Source of the DNA: Chloroflexota bacterium
Lineage (GTDB): Bacteria; Chloroflexota; Dehalococcoidia; E44-bin15
Assembly: GCA_030604825.1 (NCBI GenBank)
Contig: JAUVVB010000001.1
Coordinates: 1-56,701, forward strand
DNA length: 56,701 nt
Reading direction: 5' to 3'
The notes beneath the pieces are model-generated. The model ran no database searches and was not told the DNA's origin. It was given only the letters and a program-made list of their open reading frames with translations. A program made the position numbers and the translations under genes. Each line of letters opens with the position of its first letter. Position 1 is the stretch's first letter. Of the stretch, positions 1-56,701 are shown piece after piece.

Positions 1-55
1 CCTCGAGGAGACGGAGCCAAGGCGAGATTTTTACTCAAAGGAGCGCCGGTGCCAT

Positions 56-109
56 GGTCAGGGCACACCCCCCAGGCTCCGCTCTAAACTAAAAAAGTGT
101 GCCCTGACC
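56..109. repeat. 13-bp perfect inverted repeat with 28-nt loop
   Basis: The arms GGTCAGGGCACAC (56-68) and GTGTGCCCTGACC (97-109) are perfectly complementary across a 28-nt spacer. No T-run follows either arm, so it does not look like an intrinsic terminator. It may be the end of a mobile element such as a transposase-associated palindrome, or a regulatory hairpin before the winged-helix gene. Frames 1 and 2 are open at the window's left edge, so an upstream gene may end near 87. Confidence 0.6.
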
Positions 110-127
110 GGCAACGGCAAAAGGGCT

Positions 128-334
128 ATGTCAAAAAGGGAAGACCTGCCACAGCGGGCGCTGGCTTTCGTCGCTGCGCACCCCGGAGCAAAGCTGGTTG
201 CCATTGAGGAAGCTCTGGGGGTGTCCCGAATCGAGGTGGGGAGGACCCTACGAGCATTGATGGATGAGGGGAAGGTGCGCCGGGACGAAGAGACCAGGCA
301 GTACTTTCCCGTTGAGCGTGCCCCTGGTAGATAG
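128..334 (+). CDS. small winged-helix DNA-binding protein
   Basis: This 68-residue protein is almost entirely one helix-turn-helix. A helix over residues 8-17 is followed by VAIEEALGVSRIEVGRTLRALMD-type turn and recognition helices (about 24-46), then a wing-like EGKVRRDEETRQYF segment. The pattern matches small MarR/IclR-like winged helices that bind DNA. The ATG at 128 has only a weak AAAGGG upstream, and the frame is open back to the window edge, so the protein could be longer at the N-terminus. It sits between two long inverted repeats (56-109 and 360-409) that could be its targets; that link is inference. The exact family is not recognised. Confidence 0.6.
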   Translation: MSKREDLPQRALAFVAAHPGAKLVAIEEALGVSRIEVGRTLRALMDEGKVRRDEETRQYFPVERAPGR

Positions 335-359
335 AAAAGGGCATGGCTCACCAAACTGT

Positions 360-409
360 GGGGAGCACCACGGCAGTTAGGGGCTGGGGAGGCGGTGGTG
401 GTGCTCCCC
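360..409. repeat. 12-bp inverted repeat with 26-nt loop
   Basis: The arms GGGGAGCACCAC (360-371) and GTGGTGCTCCCC (398-409) are perfect complements. The geometry is close to that of the repeat at 56-109, although the sequence differs. No T-run follows. It lies between the winged-helix gene and the GvpK-like gene and could act as an RNA hairpin or an operator. Confidence 0.55.
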
Positions 410-452
410 CCTTGTTCCTGCCAAAGCGCAAACAAGGAGGAAAGGACGGAGG

Positions 453-788
453 ATGGAGAAAACGGCATTTAACCTCGGCGAAGATAGACTGATGCAAGGA
501 GTTCTTGCTTTAGCCATCAGCCTCTCCAGGATCACCAAGGATGCCCTCAGGCTCGATTCCCTCCACCGAATGCAAAAGAATGGCATGAGCGAGGAAGAGG
601 TGGAAAGATGGAGGGAAAACCTGATGGACCTGGATGCAGCCCTTGACCAGATAAAGGGGGACGAAAGGATAAGGCATGCCCTTGGCGAGCTGGGGCGTCC
701 CTTCGATAGCCTGCTAGGCCATCTGCTATTAGCGGCTCTAGCTCCAGAGCCTTTCGCCGCCAAAAAGGCCCGTGGCCCAGAGATTTGA
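453..788 (+). CDS. GvpK-like gas vesicle family protein (orphan)
   Basis: The 111-residue protein resembles gas vesicle protein GvpK over about residues 6-85: an N-terminal L-x-E-x-x-x-x-QG segment, a long amphipathic helix, then the charged MSEEEVERWRENLMDLD stretch that corresponds to the GvpK pattern LTDEQIENLGxALMxLEE. A C-terminal LGRPFDSLL segment recalls the GvpK LGPLGxLL ending. GvpK is an accessory protein in gas vesicle assembly, usually inside a gvp cluster. No gvpA, gvpF, gvpN or other gvp gene is visible here, so the cellular role is uncertain. A good AGGAGG lies 5' of the ATG. The call rests on pattern recall, not alignment. Confidence 0.55.
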   Translation: MEKTAFNLGEDRLMQGVLALAISLSRITKDALRLDSLHRMQKNGMSEEEVERWRENLMDLDAALDQIKGDERIRHALGELGRPFDSLLGHLLLAALAPEPFAAKKARGPEI

Positions 789-868
789 ACGCGAAACCTC
801 CCCCGCGATGTCCTCAGCAAGCCTCAACATAAATCCCCGTTTCCCCCCTTATGAGCCCCAAAACCACC

Positions 869-898
869 TTTATCCCCTTTTCGACTCCGTGATATAAT
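869..898 (+). promoter_or_regulatory. sigma70-like promoter of folC
   Basis: A perfect TATAAT lies at 893-898, with a weak TTTATC -35 at 869-874 (18-nt spacer). Transcription would start near 905, only a few bases before the ATG at 909. This rules against the overlapping ATG at 897 as the start and suggests a very short or absent leader. Confidence 0.5.
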
Positions 899-908
899 GC
901 TTGGGGCC

Positions 909-2231
909 ATGGACTATAAAGGGGCACTTGAGTATATCCTCAGCTTTACCGATTTCGAGAGAGCGCCGGGGACGGTCTATTCTGCAGCCAATTTTGACCT
1001 GCGGCGCATGGAGGAGCTCTTAGGCCGACTGGGCAACCCTCACCTTGGGGCCAGGTCCATTCAGGTAGCGGGGACCAAGGGGAAGGGGAGCACGGCAGCG
1101 ATGATCGCCTCCGCCCTGGGGGCTGCGGCTTACAAGACGGGCTTTTACACCTCCCCCCATCTTCACACCTTTCGCGAGCGGATAAGCATCAATGGGGAGG
1201 CCATTGGTGCCCAGGAAATGGCGGACATGGTGGAGAGGCTCAGGCCCGAGGTCGAGGCGGTGAATCGGCGAGGTGCCTATGGGGAGCTCACCACCTTCGA
1301 GATACTGACCGCCATCGCCTTCACCTACTTCAAGGACAAAGCGGTCGATTTCCAGGTGTTGGAGGTGGGACTGGGGGGGAGGCTGGATGCCACCAATGTG
1401 GTGGAGCCGGTGGTGGCGGTGATCACCTCCATAAGCTTTGACCATGCCGAGGTTCTGGGAAGCTCCCTGGCCCAGATTGCGGGGGAGAAGGCAGGCATCA
1501 TCAAACAAGGGGTAGCAGTGGTCATTTCCCCCCAAAGGAGGGAGGCGGAGAGGGTGATCGAGAAGGCCTGCGGTGAGGAAGGGGCAAGGCTGATCACCGT
1601 GGGAAGGGATATCACCTGGGAGAAATTATCTGCCGACATAAGGGGGCAATGGCTAAGGGTAAAAGGGAAGGCAGGTAGCTATGAGCTGTTCATCCCGCTT
1701 CTCGGCGACCATCAGCTAGAAAATGCCGCCACCGCCATTGCCGCCCTGGAGGCATTGCACATCCCCGCAGAGAGCATCGCCCAGGGGCTGGCAAGGGTGA
1801 ACTGGCCGGGGAGGCTGGAGGTGCTGAGGGATGAGCCCATTTTCCTCGTCGATGCCGCCCATAATGCTGACTCAGCAAGGAGGCTAAGGGAGGCGATAAA
1901 GCAGTATTTTGATTTTGGCCAGCTAATCCTCATCGTAGGGGCATCCGGGGATAAGGATATAGCGGGGATGGCTAGGGAACTGGCCCCCATCTCCAGCCTG
2001 GCCATAGTCACCCGTTCCCGCCATCCCCGGGCACTGGAGCCTTCACTGCTTGTTGAGGAGTTCAGGGGGCATGGAATCAGGGCAGAAGTTGCAGAAAGCG
2101 TGGCCGAGGCAGCCAGCTGCGCCCTGGCACTGGCCGAACCCAGAGACCTCATCTGCGCCACCGGGTCCCTCTTCGTTGCCGCCGAGGCCAGGGAATACAT
2201 AAAGGGCATCCCCCCCGAGATATATCCATAA
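909..2231 (+). CDS. folC: bifunctional folylpolyglutamate synthase / dihydrofolate synthase
   Basis: FolC adds glutamate to dihydropteroate and to tetrahydrofolates in the cytoplasm, using ATP. The Mur-ligase P-loop GTKGKGSTAAMIA is near residue 55, followed by the YTSPHLHTFRERI folate-binding segment. The LEVGLGGRLDATN Mg-site motif and the HAEVLGSS segment come next, and the C-terminal domain contains VDAAHN. The length of about 440 residues is normal for the family. The start at 909 (MDYKG) is preferred because the in-frame ATG at 897 overlaps the -10 box. It appears to be a single gene; the next gene is 67 bases downstream with its own strong ribosome binding site. Confidence 0.95.
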   Translation: MDYKGALEYILSFTDFERAPGTVYSAANFDLRRMEELLGRLGNPHLGARSIQVAGTKGKGSTAAMIASALGAAAYKTGFYTSPHLHTFRERISINGEAIGAQEMADMVERLRPEVEAVNRRGAYGELTTFEILTAIAFTYFKDKAVDFQVLEVGLGGRLDATNVVEPVVAVITSISFDHAEVLGSSLAQIAGEKAGIIKQGVAVVISPQRREAERVIEKACGEEGARLITVGRDITWEKLSADIRGQWLRVKGKAGSYELFIPLLGDHQLENAATAIAALEALHIPAESIAQGLARVNWPGRLEVLRDEPIFLVDAAHNADSARRLREAIKQYFDFGQLILIVGASGDKDIAGMARELAPISSLAIVTRSRHPRALEPSLLVEEFRGHGIRAEVAESVAEAASCALALAEPRDLICATGSLFVAAEAREYIKGIPPEIYP

Positions 2232-2297
2232 ATAGACCGCGAAAGCATTAGGCCATATGTCAACCACAGCATAGCGTTCGAAAAAAGGAGGTGAACA

Positions 2298-2573
2298 GTG
2301 GCACAGCAGCTTGGCTATCGAGTGGTGGGCACCATAAAGGCGATAAAGGGGACTTGTAGTGCCGGTCACAAGGTGGGGGACAGTTTTGAGCTTAGCGGCT
2401 ACAGCAGCGATGGGCTATGCGGCTTCCTCTATCATAGCATCTACCCCTACCTCATCATGCTGCAGTTTGGGGGAGGTTTCCCCGCGGAGTGGGGAGACCC
2501 TGACGTGGTGGAGATGGACTGCCTGGACAAATTCAACCTGGTCACCATAGAGCTGCGGCGGATCCGGGAATAG
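2298..2573 (+). CDS. TIGR04076 family protein
   Basis: The 91-residue protein matches the pattern of the uncharacterised TIGR04076 family: an N-terminal beta strand (GTIKAIKGTCSAGHKVGD), a GLCGFLYHSIYPYLIML core with a conserved Cys, a GGGFPAEWGDPDVVEMDC segment and a C-terminal strand VTIELRRI. The conserved cysteines suggest metal or redox chemistry, but no function is established. The start is GTG at 2298, chosen for the strong AAGGAGGTG just upstream (2285-2293). It converges on the SWIM protein gene with only 3 bases between the two stop codons. Confidence 0.75.
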   Translation: MAQQLGYRVVGTIKAIKGTCSAGHKVGDSFELSGYSSDGLCGFLYHSIYPYLIMLQFGGGFPAEWGDPDVVEMDCLDKFNLVTIELRRIRE

Positions 2574-2576
2574 CCG

Positions 2577-2855
2577 CTAACGGGAGGGGAGCCCCAGCTT
2601 AGCTCCCACCTCCGCGGAGAGGGCTTCTCTGGGAAGCATTTCGCCAAGGATCTTCTGAAGCGCCATGGTGTGGCTGCAAAGCCCCCACTTGGGGAAGAAG
2701 CTACAGGAGCAATGCCACTGGCCATCCCTATAGCCAGTGTTGTAGCTGTTGTGCTCCCCACGGAAGCTAACCGCGAATTCGGAAAAGGTTATGCGCTCTC
2801 TCTCCTGGGCATAGCGGTGCGCCTTTTCGATCTTGCCGATGAGACTTGAATGCAT
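2577..2855 (-). CDS. small SWIM zinc-finger protein
   Basis: The 92-residue protein contains CSCSFFPKWGLCSH at about residues 49-62, a C-x-C-x(8)-C-x-H arrangement that fits the SWIM zinc-binding motif. Upstream beta strands (ITFSEFAVSFRGEHNSYNTG) resemble the usual SWIM lead-in. SWIM domains bind DNA or proteins and are found in Rad51-related, SNF2 and MuDR proteins. Here the domain stands alone, so it may be an adaptor. The ATG at 2855 is preceded by AAGGAGGAGG. A stem-loop lies in its probable 5' leader (2874-2903). The partner is unknown. Confidence 0.75.
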   Translation of the reverse strand: MHSSLIGKIEKAHRYAQERERITFSEFAVSFRGEHNSYNTGYRDGQWHCSCSFFPKWGLCSHTMALQKILGEMLPREALSAEVGAKLGLPSR

Positions 2856-2873
2856 TCCTCCTCCTTAAGACGC

Positions 2874-2903
2874 AAAGAGCACTGGCATTCCCCAGTGCTC
2901 TTT
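2874..2903. promoter_or_regulatory. 12-bp stem-loop upstream of the SWIM gene
   Basis: AAAGAGCACTGG (2874-2885) and CCAGTGCTCTTT (2892-2903) form a perfect 12-bp stem with a 6-nt loop. It sits about 18 bases upstream of the SWIM gene start on the minus strand. The arms end in only three T residues, so it is at best a weak terminator. A regulatory hairpin in the leader is equally possible. Confidence 0.5.
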
Positions 2904-2975
2904 CGCCCTAATTCAAAATCGACCAAGTCACCCTCTATTTTATCCCTCGCCGCCAGCCAAAGTCAAGGGCGAAGC

Positions 2976-3004
2976 TTGACTCCCCCCCGAATCCATGTTA
3001 TAAA
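2976..3004 (+). promoter_or_regulatory. sigma70 promoter of the wtp operon
   Basis: TTGACT (2976-2981), a 17-nt spacer and TATAAA (2999-3004) give a near-consensus promoter. Transcription would begin near 3011, exactly at the 5' edge of the riboswitch aptamer. Confidence 0.75.
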
Positions 3005-3010
3005 GCGAAA

Positions 3011-3116
3011 AAGCTCTCCGAGCTGCTGCGCCTAAAGAGCAATCCATGGTGAGCAGCCGATAAGGTGCAGGGGGAAACGCCTGCGCCCCCCGTGTTTGGA
3101 AAGGGGAGCATAGCGA
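3011..3116 (+). promoter_or_regulatory. Moco/Tuco-type riboswitch aptamer
   Basis: The structure can be drawn by hand. P1 pairs GCTCTCC (3013-3019) with GGGGAGC (3103-3109). A second stem pairs GCTGCT (3022-3027) with AGCAGC (3052-3057). A third pairs GGTGCAGG (3064-3071) with CCTGCGCC (3080-3087) and is capped by a GAAA GNRA-type loop (3074-3077). The CTCCGAGC and GTTTGGAAAGG segments fit my recollection of the Moco RNA motif. Position also fits: directly after the promoter, before a terminator, and upstream of a molybdate/tungstate transporter. Binding of molybdenum or tungsten cofactor would be expected to control read-through. A covariance-model search was not possible. Confidence 0.7.
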
Positions 3117-3123
3117 TAGCTTT

Positions 3124-3146
3124 GCCTCCTTTCGGAGGCATTTTTC
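3124..3146 (+). terminator. intrinsic terminator of the wtp riboswitch
   Basis: GCCTCC (3124-3129), loop TTTC and GGAGGC (3134-3139) are followed by A and five T residues (3141-3145). It lies 15 bases after the aptamer and before wtpB, so it is the likely expression platform for transcription attenuation. Confidence 0.8.
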
Positions 3147-3181
3147 GTTCTGGGCGAGATTTGAAGCGGGAGGCACTGGAA

Positions 3182-3979
3182 ATGGAAATATGGAGATGGA
3201 TCGCCGCAAGAAGGCTAAGCCTCACCTTCTTCCTCCTGGGGCTCATCATCCTGCTCTTCATCCTGGTCCCGCTGCTCAAGATGGTTTTTTCCTCAGACCC
3301 CGGAATCCTGTGGGACACCCTTCTTCAGGGTGAGGTGAGGAGCGCCATCTGGCTCACCCTCTACGCCGCCCTGCTTGCCACCGTGGTGGGACTGCTTTTG
3401 GGCGTGCCCCTGGCATATTTCCTGGCTCGCCACCGGTTTCGGGGGAAGAGGTTGGTGGAGGCGCTCATCGATGTTCCCATCGTGGTGCCCCACACCGCGG
3501 CAGGGATCGCCCTCCTCTTCGTCTTCGGGCAAGACTTCTTTCTGGGAAAGGCGTTTCACCTTATGGGCATCGATTTCGTATCGGCGGTTCCCGGGATCAT
3601 CATCGCCATGCTGTTCGTCAGCGTACCCTTCCTGGTGAACTCGGCAAAACAGGGATTTGAAAGGGTGGATGTCAGGCTGGAGAAGGTGGCGCGCACCCTG
3701 GGCGCCTCACCCTGGCAGGCCTTCTTCAGGGTATCCCTTCCCCTGGCCTGGAGGAGCATCTTCAGCGGAAGCGTGATGATGTGGGCGCGGGGGATCAGCG
3801 AGTTTGGCGCCGTCCTCATCCTGGCCTACCACCCCATGATCGCCCCCATTCTGGTCTACGAGCGCTTTGAGGAATATGGCCTTGAGTATGCTCAGCCGGT
3901 GGCGGTATTGCTTGTGCTGGTATGCCTTTTGCTCTTCATCGGGCTCAGGACCATTGCCTATCGAGGGGAGAGGGCATGA
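3182..3979 (+). CDS. wtpB: tungstate/molybdate ABC transporter permease
   Basis: This 265-residue integral membrane protein has about six hydrophobic helices, the first at residues 10-33. The EAA-type coupling loop GFERVDVRLEKVARTLGASPWQAFFRVSLPLAWRS carries the conserved EKVARTLGAS core that contacts the ATPase. The family (ModB/WtpB/TupB) moves molybdate or tungstate into the cell. The open frame extends back to 3065, but that would put the start inside the riboswitch and terminator. The ATG at 3182 (MEIWRW) follows GGGAGG and gives normal length. It overlaps wtpC by 4 bases (ATGA), so translation is probably coupled. Confidence 0.9.
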   Translation: MEIWRWIAARRLSLTFFLLGLIILLFILVPLLKMVFSSDPGILWDTLLQGEVRSAIWLTLYAALLATVVGLLLGVPLAYFLARHRFRGKRLVEALIDVPIVVPHTAAGIALLFVFGQDFFLGKAFHLMGIDFVSAVPGIIIAMLFVSVPFLVNSAKQGFERVDVRLEKVARTLGASPWQAFFRVSLPLAWRSIFSGSVMMWARGISEFGAVLILAYHPMIAPILVYERFEEYGLEYAQPVAVLLVLVCLLLFIGLRTIAYRGERA

Positions 3980-5022
3980 TCGAGATAAGAAATCTGTCGC
4001 TGGATGTGGGAGGCTTCCGCCTCGAGGATATCAACCTCAAGGTGGAATCCGGGGAGTATTTCATCGTACTGGGGCCAACGGGGGCGGGAAAGACCATCCT
4101 GCTGGAGTCCATCGCCGGGCTTCACCCCATCAAGAGCGGCGAGGTCTGGCTCAATGGGAGGGAGGTCACCGCGCTTGAGCCGGAGAAGAGGGGGATCGGG
4201 TTTGTGTATCAGGACTACGTCCTTTTTCCTCACCTCTCGGTGAGGGGGAACATCCTCTTCGGATTGAAGCAGACGAAGCGGCCTAAGGATGAGCTGCGTT
4301 CGAGGGTGGACTGGATAGCAGGGCTACTCGGGGTATCCCACCTTCTGGGGCGAAAACCCGAGACCCTGAGCGGGGGGGAGAGGCAGAAGGTGGCCCTGGC
4401 CAGGGCACTCTCGATCAGCCCCCAGGTACTGCTCCTGGACGAGCCGCTAAGCGCCCTCGATCCTCATGCCAGGGAGGAGGTGCAGCAGGAGCTGAGGCAG
4501 ATTCATCGCCGCCTTCAGGCGACGATCATCCATGTGACCCATGACTTCGAGGAGGCCATCGCCCTGGGGGATAGGATCGCCGTTTTAGGTGAAGGGCGCA
4601 TTATTCAGGTGGGGACTCCGGAGCAGATCTTCCGCCAGCCCAACTCGGAGTTCGTTGCTCGCTTCGCCATGAGCCGCAATATATTCTCAGGGGAGGTGCG
4701 AGATGGCGGTTATGGTGAGACGATCTTCGCCGTCGAGGGCACAGAGCTTGCGGTGGTGACCCCGCTGCGAGGAAAAGCACATGCTTCCCTTCGCCCCGAG
4801 GATATCCTCATTTCCCAGGAGCCGCTTATCTCCAGCGCCCGCAACTGCCTCCGCGGCACCATCACCAGGATCGACAACAGGGGTTCCACCATCTACCTCA
4901 CGGTGAGCACCCCCTTGGATTTCGTGTGCCTGGTCACCCGGCGCTCCTTTGAGGAGCTGAATCTGGCACAAGGGGATGAGGTCTATTTAACCTTCAAGGC
5001 GTCGGCGATCCATGTATTCTAG
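3976..5022 (+). CDS. wtpC: tungstate/molybdate ABC transporter ATP-binding protein
   Basis: This ABC ATPase of 348 residues powers oxyanion import. Walker A is GPTGAGKT near residue 34, the Q-loop lies in VYQDYVLFPHLSV, the signature is LSGGERQK, Walker B is VLLLDEPLSALD and the switch histidine is in VTHDFEEA. A C-terminal TOBE-like domain (about residues 250-345, with ASLRPEDILIS) fits the ModC/WtpC type. The start at 3976 overlaps the wtpB stop. The longer frame from 3922 would run into wtpB. Its 3' end overlaps wtpA by 11 bases. Confidence 0.9.
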   Translation: MIEIRNLSLDVGGFRLEDINLKVESGEYFIVLGPTGAGKTILLESIAGLHPIKSGEVWLNGREVTALEPEKRGIGFVYQDYVLFPHLSVRGNILFGLKQTKRPKDELRSRVDWIAGLLGVSHLLGRKPETLSGGERQKVALARALSISPQVLLLDEPLSALDPHAREEVQQELRQIHRRLQATIIHVTHDFEEAIALGDRIAVLGEGRIIQVGTPEQIFRQPNSEFVARFAMSRNIFSGEVRDGGYGETIFAVEGTELAVVTPLRGKAHASLRPEDILISQEPLISSARNCLRGTITRIDNRGSTIYLTVSTPLDFVCLVTRRSFEELNLAQGDEVYLTFKASAIHVF

Positions 5023-5980
5023 ACGAGCGAAAAGGATAGGGTTTTTGGCGACAGCGATTCTGCTGCTGGCAGTGATGGCGGGCTGCCATTCCCCCTCTGC
5101 CCTCACCATCTTTCATGCCGGCAGCCTGGCAGTACCCTTCAATGAAGCGGGTGAGGCCTTTATGGCGCAACACCCCGATGTGACGGTACAGACTGAATCG
5201 GCGGGGAGCCGCACCGTCTGTCGCAAGGTCACCGAGCTGGGGAAGCCTGCCGATGTGGTGGCGGTGGCCGACTACAGGGTCATAGAGGAGCTGATGTTCC
5301 CCGAATATGCCGACTGGTATATCATCTTTGCCACAAATGAGATGGTGATCGCCTATACGCAGCGGTCTACAGGCTGCGATGAAATAACGGCGGATAACTG
5401 GTATGAAATACTGCTCAGGGATGGGGTCGAATATGGCCACTCCGAACCCGATTTTGACCCCTGTGGCTATCGAACGCTGATGCTATGGCAGCTAGCTGAG
5501 GAGTATTACGGGGTGCCCGGACTCTATCAAAAGCTGGACGAAGGATGCCCTAAAAAGAATATCCGCCCCAAATCGGTGGAGCTCATCGCTTTGCTTCAGT
5601 CGGGAGATCTGGATTATGCGTTTGAGTATCGCTCCGTGGCCCAGCAACACAACCTTCAATTCGTGGAGCTGCCCGCTGAGATCAACCTATCGGACTTCGG
5701 CCTTGCCGATCGCTACGCCCAGGCTGAGGTGGAGGTAAGCGGGAAAGAGCCGGGGACGACAACCATACTGGCCGGGGCACCAATCGCCTACGGGGTCACC
5801 ATCCCCAAGAATGCGCCCAATCCAGATTTGGCCATTGCCTTTTTGGAGTTCCTCCTCGGACCACAGGGGCAGGCGATAATGGAGAATTGCGGTCAGCCCC
5901 CCATCGTCCCGGCGCTTGCCAGTGACCCCGACAAGCTGCCCCAGGGGTTAAGGGAGCTCGTTGCCCCTACTCCCCCATGA
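5012..5980 (+). CDS. wtpA: tungstate/molybdate-binding lipoprotein
   Basis: The 322-residue protein starts with a lipoprotein signal: basic N-terminus, hydrophobic stretch and the lipobox LAVMAGC, so Cys25 would be lipidated at the outer face of the membrane. The body is a periplasmic-binding fold with FHAGSLAVPF, VQTESAGSRTVCRKV and CGYRTLMLW, as in WtpA/ModA proteins that capture tungstate or molybdate. The C-terminal GVTIPKNAPNPDLAIAFLEF is also typical. The gene order B-C-A is unusual, since wtpA generally comes first. The 3' end overlaps the convergent yjbQ by 14 bases. Confidence 0.9.
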   Translation: MYSRRAKRIGFLATAILLLAVMAGCHSPSALTIFHAGSLAVPFNEAGEAFMAQHPDVTVQTESAGSRTVCRKVTELGKPADVVAVADYRVIEELMFPEYADWYIIFATNEMVIAYTQRSTGCDEITADNWYEILLRDGVEYGHSEPDFDPCGYRTLMLWQLAEEYYGVPGLYQKLDEGCPKKNIRPKSVELIALLQSGDLDYAFEYRSVAQQHNLQFVELPAEINLSDFGLADRYAQAEVEVSGKEPGTTTILAGAPIAYGVTIPKNAPNPDLAIAFLEFLLGPQGQAIMENCGQPPIVPALASDPDKLPQGLRELVAPTPP

Positions 5981-6383
5981 TCTGAAGCACTATCTCCCGG
6001 GAGCGGGGGCGATTGTCGAAATCGACGAGGACGATCTGCTGCCAGGTTCCCAGGGCCAGCGTCTTATTGGTGAAAGGCACCACCAGAGAGGGGCCGAGCA
6101 GCGAGGAGCGCACATGGGAATATCCATTTCCCTCGCCCCAGGCGCGATCATGCTGGTAAGGGATGTTTCTGGGAACATTCCTCTCCCACATGGCTTGAAA
6201 ATCGCTGAGTAGCCCGGGCTCAAACTCAATGGTGGAAATGGCAGCCGTTGAGCCTGCCAGAAAGAGGGTCACCGTCCCCGAATCGATGCCCGAAGCGGAA
6301 ACCTCCTCTTTAACCTGGCGGGTGATGTCGATGAGATCGCAGTGCCCCTTGCTGTTTAGGGCTATCTTCCTAGTAACCACCAT
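5967..6383 (-). CDS. yjbQ: YjbQ/UPF0047 family protein (secondary thiamine-phosphate synthase)
   Basis: The 138-residue protein shows the YjbQ pattern: an N-terminal strand, DITRQVKEEVSASGIDSGTVTLFLAGSTAA, then the conserved HDRAWGEGNGYSHVRSSLLG segment with His residues, and LGTWQQIVLVDFDNRPRSREI at the end. Some members have weak thiamine-phosphate synthase activity, but the biological role is not settled. The ATG at 6383 follows GGAGGCG. It is the last gene after pyrK on the minus strand (40-base gap), so it may be read from the pyrimidine operon. Confidence 0.85.
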   Translation of the reverse strand: MVVTRKIALNSKGHCDLIDITRQVKEEVSASGIDSGTVTLFLAGSTAAISTIEFEPGLLSDFQAMWERNVPRNIPYQHDRAWGEGNGYSHVRSSLLGPSLVVPFTNKTLALGTWQQIVLVDFDNRPRSREIVLQIMGE

Positions 6384-6423
6384 ATTTATCGCCTCCTTTT
6401 TCGCCTCTTTCGCCCCCTATCTT

Positions 6424-7203
6424 CTACCAAATGAGGTCCTTTAACTCAAATATGGGCCCGTCTTTGCATACTAGCCTCAACCCAGATTTTGTCTCCAGGG
6501 CACAGCCATAGCAGGCACCCCGGCCACATCCCATCCTCACCTCCATGGAAACCTGGACCGACTTCCCCTCGAACATCCCCTTTCGGCTCATATCAGCTAA
6601 GGCTTGATACATGGAGATGGGACCGCAGGCAAAGACCTGCTCCGCCCCGGGGGCATGATCGGCTAAAAGGTGGGTTACCATCCCCCTTCTGCCCACTGAG
6701 CCATCCTCGGTAGCCACCAACAGGTTCACTTCGGGGGGGATGAGGTGGGCGGGATAAAGCTGAGCCTTGGCGGACGCCCCCAAAAGCAGAGCCACCTGAT
6801 GGCCCTCGGCTATTCCCCTCTGGGCAAGGAAAACCAGGGGGGCAATCCCCACCCCACCAGCAACCAGCAGCAGATTGCGGGGTGGGGGGTCTACCTTAAA
6901 GCCATGACCCAGCGGCCCTAATAGATCGATCGCCTCCCCCTCCTTGCGCTGAGCCAGCCAATTTGTGCCCCGTCCCACCACAGCGAAGAGCAGGGCGAGA
7001 GCACCGTGTTCCCTTTCCCCTCGGGCCACTCGATGAATGCTCAACGGGCGCCTCAGCAGCGGATCGTAGCCTTCGCTGGTGCGCACCATGACAAACTGCC
7101 CCGGCTGGGCTTCCGAGGCGATCTCCGGGGCCATGACCCACAGAAGATAGGTGCCGGGCATGACCTCTTCGTTGGAGAGTACCGGAGCAAGAATTTGCTT
7201 CAG
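6424..7203 (-). CDS. pyrK: dihydroorotate dehydrogenase electron-transfer subunit
   Basis: PyrK passes electrons from PyrD to NAD+ using FAD and a [2Fe-2S] cluster. Visible are the FAD-binding LLRRPLSIHRV, a GGVGIAPLVFLAQ NAD-binding motif and the C-terminal cluster motif CGRGACYGCALE followed by LVCKDGPIF. The first ATG (7161) would begin inside the family's first strand. The frame stays open to a CTG at 7203, placed after AGGGGTGATGAG, which restores the usual N-terminus (KQILAPVLSNEEV). I take this as the likely start, with ATG 7161 as the alternative. The partner pyrD is not in the window. Confidence 0.85.
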   Translation of the reverse strand: MKQILAPVLSNEEVMPGTYLLWVMAPEIASEAQPGQFVMVRTSEGYDPLLRRPLSIHRVARGEREHGALALLFAVVGRGTNWLAQRKEGEAIDLLGPLGHGFKVDPPPRNLLLVAGGVGIAPLVFLAQRGIAEGHQVALLLGASAKAQLYPAHLIPPEVNLLVATEDGSVGRRGMVTHLLADHAPGAEQVFACGPISMYQALADMSRKGMFEGKSVQVSMEVRMGCGRGACYGCALETKSGLRLVCKDGPIFELKDLIW

Positions 7204-7222
7204 CTCATCACCCCTGGTTTGA

Positions 7223-10200
7223 TCAGGTCAGATATTCCCGCAGCGGCTGAATGGAGAAGGTCTGGTCACCATTCAACAGGGCTTCCACCACCGCCCTTGT
7301 GGTATCCAGGGAGGTAAAGCAGGGAATCCTCTTCTCAGCGGCAGCCCTTCGAATATCAAAGCCATCCCTTAGCGGGGCTCTCTCCCCGGTGAGGGTATTG
7401 ACCACGCCGCCAACGGTTCCGTCGCGAATGATGTCCACCACATTGGGGTGCCCCTCGCTCAGCTTCTTGCTGATCATGGTCACCGGAATCCCCATATCCT
7501 GGATCATCGCCGCTGTTCCCTCGGTGGCATAGAGCCTATAGCCCAGGGAGGAAAGCTTTCGGATGATGGAAACCGCCTCGGGCTTATCCCTATCGGCAAT
7601 GCTGAGCAGGACCGATCCCTTCCTGGGCAGCATCAGGTCGGCGGCAAGCAGCGCCTTGGCCAGGGCAGCGCCAAAGTTGTAGTCCACCCCCATAACCTCG
7701 CCGGTGGATTTCATCTCCGGACCAAGGTAGGTATCCACACCGCTCAGCTTGGACATGGAGAACACCGGTGCCTTGATGGCAATGAGATTTTGACTTTTCC
7801 ACAGCCCGGTCTCGTAGCCCTGCTCCTTCAGGCTGTTTCCCAGCATCACCTTGGTGGCAACCCGAACCATGGGCACGCCGGTAACCTTGGAGATGAAGGG
7901 GACCGTTCTGCTGGCGCGGGGATTCACCTCAAGGACATACACCGTGGAACCAGAATCATCATTGGGCATGATCACGTACTGGATATTCATCAGACCCCTC
8001 ACCCGAAGGGCGAGGCCAATCTGGATGGAATGCTCCACGAGGGTTTCCACTTCCTGGTCGGTCAGGTTTACCCCGGGGTAGACCGCCATGGAGTCGCCGC
8101 TATGAACCCCCGCCCTTTCGATATGCTCCATGATCCCGGGGATAAGCACCCGCTCCCCATCGCAGATGGCATCCACCTCCACCTCCTTCCCCTCCAGGTA
8201 CTTATCGATGAGCACCGGGTGCCTGGAGTCCAGCTCCAGGGCCAAGTTCATGTAGTGGCTGAGCTCGGTTGAGTTATGGACGATCTCCATGGCCCTGCCC
8301 CCCAGCACATAGCTGGGGCGAACCAGAACGGGATAGCCAATGAGCTGGGCCACGCTGAGTGCCCCCTCAATGGAGGTGGCAGCACCCCCTGGGGGCTGGG
8401 GGATGCCCAATCGGTTGACGAAATTCTCAAAGCGGTGGCGATCCTCTGCCTCATCGATGGCCTCGGCGCTGGAGCCTAGGATGGGCATGCCGCTGCGGGC
8501 CAGGGGCTCGGCAAGGTTGATGGCGGTTTGCCCGCCGAATTGCACGATGGAGGAGGGAATGAGAGCTTCGGGATTGGCCCCAACCCCCATCCCCTCGTTC
8601 TCCAGGATGTCGCGCACGCTCTCCTCGTCCAGGGCCTCAAAATAGAGGCGATCTGAGGTATCGAAATCGGTGGAAACCGTCTCCGGGTTGGAGTTGATGA
8701 TGATGCTCTTAAAGCCGGCCTCCTGAAGCGCCCAGGCGGAGTGAACGCTGCAGTAGTCAAACTCGATGCCCTGCCCGATGCGAATGGGGCCGCTGCCAAT
8801 GACCGCCGCCTTATTCCCCTCCAGGGGCTCGGCCTCGTTCTCCTGCTCATAGGTGCTGTAGAAGTAAGGTGTCTCAGCGGCAAACTCGGCGGCACAGGTA
8901 TCCACCAGTTTATAGACGGGCAGGATTTGCCAACTACGGCGCAGCTCCCTGACCTGCTCCGGCAACCTGTCGGCCAGCGTTCCTATCTGCTCATCGGAAA
9001 AGCCCAGGCGTTTTGCCTCCCTGAGGAGCTGGGGGGTGAGCGGCTCAGCGAGGAGGCGCTTCTCCATGTCAACGATGTTCTGGAACTTATACATGAACCA
9101 GGGGTCGATTCCCGTCTGGCAGGCCAGTTCCTCAGGGCTTGCCCCCCTTCTGAGGGAGGCCATGATCCCCCAGATGCGGAGGTCATTGGGCTCCAGGGGG
9201 AAGCGCTCCTTCCAGCCTGGGTCCTCCCAGAGGAGAGACTTGGCCCCCACCTCCAGGGAGCGCACCGCCTTCTGGACCGCCGCCTCAAAAGAGCGGTCAA
9301 TGGCCATCACCTCGCCGGTGGCCTTCATCTGGGTGCCGAGGGTGCGTTCCCCCAGGGCGAACTTGTCGAAGGGCCAGCGAGGAATCTTGACCACGCAGTA
9401 ATCCAGGGCAGGCTCAAAGGCGGCCATGGTCTTGCCCGTCACCCGATTGACGATCTCATCCAGCCGCCGGCCCACCGCTATCTGGGCGGCGACGCGGGCA
9501 ATGGGATAGCCCGTTGCCTTTGAAGCCAAAGCGGAGCTGCGGCTCACCCTGGGGTTGACCTCGATGACGTAGTAGGGGGGAAGGCCGTTTTCCAGGTGCT
9601 CATAGACCTCCTTGCTTCCTCCCGGCGGCCATCGCTCTGCCACCATGGGATGCGGGGCCAGGGCGAACTGGATATTGCATCCCCCCTCAACCCCCAGGGC
9701 CTTGATGATCCTGATGCTCGCCGAACGGAGCATCTGGTGCTCTTTATCGGAGAGGGTCTGGGATGGGGCGATCACGATGCTATCGCCGGTATGAACCCCC
9801 ATGGGGTCGATGTTCTCCATATTGCAGACGGTGATGCAGTTGTCCTCGGCGTCGCGCATCACCTCGTACTCGATCTCCTTCCAGCCGACAACGCTTTTCT
9901 CCACCAGAATCTGGTGAACAGGGCTAACCGCCAGCCCGATGGAGGCGATGTATTCGAACTCCTCCATGGTGGTGGCATGGCCGCCACCGGTCCCACCCAG
10001 GGTATATGCCGGGCGAATCACCACCGGCAGGCCAATTTCCTTTACCGCCTGGCGCGCCTCCTGCATATTCCTGGCGATGGCGCTTTCGGGAAATGGCTCG
10101 CCGATCTCAACCAGCATCTTCTTGAAAAGCTCCCTGTCCTCCGCCTTTCGGATGGTGTCTATGGGGGTGCCCAGGGAGCGCACGCTGTATTTATCGAGGA

Positions 10201-10513
10201 CGCCGGCATTCGCCAGGTCAACGGCGAGGTTGAGACCGGTCTGGCCTCCCAGGGTGGGCAGCAGCCCATCGGGGCGCTCACGCTCAATGATGCGAGCGAT
10301 GACCTCCACGGTGAGGGGCTCGATATAGACGATGTCGGCGATGCCGGCATCGGTCATGATGGTGGCCGGGTTGGAGTTCACCAGAACGGAGGTAACGCCC
10401 TCCTCCCTTAGCGCCTTGCACGCCTGAGTGCCGGCGTAGTCAAACTCCGCCGCCTGCCCGATGACGATGGGCCCCGACCCAATCACGATGACTTTAGAGA
10501 TTTTGTTGCTCAT
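7223..10513 (-). CDS. carB: carbamoyl-phosphate synthase large subunit
   Basis: CarB makes carbamoyl phosphate from bicarbonate, ATP and ammonia supplied by CarA. The 1096-residue protein has both ATP-grasp halves: [20 protein letters not shown] near the N-terminus and [20 protein letters not shown] near residue 565. A C-terminal allosteric MGS-like domain ([20 protein letters not shown]) completes it. The start is set at ATG 10513 (MSNKISK), preceded by AAGGCGG, and not at the longer frame from 10564. Normally carA lies directly upstream; here an AT-rich HEPN gene intervenes (10530-11423), and its stop is only 16 bases before carB. Confidence 0.95.
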
Positions 10514-10529
10514 TCTGGTTTTGCCGCCT

Positions 10530-11423
10530 TTATAAGCTAACTTCAGCGAATTGGCTACAACCAAGCAAGTCTATTAACATCAGTTGCACTGTGCCTGCTA
10601 GCTGTGAATACAATTGGCCGACATGCTGTCGCTCAAACCCTTTATAAGTGCCTGAATGCAAAATACCATTACGAATATTAATCAAATTGCCTACCCATTC
10701 ATCTGTTACAGAGTCCCATCCGCGTGCCTCTGATAAAGACATCACTGAGTCCCGAGTGGAAAAACGGTTTAGCTCAGGCACTTTCTGCAAAATGAGGTCT
10801 TTCTGTTTATCGGATAGAATTCCCTTCTTCGCTTCGTCATCCAAGGCATCATGAACAAGCCGTCTAACTGTCTTAAATTTACTACTGGCCAAAATTTTTG
10901 ATTTCGCAACATGGCAATTAGCTAAGATTTCCAAGGCTATCCAAGCCGAGATAAAGTTAAAGTCTAAAACTTGAGCATTCATACTTTCCAGTAAGAAATA
11001 TACTGAAGGAATGAATCCAACCTTCTTTGCCCATCCTTGTTTCCGAAGATTTGTAGCAGCAGTGGACAGGTAGACCTCTATATTATTTTCAGGTATTACA
11101 GGTATTGGACTCCAACCAAAAGACATGCCGGGGGTAACATGTCTTGAGGTGCTTGTTCCCTCAATTTCGTATAGAGAGCAGTATATCCGTTTTGATTGGG
11201 CTAGCGAAAGTAGCATACATATGTCGTTGATCACGCCTAAAAGACCATTAGACTGAACGATTGGTTTAATTGCTAAGTCGTCGTCTGCAATTGCCTTGAA
11301 ACTAATATTGTACTCGGGTGCCCAACTTCTCTTGATAAAATCCTCATTGCTCAATCTTTCAAATCTGACATCCTCAAAGACGAAATTGCTCGCTTCCAGA
11401 TTACAGATCCAAAACACCGCCAT
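10530..11423 (-). CDS. HEPN-domain protein (Apea-like) inserted between carA and carB
   Basis: The 297-residue protein is AT-rich and unlike its neighbours in codon use. The C-terminal 130 residues are helical and end in [15 protein letters not shown]. The RNGILH core (R-N-x3-H) matches the HEPN active-site motif of many RNases and is in the place expected for Apea-like HEPN domains. The N-terminal 150 residues are mixed alpha/beta and not recognised. Its ATG shares the A of the carA stop codon (TAATG), and it ends just before carB, so it would be co-transcribed with the pyrimidine genes. Many HEPN proteins act in phage defence or stress. No MNT-type antitoxin is adjacent. Function is not known. 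Confidence 0.75.
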
Positions 11424-12508
11424 TAGTATCCTCCCCTCACCATCTCTATGAAGCGCTCGAAGGAGTTGACCGTGTCCTGGGGGCCGGGCGAGGCCTCAGA
11501 GTGATATTGAATGTAAAATATGTGAAGCTCCCGGTTCCTCAGCCCCTCCACCGTGCCATCGTTGAGGCTGACGTGGCTCACCTCAAGCCCCCCCTTCACG
11601 CTGTCCGCATCCACGGCAAATCCGTGATTCTGGGCAGTGATGTGCACCCGACCAGTGGCTAGCTCACGGACGGGATGATTTGCCCCGCGGTGCCCGAATT
11701 TGAGTTTGAAGGTCTTGCCGCCAAAGACCCGCCCCAGAAGTTGATGCCCCAGGCAAATCCCCATGATGGGCTTTCGCCCTATAAGATTTCTTACCGTCTC
11801 CTCCAGATAAGGAAGGGCGGGGTCGCCGGGGCCGGGGGAGAGCAGGATGCCATCGGGCTTCAGGGCGAGAATGTCCTCGGCAGAGGTGGTTGACGGCACC
11901 ACCGTCGAGGCGCAGCCCAGTTTGCTCAGATTCCGCAATATGCTGAACTTCAACCCGCAATCGATGACCACTATGTGAAAGAGGGGGTTTTCCCCCGGCA
12001 GGGCGTCCCAGCGGTAAACGGTATCGGTGGTAACCTGCTTCACGAAATCGATATCATCATAGCGGGGCAGCCTCTTCAGCTGCTCCAGCGCTTCCTCCGT
12101 GGAGTCAAGGGTGAGCATCCCCATCATTACCCCCAAAGAGCGCAGGCGACGGGTGATGGCGCGGGTATCAACGCCGGCGACTCCGGAAATGCCACTTGAC
12201 AGCAGATAATCGTGCAGGGTGGAAATGCTCTGCCAGTGGCTGGGGAGGTGGCATTCCTCCCTGACCACAAACCCCGCCACCTGAATCCGATTGGACTCGA
12301 AGTCCTGGCTGTTGATGCCGTAGTTCCCGATGATGGGATAGGTGGGAACCACGATCTGGCCGGCGTAGGAGGGGTCGGTGAGCATCTCCTGATAGCCGGT
12401 CATACTGGTATTAAATACCACCTCACCATAGGCGGAAACTTCAGCGCCAAAGGAATAGCCCTCGTATACCGAGCCATCCTCCAGCACCAGAAACGCTTTT
12501 TCGCTCAA
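11423..12508 (-). CDS. carA: carbamoyl-phosphate synthase small subunit
   Basis: CarA is the glutamine amidotransferase that feeds ammonia to CarB. The N-terminal domain (FLVLEDGSVYEGYSFG, FNTSMTGYQEMLTDPSY) is complete. The class I GATase domain has GICLGHQLLG with the catalytic Cys, and QYHSEASPGP with the His-Glu pair. The length of 361 residues is normal. The start appears to be TTG at 12508, giving MSEKAFLVLE. The stop overlaps the start of the HEPN gene. Confidence 0.95.
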   Translation of the reverse strand: MSEKAFLVLEDGSVYEGYSFGAEVSAYGEVVFNTSMTGYQEMLTDPSYAGQIVVPTYPIIGNYGINSQDFESNRIQVAGFVVREECHLPSHWQSISTLHDYLLSSGISGVAGVDTRAITRRLRSLGVMMGMLTLDSTEEALEQLKRLPRYDDIDFVKQVTTDTVYRWDALPGENPLFHIVVIDCGLKFSILRNLSKLGCASTVVPSTTSAEDILALKPDGILLSPGPGDPALPYLEETVRNLIGRKPIMGICLGHQLLGRVFGGKTFKLKFGHRGANHPVRELATGRVHITAQNHGFAVDADSVKGGLEVSHVSLNDGTVEGLRNRELHIFYIQYHSEASPGPQDTVNSFERFIEMVRGGY

Positions 12509-12590
12509 CTCAGGCCCCTTATCACCACGATCCCCCGTTTACTAAGGCCACCCTCAAGCACAAAATTCGCTTTTTATTCAAATCTCACCC

Positions 12591-13967
12591 CTAAATCCTT
12601 GCCTCACGGCGAATGGTCTCAAGTTTCAAGGCGTCGTCCTTATAGGCAACCTCCCCGCGGCATATGGTGGCCATCACCTTCCCCTTGAGCAGACAGCCAC
12701 CGAGGGGGGTGTTTCTGCCCTTGGAGGCAAAGGCTGAAGGGTCAACCACCCATTCCGCCTCGGGATCGAAGATGGTCACATCCCCCGAAGAGCCTAGCTT
12801 AAGCGTGCCCAGTTCGTTTTTGTGAAGGATTTTTGCCGGCTCAACGGTGAGCTTCGATATTAGCGCCATCAAATCTATCTTGCCCTCATGAACCAGGGTC
12901 ATCAGGCTTCCCAGCGCCGTCTCCAGGCCGCTAATGCCAAAGGCGGCGAGGTCGTATTCGCACATCTTGGCCACATCTTCATGGGGGGCATGGTCGGTGG
13001 CAATGACATCGATAACGCCCTCGCTCAGGGCATCGATGAGAGCCTGGACATCCTGCTCGCTTCTCAACGGCGGGTTCACCTTGGCATTGGTGTCATAGCA
13101 GGAGAGAGCCAGGGAGGAGGGCTTGACGGCCTTTTTGTCTTCCCCGCCATATCCCATAACCCTTTCCTCGGTCATGGTCAGGTGATGGGGGGTGACCTCG
13201 GCGGTAACCGGGATGCCCTTATCCTTGGCGCGGCGGATGAGGTCTGCGGAGCCGGCAGTGCTGACATGGGCGATATGAAGCCTTGCCCCGGTCATCTCGG
13301 CGAGGGCGATGTCCCGGGCAACCATGATCTCCTCAGCGGCGGGGGGAATCCCCTTAAGCCCCAGCCTGGTGGAAACCCAGCCCTCATTCATCACCCCTCC
13401 CTGGGAAAGGGAGAGGTCCTCACAATGTTCGATGAGGAACAGGTCGAAAAGACGGCTATACTCCAGGGCGTAGCGCATCAGGCGAGAGTCCATAACCGGG
13501 CTGCCGTCATCGCTCAGGGCGACCACCCCCGCCTGGGCCAGCTCCCCCATCTCCACCATCTCCTCGCCTTCCCGCCCCTTGGTGATACAGCCTATGGGCA
13601 ATACCCGAACCACCCCCTCAGCAGCAGCCTTCTGCTGAACGAATTCCACTGCTGCCCGATGGTCAATGGGGGGGTTGGTGTTGGCCATGCAGCAGAGGGT
13701 GGTGAAGCCTCCCCTGGCTGCGGCGCGAGTCCCGGTGGCGATGGTCTCCTTCTCCTCAAATCCGGGCTCCCGCAGATGACAGTGGAGGTCAATGAAGCCC
13801 GGGGTGACCATCATCCCCCCCGCTCGCAGCACCAGGTGTCGCTCATGAGGTATTGCCACCTTTTCGCCGAGCTGGGAAATTATCCCGTCGGCGATGAGGA
13901 GGTCGCCCATCATATCGATTCCCTGGCTGGGGTCGAGGATGCGACCACCGACAACTAGAAGCGGCAT
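12591..13967 (-). CDS. pyrC: dihydroorotase
   Basis: This cyclic amidohydrolase closes carbamoyl aspartate to dihydroorotate. Metal-site motifs are visible: PGFIDLHCHLREPG (HxH) near residue 60, the EVTPHHLTMTEE segment around residue 235 and VIATDHAPH with the catalytic Asp. The length of about 458 residues fits the class I bacterial type. The start is ATG 13967, which overlaps the pyrB stop; a GTG three bases earlier is also possible. GGGAGGTG lies just upstream inside pyrB. Confidence 0.95.
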   Translation of the reverse strand: MPLLVVGGRILDPSQGIDMMGDLLIADGIISQLGEKVAIPHERHLVLRAGGMMVTPGFIDLHCHLREPGFEEKETIATGTRAAARGGFTTLCCMANTNPPIDHRAAVEFVQQKAAAEGVVRVLPIGCITKGREGEEMVEMGELAQAGVVALSDDGSPVMDSRLMRYALEYSRLFDLFLIEHCEDLSLSQGGVMNEGWVSTRLGLKGIPPAAEEIMVARDIALAEMTGARLHIAHVSTAGSADLIRRAKDKGIPVTAEVTPHHLTMTEERVMGYGGEDKKAVKPSSLALSCYDTNAKVNPPLRSEQDVQALIDALSEGVIDVIATDHAPHEDVAKMCEYDLAAFGISGLETALGSLMTLVHEGKIDLMALISKLTVEPAKILHKNELGTLKLGSSGDVTIFDPEAEWVVDPSAFASKGRNTPLGGCLLKGKVMATICRGEVAYKDDALKLETIRREARI

Positions 13968-14953
13968 CACTCGGCACCTCCCACCAGCAGGTAGAGGAGT
14001 GCCATCCGCACCGCCACCCCCTTGGTCACCTGCTCCTCGATGACCGACTGGGCACCATGGGCCACCTCGGGGGTTATCTCAATTCCCTCGTTCATGGGGC
14101 CGGGGTGGAGCACCAGGGCATCGGGTTTCGCCAGGGATAGGCGTCTTGAGTCCAGCTGATAGAACTGGATATATTCGCGAAGGGTGGGAAGAAGCCCTCC
14201 CTTTTGCCTTTCCTTCTGCAGGCGAAGGGGCATGATCACATCAGCCCCTTTAAGGGCACGATCCAGGCTTGGTTCCACGGTAACAACGGGGAAAGCGGGA
14301 GCGCCCAAGCCCACAGGAACGAGGGTGGGTGGAGCGCACAGGATCACCTCCGCCCCCATCCTGGTGAGCCCCCATATGTTGGAGCGGGCCACCCGGCTAT
14401 GCAGGATGTCGCCGATGATCACCACCTTGGCCCCATCAATGGTTCCCAGATGCTCCCTGATGGTGTAGAGGTCGAGCAGGCCCTGGGTGGGGTGGGCATG
14501 GCAACCATCGCCGCCGTTTATCACGCTCACCGCGACGTGCTGGGCAATGAGGTAGGGGGCCCCGGCGTGGTAGTGGCGCATCACGATGATATCGGCGCCC
14601 AGGGCCTGTAGGGTGCGGGCGGTATCGATGAGGGATTCCCCTTTCTCCACGCTGCTTCCTGAGGCGCTGAGGTTGATCACGTCAGCGCTGAGGTTCTTGG
14701 CCGCCTGCTCGAAGGAGACCCGGGTGCGGGTGCTGGGCTCGTAGAACAGGGTGACCAGGGTCTTGCCCCTGAGCGTGGGCACCTTCTTGATCTCCCGCTC
14801 CAGAACCTCCTTCATGGCATCGGCGGTCTCAAATACAAACTCGATCTCATCCCTGGTGAAATCATCGAGGTCCAGGATGTGGCGTCGCCGCGAAGGCTTT
14901 GCCTCCAGGGAGGGTACCGCCTCGGGTAATTCTTGCTGTTTCGTTGTTCTCAT
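13967..14953 (-). CDS. pyrB: aspartate carbamoyltransferase catalytic subunit
   Basis: PyrB joins carbamoyl phosphate and aspartate, the committed pyrimidine step. The carbamoyl-phosphate loop [13 protein letters not shown] is near residue 70 and the [12 protein letters not shown] motif near 154. The [12 protein letters not shown] aspartate-domain motif and [11 protein letters not shown] complete it. The first 22 residues are a variable tail. No pyrI regulatory subunit is seen. It starts 8 bases after pyrR and overlaps pyrC. Confidence 0.95.
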
Positions 14954-14961
14954 TGGACCCC

Positions 14962-15555
<594 letters not shown>

Positions 15556-15569
15556 CTATGCCTGCTTCC

Positions 15570-15600
15570 CCTTGCCAGCCTCGCGGGACTGAGTTAAAGG
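15570..15600 (-). promoter_or_regulatory. PyrR-binding RNA hairpin of the pyr leader
   Basis: On the minus strand the RNA carries AGTCCCGCGAGGCTGGCAAGG, which fits the known PyrR-binding loop core (AGUCC-N-G-N-GAGGCU, then AAGG). The outer stem pairs CCTT (15600-15597) with AAGG (15573-15570). It lies about 40 bases before the terminator. PyrR-UMP binding here should favour the terminator. Confidence 0.8.
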
Positions 15601-15632
15601 TTCAACCGCGTATAGGCATCTGCGTTTTAATT

Positions 15633-15661
15633 ATGATACCACACCCTCACCATCTTGGCAA
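15633..15661 (-). promoter_or_regulatory. promoter of the pyr operon
   Basis: Reading the minus strand, TTGCCA (15661-15656), a 17-nt spacer and TATCAT (15638-15633) form a good sigma70-type promoter. Transcription would start near 15626, giving a leader of about 128 bases that contains the PyrR hairpin and the terminator. Confidence 0.65.
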
Positions 15662-15696
15662 CCCCTTTTTCGGATTTTGGTATACGCAAAACCATT

Positions 15697-16008
15697 CTAA
15701 TATAGACGTGTTTTTAGCTTCAGAGTTGATAGGTCAAATTCCATTGGCCTTGTTTCCTCCGGTTCTTTCGCCTTCAGCTCAATGGATTTGATCTCTTTAT
15801 AGGGGAGGAACCGCATCGTAGTTTCCCCTTCTTCGCCGTATACCTCCAACATGATGAGGTGGCTGAGAGCCTTCAAGGTTTTGACATTGAACGAACTCCC
15901 ATCTACCAACGTGAAACTGATTACCGGTGCGGGGATTCTCTTGGTCATGACAAAGTTCACCAAAGACCTGCGCCAGACTTGGGAATCGAAGAACCGCTTA
16001 TTGAACAT
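15697..16008 (-). CDS. small hypothetical protein, beta-rich
   Basis: This 103-residue protein has no recognised family. It reads as alternating strands (PVISFTLVDGSSFNVKTL, HLIMLEVYGEEGETTMRFLPYKEIKSIEL), loosely like a small beta-barrel of Sm or similar type, with a charged tail. A strong AAAGGAGG precedes its ATG at 16008, which supports a real gene. Its DNA is more AT-rich than the neighbouring pyr genes. It lies downstream of the tmk remnant on the same strand and may belong to the foreign material in this region. Confidence 0.55.
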   Translation of the reverse strand: MFNKRFFDSQVWRRSLVNFVMTKRIPAPVISFTLVDGSSFNVKTLKALSHLIMLEVYGEEGETTMRFLPYKEIKSIELKAKEPEETRPMEFDLSTLKLKTRLY

Positions 16009-16079
16009 TGGCTAACCTCCTTTTTCGAATTTAGTGCTTTGGTTATTCGAGAGCACTTTCTGCCATCCAACAGAAAATT

Positions 16080-16500
16080 TTAGCGAAGGGTCTTAGGTAA
16101 AAGCTGCTGCACCCTTTGCCAGATAATACTCTCAATTTCCCTTTTAGGCAAAGAGCCATCGAGCACCAGCCAGCGCCCCGGCTCCTTTGCCGCCATCTCC
16201 AGATAGCCCTGCCTCACCCGCTGGTGAAAGGCGAGCTCCTCCCGCTCAAATCGGTCGCGCAAATTTTTTCGGGCCAGTCCCCGTTCCACCGAGATGTCCA
16301 GAAGAACGGTGAGGTCGGGGCGTAGCCCCTGGGTGGCGATGTTATTGGCGGCTTCGATGAGGGCGAAGTCCAGGCCCCGCCCATAGCCCTGATAGGCGGT
16401 GGTGGAGTCGGCAAAGCGGTCGCAGATAACTAGAGACCCCTTCTCCAGGGCGGGGCGAATCACCTGGGAGACCAGGTGGGCACGGGAGCACAGTGAAAAG
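16080..16500 (-). pseudogene. tmk: 5'-truncated native thymidylate kinase
   Basis: The GC-rich frame encodes about 140 C-terminal residues of a bacterial dTMP kinase: SRAHLVSQVIRPALEKG, the DRFADSTTAYQGYGRGLD motif, TVLLDISVERGLARK and the LID-like DRFEREELAFHQRV. The N-terminal third with the P-loop (expected G-x4-GKST) is missing. Homology begins at about 16500, right where the foreign gene at 16504 stops. Upstream in-frame codons to 16577 only reread the 3' end of that foreign gene. Without the P-loop it cannot be an active kinase. The native gene should have followed the R3H ATPase gene directly. Confidence 0.85.
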
Positions 16501-16503
16501 CTT

Positions 16504-16905
16504 TTAGGATATTCGGTCAAGATCTCCATCCAGAACTTTGAAATCGATAGCCTTAATCTCGTCAGCAAAATAATCAAAAGTAGGTGGGGGTTCCATTAAG
16601 AATATCTTTTTACCTAGCACGTGTGCGAACCCTATCTCCCAAAATGTATTTGCTCCAATCCAACCTTTGACACCATTCTTCTCGAAATTAACAACAAGTA
16701 TGGCGTCTCCCCGGGAGATCTTTTCGAAATGAGCCCGGATTAGGTCCATTCGCCTCTTCCGTTTTACATGTTCCTCTTTAGAACTTTTCCTTGCTGCTTG
16801 TGAGAGGTCAGGGTATTGAACTGTATGGCCCTTTTTATCTAAAAGCAAGCCGATAGAACGCATTTCATTCACAAAAGTAATGCTTCCGCAGATGGTAATT
16901 ATCAT
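16504..16905 (-). CDS. nucleoside 2-deoxyribosyltransferase-like protein
   Basis: The 133-residue protein has a Rossmann-like start (IITICGSITFVNEM) and the block GDAILVVNFEKNGVKGWIGANTFWEIGFAHVLGKKIFLM. Such GNTFxEIGFA blocks are typical of small nucleoside 2-deoxyribosyltransferase-like proteins related to the SLOG/TIR-like folds. The Glu in FWEIGFA occupies the position of the usual catalytic Glu. True members swap bases on deoxyribose; relatives act in nucleotide signalling or defence. It appears full length and stops exactly where the tmk remnant begins. It is divergent from the kinase gene, with about 130 bases between them. Confidence 0.7.
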   Translation of the reverse strand: MIITICGSITFVNEMRSIGLLLDKKGHTVQYPDLSQAARKSSKEEHVKRKRRMDLIRAHFEKISRGDAILVVNFEKNGVKGWIGANTFWEIGFAHVLGKKIFLMEPPPTFDYFADEIKAIDFKVLDGDLDRIS

Positions 16906-16966
16906 AGCAGCCCCTCACGCTAAACAAGGATTCCAATAGTCGTCACGAAAACTTCACCAAACAGGC

Positions 16967-17000
16967 TTGACTAACGCATGGGAATCAATGAAAATACTAT
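16967..17000 (+). promoter_or_regulatory. candidate promoter of the island kinase gene
   Basis: TTGACT (16967-16972) is followed by AT-rich GAAAAT at 17-nt spacing (16990-16995), with TACTAT slightly further on (16995-17000). It lies in the divergent intergenic region. The -35 is good but the -10 is ambiguous. Confidence 0.35.
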
Positions 17001-17034
17001 AGCACACCAGCAAAGAAGTTCAAGAGGGGAAAGT

Positions 17035-17724
17035 ATGCAGCGAAGAGCAAAATTTTTTGTCATTGAAGGTTTGGATGGGTCAGGTGTTACGACGCAAGCT
17101 GAGCGGCTTAAAAACTGGTTGGACAAGAGAGGGTACGAGGTGTCTCTTACAAAAGAACCGACCGATGGACCGGTAGGAGCGCTTATCCGTCTACATCTTG
17201 CCAGGAGATTATTCTTCGAAAAGGCCAAAGATAGCTTTGCTCCTTTGGATGATTATACCTTAGCTCTGCTCTTTGCTGCGGACAGAATGGATCACTTGAA
17301 TAATGTCATTTTGCCCAGACTGGATTCTGGTATTATCGTTATTTCTGATAGATATTATCTATCCTCCTTGGCGTATCAATCCCTGAAATTAGATTTGGGC
17401 TGGATAAAGCAGATGAATTCAAACTGTATGAGGCCCGACCTTACGCTATTTATAGACGTTCCAGCTCAAATTAGCAAAAAAAGAATAGAGAGGCAGCGAT
17501 GGCACGTCGAGCTATATGAGGATATTGAAATTCTCGAACGGGTCCAGCAGAGCTACTTGAAAATAATCCGAGAGCTCCTGCTTGAGGGGGAAAAAATTAA
17601 AATTATAAATGGAAACCAACCAGTACAAAAGGTACACTCGGAAGTAACAAATGCCATCAAGAAAGCTCTTTCCAAAACAGGTGTCCGATCACTTGAACAG
17701 TTAACCTACCTTCCGGATTCTTGA
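17035..17724 (+). CDS. divergent thymidylate kinase-like protein lacking the Walker A lysine
   Basis: The 229-residue protein is a P-loop nucleotide kinase of the dTMP kinase family: FFVIEGLDGSGVTTQAERL at the N-terminus, KEPTDGPVGALIR, the DRYYLSSLAYQSL motif near residue 104 and LTLFIDVPAQISKKRIE. The Walker A sequence is GLDGSGVTTQ, with GTT (Val) where the family has Lys; this differs from a Lys codon at two or more bases. The start is ATG 17035, after AAGAGGGGAAAGT. It may replace the broken native tmk, or the loss of Lys may mean a non-kinase role. The downstream dCTP-deaminase-like gene begins 23 bases later. Confidence 0.8.
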   Translation: MQRRAKFFVIEGLDGSGVTTQAERLKNWLDKRGYEVSLTKEPTDGPVGALIRLHLARRLFFEKAKDSFAPLDDYTLALLFAADRMDHLNNVILPRLDSGIIVISDRYYLSSLAYQSLKLDLGWIKQMNSNCMRPDLTLFIDVPAQISKKRIERQRWHVELYEDIEILERVQQSYLKIIRELLLEGEKIKIINGNQPVQKVHSEVTNAIKKALSKTGVRSLEQLTYLPDS

Positions 17725-17747
17725 AAGGTATGAAACGAGGTGAAACG

Positions 17748-18533
17748 ATGGGCGACGTGACTCTAATACGTGAGGATATTGCACAACTGGGCGAGAGTTT
17801 ACTGACACCCTTTGACGGCGACTGCCTTAAGGTTGCTTCATATGACATTAGGGTTGGTTCGCTGGTGTTCATAGCCTACCCTGAGGAAGAAGGCGGGGTA
17901 ACAGCGAATGACCTTCTTGCGATAGAGGGTAAGAACATGGTGAGCATACCGCCTGGTCAAGCTTGTGTTGTTCGAAGCTTGGAGAAAATTCAGATGCCAC
18001 TTTACATGAAGGGACATCTGTCGCTTCGCAGCTACTGGGCAACACAACTGCTGTCGTATACAGGAGGGCCCATAGACCCGGGCTACAAAGGGTTCCTCTT
18101 CTTCCCTGTCACTAACATTTCTGATTCGCCCATTTCGCTGCGCTATGGTGAACCGCTTGTTACAGCAGAGTTCGTCCGCCTAGCAACACCCGCTTCATCG
18201 CCCTTCTCCAAGGACGAGATTTTGACATTAAGAAAACCGCCGGGTGTTCCGGCTAGAAAGCCGTATGACCCAGTGAAGATGACCATTAAGATCGAGCAGT
18301 TGGATAAAAAGGCAGCTTCGTATGAACCTCTAATTGAATCCACGAGAAGAATAATGGACTCGATTGTCTTAGGTGTTGTTGCTGGCGTTGCCGCTGGCCT
18401 TATCGCCGGGTTCGCTGTTTGGTTATTTACACAGTTGCCGGGGGGAACTTTGGTGCCAGCGGCAGTCGGACTTGGTGTTGTGTTAGCACTCATAGTCGTG
18501 TTGTTAGTCGTGTTGTTAGTAAGGCAAAGATAA
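17748..18533 (+). CDS. membrane-anchored dCTP deaminase/dUTPase-fold protein
   Basis: The 261-residue protein has a dCTP-deaminase-like domain over residues 1-170. Recognisable are VASYDIRVGSLVF, the IPPGQACVVRSLEKIQMP segment, and GPIDPGYKGFLFFPVTN. Aligned by eye to E. coli Dcd, the catalytic Glu of the LEL-Y-N segment is Pro here, and the RSSLAR motif reads HLSLRS. Normal deamination is therefore doubtful. The C-terminus has two hydrophobic helices (about residues 201-223 and 230-257) separated by a short PGG turn, and ends in RQR. ATG 17748 is chosen because AGGTGA lies just upstream. It probably forms an operon with the kinase-like gene. Confidence 0.7.
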   Translation: MGDVTLIREDIAQLGESLLTPFDGDCLKVASYDIRVGSLVFIAYPEEEGGVTANDLLAIEGKNMVSIPPGQACVVRSLEKIQMPLYMKGHLSLRSYWATQLLSYTGGPIDPGYKGFLFFPVTNISDSPISLRYGEPLVTAEFVRLATPASSPFSKDEILTLRKPPGVPARKPYDPVKMTIKIEQLDKKAASYEPLIESTRRIMDSIVLGVVAGVAAGLIAGFAVWLFTQLPGGTLVPAAVGLGVVLALIVVLLVVLLVRQR

Positions 18534-18581
18534 GAATAGGAACCGCCAAGCGCCAGAGCTGTCTCACATGCTTCAAGATGA

Positions 18582-20105
18582 TCAACCCTCCCCCGCCTCG
18601 CCGCCGGAGCGAAATATCCTTACCCTTCTGCGGGGCTCCCTGCCCTTGCTCTTGGAGGCGAGGTTATAGCGCTCCGCTAGCTGGTGCTGGAGCATGCGGA
18701 TATAGGCGTTCTGGGGACTGAGCTCCACCGATTCCCTGCCCTCCATCACCCGGGCGATGGCCCGCTCCGCCTCCTCGATGGCGAAGCTGAAGGGCTCACT
18801 CGCGGTCTCCACATCGAAGATGTTGGCCAGAGCCCGCTCCATATGGGGGACTCTGTTGCCTTTGAGCACATAGATGGGAATGCCCGCCACCTCGGCATCG
18901 CGGATGGGCTGGGGCTTCCTGTGGAAGTAGCTTTTGGAGGTGATCAGCAGTTCCGCCTCCGCCACGTCATCCACCAGGCTCACCGGCAGCTCCATCCTTT
19001 TCGCTGCCTGCTCCAGCCGGCTACGATTGATGCCCAAGGGACAAACCCTTTTCTCTCTGCCAGGGGCGAGCCTCTCCGCCTTGGCCTTCTCGGGAAGGGA
19101 CATCCTCTCCCTTCTCACCTCGGCGCTCTCGTCCAGCCAGCGAAGCTCGGGGTGAGTGGGGCGCCCCCTGAGCAGGGAATCGACTACCGAGGTGACGTCG
19201 GAGTGGATGGCCACGTGATCCCAGTCCTGAATCTCCACCACGATATCGAAGGTGGGGGGTACCTTCCGCTCCAGAATGGATTTCCGGGTTCCCCGCCTCT
19301 TTGCCTCCTCATCCCCCAGGGTAACCGTCTGGATGCCGCCAACCAGGTCGGAGAGGGTGGGGTTCAGGATCAGGTTCTCCAGGGTGTTTCCGTGGGCGGT
19401 GGCCACCAGCTGAACGCCCCTCTCGGCGATGGTGCGAGCCGCCTGTGCCTCAAGCTCGGTGCCGATCTCATCGATGACGATCACCTCGGGCATGTGGTTC
19501 TCCACCCCCTCGATCATCACCGCATGCTGAAGCTGGGGGGATGGCACCTGCATCCTTCGGGCATGGCCGATGGCAGGATGGGGGATATCGCCGTCGCCGG
19601 CGATCTCGTTGGAGGTATCGACGATGATGACGCGCTTCTTCAGCTCGTCGGCGAGCACCCGAGCCACCTCGCGGAGCATGGTGGTCTTCCCCACCCCCGG
19701 CCGGCCCAAAAGGAGGATGCTCTTGCCGGAGCGGATCAGGTCCTCGATGATGCCAATGGTGCCGAAGACTGCCCTGCCCACGCGCAGGGTCAGGCCCACG
19801 ATGCGCCCCTCCCGGTTTCTGATGGCCGAGATGCGATGAAGGGTGCGGGCGATGCCAGCACGATTATCGCCGCTGAAGGCACCAATGCGGGAAACCACAT
19901 GTTCGATATCCTCAGCGGTGATCTCCTTGTCGCTGAGCACCACCTCCCGGCCGGGATAACGAGACTCAGGCAGCCGCCCCAGGTCCATGACTACCTCGAG
20001 GAGTTCGCTCCTGTCCTCCCTCTCCATCAAAGGCTGGGCGATGTGGGGGGGTAACCTCTCCAGCAAGGCATCCAGGTCGTCGGTGATCCTCTTACGCATC
20101 TCCAT
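18582..20105 (-). CDS. R3H domain AAA ATPase (Ycf45/SpoIIIAA-like)
   Basis: The 507-residue protein has a central ATPase domain with Walker [12 protein letters not shown] near residue 138 and Walker [10 protein letters not shown] near 206. The [20 protein letters not shown] segment follows. A C-terminal R3H-type motif (RMLQH, R-x3-H) suggests single-stranded nucleic acid binding. The family includes the plastid Ycf45 proteins and resembles SpoIIIAA. Its precise role is unknown. It lies just upstream of where native tmk should start, and its own start overlaps closely with the GNAT-like gene end (2-base gap). Confidence 0.85.
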
Positions 20106-20107
20106 CC

Positions 20108-21028
20108 TCAGCGTACCTCCGCAGCGGCATAATGTGGTTCCTTTACCCTCAAGGCGGTCTCCTTCACCAGGGCAGAGTGCTGGGCCACCTCCTCAAACCC
20201 ATGCCTTCCCAGAAGCCCCAGAAGCTGCCCCTGAAAGGCCGAAGCAATGCAGAAAAGGGGGGACTTGCCACTGAGGCAAGCCAAGGCCCAGGTGACCAGC
20301 ATCTCCAGCCTAGCTTCCTCCGAGGGATGACCCATCACCTCGAAAAAGCCCACCCTTCCGGCAGCACCGATTCGCAGCCAGCCCACCACGCTGCCCTCCT
20401 TGTCGAGGACGAGCTCCCTTTGCTTTAGCCCCAGGCTCCTATCCCTGCTTTCCCGCCATTCCTCAAGGGCCATCCCTTCAGCGGTGCGCACCGAGATGGG
20501 GACGGCAGCGCTATATAGCTCAAAGAGGGGGTAATCATCGTCCTCAGACCTGGGGCGAAGGCTATAGGGCTGAGGGAATGTCACCGCTACGCGCCCGATA
20601 TCCCCCGGATGACGGTACAGGAAATCCAGCCCATAGGGGGAAAAGCCGGCGCGCCTTGCCCCATCAATGAGGGGGCTATCGGCGGGAAGGCGAAGGAAAA
20701 TCCTCCTTGCCCCCTGCCGGGCAGCAAAAGCGCTCACCCTGTCCAGGAGGGCGAGGCAACGCTCCCCATCGCTCGCCTGAAGATGGTCGATCTGCCAGGC
20801 GGCGGGACCGGAGCAGCTCCTGACCGAGATGAGACTCTGGATGCGACCTTGCTGCGATGAGACCCAGGTGTATCGCCTCCCCCGTAAGGGAAGCCAGTGC
20901 TCAAGCAGAGCCCTTGGCGAAAGAAGGCTTCGTCTTTCCAGCCCATCCCTGGTTTTTGCCTGGTTAGGGGACTTTGGCGGAAGCAAAAGGAGGGATATGA
21001 GGTCTATGGGATAAAGGGAACGAATCAT
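20108..21028 (-). CDS. GNAT-like N-acetyltransferase-fold protein
   Basis: The 306-residue protein has two alpha/beta parts. The first (residues 60-130) has [47 protein letters not shown], which looks like the second half of a GNAT fold. The second (170-295) repeats the theme with [15 protein letters not shown] and [16 protein letters not shown] clear acetyl-CoA loop (R/Q-x2-G-x-G/A) is not obvious, so the substrate and even the activity are uncertain. It overlaps pdxT by 4 bases and precedes the R3H ATPase gene in the same transcript. Confidence 0.6.
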
Positions 21029-21612
21029 CTCTCTACATCACCGCGGACAATGCCCAAGAAGTAGCTATGAAGCCTGAGGTCGTTGGTCAACTCGGGATGG
21101 AAGGCCAGGGCCACCATTTTGCCCTGCCTGGCGGCAATGCCGGTGCCATCGGGCAGCCGAGCCAGGATTTCCACCCCGTCCCCCACCCTTTCGATAAAGG
21201 GCGCCCGAATGAAAACGGCATGAAAGGGAGGGGCACCAATAACGGGGATCTCAAGGTCCGTTTCGAAGCTATCCACCTGCCGGCCAAAGGCGTTTCGCCT
21301 CACATCCATATCCATCGCTCCCAGGGGCTCCAGGTTCAACCCCAAAACTCGCCTCGCCAAAAGGATCATGCCAGCACAGGTCCCCATTATAGGAAAGCCT
21401 TGGCCGGCAAGCTTCCTCACCGGCTCCAGGAGCCTGAATTCCTGCATCAACCAGCCGATGGTGGTGCTCTCCCCACCGGGGATGATGAGCCCATCCAGCT
21501 TCCTCAGCTCCTGGCGCAATCTGACAGGGAAGGCCTCCACCCCAAGGCGGCGAAGCAAGGCAATATGCTCCACAAAGGCGCCCTGCAGGGCAAGAACGCC
21601 GATCCTTTCCAT
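21025..21612 (-). CDS. pdxT: pyridoxal 5'-phosphate synthase glutaminase subunit
   Basis: PdxT hydrolyses glutamine and passes ammonia to PdxS. IGVLALQGAFVEHIALLRRLG is at the N-terminus, the oxyanion-type LIIPGGESTTIGWLM follows, GTCAGMILLA carries the catalytic Cys, and ALAFHPELTNDLRLH carries the His-Glu pair. The length of 195 residues is normal. One base separates it from the pdxS stop. Confidence 0.95.
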   Translation of the reverse strand: MERIGVLALQGAFVEHIALLRRLGVEAFPVRLRQELRKLDGLIIPGGESTTIGWLMQEFRLLEPVRKLAGQGFPIMGTCAGMILLARRVLGLNLEPLGAMDMDVRRNAFGRQVDSFETDLEIPVIGAPPFHAVFIRAPFIERVGDGVEILARLPDGTGIAARQGKMVALAFHPELTNDLRLHSYFLGIVRGDVER

Positions 21613-21613
21613 G

Positions 21614-22495
21614 CTACCACCCTCTGGGAGCCAAAAGCTCCTCGGGGGGGATGGCCTTTATATCCAGGCCCGCCATTGCCGCTCCCAGGCCCTTGGAGAC
21701 CTCGGCGATTATCTCCGGGTTGTGATAATGGGTGGTGGCTTTAACAATGGCCCTTGCCACTTTCTCCGGGTCGCTGGCCTTGAAGATCCCGGAGCCGACG
21801 AAGACCCCTTCAGCGCCGAGCTGCATCATCAGCGCGGCATCTGCCGGAGTAGCCACCCCGCCAGCGGCGAAGTTCACCACCGGCAACCTCCCTGTCTTGT
21901 GCACCTCCATCACCGGCTCCAGGGGAGCGCCCAGGGCTTTGGCCTCGGCAACCAGCTCGTCGGTGGTCATGCCCTGAATCCTGCGGATGCCGGCCATAAC
22001 TGCCCTCATGTGCCTCACCGCCTCCACGATGTTTCCCGTGCCTGCCTCCCCCTTGGTCCTGATCATCGCCGCCCCCTCAGCGATGCGCCTAAGCGCCTCG
22101 CCCAGGTCACGACAGCCGCAGACAAAGGGGACATTGAAATCGTGCTTCCAGATGTGGTGGCTCTCATCGGCGGGGGTGAGCACCTCGGACTCATCGACGA
22201 AGTCCACCCCCAGGGACTCCAGAACCTGAGCCTCTACGAAGTGCCCGATGCGGCATTTGGCCATCATCGGGATCGAGACCGCCTCTATGATGGCCACGAT
22301 TATGCTTGGGTCCGCCATGCGGGCCACCCCTCCCGCAGCCCTGATGTCCGCAGGTACCCTTTCCAGGGCCATCACGGCGCAGGCCCCGGCCTCCTCGGCG
22401 ATCTTCGCCTGCTCCGGGGTGACCACATCCATGATCACTCCCCCCTTTAGCATCCGGGCAAGACCGGCTTTTACCGTCCAAGTCCCTTTCTGCAT
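21614..22495 (-). CDS. pdxS: pyridoxal 5'-phosphate synthase lyase subunit
   Basis: PdxS builds PLP from ribose 5-phosphate, glyceraldehyde 3-phosphate and ammonia. The family core is clear: [36 protein letters not shown], a MADPSII segment, [16 protein letters not shown] and the [21 protein letters not shown] phosphate site. Lys residues in the two active-site strands are present. The ATG at 22495 ([11 protein letters not shown]) follows AAGGAGAGG and gives 293 residues; the longer frame to 22567 enters the promoter. Confidence 0.97.
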
Positions 22496-22538
22496 CGCCT
22501 CTCCTTCCCCCAACCAAGTCACAACTTTACATATCAAT

Positions 22539-22567
22539 ATTCTACTATCGAAGCTTCGAAAAGGCAA
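22539..22567 (-). promoter_or_regulatory. pdxS promoter with palindrome in the spacer
   Basis: On the minus strand TTGCCT (22567-22562), a 17-nt spacer and TAGAAT (22544-22539) form a good promoter. The spacer holds TCGAAGCTTCGA (22559-22548), a perfect 12-bp palindrome, well placed to be an operator. Confidence 0.6.
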
Positions 22568-22616
22568 GCATTGACCTCCCGGGGATAGCCAGGGGGCTTA
22601 ATAAATAGAGGGGCGG

Positions 22617-23867
22617 TTACCGACCTCGAAGCACCTCGGGGACATCGGTTTCGGTAGTGATCACCCCTTCGATGAGCAGATCAGCAATCTCGTCGTCGGA
22701 GAGCCCCAGGATCTGCTTATAAACGTATTCATTATCCTCACCCAGGCAAGGGCCCGCCTTCTTTATGTCACAGGGGGTCTGGGAAAGCCGGTAAGCAGGG
22801 GAATTATAGGCATGGGTGCCGATCACCCTATGCTCCAGAAACCTGAAGTGCTCCCGGTGCTTCAGCTGCGGGTCAGCGAACAGGTCCTCGCAGGTCTGCA
22901 CCACACCAGCGGGCACCCCGGCATGCTGCATCATGGCCATGACCTGCTCCTCCATATAGTTCCTGGTCCACTCCCCGATCAGCCTTTCCAGCTCATCCTC
23001 GTTCTGCTTCCTGGCAAGCAGGATGGCAAATCTGGGCTCCCTGGTCCATGCTGGATTTCCCAGCACGGCGCAGAAGGAGCGCCACTGCTCTTCATTGGCT
23101 ACGGCGATGGCGATCCAGCGATCATCCCCTTTGCAGGGAAAGAGTCCATGGGGTGCCATATAGGGGTCCCGGTTTCCCATGCGCTGGGCGATGCGCCCGT
23201 TTACCATGTAATCCAAAATAACGGGCGCCAGGAAGCTAACCCCCGCCTCCACCTGCGACTGGTCTAGGTACATCCCCTTTCCCATCCTCCGCCTGTAGAG
23301 GAGGGCGCCGATAAGGGCGCAGGCCAAATACCAGGGGGCGACGAAATCGCTGTAGTTGTTAAACAGGGGAAGGGGCTCTCTATCGGGCCAGCCAACCAGA
23401 TGGCAGTAGCCAGCGTAGGCGGTGCCGAAAAAGCCATAGCCGGCAAACTTGGCATAAGGCCCCTGCTGACCCATCTGGCAGGTTGAGTAGTAGATGATGT
23501 CCGGCTTTATCTTTTTGCAACTTTCATAGTCCAGCCCCCACTTGGCCATGGTTCCGGGGGTCATGCCATCGGTGACGATATCGGCCCACGCCACCAGCTT
23601 CCTGGCGATCTCCCGCCCCTTGGGCATGTTCAGGTCCAGGGCGATGCTATATTTGTTGGTGTTATAGGCAGCGGCGAAGGCGCTGCGGTCGATTCCGGAG
23701 ACGAAATCCTTAAACGGCCCCACCGTTCTCAAGGTATCGGGGTATCTATGGCATTCGATGCGAACCACGGTAGCCCCATGCTCCGCTAGCTCCCTGGCAA
23801 TCTGAGGGCCAACCCCCACCCAGGAGAAATCGGCAACCTTAATCCCTTCAAATACCTGCTTTGACAT
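22617..23867 (-). CDS. CaiB/BaiF (family III) CoA-transferase, Asp-bearing subunit
   Basis: The 416-residue protein is a formyl-CoA-transferase-type enzyme that moves CoA between acyl carboxylates. VADFSWVGVGPQIARELAEHGATVVRIE is the typical N-terminus, and WADIVTDGMTPGTMAKWGLDYE follows. NNYSDFVAPWYLA has an Asp at about the catalytic position. A KGDDRWIAIAVANEEQWRSFC segment lies after it. It is 13 bases downstream of a second, frameshifted homologue that lacks this Asp; the two look like the subunits of one heteromeric transferase. The acid substrate cannot be read from sequence. Confidence 0.85.
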   Translation of the reverse strand: MSKQVFEGIKVADFSWVGVGPQIARELAEHGATVVRIECHRYPDTLRTVGPFKDFVSGIDRSAFAAAYNTNKYSIALDLNMPKGREIARKLVAWADIVTDGMTPGTMAKWGLDYESCKKIKPDIIYYSTCQMGQQGPYAKFAGYGFFGTAYAGYCHLVGWPDREPLPLFNNYSDFVAPWYLACALIGALLYRRRMGKGMYLDQSQVEAGVSFLAPVILDYMVNGRIAQRMGNRDPYMAPHGLFPCKGDDRWIAIAVANEEQWRSFCAVLGNPAWTREPRFAILLARKQNEDELERLIGEWTRNYMEEQVMAMMQHAGVPAGVVQTCEDLFADPQLKHREHFRFLEHRVIGTHAYNSPAYRLSQTPCDIKKAGPCLGEDNEYVYKQILGLSDDEIADLLIEGVITTETDVPEVLRGR

Positions 23868-23880
23868 GCTTTTCCTCCCC

Positions 23881-25155
23881 TCAGATCACCCCGTTGGCCT
23901 GCAGAAGGGCCATTTGCTCCGAGGAGATGCCCAGTTCCTTCGTATAGACCTCCTGGTTATGCTCCCCAATGAGGGGGGCACGCCGCTGGGGCTTATAGGG
24001 AGGGAGCTCGCTCATTTTGATAGGCCAACCGGGGTAGGTTATAGCCTCGCCCAGTTCGGGGTGCTCCACATCCACCCAGAATTTTCTGAAGGCAAGCTGG
24101 GGGCTTTCCACTATCTCCTTGGGAGTATTAACCGGGATGAGGAGGATTGCCTTCCTCACCGCCTCATCGAATAGCTCCGCCTTGGTCTTGGTGAGCAGGA
24201 ACTCGCCCAAAAGCTTTTCATTACGATCGACTTCTTCCTGGCTAACAGTGGCCATATCCAGCATAGCCCAATCATAGTCCTTGAGCTCCAACATCATCCC
24301 ATCCCGGTTGGCCATCTCCACCAGGGCCTTTGAGGAGGCTACCACGCCAGCCTGAGCCCCTCCTGCAAGCTGAGCGAACACATAGCCATCCTTGCAGGGG
24401 TAGATGAGGCGGGCGAAAAGGGGGCCGGGAGGGGTGGGCCTGGGGACAAAGACCTTGGGCCCGGTAGCCCGATAATTGATCCTGTAGATGTCCCAGATCT
24501 CAGCGGCGTTCATCAGGGTCAACACCACCGCCTGCTGGATGGATACGTCTACCCATTGTCCCTCTCCCGTCAGCTCCCGGTGGTAAAGGGCTATCATGGA
24601 GCCCAGGGCACCATGGAGCCCCCCCCAGGAAAAAGGCCTGGGGGGAGCTTATGCGGTTAGGCGGGCGGTCAGGCTCGCCATAGAGGCGCACCATTCCCCC
24701 CATGGCCACGCTTACCAGGTCAGTGACCTGGTAGTGAGCATAGGGGCCAGCCTGGCCGAAGGGGGTGATGGATGTCATGATGATGCCAGGGTTGATCCCC
24801 GCGAGCGCCTCATAGCCCAAGCCCAGGCTTTCCATATGCCCCGGCGCAAAGGATTCGACCACGAAATCGGCGGTCTCGACCAGCCGCCTGAAGATCTCCC
24901 TGCCATCGGGGGTTTCGATGTTCAGGGTTATCCCCCGCTTGTTCAGGTTGGTGAAGAACCAGTAAAGGCTCCTCTGGGGTGGGGGATATCCTTATGGAAC
25001 GGGCCGATGTTTCTGGCGGGGTCTCCACCAGGCCTTTCGACCTTGATCACATCGGCGCCAAGGTCGCTCAGGATCTTGGCACACAAAAGCCCCTTCTCAT
25101 CGGCTAGGTCCAGAACTCGATAGCCTGCCAAGCAAGAATCCTGTGGCGCATCCAT
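23881..25155 (-). pseudogene. CaiB/BaiF CoA-transferase with two homopolymer frameshifts
   Basis: Three frames together give a complete family III CoA-transferase of about 424 residues. Frame one runs from ATG 25155 (YRVLDLADEKGLLCAKILSDLGADVIKVERPGG) to a break near 24978. Frame two (RSLYWFFTNLNKRGITLNIE to SSPQAFFLGG) ends at a run of eight C residues (24619-24626). Frame three (LHGALGSMIALYHRELTGEG) reaches 23881. One base added to the G-run near 24976 and one removed from the C-run restores the whole protein. The cause may be sequencing error or real decay. The catalytic Asp position reads SSPQAFF, with no Asp. Confidence 0.85.
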
Positions 25156-25304
25156 AGCATCACCCCCGGAATTCGTCGCTAGCCTCTAGGCTGAAGACAA
25201 GCCGCCCTTATCGTTTCGCCATGTTATTATTACCCCATAGCCCCTGTCAAGGGGGGCATATCGCCACCGACTTCGTTCCCAGACCCTTTGAAAGCTACCT
25301 CAGC

Positions 25305-25333
25305 TTGCCTGTTGACCCCGATGGTGATAGAAT
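25305..25333 (+). promoter_or_regulatory. promoter of the phosphoesterase-channel-RCK gene group
   Basis: TTGCCT (25305-25310), a 17-nt spacer and TAGAAT (25328-25333) repeat exactly the hexamers of the pdxS promoter. The predicted start near 25340 lies just before the GTG at 25351. Confidence 0.6.
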
Positions 25334-25350
25334 TTCACCGAGGTAAAGGG

Positions 25351-25902
25351 GTGAAAATAGGCCTCCTTTCCGATACCCATATCCCCGTTGGTGGGGAGAG
25401 GCTTCCTCCCCAGGTTATGCACGCCTTTAGTGGCGTTGACCTCATCCTTCATGCCGGCGACATCTACACCTCCTCGGTGCTCGATGAGCTGGAAGAACTG
25501 GCCCCGGTGCTTGCCGCTCAGGGAAATGGCGACCTTGGGCTCAGCGAGCCACGGCTCAAGGATAGCCACCTCCTCACCGTGGAGGGGATGCGCCTGGGAC
25601 TGGTTCACTGCCTTGAGCTCCCCTGGATAACCCCGGAGAGGGTATTCGGCGGCGGTGTCGATATCGTGGTCTTTGGCGATACCCATGTGGCCACCGTGGA
25701 AAGATATGGCCGCACCCTGCTGATAAATCCGGGGAGCCCCACATTCCCCAACAACTGGGAAAGGCAGCTGGGAACGGTAGCCATCCTGGAGATCCATAAC
25801 GGGAAGGCGGAAGCCTTCATCCTCGATTTGAAGGAGAAAAACCTTGACCGATTGACAACTGGTCCTCAGGGGAGTAAAATTCCGCCCACTGAAGGAAGGT
25901 GA
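25351..25902 (+). CDS. YfcE/MJ0936-type metallophosphoesterase
   Basis: This small calcineurin-like phosphoesterase has the motifs KIGLLSDTHIP (D-x-H), ILHAGDIYTS (GD), AQGNGDLG in place of GNHD/GNCD, and FGDTHVATVERYG (GH-type) followed by LINPGSPTFPN. Related enzymes cleave phosphodiesters or phosphomonoesters with two metal ions. The GTG at 25351 gives MKIGLLSDTH and about 183 residues, the usual start; the open frame back to 25288 would include the promoter. The stop overlaps the possible GTG start of the channel gene. Confidence 0.85.
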   Translation: MKIGLLSDTHIPVGGERLPPQVMHAFSGVDLILHAGDIYTSSVLDELEELAPVLAAQGNGDLGLSEPRLKDSHLLTVEGMRLGLVHCLELPWITPERVFGGGVDIVVFGDTHVATVERYGRTLLINPGSPTFPNNWERQLGTVAILEIHNGKAEAFILDLKEKNLDRLTTGPQGSKIPPTEGR

Positions 25903-26489
25903 GGTGCTCAAACATGGAGGAAAAGCCTTTCGAAGAGTTGCCCCCAATTCGGCCAGGGGAAAGGGTGCTGCGAAGAAGGAGGGAGCCGCGAAGGCGGCTG
26001 CGCCTGGCCCCCAATGCCCCGATGCTCCTTAGAGTGCTGAGAGACATAGTTACCAGGACGCCCTTTATACCCATGCTTTCCATCGTGGTGGCCCTTTGGT
26101 TGCTCTTCTCCACCGGCTTCTATTTTGCCGAGCATGGAGCCATCGGCTCAGGGATAAACCACTATAGTGAGGCCCTGTGGTGGGGGGTAGTAGCGATGAC
26201 AACAATGGGGACAGCTCCTATGCCTGTAAGCGGGGCTGGGCAGATAGTCGGAGCTATATGGGCGATCCTGGGGTGCATAATTTTCTATGGGGCGATCATC
26301 GCCAGCGTCACCGCCTATTTCTTGCTGCCGCGGCGACGCCCCACCAGACTGATCATCTCCACGGTGCAGTATAACCTGGAAAGGCTGGAGGACCTTTCCC
26401 TGGAGGAGCTGGAGACCCTTAAAGATGTCACCGATGGGCTTATCGATGCCCAGATAGGAAGGACTAAAAGGGAGCCATCTGCGGGATGA
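25899..26489 (+). CDS. two-helix potassium-channel-like protein with an unusual filter
   Basis: A basic N-terminal tail (residues 1-48) is followed by a first membrane helix (about 55-80, PMLSIVVALWLLFSTGFYF), a pore helix (EALWWGVVAMTTM), a filter region and a second helix (VGAIWAILGCIIFYGAIIASVTAYFLL). The filter reads TTMGTAPMP, where K+ channels have T-x-GYGD. The C-terminal tail is a charged helix. RCK genes lie three genes downstream, which supports a channel role, but ion selectivity may differ. The start is GTG 25899 overlapping the previous stop, or ATG 25914 (MEEKPFEEL). Confidence 0.75.
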   Translation: MRCSNMEEKPFEELPPIRPGERVLRRRREPRRRLRLAPNAPMLLRVLRDIVTRTPFIPMLSIVVALWLLFSTGFYFAEHGAIGSGINHYSEALWWGVVAMTTMGTAPMPVSGAGQIVGAIWAILGCIIFYGAIIASVTAYFLLPRRRPTRLIISTVQYNLERLEDLSLEELETLKDVTDGLIDAQIGRTKREPSAG

Positions 26490-26575
26490 TCCACAATCTT
26501 GGCAATGCCATTGCAGAAATTGGCGGCAGCGATTATAATGTGCCCCTTGAAGGGAAGGTTTTGGGGGATTAGCCC

Positions 26576-27010
26576 ATGGAAGCAACCAAGGTTTTGGTGC
26601 CAGTGAACGGGGGGAGGGTGGATCAGGATACCATTAGAATGGCCTGCACCATGGCCAAGCGGGGGAAAGGGAAGGTTTACGTGGTCTATGTGATCCAGGT
26701 GAAACGCGCCCTCCCCCTGGATGCAGAGATCGAGCCGGAAACGGGGAAGGGGGAGGAGGTACTGAAAAGGGCGGAGCGCGTTGCCCTTGAGATGGACTGC
26801 GATATAGAAACGGATCTGCTTCAGGCACGGGAGGTGGGCCCGGCGATAGTGGATGAGGCGGTGGAACGGGGGGTGGATTTGATCGTCATGGGAATGCCCT
26901 ATAAAAAGCGCTTCGGCGACTTCGACCTGGGGAGCGCTGTGCCCTACGTGCTCAAGAATGCACCATGCCAGGTCTTACTTTGGCGAGAACAAATAGGTGA
27001 GGAAGCGTGA
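26576..27010 (+). CDS. universal stress protein (UspA family)
   Basis: The 144-residue protein has the Usp fold: KVLVPVNGGRVDQDTIRMACTMAKRGKGKVYVVYVI, a middle AERVALEMDCDIETDLLQAREVG, and VDLIVMGMPYKKRFGDFDLGSAVPYVLKNAPCQVLLW. The ATP-loop G-2x-G-9x-G(S/T) is only partly kept, because the second Gly is replaced, so nucleotide binding is uncertain. It sits between a channel gene and two RCK genes, and overlaps the first RCK gene by 4 bases, which suggests a regulatory part in ion transport. Confidence 0.85.
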   Translation: MEATKVLVPVNGGRVDQDTIRMACTMAKRGKGKVYVVYVIQVKRALPLDAEIEPETGKGEEVLKRAERVALEMDCDIETDLLQAREVGPAIVDEAVERGVDLIVMGMPYKKRFGDFDLGSAVPYVLKNAPCQVLLWREQIGEEA

Positions 27011-27405
27011 AGGTAGTCATAATGGGCTGCGGAAGGGTGGGCGCCCAGCTAGCAGCGATGCTGGATGAGGATGGACATGAGGTGACCATCATGGACAGGG
27101 AACCTTACAGTTTCAGAAGGCTGCCCCCCAGCTTTGGGGGAACGGCCCTGGTAGGCGATGGCACCGATGAGGATTCCCTGAGGAGGGCAGGCATAGAGCA
27201 GGCTGATGCCTTTGTTGCCGTGACCCAGGGGGATAACCGCAATGTGATGGCCGCCCAGATAGCGAGGCATATCTTCCATGTTCCCAAGGTCGGTTGCCGC
27301 ATCTATGACCCCCTCCGCGAGGAGCTGTATCACACCCTGGGGCTGGAGACCATCAGCCCGACAACGGTGGGGGCAAAACTGTTGAAGGACTTAATCGAGG
27401 GCTGA
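27007..27405 (+). CDS. RCK N-domain (TrkA-N) regulatory protein
   Basis: The 132-residue protein is a single Rossmann domain: KVVIMGCGRVGAQLAAMLDEDGHEVTIMDRE, ALVGDGTDEDSLRRAGIEQADAFVAVTQGDNRN, and RIYDPLREELYHTLGLETISPTT. It has the NAD-binding G-x-G-x-x-G and the acidic residue that ends strand two. There is no RCK-C ligand domain. The GTG start at 27007 overlaps the usp stop. It probably pairs with the next, longer RCK protein to gate a K+ transporter or the channel upstream. Confidence 0.9.
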   Translation: MKVVIMGCGRVGAQLAAMLDEDGHEVTIMDREPYSFRRLPPSFGGTALVGDGTDEDSLRRAGIEQADAFVAVTQGDNRNVMAAQIARHIFHVPKVGCRIYDPLREELYHTLGLETISPTTVGAKLLKDLIEG

Positions 27406-27406
27406 C

Positions 27407-28075
27407 ATGTATATCATCATCGTTGGCGGGGGAAAGGTGGGCTACCATCTGGCCACCGCCCTTCTCCGTGAAGGTCACGAGGTTTTGGTGCTAGAAAAGG
27501 ACCCAGGGAAAGCCAGCTTCCTCTGCGAGCAGCTGGGCAGCGTGTGTGTGCGGGGCGACGGCTGTGAGGCGAGAACGCTGGCCGAGGCGGGGACGGAGCG
27601 GGCGGACATGCTCATCGCGGTGACCAACGAGGACGAGGACAATCTGGTTGCCTGTCAGGTGGCAAAGCACAAGTTCAACGTGCCCCGCACCATCGCCCGC
27701 ATCAATAACCCGAAGAACGAGGCCCTTTTCAAGAAGCTGGGCATCGATGTCACGGTGAGCAGCACCAATCTCATCCTGGAGCATATCGAGGAGGAGGTGC
27801 CCACCCATCCTTTAGTGCACCTGCTCACCCTCAAGGGGGGGAATCTGGAGGTGGTTGAGGTAAAGGTGCCGCCCAATTCAGCGGTGGTGGGCAAAAGGAT
27901 GAAGGAGATCGCCCTCCCCCCCGGCAGCGTGATCGCGCTCATGATCGGGAAGTGGGGGGCCATTGTGCCCACCCCCGACACCATCCTTGAGCCCGAGGCT
28001 CAGCTCATCGCGGTGACCAGGCCTGAGGCAGAGGAAGCGCTGCGGACGGCGATAACGGCCACAAAAGGGGTTTAA
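27407..28075 (+). CDS. TrkA-type RCK N+C protein
   Basis: The 222-residue protein has a Rossmann RCK-N domain (IIIVGGGKVGYHLATALLREGHEVLVLEKD, VRGDGCEARTLAEAG) and an RCK-C domain from about residue 138 (LKGGNLEVVEVKVPPNSAVVGKRMKEIALPPGSVIALMI). This is the domain order of TrkA/KtrA-like gating proteins. It begins one base after the previous RCK gene. No TrkH/KtrB membrane subunit is in the window, so the channel at 25899 is the obvious partner. That link is inference from context. Confidence 0.9.
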   Translation: MYIIIVGGGKVGYHLATALLREGHEVLVLEKDPGKASFLCEQLGSVCVRGDGCEARTLAEAGTERADMLIAVTNEDEDNLVACQVAKHKFNVPRTIARINNPKNEALFKKLGIDVTVSSTNLILEHIEEEVPTHPLVHLLTLKGGNLEVVEVKVPPNSAVVGKRMKEIALPPGSVIALMIGKWGAIVPTPDTILEPEAQLIAVTRPEAEEALRTAITATKGV

Positions 28076-28077
28076 TC

Positions 28078-28908
28078 GTGCCAAAAAGGATCGCCTACCT
28101 GGGGCCAGCGGGGACCTTCACCGAAGAGGCAGCCCTCGTTTACGATGAGAGCGCTCAGCTCATCCCCTTCCCCAGCGTCCCCGCAGTGGCGGTGGCTGTG
28201 GATTCAGGGATGGCCGAAGAAGGGGTGGTTGCCATCGAGAACAGCATCGAGGGCTCGGTGACCGATACCCTTGACCTCTTGATCCACGAATCCGGGGTGC
28301 TCATCAAAAAGGAGCTGGTTCTGCCCATCGAGCACCAGCTTCTGGTGAAGCCCGGAACAGAGGCAAGCGAGGTGAAGGTGATCTTCTCCCACCCCCAGGC
28401 ATTGGCCCAGTGCCGGCACTTCATCGAGCGCTGCTTCCCCAAGGCGGAGGTGGTGGCCGCCCTCTCCACCGCCGCCGCGGTAGAGGAGATGATGGCCTGC
28501 GAGCATCCCGCGGCCGCCATTGGCACCAGGCGAGCGACACAGCTTTATGGTACTGAGACCCTAGCCCATAGCATCCAGGATCAAGCTTCCAACGTCACCC
28601 GCTTTGTGGTCCTGGCCCCAATGGACCATACCCCAACAGGCTGTGACAAGACCTCGCTCTGCTTTTCCTTCGCCGAAGATCGCCCGGGGGTGCTCTGTGA
28701 GGTGCTTCAAGAGTTCGCCCAGCGCAACATCAACCTGGCAAAGGTGGAATCCCGCCCCTCCAAGGAGAGCCTGGGCAAATATATCTTCCTCGTCGACCTG
28801 GAGGGTCACCGGGAGGATCCCGCGGTCAGCGAGGCTCTGGCGCGGGTGAGGGAGAAGACCGCCCTTTTCAAGATCCTCGGCTCCTACCCCAGATATGCCG
28901 AAAAGTAA
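28078..28908 (+). CDS. pheA: prephenate dehydratase
   Basis: PheA converts prephenate to phenylpyruvate for phenylalanine. The catalytic domain shows IAYLGPAGTFTEEAA, GVVAIENSIEGSVTDTLDLL, SHPQALAQCRHFI and the TRF-type motif SNVTRFVVLA near residue 180. A C-terminal ACT domain (TSLCFSFAEDRPGVLCEVLQEFAQRNINLAKVESRPSK, with the ESRP motif) should bind phenylalanine. No chorismate mutase domain is fused; a separate aroH is at 51338. The GTG start follows the trkA-like stop by two bases. Confidence 0.95.
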   Translation: MPKRIAYLGPAGTFTEEAALVYDESAQLIPFPSVPAVAVAVDSGMAEEGVVAIENSIEGSVTDTLDLLIHESGVLIKKELVLPIEHQLLVKPGTEASEVKVIFSHPQALAQCRHFIERCFPKAEVVAALSTAAAVEEMMACEHPAAAIGTRRATQLYGTETLAHSIQDQASNVTRFVVLAPMDHTPTGCDKTSLCFSFAEDRPGVLCEVLQEFAQRNINLAKVESRPSKESLGKYIFLVDLEGHREDPAVSEALARVREKTALFKILGSYPRYAEK

Positions 28909-28929
28909 AAGGGAGCGTTGACTCCCTCT
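28908..28929. terminator. weak hairpin between convergent pheA and YtxH-like genes
   Basis: AGGGAG (28910-28915), a 6-nt loop and CTCCCT (28922-28927) form a short stem, followed by TT. It lies between convergent genes and could stop transcription on both strands, but it is short. Confidence 0.4.
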
Positions 28930-28947
28930 TACCAGCCCCAAAAAGAA

Positions 28948-29226
28948 CTATTCTTCCTTCTTGAACCTTTTCTCTAACTCTGAGCGGACCTCTTTTCCCT
29001 CCTTGACGGCCTCCTTCACCACTTCCCTGGCCCGGGAAAGAAACTCATCTCCCTTCTCCCTGATGGTGGCCACCACCTCATCCAGCTTGCCACTGATGTC
29101 TATCCCCCGTTCCCTTAACTGCCGCCTTACCTTGTCTGCAACCAAAAAGGTAAGCACCGAGCCGATAACTCCTCCCAAGAGGACCCCGAAGAGAAAGATT
29201 CGCCACCTGTTATTCTCCTCAGCCAC
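28948..29226 (-). CDS. YtxH-like small membrane protein
   Basis: The protein of about 92 residues has one membrane helix (RIFLFGVLLGGVIGSVLTFLVA) and then a long charged helix rich in Lys and Glu (GDEFLSRAREVVKEAVKEGKEVRSELEKRFKKEE). That is the layout of YtxH-like proteins of unknown role. I chose the GTG at 29226 (VAEENNRW) because AAAGGAGGGG lies just before it; the longer frame from 29271 would overlap the upstream gene heavily. It overlaps the gene at 29219-29506 by 8 bases. Confidence 0.7.
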   Translation of the reverse strand: MAEENNRWRIFLFGVLLGGVIGSVLTFLVADKVRRQLRERGIDISGKLDEVVATIREKGDEFLSRAREVVKEAVKEGKEVRSELEKRFKKEE

Positions 29227-29506
29227 TTCTTTTCCCCTCCTTTCTCCGAGAAGATCCGGAGATGAACTCAAGGGCCTTACGCACCCCTTGCAAGAAGCTG
29301 GCGATGCCCACCAGGGGCCCTACGATATTTTCCGAGACCAGGGAGGTCATATCCTGAACCTTCCCCGCCGTCGCTCTCCCCAAATCCAGTATGGAACGGA
29401 TTCTGCGGAAAACCAGGAAAATAAGGATGGAGATAAAGACCCCTACCGCTATCCCCGCTACAGCATAGATCACGATGAAAAGGTCACGCAACTCCGCCAG
29501 AGACAT
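29219..29506 (-). CDS. DUF948-like small membrane protein
   Basis: The 95-residue protein begins with a membrane helix (FIVIYAVAGIAVGVFISILIFLVF), followed by an amphipathic helical part (DLGRATAGKVQDMTSLVSENIVGPLVGIASFLQGVRKAL) and a basic tail. This resembles the DUF948 group of small membrane-anchored proteins, often paired with YtxH-like proteins, as here. The function is not known. The two genes are surely co-transcribed. Confidence 0.65.
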   Translation of the reverse strand: MSLAELRDLFIVIYAVAGIAVGVFISILIFLVFRRIRSILDLGRATAGKVQDMTSLVSENIVGPLVGIASFLQGVRKALEFISGSSRRKEGKRSG

Positions 29507-29561
29507 TCAACACCTCCTGTGCTGCCATTATACTACGCCGGGAAGAGAAAGGAAAGCTCCC

Positions 29562-30392
29562 TCAGGGAACCGTTATCCTGGTGCCAGCGTTATTGAAGAA
29601 GAAGATATCGCCAAACTCCTGGGCCAGCATCATCGCCGCCGGCATCCCGGTGCAGTGGGACACCCCCAGCCGCTGAACGCCGAGCTCTTTTAAGGCGGCA
29701 GCGGTCAGTAGCACCCGCTCCTCAGAGGCTCGAATAAGGTGAGTCCCCCCCACCACGGTATGGACCAGCTCCACCCCGGTCAGCTCTCGGGCATGGTACA
29801 GGGTGTTTATTATGCCGCGATGGGCACAGCCTAGAATCACCACCAGCCCCTGATCGGCGTTGATGATGAGCGCCTGGTCATCCCAGAGGGGATCGGGTAC
29901 TAGCTCCTCCCCCTCTTTGACATAGAGGTTTGGGTCGATCTGCTCGTATTCCGTTGCCATGGGGATCTCACCGGTGGTCACCATGTCATCGGCGATCCAA
30001 ACCGGCTCCCGGCTCAGGTTGAAGGAGGCACCCAAGGCTTCCAGCTCCTCCCTGGAGAAAGGTATGCCAGCGTACCTTTCCTGCTCCAAGATGCGTACAT
30101 ATTTGGCGGCGAATATATCGGGATGGGCAATGACCTCCACCTCCCCAGTTTTGGTCAATACCTCCCGCAGCCCACCGGTATGGTCCTGGTGACCATGGCT
30201 CAACACGATCTTGTCAATTTGGGCCAGGTCTACCCCCAAAAGGGCTGCGTTGTGGGGCACAGAGATGCTCGTCCCGGTGTCCAGGAGGACTTTCAGGTCC
30301 TCCGTTTCCACCAGGATGCTCAGCCCCCATTCGGCAAGCAGCCCAATACCCCCGGCGGTGTTCTCGCTCAGCGTGGTGATGCGGACTTGCAT
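29562..30392 (-). CDS. MBL-fold metallohydrolase (dihydropterin synthase-like subgroup)
   Basis: The 276-residue protein has the metallo-beta-lactamase motif LSHGHQDHTGG near residue 64, DTGTSISVPHNA before it, and VVILGCAHRGIINTL around residue 198. This layout fits the small MBL group annotated after archaeal 7,8-dihydropterin-6-methyl-4-(beta-D-ribofuranosyl)-aminobenzene-5'-phosphate synthase. The real substrate is unknown in most bacteria. It lies 12 bases after gap and is probably in the same transcript. Confidence 0.85.
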   Translation of the reverse strand: MQVRITTLSENTAGGIGLLAEWGLSILVETEDLKVLLDTGTSISVPHNAALLGVDLAQIDKIVLSHGHQDHTGGLREVLTKTGEVEVIAHPDIFAAKYVRILEQERYAGIPFSREELEALGASFNLSREPVWIADDMVTTGEIPMATEYEQIDPNLYVKEGEELVPDPLWDDQALIINADQGLVVILGCAHRGIINTLYHARELTGVELVHTVVGGTHLIRASEERVLLTAAALKELGVQRLGVSHCTGMPAAMMLAQEFGDIFFFNNAGTRITVP

Positions 30393-30404
30393 TTTGGGCC
30401 CCTT

Positions 30405-31505
<1,101 letters not shown>

Positions 31506-31508
31506 CTA

Positions 31509-32531
31509 TCAGCTTCCTCTCGCTTTAGGATGGACGTGTGCTGGGGCACGACGCCTCAACATGTCCAGAAAGGCCTCGAGCCTGGTTCGCAGGTGGTGGG
31601 TGAGCATGAAGTCGGCGTTCCCCTCTATGGTCAAGATGGGAAGGTCGATATAGTGGCGAAAGATGATGTCGCCAATCCCCCGATGGCAGAAGGCCTGAAC
31701 ATAGTGGATTACGCCATCCACCCGGCGCAGGCGCAATTGGGGGAGAATGTCTTTGAGCCTGTCGAAAATGGAGTAGGGGTAGGTATAGCTGGTGTATTGC
31801 TCGGCGAGGGAGCTTCCCGGGTTGGGCATGGCGAACTGGCGCTGAATCTCGTTGAAAACCACCCTCGCCCCCTGCCCCTCCAGATAAGGGTAAAGGTCTT
31901 TGCCAAAGACTGATGGCACGCCGATATATGCCAGGCGAAGCATATCATCGGGGTAGGGCTTTCGCCCCCGGCTCTCCTCAATAAGCTGACTCAGCCTTCG
32001 CTCATATTCCGTATGGTCGCCCATGAAATCGGAGGTGGAGACCAGCCAGTAATGGTTCTCCCACCCGCTCACCAGGCCATCCCTCCAGGTGAGCTCATCC
32101 AGCTCATCGGCAAGCCGCCTTGTTTTTTCGAATGCCTGGCGGGCTTTTTCTGCCTCCTCTAAAGTTGTACCCAATGTCTCAGTCAGGGATTCGAGGGTTC
32201 GCTGCATATGTGAAATGCTGGGGCGGTCGGGGAAGGCGAAGGGGATGACGTTGAGCCCCCTGAGCCTGAACACCTCCATGAGCATGATGGTGTTGGAGCA
32301 ATCGCCGGTGGTGACGCAAAGCACATCTTGAATCCCCTGCTCCATAACCACGCCATAGATTCCCTTGATCCAGGCGCAGCAATTCAGGGGGAAGCCCGCT
32401 TTCTCAGCGACATTCACCAGCCGCTCCGGGTCAGGGTCAGAGATAAAGACATTATTCAGGTCAACGGGCTTATACCCCGCCGCCATCAAAACCTCTATAG
32501 GGACTGTGGTTGTTATGCCGATGGTGGTCAT
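31509..32531 (-). CDS. 2-hydroxyacyl-CoA dehydratase D-type (HgdB-like) protein
   Basis: The protein of about 340 residues begins with IGITTTVPIEVLMAAGYKPVDLNN, the usual start of 2-hydroxyacyl-CoA dehydratase beta-type subunits and BcrC-like reductase subunits. Cys residues suited to an Fe-S cluster occur at FPLNCCAW, TTGDCSNT and VQAFCHRG. No partner subunit or HgdC activator is near, so it may be a stand-alone double-cubane-type protein. I chose ATG 32531 (MTTIG). Its ATGA start overlaps the stop of an AT-rich inserted gene. Confidence 0.8.
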   Translation of the reverse strand: MTTIGITTTVPIEVLMAAGYKPVDLNNVFISDPDPERLVNVAEKAGFPLNCCAWIKGIYGVVMEQGIQDVLCVTTGDCSNTIMLMEVFRLRGLNVIPFAFPDRPSISHMQRTLESLTETLGTTLEEAEKARQAFEKTRRLADELDELTWRDGLVSGWENHYWLVSTSDFMGDHTEYERRLSQLIEESRGRKPYPDDMLRLAYIGVPSVFGKDLYPYLEGQGARVVFNEIQRQFAMPNPGSSLAEQYTSYTYPYSIFDRLKDILPQLRLRRVDGVIHYVQAFCHRGIGDIIFRHYIDLPILTIEGNADFMLTHHLRTRLEAFLDMLRRRAPAHVHPKARGS

Positions 32532-33244
32532 GAGAATCCCATCTCTTTTTCCCACTTATCTTTCAATGGTTTGCCCAGTTCCACTAACTGATCAAATTGC
32601 TGCTTCAACTTACCGCTAGGTGGTAGAACCGTCTTGAACGCTTGACTGGCGTCAACTGCTGCTTTAAATGCAAGGTCAGCATACAATCTCCCTATCCGAA
32701 GACACTGCTTTTCAACAAAGAAACCCCCAACTGTTGGCGTGGCGGATTCAAAATCATCCGCAATAAAGATGGAGGGGCTTACTGCTGTCCGACCAGGATG
32801 CATAAACTTATGGAAAAGCTTGCGCAGATAAAGTCGTCTCTCTCCCCACTCTTTGCCAAAGTCCGAGTCCTCTGCCTCAATCGCTATTTGCAGTGCCTTT
32901 GACGCATCCCCATCATCTAACTTATCCTCCCAAAACTTTCGGGCAATGTCGGGGTCAAGCGTAGCAGCCACTTCGGTGACTGTAGCTTGGTCAATACTCC
33001 TTACAAAGTGGAAGGCAACAGCATAGAATCCGCGAATGAGCGAGTTCCATCCACACAGCAACATATCAAAAGTATAACAAGCAAGGGCAACCGCTGCACG
33101 AAGCCCATCTTCAGTTATAGGGGCACTGCTCGTGACCGATTCTATGGCTGCAACTTGAAATGCCATAGCTTTGTCGAACAATTCGCGCTCTTCTTTCAAG
33201 AGAGCCAAGCTTCTTTGAGCAATATCTTCTCCCAATTGCGCCAC
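32528..33244 (-). CDS. AT-rich helical protein inserted after eno, possibly HEPN-like
   Basis: The 238-residue all-helical protein has DNA clearly richer in AT than eno and the dehydratase gene on either side. A segment YLRKLFHKFMHPG resembles the Y-x-x-L-S-x-x-x-HP motif found in some HEPN-related hypothetical proteins, but the match is weak. Its GTG start follows the eno stop directly (TGAGTG), and its stop overlaps the next start (ATGA), so it is fully embedded in the operon. The function is unknown; a role in defence or stress is a guess from its resemblance to the HEPN insertion at 10530. Confidence 0.6.
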   Translation of the reverse strand: MAQLGEDIAQRSLALLKEERELFDKAMAFQVAAIESVTSSAPITEDGLRAAVALACYTFDMLLCGWNSLIRGFYAVAFHFVRSIDQATVTEVAATLDPDIARKFWEDKLDDGDASKALQIAIEAEDSDFGKEWGERRLYLRKLFHKFMHPGRTAVSPSIFIADDFESATPTVGGFFVEKQCLRIGRLYADLAFKAAVDASQAFKTVLPPSGKLKQQFDQLVELGKPLKDKWEKEMGFS

Positions 33245-35013
<1,769 letters not shown>

Positions 35014-35087
35014 TTTCTCTCCTCACAGACAAGCAAAGGAGATTATAGCACTTTATTTTCGGCTGCCGCAATAGAAGGGAAGGCGGG

Positions 35088-35639
35088 CTAATTATACTTG
35101 TCCATCGCCGCCACTATGTCCTCGCTCAGGATAGAGTAGAGGGCGTCGGAGACCGTGGCCACCGCTTCCTTGACCACGCCTTTTTCCTCGGGGGTGAAAT
35201 CGCTCAACACATAGGAGACCTCATCCCCATCGGGGCGACCGATGCCAACACGGATTCGGGGGAATTCCCGGCTCCCCAGCGCGGCGATGATGGACTGCAC
35301 GCCCTTATGTCCTGCCGCCCCCCCCCGCTGGCGAATGCGTACCTTGCCCAGGGGGAGGTCTAGGTCGTCGCAGATCACCACCAGGTCCTCCAGGGGCACC
35401 CCAAATTGGCGCACCAGGAGCACCACCGATTCCCCGCTGAGGTTCATGTAGGTTTGGGGCTTGGCCAGGAGGACCGAGGTCTCCGCCACCTCGCCCATGC
35501 CCGCCTTCGCCTTTGCCCTTCGCTTCTTGACGGAGATGTGATGTACCCGGGCAAAGTGGTCGATGCAGCGAAAGCCCAGATTGTGGCGATTATTGACATA
35601 AGCCTTACCCGGATTTCCCAGGCCAACGATCAGTTTCAT
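35088..35639 (-). CDS. pth: peptidyl-tRNA hydrolase
   Basis: Pth frees tRNA from stalled peptidyl-tRNA. KLIVGLGNPGKAYVNNRHNLGF contains the catalytic His and the essential Asn. KPQTYMNLSGESV, ICDDLDLPLGKVRIRQRGGAAGHKGVQSII and FPRIRVGIGRP follow. The length of 183 residues is normal. It lies 12 bases after a large protein of uncertain family on the same strand. Confidence 0.97.
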   Translation of the reverse strand: MKLIVGLGNPGKAYVNNRHNLGFRCIDHFARVHHISVKKRRAKAKAGMGEVAETSVLLAKPQTYMNLSGESVVLLVRQFGVPLEDLVVICDDLDLPLGKVRIRQRGGAAGHKGVQSIIAALGSREFPRIRVGIGRPDGDEVSYVLSDFTPEEKGVVKEAVATVSDALYSILSEDIVAAMDKYN

Positions 35640-35651
35640 CGATTTTGGGGT

Positions 35652-39856
<4,205 letters not shown>

Positions 39857-39917
39857 CTAATTTGAACGAAGTTCATGATTATTTAGAAAAGAGCCTCCTT
39901 CGCCTCCTCGGTCACCC

Positions 39918-41492
39918 CTAGAGCTTCACTAGCTTTACAGTATAGACATCAGGGATGGCAAGGAGCTTGCGCCGCTCATCCTCCCCAATGGGCTCGTCAA
40001 GCCCCAGCACCATTAGGGCCTGTCCCCTGGGCTCCAGCCGGCTAACCTGCATGGAGCTGATGTTTATGTCGGCATTGCCCAATATCATGCCCACCGTCCC
40101 GATGAGCCCAGGGCGGTCGCGATGGTCACTGAAGAGGAAGTAGCCCTCCGAGGGCACCACATCGATCCAGTAGCTATCCACGCGAACGATGTGAGTCTCA
40201 CCCCTCATCACCGTCCCCGCCACCGTAGTTGCCCCGGCGCTGGTGGTGACCTCCACGGTGATCAGGTTGCCATAGTTCTCACAGACAGGGTCCTTCTGCT
40301 CGGTGACCTTGAGCCCCCTGCTTTTAGCGATGATATTGGCATTGACCAGGTTAACCCTTTCCTCGCAGACGGCCTCCAGCAGGCCGCCTAAAACGGCTGC
40401 CTTCAGCGCCGCGCTGTCGTGATTGGCAAGCTCCCCCTCATACTTGATGGCGATGGTGCTCACCTGCCCCTCAGCAAGCTGGGTGAGCAGCCTACCGATG
40501 TGTACCGCCACGCCGAGGAAGGGGCCCACCACGGCGAGGGTTTCCGGCAGCATCAGCGGGAGATTAACCGCATATCGGGCGGGCTCACCTCTAAGCACCG
40601 CCACCACCTGCTCCACCACGTCCAGGGCAACGCTGGTCTGAGCCTCAGCGGTGGACGCCGCCAGATGGGGGGTGACGACGATCCTATCGCTCTTGAAGAG
40701 GATGTTCTCCCGCGCTGGCTCCTCGGCGAAGACATCGATGGCCGCCCCGGCTACCCTCCCCGCCTCTATGGCCTCGAAAAGCGCCTTCTCATCGATAATC
40801 CCACCGCGGGAGCAATTGATAAGGCGCACCGTTGGCTTGACCTTAGCCAGCTCCTTGGCGCCAATCAAGCCCTTGGTTTTCCCGGTGAGGGGAGTATGAA
40901 CGGTAATGAAATCCGATTCTCTAAGCAGTTCATCCAGGGAGACCAGCTCCACCCCAAGGGTGCGAGCATGATCCAGAGAGACGAAGGGATCGTGGGCAAT
41001 GATGCGCATCTCCAGCCCCTTAGCCCGCCTCGCCACCTCAGAGCCAACGTTGCCCAGCCCGATGATGCCCAGGGTTTTCCCCCTCACCTCGATGCCGAGG
41101 AAATCATGGCGCCGCCACTCCCCCGACCTCAAGACGGCATTGGCCTGGGGGATATTGCGAGCCAGGGCCAGCATGAGGGCAATGGTGTGTTCGGCAGCGG
41201 AGACGATGTTCCCCGCCGGGGCATTGACCACCACGATGCCCCTCCTGGTGGCGGCATCAACATCGATGTTGTCCACCCCCACCCCGGCCCGTCCGATAAC
41301 CTGCAATTTACTCCCCGCCTCGATAACCTGCCGCGTCACCTTGGTCTCGCTGCGCACCACCAGGGCATCGTAATCACCAATCCTCCCGATGAGCTCATCG
41401 GGACTCAGCCCCAGGGCAACATCCACCTCGGCATGAGCCCTGATTGCCTCAATGCCCTCAGCGGCGATGGGGTCTGCGATCAAAACCTTCAT
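39918..41492 (-). CDS. serA: D-3-phosphoglycerate dehydrogenase (long, ACT type)
   Basis: SerA starts serine synthesis from 3-phosphoglycerate. The NAD site GIIGLGNVGSEVARRA is near residue 146, with the catalytic Arg in INCSRGGIIDE, Glu in DVFAEEP and His in VTPHLAAST. The C-terminal 200 residues form the intervening (ASB) domain and an ACT domain (DRPGLIGTVGMILGNADINI) for serine feedback. 524 residues is typical for this type. It overlaps the small gene upstream by 4 bases. Confidence 0.96.
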   Translation of the reverse strand: MKVLIADPIAAEGIEAIRAHAEVDVALGLSPDELIGRIGDYDALVVRSETKVTRQVIEAGSKLQVIGRAGVGVDNIDVDAATRRGIVVVNAPAGNIVSAAEHTIALMLALARNIPQANAVLRSGEWRRHDFLGIEVRGKTLGIIGLGNVGSEVARRAKGLEMRIIAHDPFVSLDHARTLGVELVSLDELLRESDFITVHTPLTGKTKGLIGAKELAKVKPTVRLINCSRGGIIDEKALFEAIEAGRVAGAAIDVFAEEPARENILFKSDRIVVTPHLAASTAEAQTSVALDVVEQVVAVLRGEPARYAVNLPLMLPETLAVVGPFLGVAVHIGRLLTQLAEGQVSTIAIKYEGELANHDSAALKAAVLGGLLEAVCEERVNLVNANIIAKSRGLKVTEQKDPVCENYGNLITVEVTTSAGATTVAGTVMRGETHIVRVDSYWIDVVPSEGYFLFSDHRDRPGLIGTVGMILGNADINISSMQVSRLEPRGQALMVLGLDEPIGEDERRKLLAIPDVYTVKLVKL

Positions 41493-41740
41493 GCCAAAAC
41501 CTTCTCCGCCAAGAACTTATTCACCGCCTCAGAGACCTCCTCCTTTTTGCATTTCACCCTCCACATCCCCTCCGGTAGGTTGATCCTTAACCACTTCCGG
41601 TACCATTTTTCACGGATGCCTTTGCTGATAACCAGGAGAAAATCCCCGGTCTTTGGGTCCTCGGAGATCTCCATCATACCCCTGTTCTTTAGCCCTCGCA
41701 TTCCCAGCCGAGCTCCAACCCCGATCTCCTCGATCTCCAT
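41489..41740 (-). CDS. small hypothetical protein between serA and the aminotransferase gene
   Basis: This 83-residue protein is not recognised. It reads as mixed strands and helices (GDFLLVISKGIREKWYRKWLRINLPEGMWRVKCKKEEVSEAVNKFLAEKVL) with many basic residues and no signal or membrane segment. Its stop overlaps the serA start and it lies 15 bases after the aminotransferase gene, so it is part of the serine operon. Composition is like its neighbours. Confidence 0.65.
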   Translation of the reverse strand: MEIEEIGVGARLGMRGLKNRGMMEISEDPKTGDFLLVISKGIREKWYRKWLRINLPEGMWRVKCKKEEVSEAVNKFLAEKVLA

Positions 41741-41755
41741 CTCAGCCCCCCTTTC

Positions 41756-42850
41756 TTATCTCGCCGTTACGAAGCCTGCCTTGGGCAGGGCAGCGCGCAA
41801 CGCCTGGCTGACGGCCTCGATGTCCTGCTCATTTACATAGCCCAGATGTCCAATGCGAAATATCTTCCCCTCCAGCCTCTGCTGCCCCCCCGCCAGGATG
41901 GTGCCATGCTCCTCCCTGAGGATGCGCAGCAGCAGCTTCACATCGAGCCCCTCCGGCGCCCTCACCGCAGTAACGGTGTTGGAGGCATAGCTATCCTCGG
42001 GCAGCAGGGAGAGGCCCAGTGACCTTACCTCCTCCCTCGCCTTTGAGCCCACCCGGGCGTGGCGAGCCATGACGTTTGGCAGCCCTTCCCGCTGGAAAAT
42101 CTCCAGGGCGGCACCGAGGGCAAAAAAGACGCTCACCGCTGGGGTCCAGGGCGTCTGCCCTTTTTCCTCCAGGAATTTCTTCGCTTTAGCGAAGTCCCAG
42201 TAATAGCGAGGCATCTTCGCCCCGGCCTGCGCCTGCCACGCCTTCTGGCTAACGCTCACCATGGCAAGCCCCGGGGGTACCATCCACCCCTTTTGCGAGG
42301 CGGTGACCACCACATCGCAGCCCCAGGCATCGGTGGGAAGGTCAATGGCACCAAGGCTGCTTATGGCATCCACCACAAGGAGCTTATCGAATTCCCTCAC
42401 CACAGCGCTTATGGAGGCCAGGTCACTGGTTACCCCAGTGGAGGTCTCGTTGTGGGTCACCAGCGCCGCCTTTATCCCCGGGTCCTGGGACAGGGCCTGG
42501 CGCACTGCATCGGGATCGATAGGGGAGCCCCACTCAAAGCGAAGCCGCTCAACCTCAGCGCCAAAAGCCTCGGCGATATCGGCAAAGCGTTCCCCGAAGA
42601 AGCCATTGCTGACCACCAGCACCTTATCCCCCGGGGAGAGGGTGTTAACGATGGCAGCCTCCATGCCTCCCGTACCCGAACCGGTGAGGATGAGAACATC
42701 CCCTTTTGTCTGGAACACCTCCTTAAGCCTGGAGGTGATGGCGTGAATGAGCTCGGCGAACTGGGGACCGCGATGGTTGATCATCTGGCGGCTCATCACC
42801 TCGAGGATTTCGGGGGGGATGGGGGTGGGACCGGGAATACGCAATTGCAT
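41756..42850 (-). CDS. class V aminotransferase (serine/alanine-glyoxylate type)
   Basis: The 364-residue PLP enzyme starts with RIPGPTPIPPEILEVMSRQMINHRGPQF, and has LTGSGTGGMEAAIVN for the PLP phosphate. VVDAISSLGAIDLP has the Asp that contacts the ring, and TASQKGWMVPPG holds the Schiff-base Lys. The family transfers amino groups among alanine, serine and glyoxylate. Its position directly before serA suggests it works as the transaminase of phosphorylated serine synthesis, as in some methanogens and Dehalococcoidia-like bacteria, but a photorespiration-like reaction is not excluded. Confidence 0.85.
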   Translation of the reverse strand: MQLRIPGPTPIPPEILEVMSRQMINHRGPQFAELIHAITSRLKEVFQTKGDVLILTGSGTGGMEAAIVNTLSPGDKVLVVSNGFFGERFADIAEAFGAEVERLRFEWGSPIDPDAVRQALSQDPGIKAALVTHNETSTGVTSDLASISAVVREFDKLLVVDAISSLGAIDLPTDAWGCDVVVTASQKGWMVPPGLAMVSVSQKAWQAQAGAKMPRYYWDFAKAKKFLEEKGQTPWTPAVSVFFALGAALEIFQREGLPNVMARHARVGSKAREEVRSLGLSLLPEDSYASNTVTAVRAPEGLDVKLLLRILREEHGTILAGGQQRLEGKIFRIGHLGYVNEQDIEAVSQALRAALPKAGFVTAR

Positions 42851-42873
42851 CCTACGCCTCCGTGTTTAAGACT

Positions 42874-43185
42874 TTAGCCTATTATATCGCTATTTACCAG
42901 TCTTAGGAAGCGTCTTTTGCCCAGTCTGATCACGCTGCCGTGGCGAATCTCGGCGATGTTGTTGGTCACCCCTTTGCCATCGATCTCGATGCCGCCCTGG
43001 GCGAGGAGGCGCTTTGCCTGCTCAAGGTTCTCGGCGAGGCCGGTGGCGAGGAGAAGGTCGGCCACATTGACAAAGGCTGCGGGGATGGGCAGCACGCAGC
43101 CCACATCGAAGAGGATGCCCTCTTCCCTCAGCGCATTAAAGGAGATAGCGCAATCGGGGATATTGGCTGTGGCTTTTTTCGCCAT
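42874..43185 (-). CDS. stand-alone S4 domain, apparent remnant of the native tyrS C-terminus
   Basis: The 103-residue product has VNVADLLLATGLAENLEQAKRLLAQGGIEIDGKGV and IRLGKRRFLRLV, a full S4 RNA-binding domain of the tyrosyl-tRNA synthetase type. A short linker at the N-terminus (ALREEGILFDVGCVLPIP) resembles the pre-S4 segment of TyrS. The start follows the tyrS stop directly (TGAATG). Its GC-rich composition matches the host, whereas the present tyrS C-terminus is AT-rich. It looks like the original C-terminal piece displaced by a partial replacement of tyrS. It may still be translated and functional. Confidence 0.7.
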   Translation of the reverse strand: MAKKATANIPDCAISFNALREEGILFDVGCVLPIPAAFVNVADLLLATGLAENLEQAKRLLAQGGIEIDGKGVTNNIAEIRHGSVIRLGKRRFLRLVNSDIIG

Positions 43186-44418
43186 TCAGCCCCTCTTATC
43201 GGCATTTACGATCCTCTTTATCCGGCGCTTGCCCACCTTGATTACATCACCAGGTTTAATTCGCGCTTCCTCATCCGTTAATATATGTCTGGTTCCATCT
43301 GCGTGAATTATCTGAACAGCACCCTGAGCAAGCAACCTTTTAGCCTCGCTTATGCTATTCGCAAGATTGTTATCCACAAGCCACTTCGGCATGTCCCTGC
43401 GAAGGATTACTTCAGCGCTGACCTTGATACCAATAGTAGCATGCACTTCTTTGTGAAGTTCCCGCTTTTGAAACACACTTGCAAAGTATGCTTCAGCCCC
43501 GTGGGCTGCATCCTGGCTATGAAACTGGGCCACGATCTTCCAGGCCAATCTCTTTTTTAGTTCCATCGGGTTTATCGATCGGGCGGAAAGCCCCGCCCTA
43601 AACTCCTTCAGCTCCTGGTCCGGGACATCGGTGAGCAGCTCGAAGTAATCCATGATGAGGTCATCGGGGATGCTCATCACCTTGCCGTACATGTCATTGG
43701 CAGGCTCATCGACGGCGATGTAATTGCCCAGGCTTTTTGACATCTTCTGGCTGCCGCCGGTGCCCAGGAGAAGGGGGACCAGGAAGACCTGCTGCGGGGG
43801 CTGCCCCATCATCTGCTGAAGCTCCCGCCCCACCAGGCAGTTGAACTTCTGGTCGGTGCCACCAAACTCCACATCGGCCTCTATGACCACGGAATCATAG
43901 GCCTGAAGCAGGGGATAAAGCAGCTCGGTGAGGGCGATAGGGCGACCTGCCGCCTGCCTTTTGGCGAAGTCCTCCCTGGCCATCATCTGGGCCACGGTGA
44001 ACCTGCGGGTAAGGGCTATCACATCGCTGAGGTTGAACCGCGAGAACCACTCGCTCTGCCACACCACCTTTGTCCTCTCCCTATCCACCACCTTGAAGAA
44101 CTGCTTCAGGTAGGTCTCGGCATTGGCGCGCACCTCTTCGGGGGAGAGCATGGGACGGGTCTGGGACTCGCCGCTGGGGTCGCCGATCTGGGCGGTCCAG
44201 TCACCGACGATGAGGATGACCTGATGTCCCAGCTCCTGAAACTGGCGCAGCTTCCTCAGCCCCACCACATGTCCCAGATGGATATCGGGGTAGCTGGGGT
44301 CAAAGCCCTGCTTGAGGCAAAGTTTTCGCCCCGACTCCAAGAGCCTCACCAGTTCCTCTTCAACGATGATCTCGGCAACCCCTCTCCTTAGCAGGGAAGA
44401 AAGTTTCTGCTTCATCAT
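43186..44418 (-). CDS. tyrS: tyrosyl-tRNA synthetase, mosaic gene
   Basis: TyrS charges tRNA-Tyr. The HIGH-type motif is PDIHLGHVVGL near residue 45, LLYPLLQAYDS and GGTDQKFNCLVGRE form the tyrosine pocket, and KMSKS is at about residue 232. The C-terminal S4 domain is present (NSISEAKRLLAQGAVQI, IKVGKRRIKRIV). DNA up to about 43565 is GC-rich like the host, but the C-terminal 125 codons (43186-43565) are clearly AT-richer. A second, host-like S4 domain follows directly. This suggests recombination replaced the 3' part. Confidence 0.92.
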   Translation of the reverse strand: MMKQKLSSLLRRGVAEIIVEEELVRLLESGRKLCLKQGFDPSYPDIHLGHVVGLRKLRQFQELGHQVILIVGDWTAQIGDPSGESQTRPMLSPEEVRANAETYLKQFFKVVDRERTKVVWQSEWFSRFNLSDVIALTRRFTVAQMMAREDFAKRQAAGRPIALTELLYPLLQAYDSVVIEADVEFGGTDQKFNCLVGRELQQMMGQPPQQVFLVPLLLGTGGSQKMSKSLGNYIAVDEPANDMYGKVMSIPDDLIMDYFELLTDVPDQELKEFRAGLSARSINPMELKKRLAWKIVAQFHSQDAAHGAEAYFASVFQKRELHKEVHATIGIKVSAEVILRRDMPKWLVDNNLANSISEAKRLLAQGAVQIIHADGTRHILTDEEARIKPGDVIKVGKRRIKRIVNADKRG

Positions 44419-44423
44419 GCCAC

Positions 44424-45341
44424 CTACAAATCCAAAGCCCTTGCCCTTTCCACATCCCTTTTTATCTGAGCCTTTAGCTCTTCGGCGCTGGCAAACCTCT
44501 TCTCCCCCCGCAACCGCTCCACCAGCTCGATGGCAAGCTCGCTCCCATATAGCTCCCCCTCAAAATCGAGCAGGTGAACCTCGATGAGACGCTGTCCCCC
44601 GCCGAAGGTGGGGCGCACCCCGATATTGGTCACCGCCTTATAAACCCTTTCGCCGAGGAGGGCACGCGTGACATACACCCCATCAGCGGGCAACGCTTGC
44701 TCCGCCTCGGGGAGGATGTTTGCGGTGGGGAAGCCCAGGATCTTGCCCCGCTCATCCCCCTTTATCACCCTCCCCCTGAGGGTGAAGCGCCGACCCAAAA
44801 GCTGGTTTGCCCTCGTCATATCGCCCTGACTCAGACCATGGCGAATCGCCGTGCTGCTCACCACCTCCCCATGCCACACCCTTGGCGGCACCACCTCAAC
44901 ACCAAAATGGAGCTCCTCTTCCAGCGCCTTGAGGGTGGCAGCATCCCCCTCCCTCCTCCTGCCCAGGGCGAAATCCGGCCCGATCACCAGCCACCTCATC
45001 CTGAGGTGTTTTTGAAGCAGGATGAGAAACTCCCGGGCGCCAAGTTGAGCCAGCTCAACGGTGAAAGAAAGGGTGACGATAAGCTCCACTCCAAGGCTTT
45101 CTAAAAGTCTAACCCGTTCTTTGAGGCTGGTCAAGTAGGTAAGCTTAGATTCGGGGGAGAGCACCAGGCGGGGGTGGCGATGGAAGGTTACCACGCCGCT
45201 GAGGAGACCCTCCTCAGCGGCCTTTTGCCTCAGCTTGTGGATCAGATGCTGGTGACCCAAATGAACGCCATCGAAAACCCCGATGCTGAGCGCCGTTTCA
45301 CCCCCTGGCACCACCTTCGCCAGCTCGTCTTCAACGAGCAT
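44424..45341 (-). CDS. ribF: bifunctional riboflavin kinase / FAD synthetase
   Basis: RibF turns riboflavin into FMN and FAD. The adenylyltransferase domain has IGVFDGVHLGHQHLIHKL near residue 22 and FHRHPRLVLSPES. The STAIRHGLSQGD segment and the kinase domain follow, with FTLRGRVIKGDERGKILGFPTANI and VTNIGVRPTFGG. The start is set at ATG 45341 (MLVEDELAK), overlapping the sensor gene by 11 bases. The longer frame to 45365 is also open. It lies 5 bases before tyrS. Confidence 0.95.
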   Translation of the reverse strand: MLVEDELAKVVPGGETALSIGVFDGVHLGHQHLIHKLRQKAAEEGLLSGVVTFHRHPRLVLSPESKLTYLTSLKERVRLLESLGVELIVTLSFTVELAQLGAREFLILLQKHLRMRWLVIGPDFALGRRREGDAATLKALEEELHFGVEVVPPRVWHGEVVSSTAIRHGLSQGDMTRANQLLGRRFTLRGRVIKGDERGKILGFPTANILPEAEQALPADGVYVTRALLGERVYKAVTNIGVRPTFGGGQRLIEVHLLDFEGELYGSELAIELVERLRGEKRFASAEELKAQIKRDVERARALDL

Positions 45342-48300
45342 TCTTCCCCCCACCTTTTTTGCCAAAGGCGTGGAGGAAGGCAGCTACCACCCCGGGGTCC
45401 CACTGGCTCCCCGCCCCCTTCTTGAGGATCTCCATGGCCTGCTCACTGGTCATGGCGGGGCGATAGGGGCGGGCTGAGGTCATGGCATCATAGGCATCGG
45501 AGACGGCGATGATGCGCGCTCCCAACGGGATTTCCTCCCCCTTCAGGCTGCCGGGATAGCCACCGCCATTGTATCGCTCATGATGGTGCTCGATGACATC
45601 CAAGGTTCCATTTATAAAGCTGAGGAAGCGCAGCATATCCACCGACCTTGTGGGGTGAAGCTGGATCTCAGCCCTCTCGCTGGGGGTGAGTTCGTCTGGC
45701 TTGAGCAATATCCCATCGGGGGTGCCGATCTTGCCCAGGTCATGAAGCCTGGCTGCTGACTCCAGATTCCTTACCTGCTCCAAAGGGAGCCCCATATCAA
45801 AGGCGAGCTGCCGCGAAAGCTGGGCCACCCTCTCCGAATGACCACGACTGTAGGGGTCGCGGGCTTCGATGGTGAGCACCAGGGTTCTGGCCATCTTCAG
45901 ATAGGCATCCTCAAGCTGCCGCTTGCTCTGGTCCAGGGCCTCGGTGCTGGTCAGCAGCTCGCTATAGGCCGTCTCCAGCGCCTCCTTGCGCTCCTTTACC
46001 TCCCGATAGAGCCTGTCGTTGGCGATGGCAACGGCAATCTGACCTGCCAGCTCCTCCAGTATCTCCCACTCCCTCTGCCCATAAGCATTGGGACGGCGGC
46101 TGAAAAAGTTGAAGGTGCCAATGACCTCACCCCTGGAGAAGAGGGGGAGGCGAATCGCCGACCTGAGACCTTCTCTTAGGAAGGTCTCATCAAGGGGGAA
46201 TTGCCTCTCCTGGGCAAGATCGGCTTCGATATTAGTCATCCTGTTCTGGACAACCCACGCCGTTGCCGAATCCTTTAAGGGGAAAGTGGTCCCTGCCTTG
46301 CGCTCCGTCTCCACCGCCGAGGAAACGGCAAAAAGCCTTAGCTTGTCCCCCTCCACCAGGGCGATGCTGATGCGGTCAAAGTCCACCAGCCGCTTTACCC
46401 TGGCGACAAAGGCCTCAAATACATCCTCGATGTTCAGGCTGTAGGTGATAATCCTGGTCAGCTCAGCGGTCACCTCAAGCCGCTCCGCCTTATCTTTGAC
46501 GTCCTGGTAGAGGGAGACGTTCTCTATGGCCACCGCTATCTGGTTGCCGATGGCCGTGAGCAGGCCTACATCCTCGGCAGCAAACTGGTGGTCGCCGCGG
46601 CTGGCAATGACTATCGCCCCCCGCGGCAGCTCCCGGTACCAGAAGGGCACCGTGAGATAAGCTTTTAACCCTTCCTTTTCCATCGCCGCCGCCGCCCCAA
46701 CCGCTTTGGCTTCAGCGAACACGCCCTCGGCTTCAAATACAGGCTCCCGCCACTCCATCCCCCTCTCGATTTCCTCCTTCTCCAGCCTTATTCTCCCCAA
46801 GCTGCCAACAAACTCCTCCGATACCCCGCGGTGAGCCTTGAGCGTGAACTCCCCGGCCTCAAGATCGAAAAGGTATATGCCGCCGGCATCGGCGTTCATC
46901 ACCTCCAGCACTTTGGCCAGGGCAATGTCTAGAAGCTCTTGAAGGTCGAGGGTCTGGCTTGCCACTGAGGCCACGCCATAGAGCGCCTCAAGTTGCTTGG
47001 TATGCCTTTGAATCTCCTCCTCCGCCCGCTTGCGCTCGGTGATGTCCCTGAGTAGCATAGAATAGGCACGTTCACCCCCATAGGTGATCTCCTTGAACCT
47101 GACCTCGAGGGGCACGCTGCTCCCATCTTCCCGCCGAAGGGCGAATTCCTCTATCTCTGGCGGCGGCTCGCCGCGCCTGGTCCTTTCATAGATTTCCCTG
47201 GACTTCTCGATGCTCTCGGGGGTCAAATGTTGCACGAAAGGCCCACCAATTATCTCCGCCACAGGCCTTCCCAGGAATTCGGCAACCCTCTCATTGGCAA
47301 AGAGCACCTTGTTCCCCCAAACCACCATATAGCCATCATTCATATCCCCCATCAGATGCCGGTACTTCTCCTCCGAAGTCTTAAGCGCTTCCTCAGCCCG
47401 CTTGCGCTCGGTGATGTCGCGGAATGAAGCCAAACCTGCTAATTTCCCCTGATATTCAGTTCTTATAGCAACAGTGCTTAGCCATATTTCTCTGCCGTCT
47501 TTGGTTATCGTCCGAAATTCGTTGATCTGCCGTAGGTCATGTTCAAACATGTCCTCTACCATAATCTTGAGAGCCCGATCTCTATCCTCTGGGTGGATGA
47601 AATCAAGCGGATTCACCCCAACTATATCCTCTACAGAATCAAATCCATATATTTTCACAGCAGCTTGATTGGCAAGCACGATTCTCATCGTTTCAGCATC
47701 AATAACAGCCATGCCATCAAGCGTGGTCTCAAATAACTCTCGGTATTTCTCCTCTGAGGCCCTTAGCGCTTCCTCCCCCCGCTTGCGCTCGGTGATGTCG
47801 CGGAAAATATGCACCAGTTGCTGAACTGTGCCGTCTTTGCCCTTGATGGGGTAGGCATAAGCATCAAACCAGCGACCATCGAGGTGCTGTTCACACAACT
47901 CAGAGTGTGTGGCTTCACCAGAGCTAAATGTCTGACAGGAAGGGCAGTTGGGGATTGGTCCTTCAGTGCCATGCATCAGTTCATAGCAGTGTGCACCGAG
48001 CACCTTCGCACCAGGGAAAGCCCTGTTCATGGCTTGGTTGGCTTGCACTACCCGGAAGTCTTTGTCAATGATGATAACCAGGTCCTCAATGGCGTCAAAA
48101 GTGTCCTGCCAGTGCGCTGCCGCCTGGATCAGCTCCTCCTCCGCCTGCTTGCGCTCGCTGATGTCGCGGAAAATGCCGCGAGTGGCAACGGGCTTGCCAT
48201 CCTGGAAGCGACAATTGGCACTCCCCTCCACCAGAATTGTCCTGCCGTCTTTGGTCACGAACGCGGCTTCAATGCGATCAACCTTTTCCCCGTCCATCAC

Positions 48301-50193
48301 ACGCTGGAATATCTCCATGCAGTGTGCCCTGCTGTCGGGGTGAATAATGTCGAATAAAGAAAGACCAGCGATCTCATCTTCCGTGTATCCGAGTGTCTCC
48401 CGCCAGGCACGGTTCACATACATAAAGCGGCCGTCGGGAGCCACGCTTTGGATGAGGTCGTTGGCGTTGTCAAAGAAGTCCCGCAACCGCTCCTCGCTCT
48501 CCCGCAGCACCTCCTCCGCCCGCTTGCGCTCGCTGATGTCGCTGAGTAGCACAGCATACGCGCGCTCGCCCTCATAGGTGATCTCCACGAACTTGGCCTC
48601 AACTGTAATTGTGGTCCCATCTTCCAGTTGAAAGGTGAGTTCCTCGATCTCTGGCGGCAGCTCCCCCCGCTTGGTCATTTCATAGATTTGCCTCGACTTC
48701 TCCTGGCTGTCAGGGGTCATCTGGTCGAAGATACCCCTCGCCATTATCCTCTCCATAGGCATTCTGAAGATTTCGGCAACTCTGTCATTGGCAAAGAATA
48801 CCCGGGAGCCTCGAACCACGAGATAGGCGTCGCGCATGTCGCGAACCAAAGTCCTATACTTTTCCCCCGACTCCCTCAGCGCCTCCTCCGCCCGCTTGCG
48901 CTCGCTGATGTCCCTAAAACCTTCAACAATGCCTATCAGTTCGCCATCAGGTCTCCAAAAGGGAGTCGCCGTCACAATGCAAGGCATTCTGGTGCCATCG
49001 TTGCGTTCCCTTTCAGACTCATATTCAACACGCTCCTTACCGCCGAGAATCCGGGTCAGCGGACAATTGGGAGTATGACATGCGGGGCCGTGAAACACCT
49101 CATAGCACTTCTTGGCCAACGCTTCATCCTTGCTTACGCCCGACAGAGTCAAAAATGTCTTGTTCACTCGAAGCACGTTGAAGTCTTTATCAATCAAACG
49201 CATACCGTCAGCTGCGGTGTCGAATATCTGATCGAGTTCTGCGTGGGCAAGTTTGGTTTCCTCCTCCGCCCGCTTGCGCTCGCTGATGTCCCTGATAACG
49301 GCAGAATAGGCACGTTCACCCTCATATGTGATCTGCTTGAACCTGGCCTCAATGGGAATGCTGGTCCCATCTTCTCGCTGAATGGTGAATTCCTCTATCT
49401 CTGGCGGCGGCTCTCCGCGCCTGGTCCTTTCATAGATTTCCCTGGACTTCTCGAGGGTCTCGGGGGTCAAACGTTGTACGAAAGGCCCACCAATTATCTC
49501 CTCCAGGGGTCTTTGCAAGACTTCCGCAACCCTCTCATTGGCAAAGAGCACCTTGTTCCCCCGAACCACCAGATAGCCATCATTTATGTCCTCCACCAGA
49601 TGGCGGTACTTCTCCTCCGAGTCCCGCAGCGCCTCCAACCTGGCATTGCTCTCCGCCATGACCTGGGCATACTCGAAGGCCACCCCCAGCATCTCGGTGG
49701 AGGTGCCAAGCCAATTGAGGTACCGGGGGGACAGCCGCTTGGTCCTGAAGAAAAGGTTCCACACCCCGCAGACCCTATCCGCTGACCTTATGGGAATGCT
49801 GTAGAGGGCGTAGTATCCCTGTTTCTTGAGAATATCTCTGGGGAACCGGGGCTCCCGGGGAAGGTCAAGCACCACGGCGGGCTCCCCCAGGGAGGCGACA
49901 CGCCCTATAATGCCCTCCCCCAGCTTGATGGGGGTTACTTGCGCCTCCCTGGCGCACTGGTCCGATAGCCCGCGCTGGCAAGCGTAGGTGAGCTCGCCCC
50001 TTTCCTCATCCACAAGGTATATCTCCACCGCCTCCACCCTGGGGTCCTGCAGCGTCGCCTCCAAAGCCATGTTGAGGATCGTCTCTAGAGGAAGGGACCG
50101 GCTCACCCCTTTGGCCATCGCAGCAAAGGCCCTGAGGAAACGGTCATCCATCGTGAGCCTGGTGCTTCTGGGGCGTTTTCTCTCCGCACCCAT
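45331..50193 (-). CDS. giant GAF/seven-PAS/GAF/GAF sensor with HD-GYP phosphodiesterase
   Basis: The 1620-residue protein has no membrane segment. Domains in order: GAF (about 20-180), seven PAS modules (about 190-305, 311-426, 436-551, 562-674, 685-796, 807-923, 934-1047), GAF (1060-1225), GAF (1235-1385) and HD-GYP (1430-1605). The HD-GYP part has LHDLGKIGTPDGILLKPDEL and HHHERYNGGGYPGSLKGEEIPLGARI, so it should cleave cyclic-di-GMP. Each PAS ends with a near-identical ISERKRAEE linker. PAS1, 3 and 7 are close copies. The second and fifth modules carry CHTPNCP- and PNCPSC-type Cys groups that may bind a metal or haem. It precedes ribF with an 11-base overlap. Confidence 0.9.
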   Translation of the reverse strand: MGAERKRPRSTRLTMDDRFLRAFAAMAKGVSRSLPLETILNMALEATLQDPRVEAVEIYLVDEERGELTYACQRGLSDQCAREAQVTPIKLGEGIIGRVASLGEPAVVLDLPREPRFPRDILKKQGYYALYSIPIRSADRVCGVWNLFFRTKRLSPRYLNWLGTSTEMLGVAFEYAQVMAESNARLEALRDSEEKYRHLVEDINDGYLVVRGNKVLFANERVAEVLQRPLEEIIGGPFVQRLTPETLEKSREIYERTRRGEPPPEIEEFTIQREDGTSIPIEARFKQITYEGERAYSAVIRDISERKRAEEETKLAHAELDQIFDTAADGMRLIDKDFNVLRVNKTFLTLSGVSKDEALAKKCYEVFHGPACHTPNCPLTRILGGKERVEYESERERNDGTRMPCIVTATPFWRPDGELIGIVEGFRDISERKRAEEALRESGEKYRTLVRDMRDAYLVVRGSRVFFANDRVAEIFRMPMERIMARGIFDQMTPDSQEKSRQIYEMTKRGELPPEIEELTFQLEDGTTITVEAKFVEITYEGERAYAVLLSDISERKRAEEVLRESEERLRDFFDNANDLIQSVAPDGRFMYVNRAWRETLGYTEDEIAGLSLFDIIHPDSRAHCMEIFQRVMDGEKVDRIEAAFVTKDGRTILVEGSANCRFQDGKPVATRGIFRDISERKQAEEELIQAAAHWQDTFDAIEDLVIIIDKDFRVVQANQAMNRAFPGAKVLGAHCYELMHGTEGPIPNCPSCQTFSSGEATHSELCEQHLDGRWFDAYAYPIKGKDGTVQQLVHIFRDITERKRGEEALRASEEKYRELFETTLDGMAVIDAETMRIVLANQAAVKIYGFDSVEDIVGVNPLDFIHPEDRDRALKIMVEDMFEHDLRQINEFRTITKDGREIWLSTVAIRTEYQGKLAGLASFRDITERKRAEEALKTSEEKYRHLMGDMNDGYMVVWGNKVLFANERVAEFLGRPVAEIIGGPFVQHLTPESIEKSREIYERTRRGEPPPEIEEFALRREDGSSVPLEVRFKEITYGGERAYSMLLRDITERKRAEEEIQRHTKQLEALYGVASVASQTLDLQELLDIALAKVLEVMNADAGGIYLFDLEAGEFTLKAHRGVSEEFVGSLGRIRLEKEEIERGMEWREPVFEAEGVFAEAKAVGAAAAMEKEGLKAYLTVPFWYRELPRGAIVIASRGDHQFAAEDVGLLTAIGNQIAVAIENVSLYQDVKDKAERLEVTAELTRIITYSLNIEDVFEAFVARVKRLVDFDRISIALVEGDKLRLFAVSSAVETERKAGTTFPLKDSATAWVVQNRMTNIEADLAQERQFPLDETFLREGLRSAIRLPLFSRGEVIGTFNFFSRRPNAYGQREWEILEELAGQIAVAIANDRLYREVKERKEALETAYSELLTSTEALDQSKRQLEDAYLKMARTLVLTIEARDPYSRGHSERVAQLSRQLAFDMGLPLEQVRNLESAARLHDLGKIGTPDGILLKPDELTPSERAEIQLHPTRSVDMLRFLSFINGTLDVIEHHHERYNGGGYPGSLKGEEIPLGARIIAVSDAYDAMTSARPYRPAMTSEQAMEILKKGAGSQWDPGVVAAFLHAFGKKGGGKNAR
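47020..49293 (-). repeat. seven copies of a conserved PAS linker, spaced about 370 bases
   Basis: A segment of about 31 bases with the core CCGCTTGCGCTCGCTGATGTC (plus-strand sense, or one with GGTGATGTC) recurs near 47030, 47400, 47775, 48145, 48515, 48895 and 49265. Each encodes the ISERKRAEE-type helix between PAS modules on the minus strand. The repeats are long and alike enough to allow recombination that adds, deletes or swaps modules. Confidence 0.85.
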
Positions 50194-50230
50194 TCCGCCA
50201 CCCCCTGTTCAACCCCAGGCTCCACGCTAT

Positions 50231-50260
50231 AGGCTACAGGATTTATGTCACCCTTGTCAA
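50231..50260 (-). promoter_or_regulatory. candidate promoter of the sensor-ribF-tyrS gene group
   Basis: On the minus strand a perfect TTGACA (50260-50255) is followed after 18 bases by TAGCCT (50236-50231). The -10 is weak. Two TTAGTACT copies lie just upstream (near 50267 and 50310) and could be protein-binding sites. Confidence 0.45.
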
Positions 50261-50292
50261 TTAACCGTTAGTACTTATGTACCGTCTCCCGC

Positions 50293-51324
50293 TTAACCTT
50301 TAGTACTACCCGCCAGCTTGCGTCCCACCGAGGCAGCCACGCTGGCCACCTGGTCCATCAGCTTGTGGAAGTTCTCGAAGGTGAGGGACTGAGCGCCGTC
50401 CTTCAGGGCGGAGTCGGGGGTGGGGTGAACCTCGATCATCAACCCATCGGCACCTGCGGCCACTGCCGCCAGGGCCAAGGGGGCCACCAGATACCACTTC
50501 CCCGTTCCATGGCTGGGGTCAGCGATGATGGGGAGGTGGCTCAGCTTCTCGATGATGGGGATGGCACTGAGGTCCATGGTGTTTCTGGTATAGGTCTCGA
50601 AGGTTCTGATCCCGCGCTCACAGAGCATTACCTGGCGATTTCCCTGGGAGAGGATATATTCGGCGCAGAGGAGCCACTCCTCGATGGTGGCCGACATCCC
50701 CCGCTTGAGCATCACCGGCTTTTTGGCCTTTCCCACCTCATCGAGGAGGATGAAGTTCTGCATATTTCGCGCCCCCACCTGGAGGATGTCGGCATAGCTG
50801 GAGACCAGCTCCACGTCCTGGGGGGTGAGCACCTCGGTGATGACGGGCATCCCGGTCTCCTCCCGAGCCCGGGCCAGGATGCGGAGCCCCGCCTCCCCCA
50901 GGCCGCGAAAGCTATAGGGGGAGGTGCTGGGCTTGAAGGCGCCACCCCGCAGGATATTTGCCCCCGACGCCTTCACCGCGCGCGCCGTCTCCACGACCTG
51001 CTCCTCGCTTTCCACAGCGCAGGGGCCAGCGATGACCACCAGCTCATCGCCCCCGATGGTGAGAGGGCCAACCTTTATGATGCTATCTTGAGGCTGAAAC
51101 TCGCGGCTGGAGAGCTTATAGGGCTTGGAAATGGGGACCACCTCGTCAACCCCGGGGAAGAGCTCCAGCATGTCGCGAAGCTCGGGGTAGGTTTTTCCCA
51201 CCACCCCAATGACGGTTCGCTCCACGCCACGGGAAAGATGGCCGGTAAGCCCCAGTTCGGTCAGGCGCTCAAGGATATCGTTGAGCTCCCTCTCTCCCGA
51301 ATCCAACCTCATGACGACGATCAT
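50293..51324 (-). CDS. aroF: 3-deoxy-7-phosphoheptulonate synthase (type I beta)
   Basis: This enzyme condenses phosphoenolpyruvate and erythrose 4-phosphate, the first step to aromatic amino acids. A ferredoxin-like regulatory domain (residues 1-70) precedes the barrel. [60 protein letters not shown] and IADPSHGTG are clear. Length (343) fits the type with an N-terminal domain. It lies 13 bases after aroH. Confidence 0.96.
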
Positions 51325-51337
51325 TTCACCCTCCCGT

Positions 51338-51700
51338 TTAACTATTGCCTCCTGGCCTCAGCCCCTTGGCTCCCCCGATATAGACATGGACGATCTCCTC
51401 AGCCCGCTTCTCGGTGTTGAAAAGGATCAAGATGCGCAGGCACATGGGCAAACCACCGGGGACGTTCATCTCATGGCCACACAGCAGGGCGGTGTTGGAG
51501 AGGCCCAACTCCCTGGCGGCCACTGCGGGAAACTCGGCATCGATATCCGGGGTGGTGGTGAAGAGGATGCAAGCAACATCCTCCTGCTCAACCCCATTAG
51601 CCCTCATCATCTCCTGAAGCAATTCCTTGGTTGCCGCCAGGATGTCCTCCTTGGTATTGGCATCCACCGTGGTTGCCCCCCGAATGCCTCGACAAACCAT
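51338..51700 (-). CDS. aroH: chorismate mutase, AroH class
   Basis: The 120-residue enzyme rearranges chorismate to prephenate and forms a pseudo-alpha/beta barrel trimer. [30 protein letters not shown] has the catalytic Arg of the RGxxGAxTV start. [19 protein letters not shown] follows with the active-site Glu, and [11 protein letters not shown] has the second Arg. Together with aroF and the pheA at 28078 it feeds phenylalanine synthesis. Confidence 0.95.
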
Positions 51701-51705
51701 TGCCT

Positions 51706-52431
51706 TTACCCCTGGAATAATATCATAAATAGCAGGATAAGGGAATTATAGGCGAAATGGGTGAAGATGCAGGTCCATAGGGAGCGGGTCCTCCAGTAGA
51801 GCCAGGCCAGGAGCAGGCCCAAGAGGAAGATGGGCACCAGCGCCCCCAGCTGGAGATGGGCCAGGGCAAAGAGAAGGGCGCTCAGCACGGCCCCCCAGCC
51901 ATAGCCAAAGCGCTTGCCGATGCCGGAAAAGACGAAGCCCCGGAAGAAGGTCTCCTCAACGAAGGGAGCGAGGAAAACGACAAGAAAGGATAGCATAGCT
52001 ATGTTAACAGCCCCCTGGGTATACTCGGGGGGGAAGGGCATGGGTTCAAGGTGCTCTATCCCAAAGTGGGTCACCACCACCCCATAGAGGAAGTTGATCG
52101 ATAGAGCGGCACAAAGCGCCACCGCCACCACTATGAGGCCTCTCTTTACGTTGAAGGAGCGAAAGCCAAGGGTACCCCAGCCGCAGCGGTACTTGGCAAT
52201 GCTGAAGCGCCACGCCCCGAAGACCAGCGCCCCGTAAAGGGCGAAGCTACCCAACAGGGTCAGTATCACCAGGTGATCGGAATAGCCCTCTACGCCAAAA
52301 ATAAGAACAGCACCCACCACCATAACAAAGAGGATGGGAATGAAAATGGCAACGACCACTGCCACTCCCCTGGCGATGTCGCCCACCGTCCACGGAGGGG
52401 GAACCATTTCAGGGCTGACTTCCTCTAACAC
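51706..52431 (-). CDS. CPBP intramembrane metalloprotease
   Basis: The 241-residue protein has about seven membrane helices. The CPBP/Abi motifs are APFVEETFFRGFVFSG (EExxxR, about residue 156), ALLFALAHLQLGALVPIFLLG (with the conserved His) and WTCIFTHFAYNS near the C-terminus. Relatives include Rce1 prenyl-protein proteases and bacteriocin self-immunity proteins; the substrate here is unknown. It lies downstream of a CoA-transferase gene (7-base overlap) and just before aroH. Confidence 0.9.
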   Translation of the reverse strand: MLEEVSPEMVPPPWTVGDIARGVAVVVAIFIPILFVMVVGAVLIFGVEGYSDHLVILTLLGSFALYGALVFGAWRFSIAKYRCGWGTLGFRSFNVKRGLIVVAVALCAALSINFLYGVVVTHFGIEHLEPMPFPPEYTQGAVNIAMLSFLVVFLAPFVEETFFRGFVFSGIGKRFGYGWGAVLSALLFALAHLQLGALVPIFLLGLLLAWLYWRTRSLWTCIFTHFAYNSLILLFMILFQG

Positions 52432-53738
52432 CTGTCCTCCTCACCTTGGTCTAACGGCGAAAAATCCTCCCACCTCAGGGGCTCGCTGGCGGTTATCCCC
52501 TCCTCAGCCAGCTTGAGAATCTGCCCCTCCGACATTCCCAAAAGCTCACCGAAGACGTATTGGTTATGCTCCCCAAAGCGGGGGGCGGGAAGGCGAAGGC
52601 TCCCCGGGGTGGCACTCATCTTCCAGGAGACCCCGGGATAGAGGTGAGTCCCCGCCTCGGGATGGGTGAGCTGCTCGAAGAAGCCCCGCTGCCCAAGGTG
52701 GGGATCCTGCACCAGCTCCGCCACATTAAGTACTGCCCCCACCCTGACGCCAGCCCGCTGCAACGCCTCCATCAGCTGGCGGTGGTCATACTGAGAGGTC
52801 CAGCCTTCGATGAGCCGATCAAGCTCCTCCAGATTCTCCAGCCTGCCCCCAAGGGTGGCGAACCTCTCCTCCCCGGCCCAGGGGGGATTTCCCATGGCAT
52901 TGCGCAGGCTCCTCCACTCCTCATCGCAGGAGACGGCGATGGCCACCCAGGAGTCATCCCCCCGGCAGCGGTAGCAGCCATGGGGCGCCATGGAGGGATG
53001 GCGATTCCCCATGCGCTTTGCCACCCTGTGGTTGATGGCGTAATCCATGATGAACTCCCCCAGGAGCGGGGTGACCGCTTCCCTCATGGAGAGGTCGATG
53101 TGCTGCCCCTTCCCGGTGAGGCGACGATAGCGAAGGGCAGCCAAAAGGGCAAAGGTAGCATGGAGACCACTGGTGGCATCGGCGTAGGCGACCCCGGGCC
53201 GGAGCGGCCCATCATCGGGATAGCCCGCAAGATGGGAAAGGCCAACCATGGCCTCTATGCCCTCCCCATAGGCGACATGATCCCGATAGGGGCCATCCCC
53301 ACCATAACCCGACATGGAGAGCATGATGAGCTGGGGATTAACCTTGTTAAGGGCGGGGTAGTCCAGGCCGAAGTTCTCCATCACCCGGGGGGTGAAGTTC
53401 TCGACAACGGCGTCGCTTATCTTCACCAGCTTCTTGAAGATTTCCACCCCCAGAGGCTTGGAAAGATCAAGGGTGATGGCAAGCTTATTCCTATTGACCT
53501 CATTATAGTAGGCAAAGCGGTTATAGGACCTCTCCCCGGTATCGCCATGGGGGAAGGAGGAGCCAAAGACACCGCCGGGCCTCATCCTGGGCAACACCCC
53601 TCCCCTCCCCGAACGGGCGGCACACTCCACCCTGATGACCTCCGCCCCCATGTCCCCCAGGAGCTTGGTGGCATAGGGGCCGGCAAAGACCTGGGAGAGG
53701 TCGATAACCCTCAAGCCCCTAAGGGCCTGCCTTTCCAT
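52425..53738 (-). CDS. CaiB/BaiF (family III) CoA-transferase, Asp-bearing subunit of second pair
   Basis: The 437-residue protein starts LRGLRVIDLSQVFAGPYATKLLGDMGAEVIRVE. DAVVENFTPRVMENFGLDYPAL and SMSGYGGDGPYRDHVAYGEGIEAMVGL follow, and VAYADATSGLHATFALL has an Asp at the catalytic position. It abuts the second homologue (shared base at 53738), which lacks this Asp. The two are probably one heteromeric CoA-transferase. A related pair lies at 22617-25155. The substrate is not known; aromatic or dicarboxylic acids are typical. Confidence 0.88.
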   Translation of the reverse strand: MERQALRGLRVIDLSQVFAGPYATKLLGDMGAEVIRVECAARSGRGGVLPRMRPGGVFGSSFPHGDTGERSYNRFAYYNEVNRNKLAITLDLSKPLGVEIFKKLVKISDAVVENFTPRVMENFGLDYPALNKVNPQLIMLSMSGYGGDGPYRDHVAYGEGIEAMVGLSHLAGYPDDGPLRPGVAYADATSGLHATFALLAALRYRRLTGKGQHIDLSMREAVTPLLGEFIMDYAINHRVAKRMGNRHPSMAPHGCYRCRGDDSWVAIAVSCDEEWRSLRNAMGNPPWAGEERFATLGGRLENLEELDRLIEGWTSQYDHRQLMEALQRAGVRVGAVLNVAELVQDPHLGQRGFFEQLTHPEAGTHLYPGVSWKMSATPGSLRLPAPRFGEHNQYVFGELLGMSEGQILKLAEEGITASEPLRWEDFSPLDQGEEDRC

Positions 53739-54928
53739 CAGATGACACCCCCTTCCCTGAGCCTGGCCATCTCCTCCTTGCTCAACCCCAGCCTGCCAAG
53801 GTAGACCTCATCGTTATGCTCCCCCAGAAGGGGTGCCGGGCGCACCACCTGCCATGGGGTCTGGCTCATCCTGAAGGGGGCACCAGGATAGGGAAGGCGG
53901 CCGGCAAGGGGATGCTCTATCTCCACGAAGAACCCCCTGGACTCATATTGTGGGTCCTCCATCAGCTCATCGATGTCCAGCACCTTGGCAAAGGGGATCC
54001 TCCACTCCTGGGCGGAGGAGAAGATCTCCTCCACCTCATGGCCCTCAAGCCAGGGCTGGATCAACCTTTCCACCTCATCGGCGTAATGGTAGCGAAGGAT
54101 GGATGCCAGCCTTGGCTCCATGAGCTGCGGGGTGTGGAGGAAGGTGGCGAAGTGATCCCAGTTGGCCCCCGCCTGAACGTGAACCCAGCCATCCCTGCAG
54201 CGCATCGCCGTGGAGGGGCATTGAAGGGGGTTGCGGGGGCCCGTCCGCCCCCGGATCAGGTCGCTATAGCTATAGATGCTCACCGCCGACTCCAGGATGG
54301 AGGCCACCGCCTCCTGGAGGGAGATATCGATGTGCTGCCCCTGCCCCGTCTGATCCCGAAAATAGAGGGCACAAAGGGTGGCCACCGCCCCATTAAGCCC
54401 CCCCTGAAACTCCGCCTGAGAGCCTGGTAGCTTCAACGGCTCACGCTCAGCCTCCCCGGTTAGCCCCATCAACCCTCCCATGGCCTGGGCAACGATATCC
54501 GCGCCCCGGTAGTCCCGGTATGGCCCCCACTGCCCAAAATAGGAGATGGAGGTCATGATCAAAGAGGGGTTTATCTCTGCCAGCGCCTGGTAGCCGAGGC
54601 CCATATCGGACATCGCCCCGGGGGCAAAATTCTCCACCACCACGTCCGCCTCCTTGACCAGCCTTTTGAATATGTGAGTGCCCCGCTCAAGGTCAAGGGT
54701 GATGCCCTTCTTATTGGTGTTCAGCAAAAGGAAAAGCCCGCTCCGCTCCTGGTGGGGCTCATCCTGGGGGAAAGGGCCTATGCTGCGGCCGATGTCGCCA
54801 CCGCCCGGCCTTTCTATCTTGATCACCTCAGCCCCATAGTCGGCCAGCAACTTGGTGCAGTAGGGGCCGGAGATGTTCTCGGAGAGGTCTAAAACCAAAA
54901 TACCACTGAGGGCTTGATCCGACACCAA
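53738..54928 (-). CDS. CaiB/BaiF (family III) CoA-transferase, non-catalytic-type subunit
   Basis: The 396-residue protein has the family N-terminus (GILVLDLSENISGPYCTKLLADYGAEVIKIERPGGGD), ADVVVENFAPGAMSDMGLGY and TSISYFGQWGPYRDYRGADIVAQAMGGLMGL. At the catalytic position it reads SQAEFQGGLNG, with no Asp. This matches the frameshifted member of the other pair and suggests a structural or CoA-binding role beside the Asp-bearing partner downstream. Upstream, 29 bases away, is a lone B-type CoA-transferase subunit gene. Confidence 0.87.
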   Translation of the reverse strand: MVSDQALSGILVLDLSENISGPYCTKLLADYGAEVIKIERPGGGDIGRSIGPFPQDEPHQERSGLFLLLNTNKKGITLDLERGTHIFKRLVKEADVVVENFAPGAMSDMGLGYQALAEINPSLIMTSISYFGQWGPYRDYRGADIVAQAMGGLMGLTGEAEREPLKLPGSQAEFQGGLNGAVATLCALYFRDQTGQGQHIDISLQEAVASILESAVSIYSYSDLIRGRTGPRNPLQCPSTAMRCRDGWVHVQAGANWDHFATFLHTPQLMEPRLASILRYHYADEVERLIQPWLEGHEVEEIFSSAQEWRIPFAKVLDIDELMEDPQYESRGFFVEIEHPLAGRLPYPGAPFRMSQTPWQVVRPAPLLGEHNDEVYLGRLGLSKEEMARLREGGVI

Positions 54929-54957
54929 GGCTCCTTTTTCCGATTTGGCGGGGAGGG

Positions 54958-55770
54958 CTACATCAGCTCTATTTCCTTGAGGTCCGGGGCTAGCTTGAGC
55001 TTGGGCTCGGTCAATGCCTGAACCTCCTCAGCACTCCACCCCGGGGCCACCTCCTTGAGCACCAGCCCCTCCTCGGTGACCCCGATGACCGCGATATCGG
55101 TGACGATGAGGTCAACGCACCGGGGTGCGGTGAGCTCGTAACTACATTTATCGAGGATTTTGGGCTTGCCATCGAGGGTGGTATGCTCCATAACCACGAT
55201 GAGCTTCTTGGCTCCAAAGGCCAAATCCATGGCCCCGCCAATGCTGCCAATGCCCCTCTCCGGGAGCAGCCAGTTGGCCAGGTCGCCCCTCTCCGATACC
55301 TGCATCCCCCCCAAAACGCAGACGTCAATGCGTCCCCCCCGGATCATGGCGAAGGACTCATCGTGGGAGAAGAAGGACATCCCTGTCTTGGGGGTGACGA
55401 ATTGCCCCCCCGCATTTACCAGATCGATATCAACCTCCTCGGGGGAGGCGATGGGGCCAAAGCCCAAAGCGCCGTTCTCGGTGTGGAACAGGATCTGCCT
55501 CCCCGCGGGGATGAAGTTGACGCACAGGGTGGGGATGCCGATGCCCAGGTTCACCACCATGCCATCCTCAAACTCCCTGGCCACCCTGAGCGCCATGGTA
55601 TCCCGGTCAAGTCTCGGTTTGCCCTCCTCACCTTCCCTCCTCCTGGGCTCGCCCAGGTACCTTTGCCTCAGCTTCTGTTCGATCCTCTCCCTTTCCTCCT
55701 CCATCCCTCCTCCTATAGCTGCCCTTCCCTTCTTATCCTTCGCCCCCCAGATATCGGCGCTATATATCAT
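54958..55770 (-). CDS. 3-oxoacid/glutaconate-type CoA-transferase subunit B, orphan
   Basis: The 270-residue protein belongs to family I CoA-transferases: [33 protein letters not shown] and [12 protein letters not shown], where the Glu of ENG is the expected catalytic residue that forms the CoA thioester. [20 protein letters not shown] follows. A subunit A should lie next to it, but none is present. The N-terminal 22-residue extension is odd; an ATG at 55704 after AGGAGG (MEEERERI) is a good alternative start. The start at 55770 overlaps the rph stop (ATGA). Confidence 0.85.
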
Positions 55771-56495
55771 ACTAGACCCGCCTTCTCAAGGGCCACCCGC
55801 TGAGCCTCAAAGAGCCTTTCCATTCCCTTTTGCGCCAGGGACAACAGGGAATCGATGGACTTCCTAGAGAAGGGGGTTTGCTCCGCAGTCCCCTGAACCT
55901 CCACGAACTCCCCCTCGCTGGTCATCACCACGTTGAAATCCACCTCGGCCCAGAAGTCCTCATCATAGCAAAGGTCGAGGATGGCCTCCCCACCCACAAT
56001 GCCCACGCTGGTGGCGGCTACTGCGCTTCTTATGGGCGAGGATGAAAGCAGCTCCCTTTTCACCAGGCTGGCAACCGCCTGCACCAGGGCAACATAAGCG
56101 CCGGTGATGGCCGCGGTTCTGGTCCCCCCATCGGCCTGGAGCACATCGCAGTCAACGACGAGCGTCCGCTCACCGAGGGCATCGAGGTCGGTGACCGCAC
56201 GTAGCGAGCGCCCAATGAGGCGCTGGATTTCATGGGTTCTGCCCCCCGCCCTCCCCCCAGCCTCACGGGGGGTTCGGGTGAGCGTGGCTCGGGGAAGCAT
56301 GGAATACTCGGCGGTGATCCACCCCCTCCCCTCCGCCTTCATGAAGCCGGGGACCCGCTCCTCCACGCTAACGGCACAGATCACCTTGGTATCCCCCAGC
56401 TCAATGAGGGCTGAGCCCTCGGCATAGGGCTGAAAGCCGGGAACTATGCGCACCGGGCGAAGCTCATCGTTGGCGCGACCGTCTTTCCTCAGCAA
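55767..56495 (-). CDS. rph: ribonuclease PH
   Basis: RNase PH trims tRNA 3' ends using phosphate. [53 protein letters not shown], the phosphate-binding [14 protein letters not shown] and [21 protein letters not shown] are clear. I start at TTG 56495, which gives [10 protein letters not shown] with AGGGGTG upstream. The longer open frame to 56516 would begin at the -10 box. Confidence 0.95.
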
Positions 56496-56516
56496 TCTGA
56501 CACCCCTAGATAGCAA

Positions 56517-56545
56517 AGTATACCACTAGTCTCTGGCGCTGGCAA
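56517..56545 (-). promoter_or_regulatory. rph promoter
   Basis: On the minus strand TTGCCA (56545-56540), a 17-nt spacer and TATACT (56522-56517) form a good promoter. The predicted start near 56510 supports the rph start at 56495. The same six bases, read on the other strand, are at the -35 position of the divergent promoter. Confidence 0.65.
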
Positions 56546-56568
56546 TGAAGCGACCCTGACGCTATAAT
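56540..56568 (+). promoter_or_regulatory. divergent promoter of the Smr gene
   Basis: A perfect TATAAT (56563-56568) stands 17 bases after TGGCAA (56540-56545), a weak -35. It reads away from rph toward the gene at 56584. Confidence 0.6.
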
Positions 56569-56583
56569 TAGGCAGAGGTAGCT

Positions 56584-56701
56584 ATGACTTCTTCCAAGAA
56601 GGATGCCCCAAAATTGCCGCTGGAAATTCACCTGCGCCGCCTCACCATAGAGGAGGCACTATTCAGGCTGGAGCGCTTCTTAAATGATGCCTTCCTCGCC
56701 G
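56584..56701 (+). CDS. Smr (MutS2 C-terminal type) domain protein, cut by window end
   Basis: The first 39 residues are visible. After MTSSKKDAPKLPLE comes IHLRRLTIEEALFRLERFLNDAFLA, which matches the start of the Smr domain (LDLRGxxxxEALxxLDxFLxxA). Smr domains have nuclease activity in MutS2-like proteins and some stand alone. An AGAGGTAG lies before the ATG. The gene continues beyond the window, so its full architecture is unknown. Confidence 0.8.
   Translation, partial: MTSSKKDAPKLPLEIHLRRLTIEEALFRLERFLNDAFLA

Follow-up and report, generated by a model that had tools for sequence, protein, structure and literature searches.

Thymidylate kinase (Tmk) is encoded by an essential gene for DNA building. 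In Pseudomonas putida KT2440, tmk is split by a 65-kb island; all TMPK activity comes from the T4-like dNMP kinase PP_1964 that the island encodes, and none from the tmk segments (PMC10653934). Related islands are present in Pseudomonas, Acinetobacter, Psychrobacter, and Halomonas, some strains having no kinase gene other than the foreign one at the tmk locus (PMC10653934). We found a comparable arrangement in a Chloroflexota genome, within the 56,701-nucleotide stretch of DNA analyzed here (hereafter the window; Table 1). As in KT2440, foreign DNA breaks the native tmk, the tmk of relatives is intact, and the only complete kinase is a foreign, distantly related one, here called KIN, for which TMPK activity is predicted. 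Whereas the KT2440 island carries recombinases, leaves both halves of tmk in place, and brings a T4-type dNMPK, the present island is 2 kb long without a recombinase, has the 5' third of tmk deleted, and brings, in another bacterial lineage, a Lys-less Val-type TMPK of archaeal/Bacillota affinity. By analogy, the present case is best read as resembling the KT2440 tmk island, but as independent, compact, and based on a different enzyme.

Table 1. Features of the island, the tmk remnant, and their neighbors (window positions)
Feature	Position	Strand	Remarks
Left neighbor pyrR	14962..15516	-	Followed by pyrB and pyrC; conserved by synteny in relatives
Native tmk remnant	16080..16490	-	From about codon 76 to stop; DRF motif and LID region kept, P-loop gone
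Left island/tmk junction	16490..16503		Similarity to relatives' tmk DNA fades, small indels; 13 bp past NDT stop
NDT, nucleoside 2-deoxyribosyltransferase/nucleotide N-glycosidase-like, 133 aa	16504..16905	-	Family Glu kept (GANTFWEIGFAH)
KIN, Val-type dTMP kinase, 229 aa	17035..17724	+	Full-length PF02223; Walker A GLDGSGVTTQ
DCD, dCTP-deaminase-fold protein, 261 aa	17748..18533	+	Linker and two C-terminal transmembrane helices; Pro for catalytic Glu
Right junction	18534..18581		48 bp, from DCD stop to R3H ATPase stop
R3H/SpoIIIAA-like ATPase, conserved right neighbor	18582..20105	-	Pfam; 70 to 83% identity and synteny in relatives

The original prediction, made from the letters of the window, held that the native tmk is cut at about position 16500 and has lost its P-loop third to three AT-richer genes, and both points were borne out. 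The open reading frame at 16080-16577 (minus strand) matched Pfam Thymidylate_kin from profile positions 63 to 183 of 185 only, and its similarity to the Tmk of relatives started at about 16490, about 13 bp past the NDT stop codon. Some 75 codons are missing from the 5' end, and with them the P-loop and the EPGG loop; the lost piece was not found elsewhere in the 1.37-Mb, 91%-complete genome. The region from 16504 to 18533, with NDT, KIN, and DCD as its gene content, has a GC content of 45%, the lowest of any 2-kb stretch of the window, against a window mean of 58% and 60 to 63% in the flanking genes.

Family relatives have the order pyrC-pyrB-pyrR-tmk-variable cargo-R3H/SpoIIIAA-like ATPase-GNAT-like-pdxT-pdxS, and in the locus comparison tmk was intact in every one of them unless a contig end cuts the gene. 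Wherever a relative's locus is assembled, a single native-type tmk lies in this gene order, and a second native copy was never seen. Two genomes (G002 and G013) have tmk directly after R3H, with no cargo between. In the other relatives compared (loci L062, L063, L066, L068, L069, L076, and L077), the cargo varies: two DUF488 genes and one unknown gene, a PD-(D/E)XK restriction-like protein, DUF1848, a methyltransferase, or HicAB with a trypsin-like protease. Since different accessory genes lie between R3H and tmk in relatives, this junction is a hotspot for cargo in the family. The present genome is the only one among family relatives in which tmk lost a part to the insertion; the arrangement is thus absent from the relatives, and none was found to combine it with a second tmk, a finding that had been named in advance as counting against the original prediction.

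No integrase or recombinase was found within 16490-18581 by the list of open reading frames and a Pfam profile search, and a search for direct repeats or an att-like site at the island boundaries gave short repeats at chance level only. An assembly chimera was considered and rejected; a chimeric contig is unlikely because both island flanks belong to one syntenic locus in relatives. Besides, we observed in the neighboring pyr operon (loci L062, L068, and L070) that the PyrB proteins of the window and of G006 are 85% identical to each other, and only about 33 to 42% identical to the PyrB that G001, G008, and G002 encode at the corresponding place in the operon, a divergence that suggests a second gene replacement there.

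KIN matched PF02223 over the entire profile (positions 1 to 185 of 185; E value, 1e-44; 152.8 bits against a cutoff of 27) and TIGR00041 with 166 bits against a cutoff of 83. Its AF2 model (pLDDT, 85.5) reached TM scores up to 0.88 to solved TMPKs, giving a predicted TMPK fold, and the DR(Y/F) motif and invariant LID-region residues are conserved. KIN departs from canonical dTMP kinases in two respects: a TKEPT stretch replaces the usual TREPGG-type loop, and Val occupies the Lys position of Walker A, so that the pattern GxxxxGK[ST] is lacking. The Walker A lysine is normally important for phosphoryl transfer and for the grip on ATP. On these sequence features, we filed KIN as a Lys-less variant of dTMP kinase rather than as a canonical member. 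A sequencing error behind the Lys-to-Val change was rejected, the codon being GTT and the same Val recurring in seven other genomes. A purine-rich, Shine-Dalgarno-like stretch lies ahead of both likely start codons, that of KIN (17035) and that of DCD (17748).

In the tree, KIN joined two Bacillota MAG kinases (support, 97/93), and the native Tmks of the class and family lay on the opposite side (branch support, 97/87). A diverged paralog of the native tmk was rejected, as the tree sets KIN in a different lineage; the description of KIN as a divergent dTMP kinase therefore holds, but not in the sense of a diverged native copy. Judging from this placement, KIN is a horizontally acquired xenolog of the archaeal/Bacillota Val-type lineage. 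A single-protein scan of viral contigs with KIN gave no matches.

The genome has two Tmk matches only, KIN complete and the remnant partial, and a second native tmk elsewhere was rejected, none being found in the assembly. ThyX is present and ThyA is absent; dTMP is thus made by ThyX and must be phosphorylated, so that a dTMP kinase is needed. Together with the synteny, the tree, and relatives of KIN that are the only Tmk found in five other genomes, this supports the proposal in the original prediction that the element supplies a substitute kinase, and KIN most likely replaces the native Tmk as dTMP kinase. The truncation, the synteny, the foreign origin of KIN, and the lack of any other Tmk in the assembly are established, and we infer the expression of KIN, its activity without the Walker A lysine, and the order of events. 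Counting against this reading are, besides the lack of excess amino acid changes in the remnant (see below), the Val in Walker A and the 91% completeness, which leaves room for a second tmk, a case without precedent in the family. The latter two points favor an explanation in which KIN is inactive or differently specific and a native tmk missed by the assembly supplies the essential activity. We regard this as distinctly unlikely, in that the assembly does contain the native locus, in truncated form, no relative has a second native copy, and five other genomes yielded no Tmk apart from the Val-type enzyme.

The Val-type enzymes were collected by a pattern scan for their Walker A in 84,980 species genomes, in which 7 of 19 matches were real Tmks, from two Bacillota MAGs (52 to 54% identical to KIN) and five archaea. 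The motif GxDG[SA]GV[TS]TQ is common to all eight Val-type Tmks including KIN, and a stricter motif pattern, run on 400 phylum genomes, occurred in the present genome alone. In five of the seven other genomes, whose assemblies may be incomplete, the Val-type enzyme is the only Tmk found, and because of this it very probably works without the Walker A lysine. We found no biochemical data on Val-type kinases in the open-access literature. Their neighbors elsewhere are housekeeping genes (the ATP synthase operon and purB/helicase). KIN-related Tmks on viral contigs (L113 to L118 and L120 to L122) have Ser or Thr at the position of the Walker A lysine. In another genome (G033, C2:64704-66034, locus L135), two Tmk-like genes stand in tandem, one with Arg at that position (GTDGVGRST). 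The Lys-less label needs several changes on the tree, so the tree gives no single origin of Lys-less Tmks. We see even odds that a separate lineage of Lys-less dTMP kinases (with Val in this genome, archaea, and some Bacillota MAGs, and with Ser or Thr in the viral relatives) has full activity, is the sole dTMP kinase on which free-living cells rely, and moves across domains by displacing native tmk.

The remnant is 65 to 81% identical to the intact Tmk of family relatives, and 87% over a 71-aa piece. Its pN/pS against G006 is 0.196, compared with 0.19 for pyrR and 0.20 for R3H as intact neighbors, implying no excess of amino acid changes; this fits a recent truncation, and also a function that lingers. 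A truncated product working with KIN, for example, as a subunit, would accord with this ratio, with the open frame, and with the retained DRF motif and LID region. Such a role is nevertheless very improbable, as the remnant has neither a P-loop nor a convincing start, and the tmk segments of P. putida were shown not to contribute (PMC10653934). As an independent kinase, the remnant is implausible because the P-loop is absent, and we infer that it is dead.

The assignment of DCD to the dCTP deaminase fold was upheld by PF22769 (E value, 9e-12), and hydropathy agreed with the predicted two hydrophobic helices at its C terminus. DCD shares the fold and the DPG motif with dCTP deaminases, whereas it scores 59.5 bits against TIGR02274, below the equivalog cutoff of 92.8, carries a C-terminal membrane anchor, and has lost the catalytic Glu (FFPVTN, aligned with TMELSN in the genome's own Dcd). 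The Glu is likewise lost in five other C-terminally extended DCD-like proteins, and the genome's own Dcd keeps it. With the Glu missing, Dcd-type dCTP deamination by DCD is unlikely, and the dNTP-depletion idea loses its main enzyme. Elsewhere, in two genomes (L072:8226-9231 and L074:8379-9445), a Glu-less, C-terminally extended DCD-like protein is directly followed by a small RelE/ParE-type toxin look-alike with no Pfam match, a pair that is possibly a toxin-antitoxin system with a DCD-fold antitoxin. On pRlX2 of Rhizobium beringeri (L081:310-6145), a two-TM DCD-like gene stands between a Gabija-resembling pair of AAA ATPase and UvrD helicase, right behind which it lies, and a downstream gene for a small protein, MazG-like by eye and with no Pfam match.

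The identity of NDT stood less firmly than those of KIN and DCD, its match to Nuc_deoxyrib_tr (PF05014) being weak (E value, 0.004; 17.8 bits, below the Pfam gathering cutoff of 28.8). NDT shares a Gly-rich start and the Glu of the xxxExGxA motif with the nucleoside 2-deoxyribosyltransferase/DNPH1/MilB-BcmB superfamily, but has no close solved relative. The putative catalytic Glu (E90) is invariant in the homolog alignment and aligned, at weak E value, with TAWELG of 6evs. The low-confidence model (pLDDT, 53) gave weak structural matches to BcmB, NDT, MilB, and DNPH1, which are no more than suggestive. From its sequence, NDT is best assigned as a remote member of the deoxyribosyltransferase/N-glycosidase superfamily. 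A single-protein scan of viral contigs with NDT gave no matches.

The original prediction had offered, as an alternative, that the three genes form a dNTP-sensing or dNTP-depleting system, and this was not supported, given the Pro in place of the catalytic Glu of DCD and the rarity of NDT homologs: only 2 of 301 phylum genomes yielded any, in neither case next to KIN or DCD. Besides, about 1.5 kb around the DCD homologs fetched in the class showed neither KIN nor NDT. A conserved cassette was thus rejected, the same three-gene set not being seen at any of the DCD, NDT, or KIN homolog loci looked at; of the two outcomes named in advance as adverse, neither was fully obtained, and this one, the three genes never being found together elsewhere, was obtained only within these loci. 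The trio might instead be a nucleotide-based defense or conflict module lying beside tmk by chance, with KIN as a sensor or substrate-handling part, DCD as the membrane part, and NDT as the effector. In its favor, KIN and DCD are probably cotranscribed, judging from their gap of 23 bp; HicAB and a restriction-endonuclease-like protein occupy the R3H/tmk site in relatives; TM-anchored, Glu-less DCD proteins also occur on accessory replicons; and PADLOC gave weak matches of KIN to PDC-M51B and of NDT to ThsB. PADLOC found no convincing full-gene-set match to a known antiphage defense system, only single weak or generic matches, and that of KIN is probably generic for Tmk-like proteins. Given also the housekeeping neighbors of Val-type kinases elsewhere and the distribution of NDT and DCD homologs, we consider such a module rather unlikely. 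The NDT and DCD cargo itself may have a conflict- or defense-type role, since defense-like genes surround the site and some of the DCD homologs.

We therefore return to the substitution of tmk by KIN. The explanation that we hold to be probable is a self-compensating insertion, in which a foreign segment broke tmk and brought its own kinase. A short foreign segment would have inserted at the hotspot that separates the R3H ATPase gene from tmk, at the cost of some 75 codons from the start of tmk. The segment's own Val-type dTMP kinase would now make all dTDP from ThyX-derived dTMP, leaving the native tmk as a recent, dispensable remnant, and the NDT-like and DCD-like membrane genes would be linked cargo. 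If true, foreign DNA would here have struck an essential gene and supplied its replacement in one step, independently of the Pseudomonas-type islands. Furthermore, thymidylate kinases that seemingly do not need the Walker A lysine would allow a textbook rule of P-loop catalysis to be put to a direct test in an enzyme that is essential to the cell.
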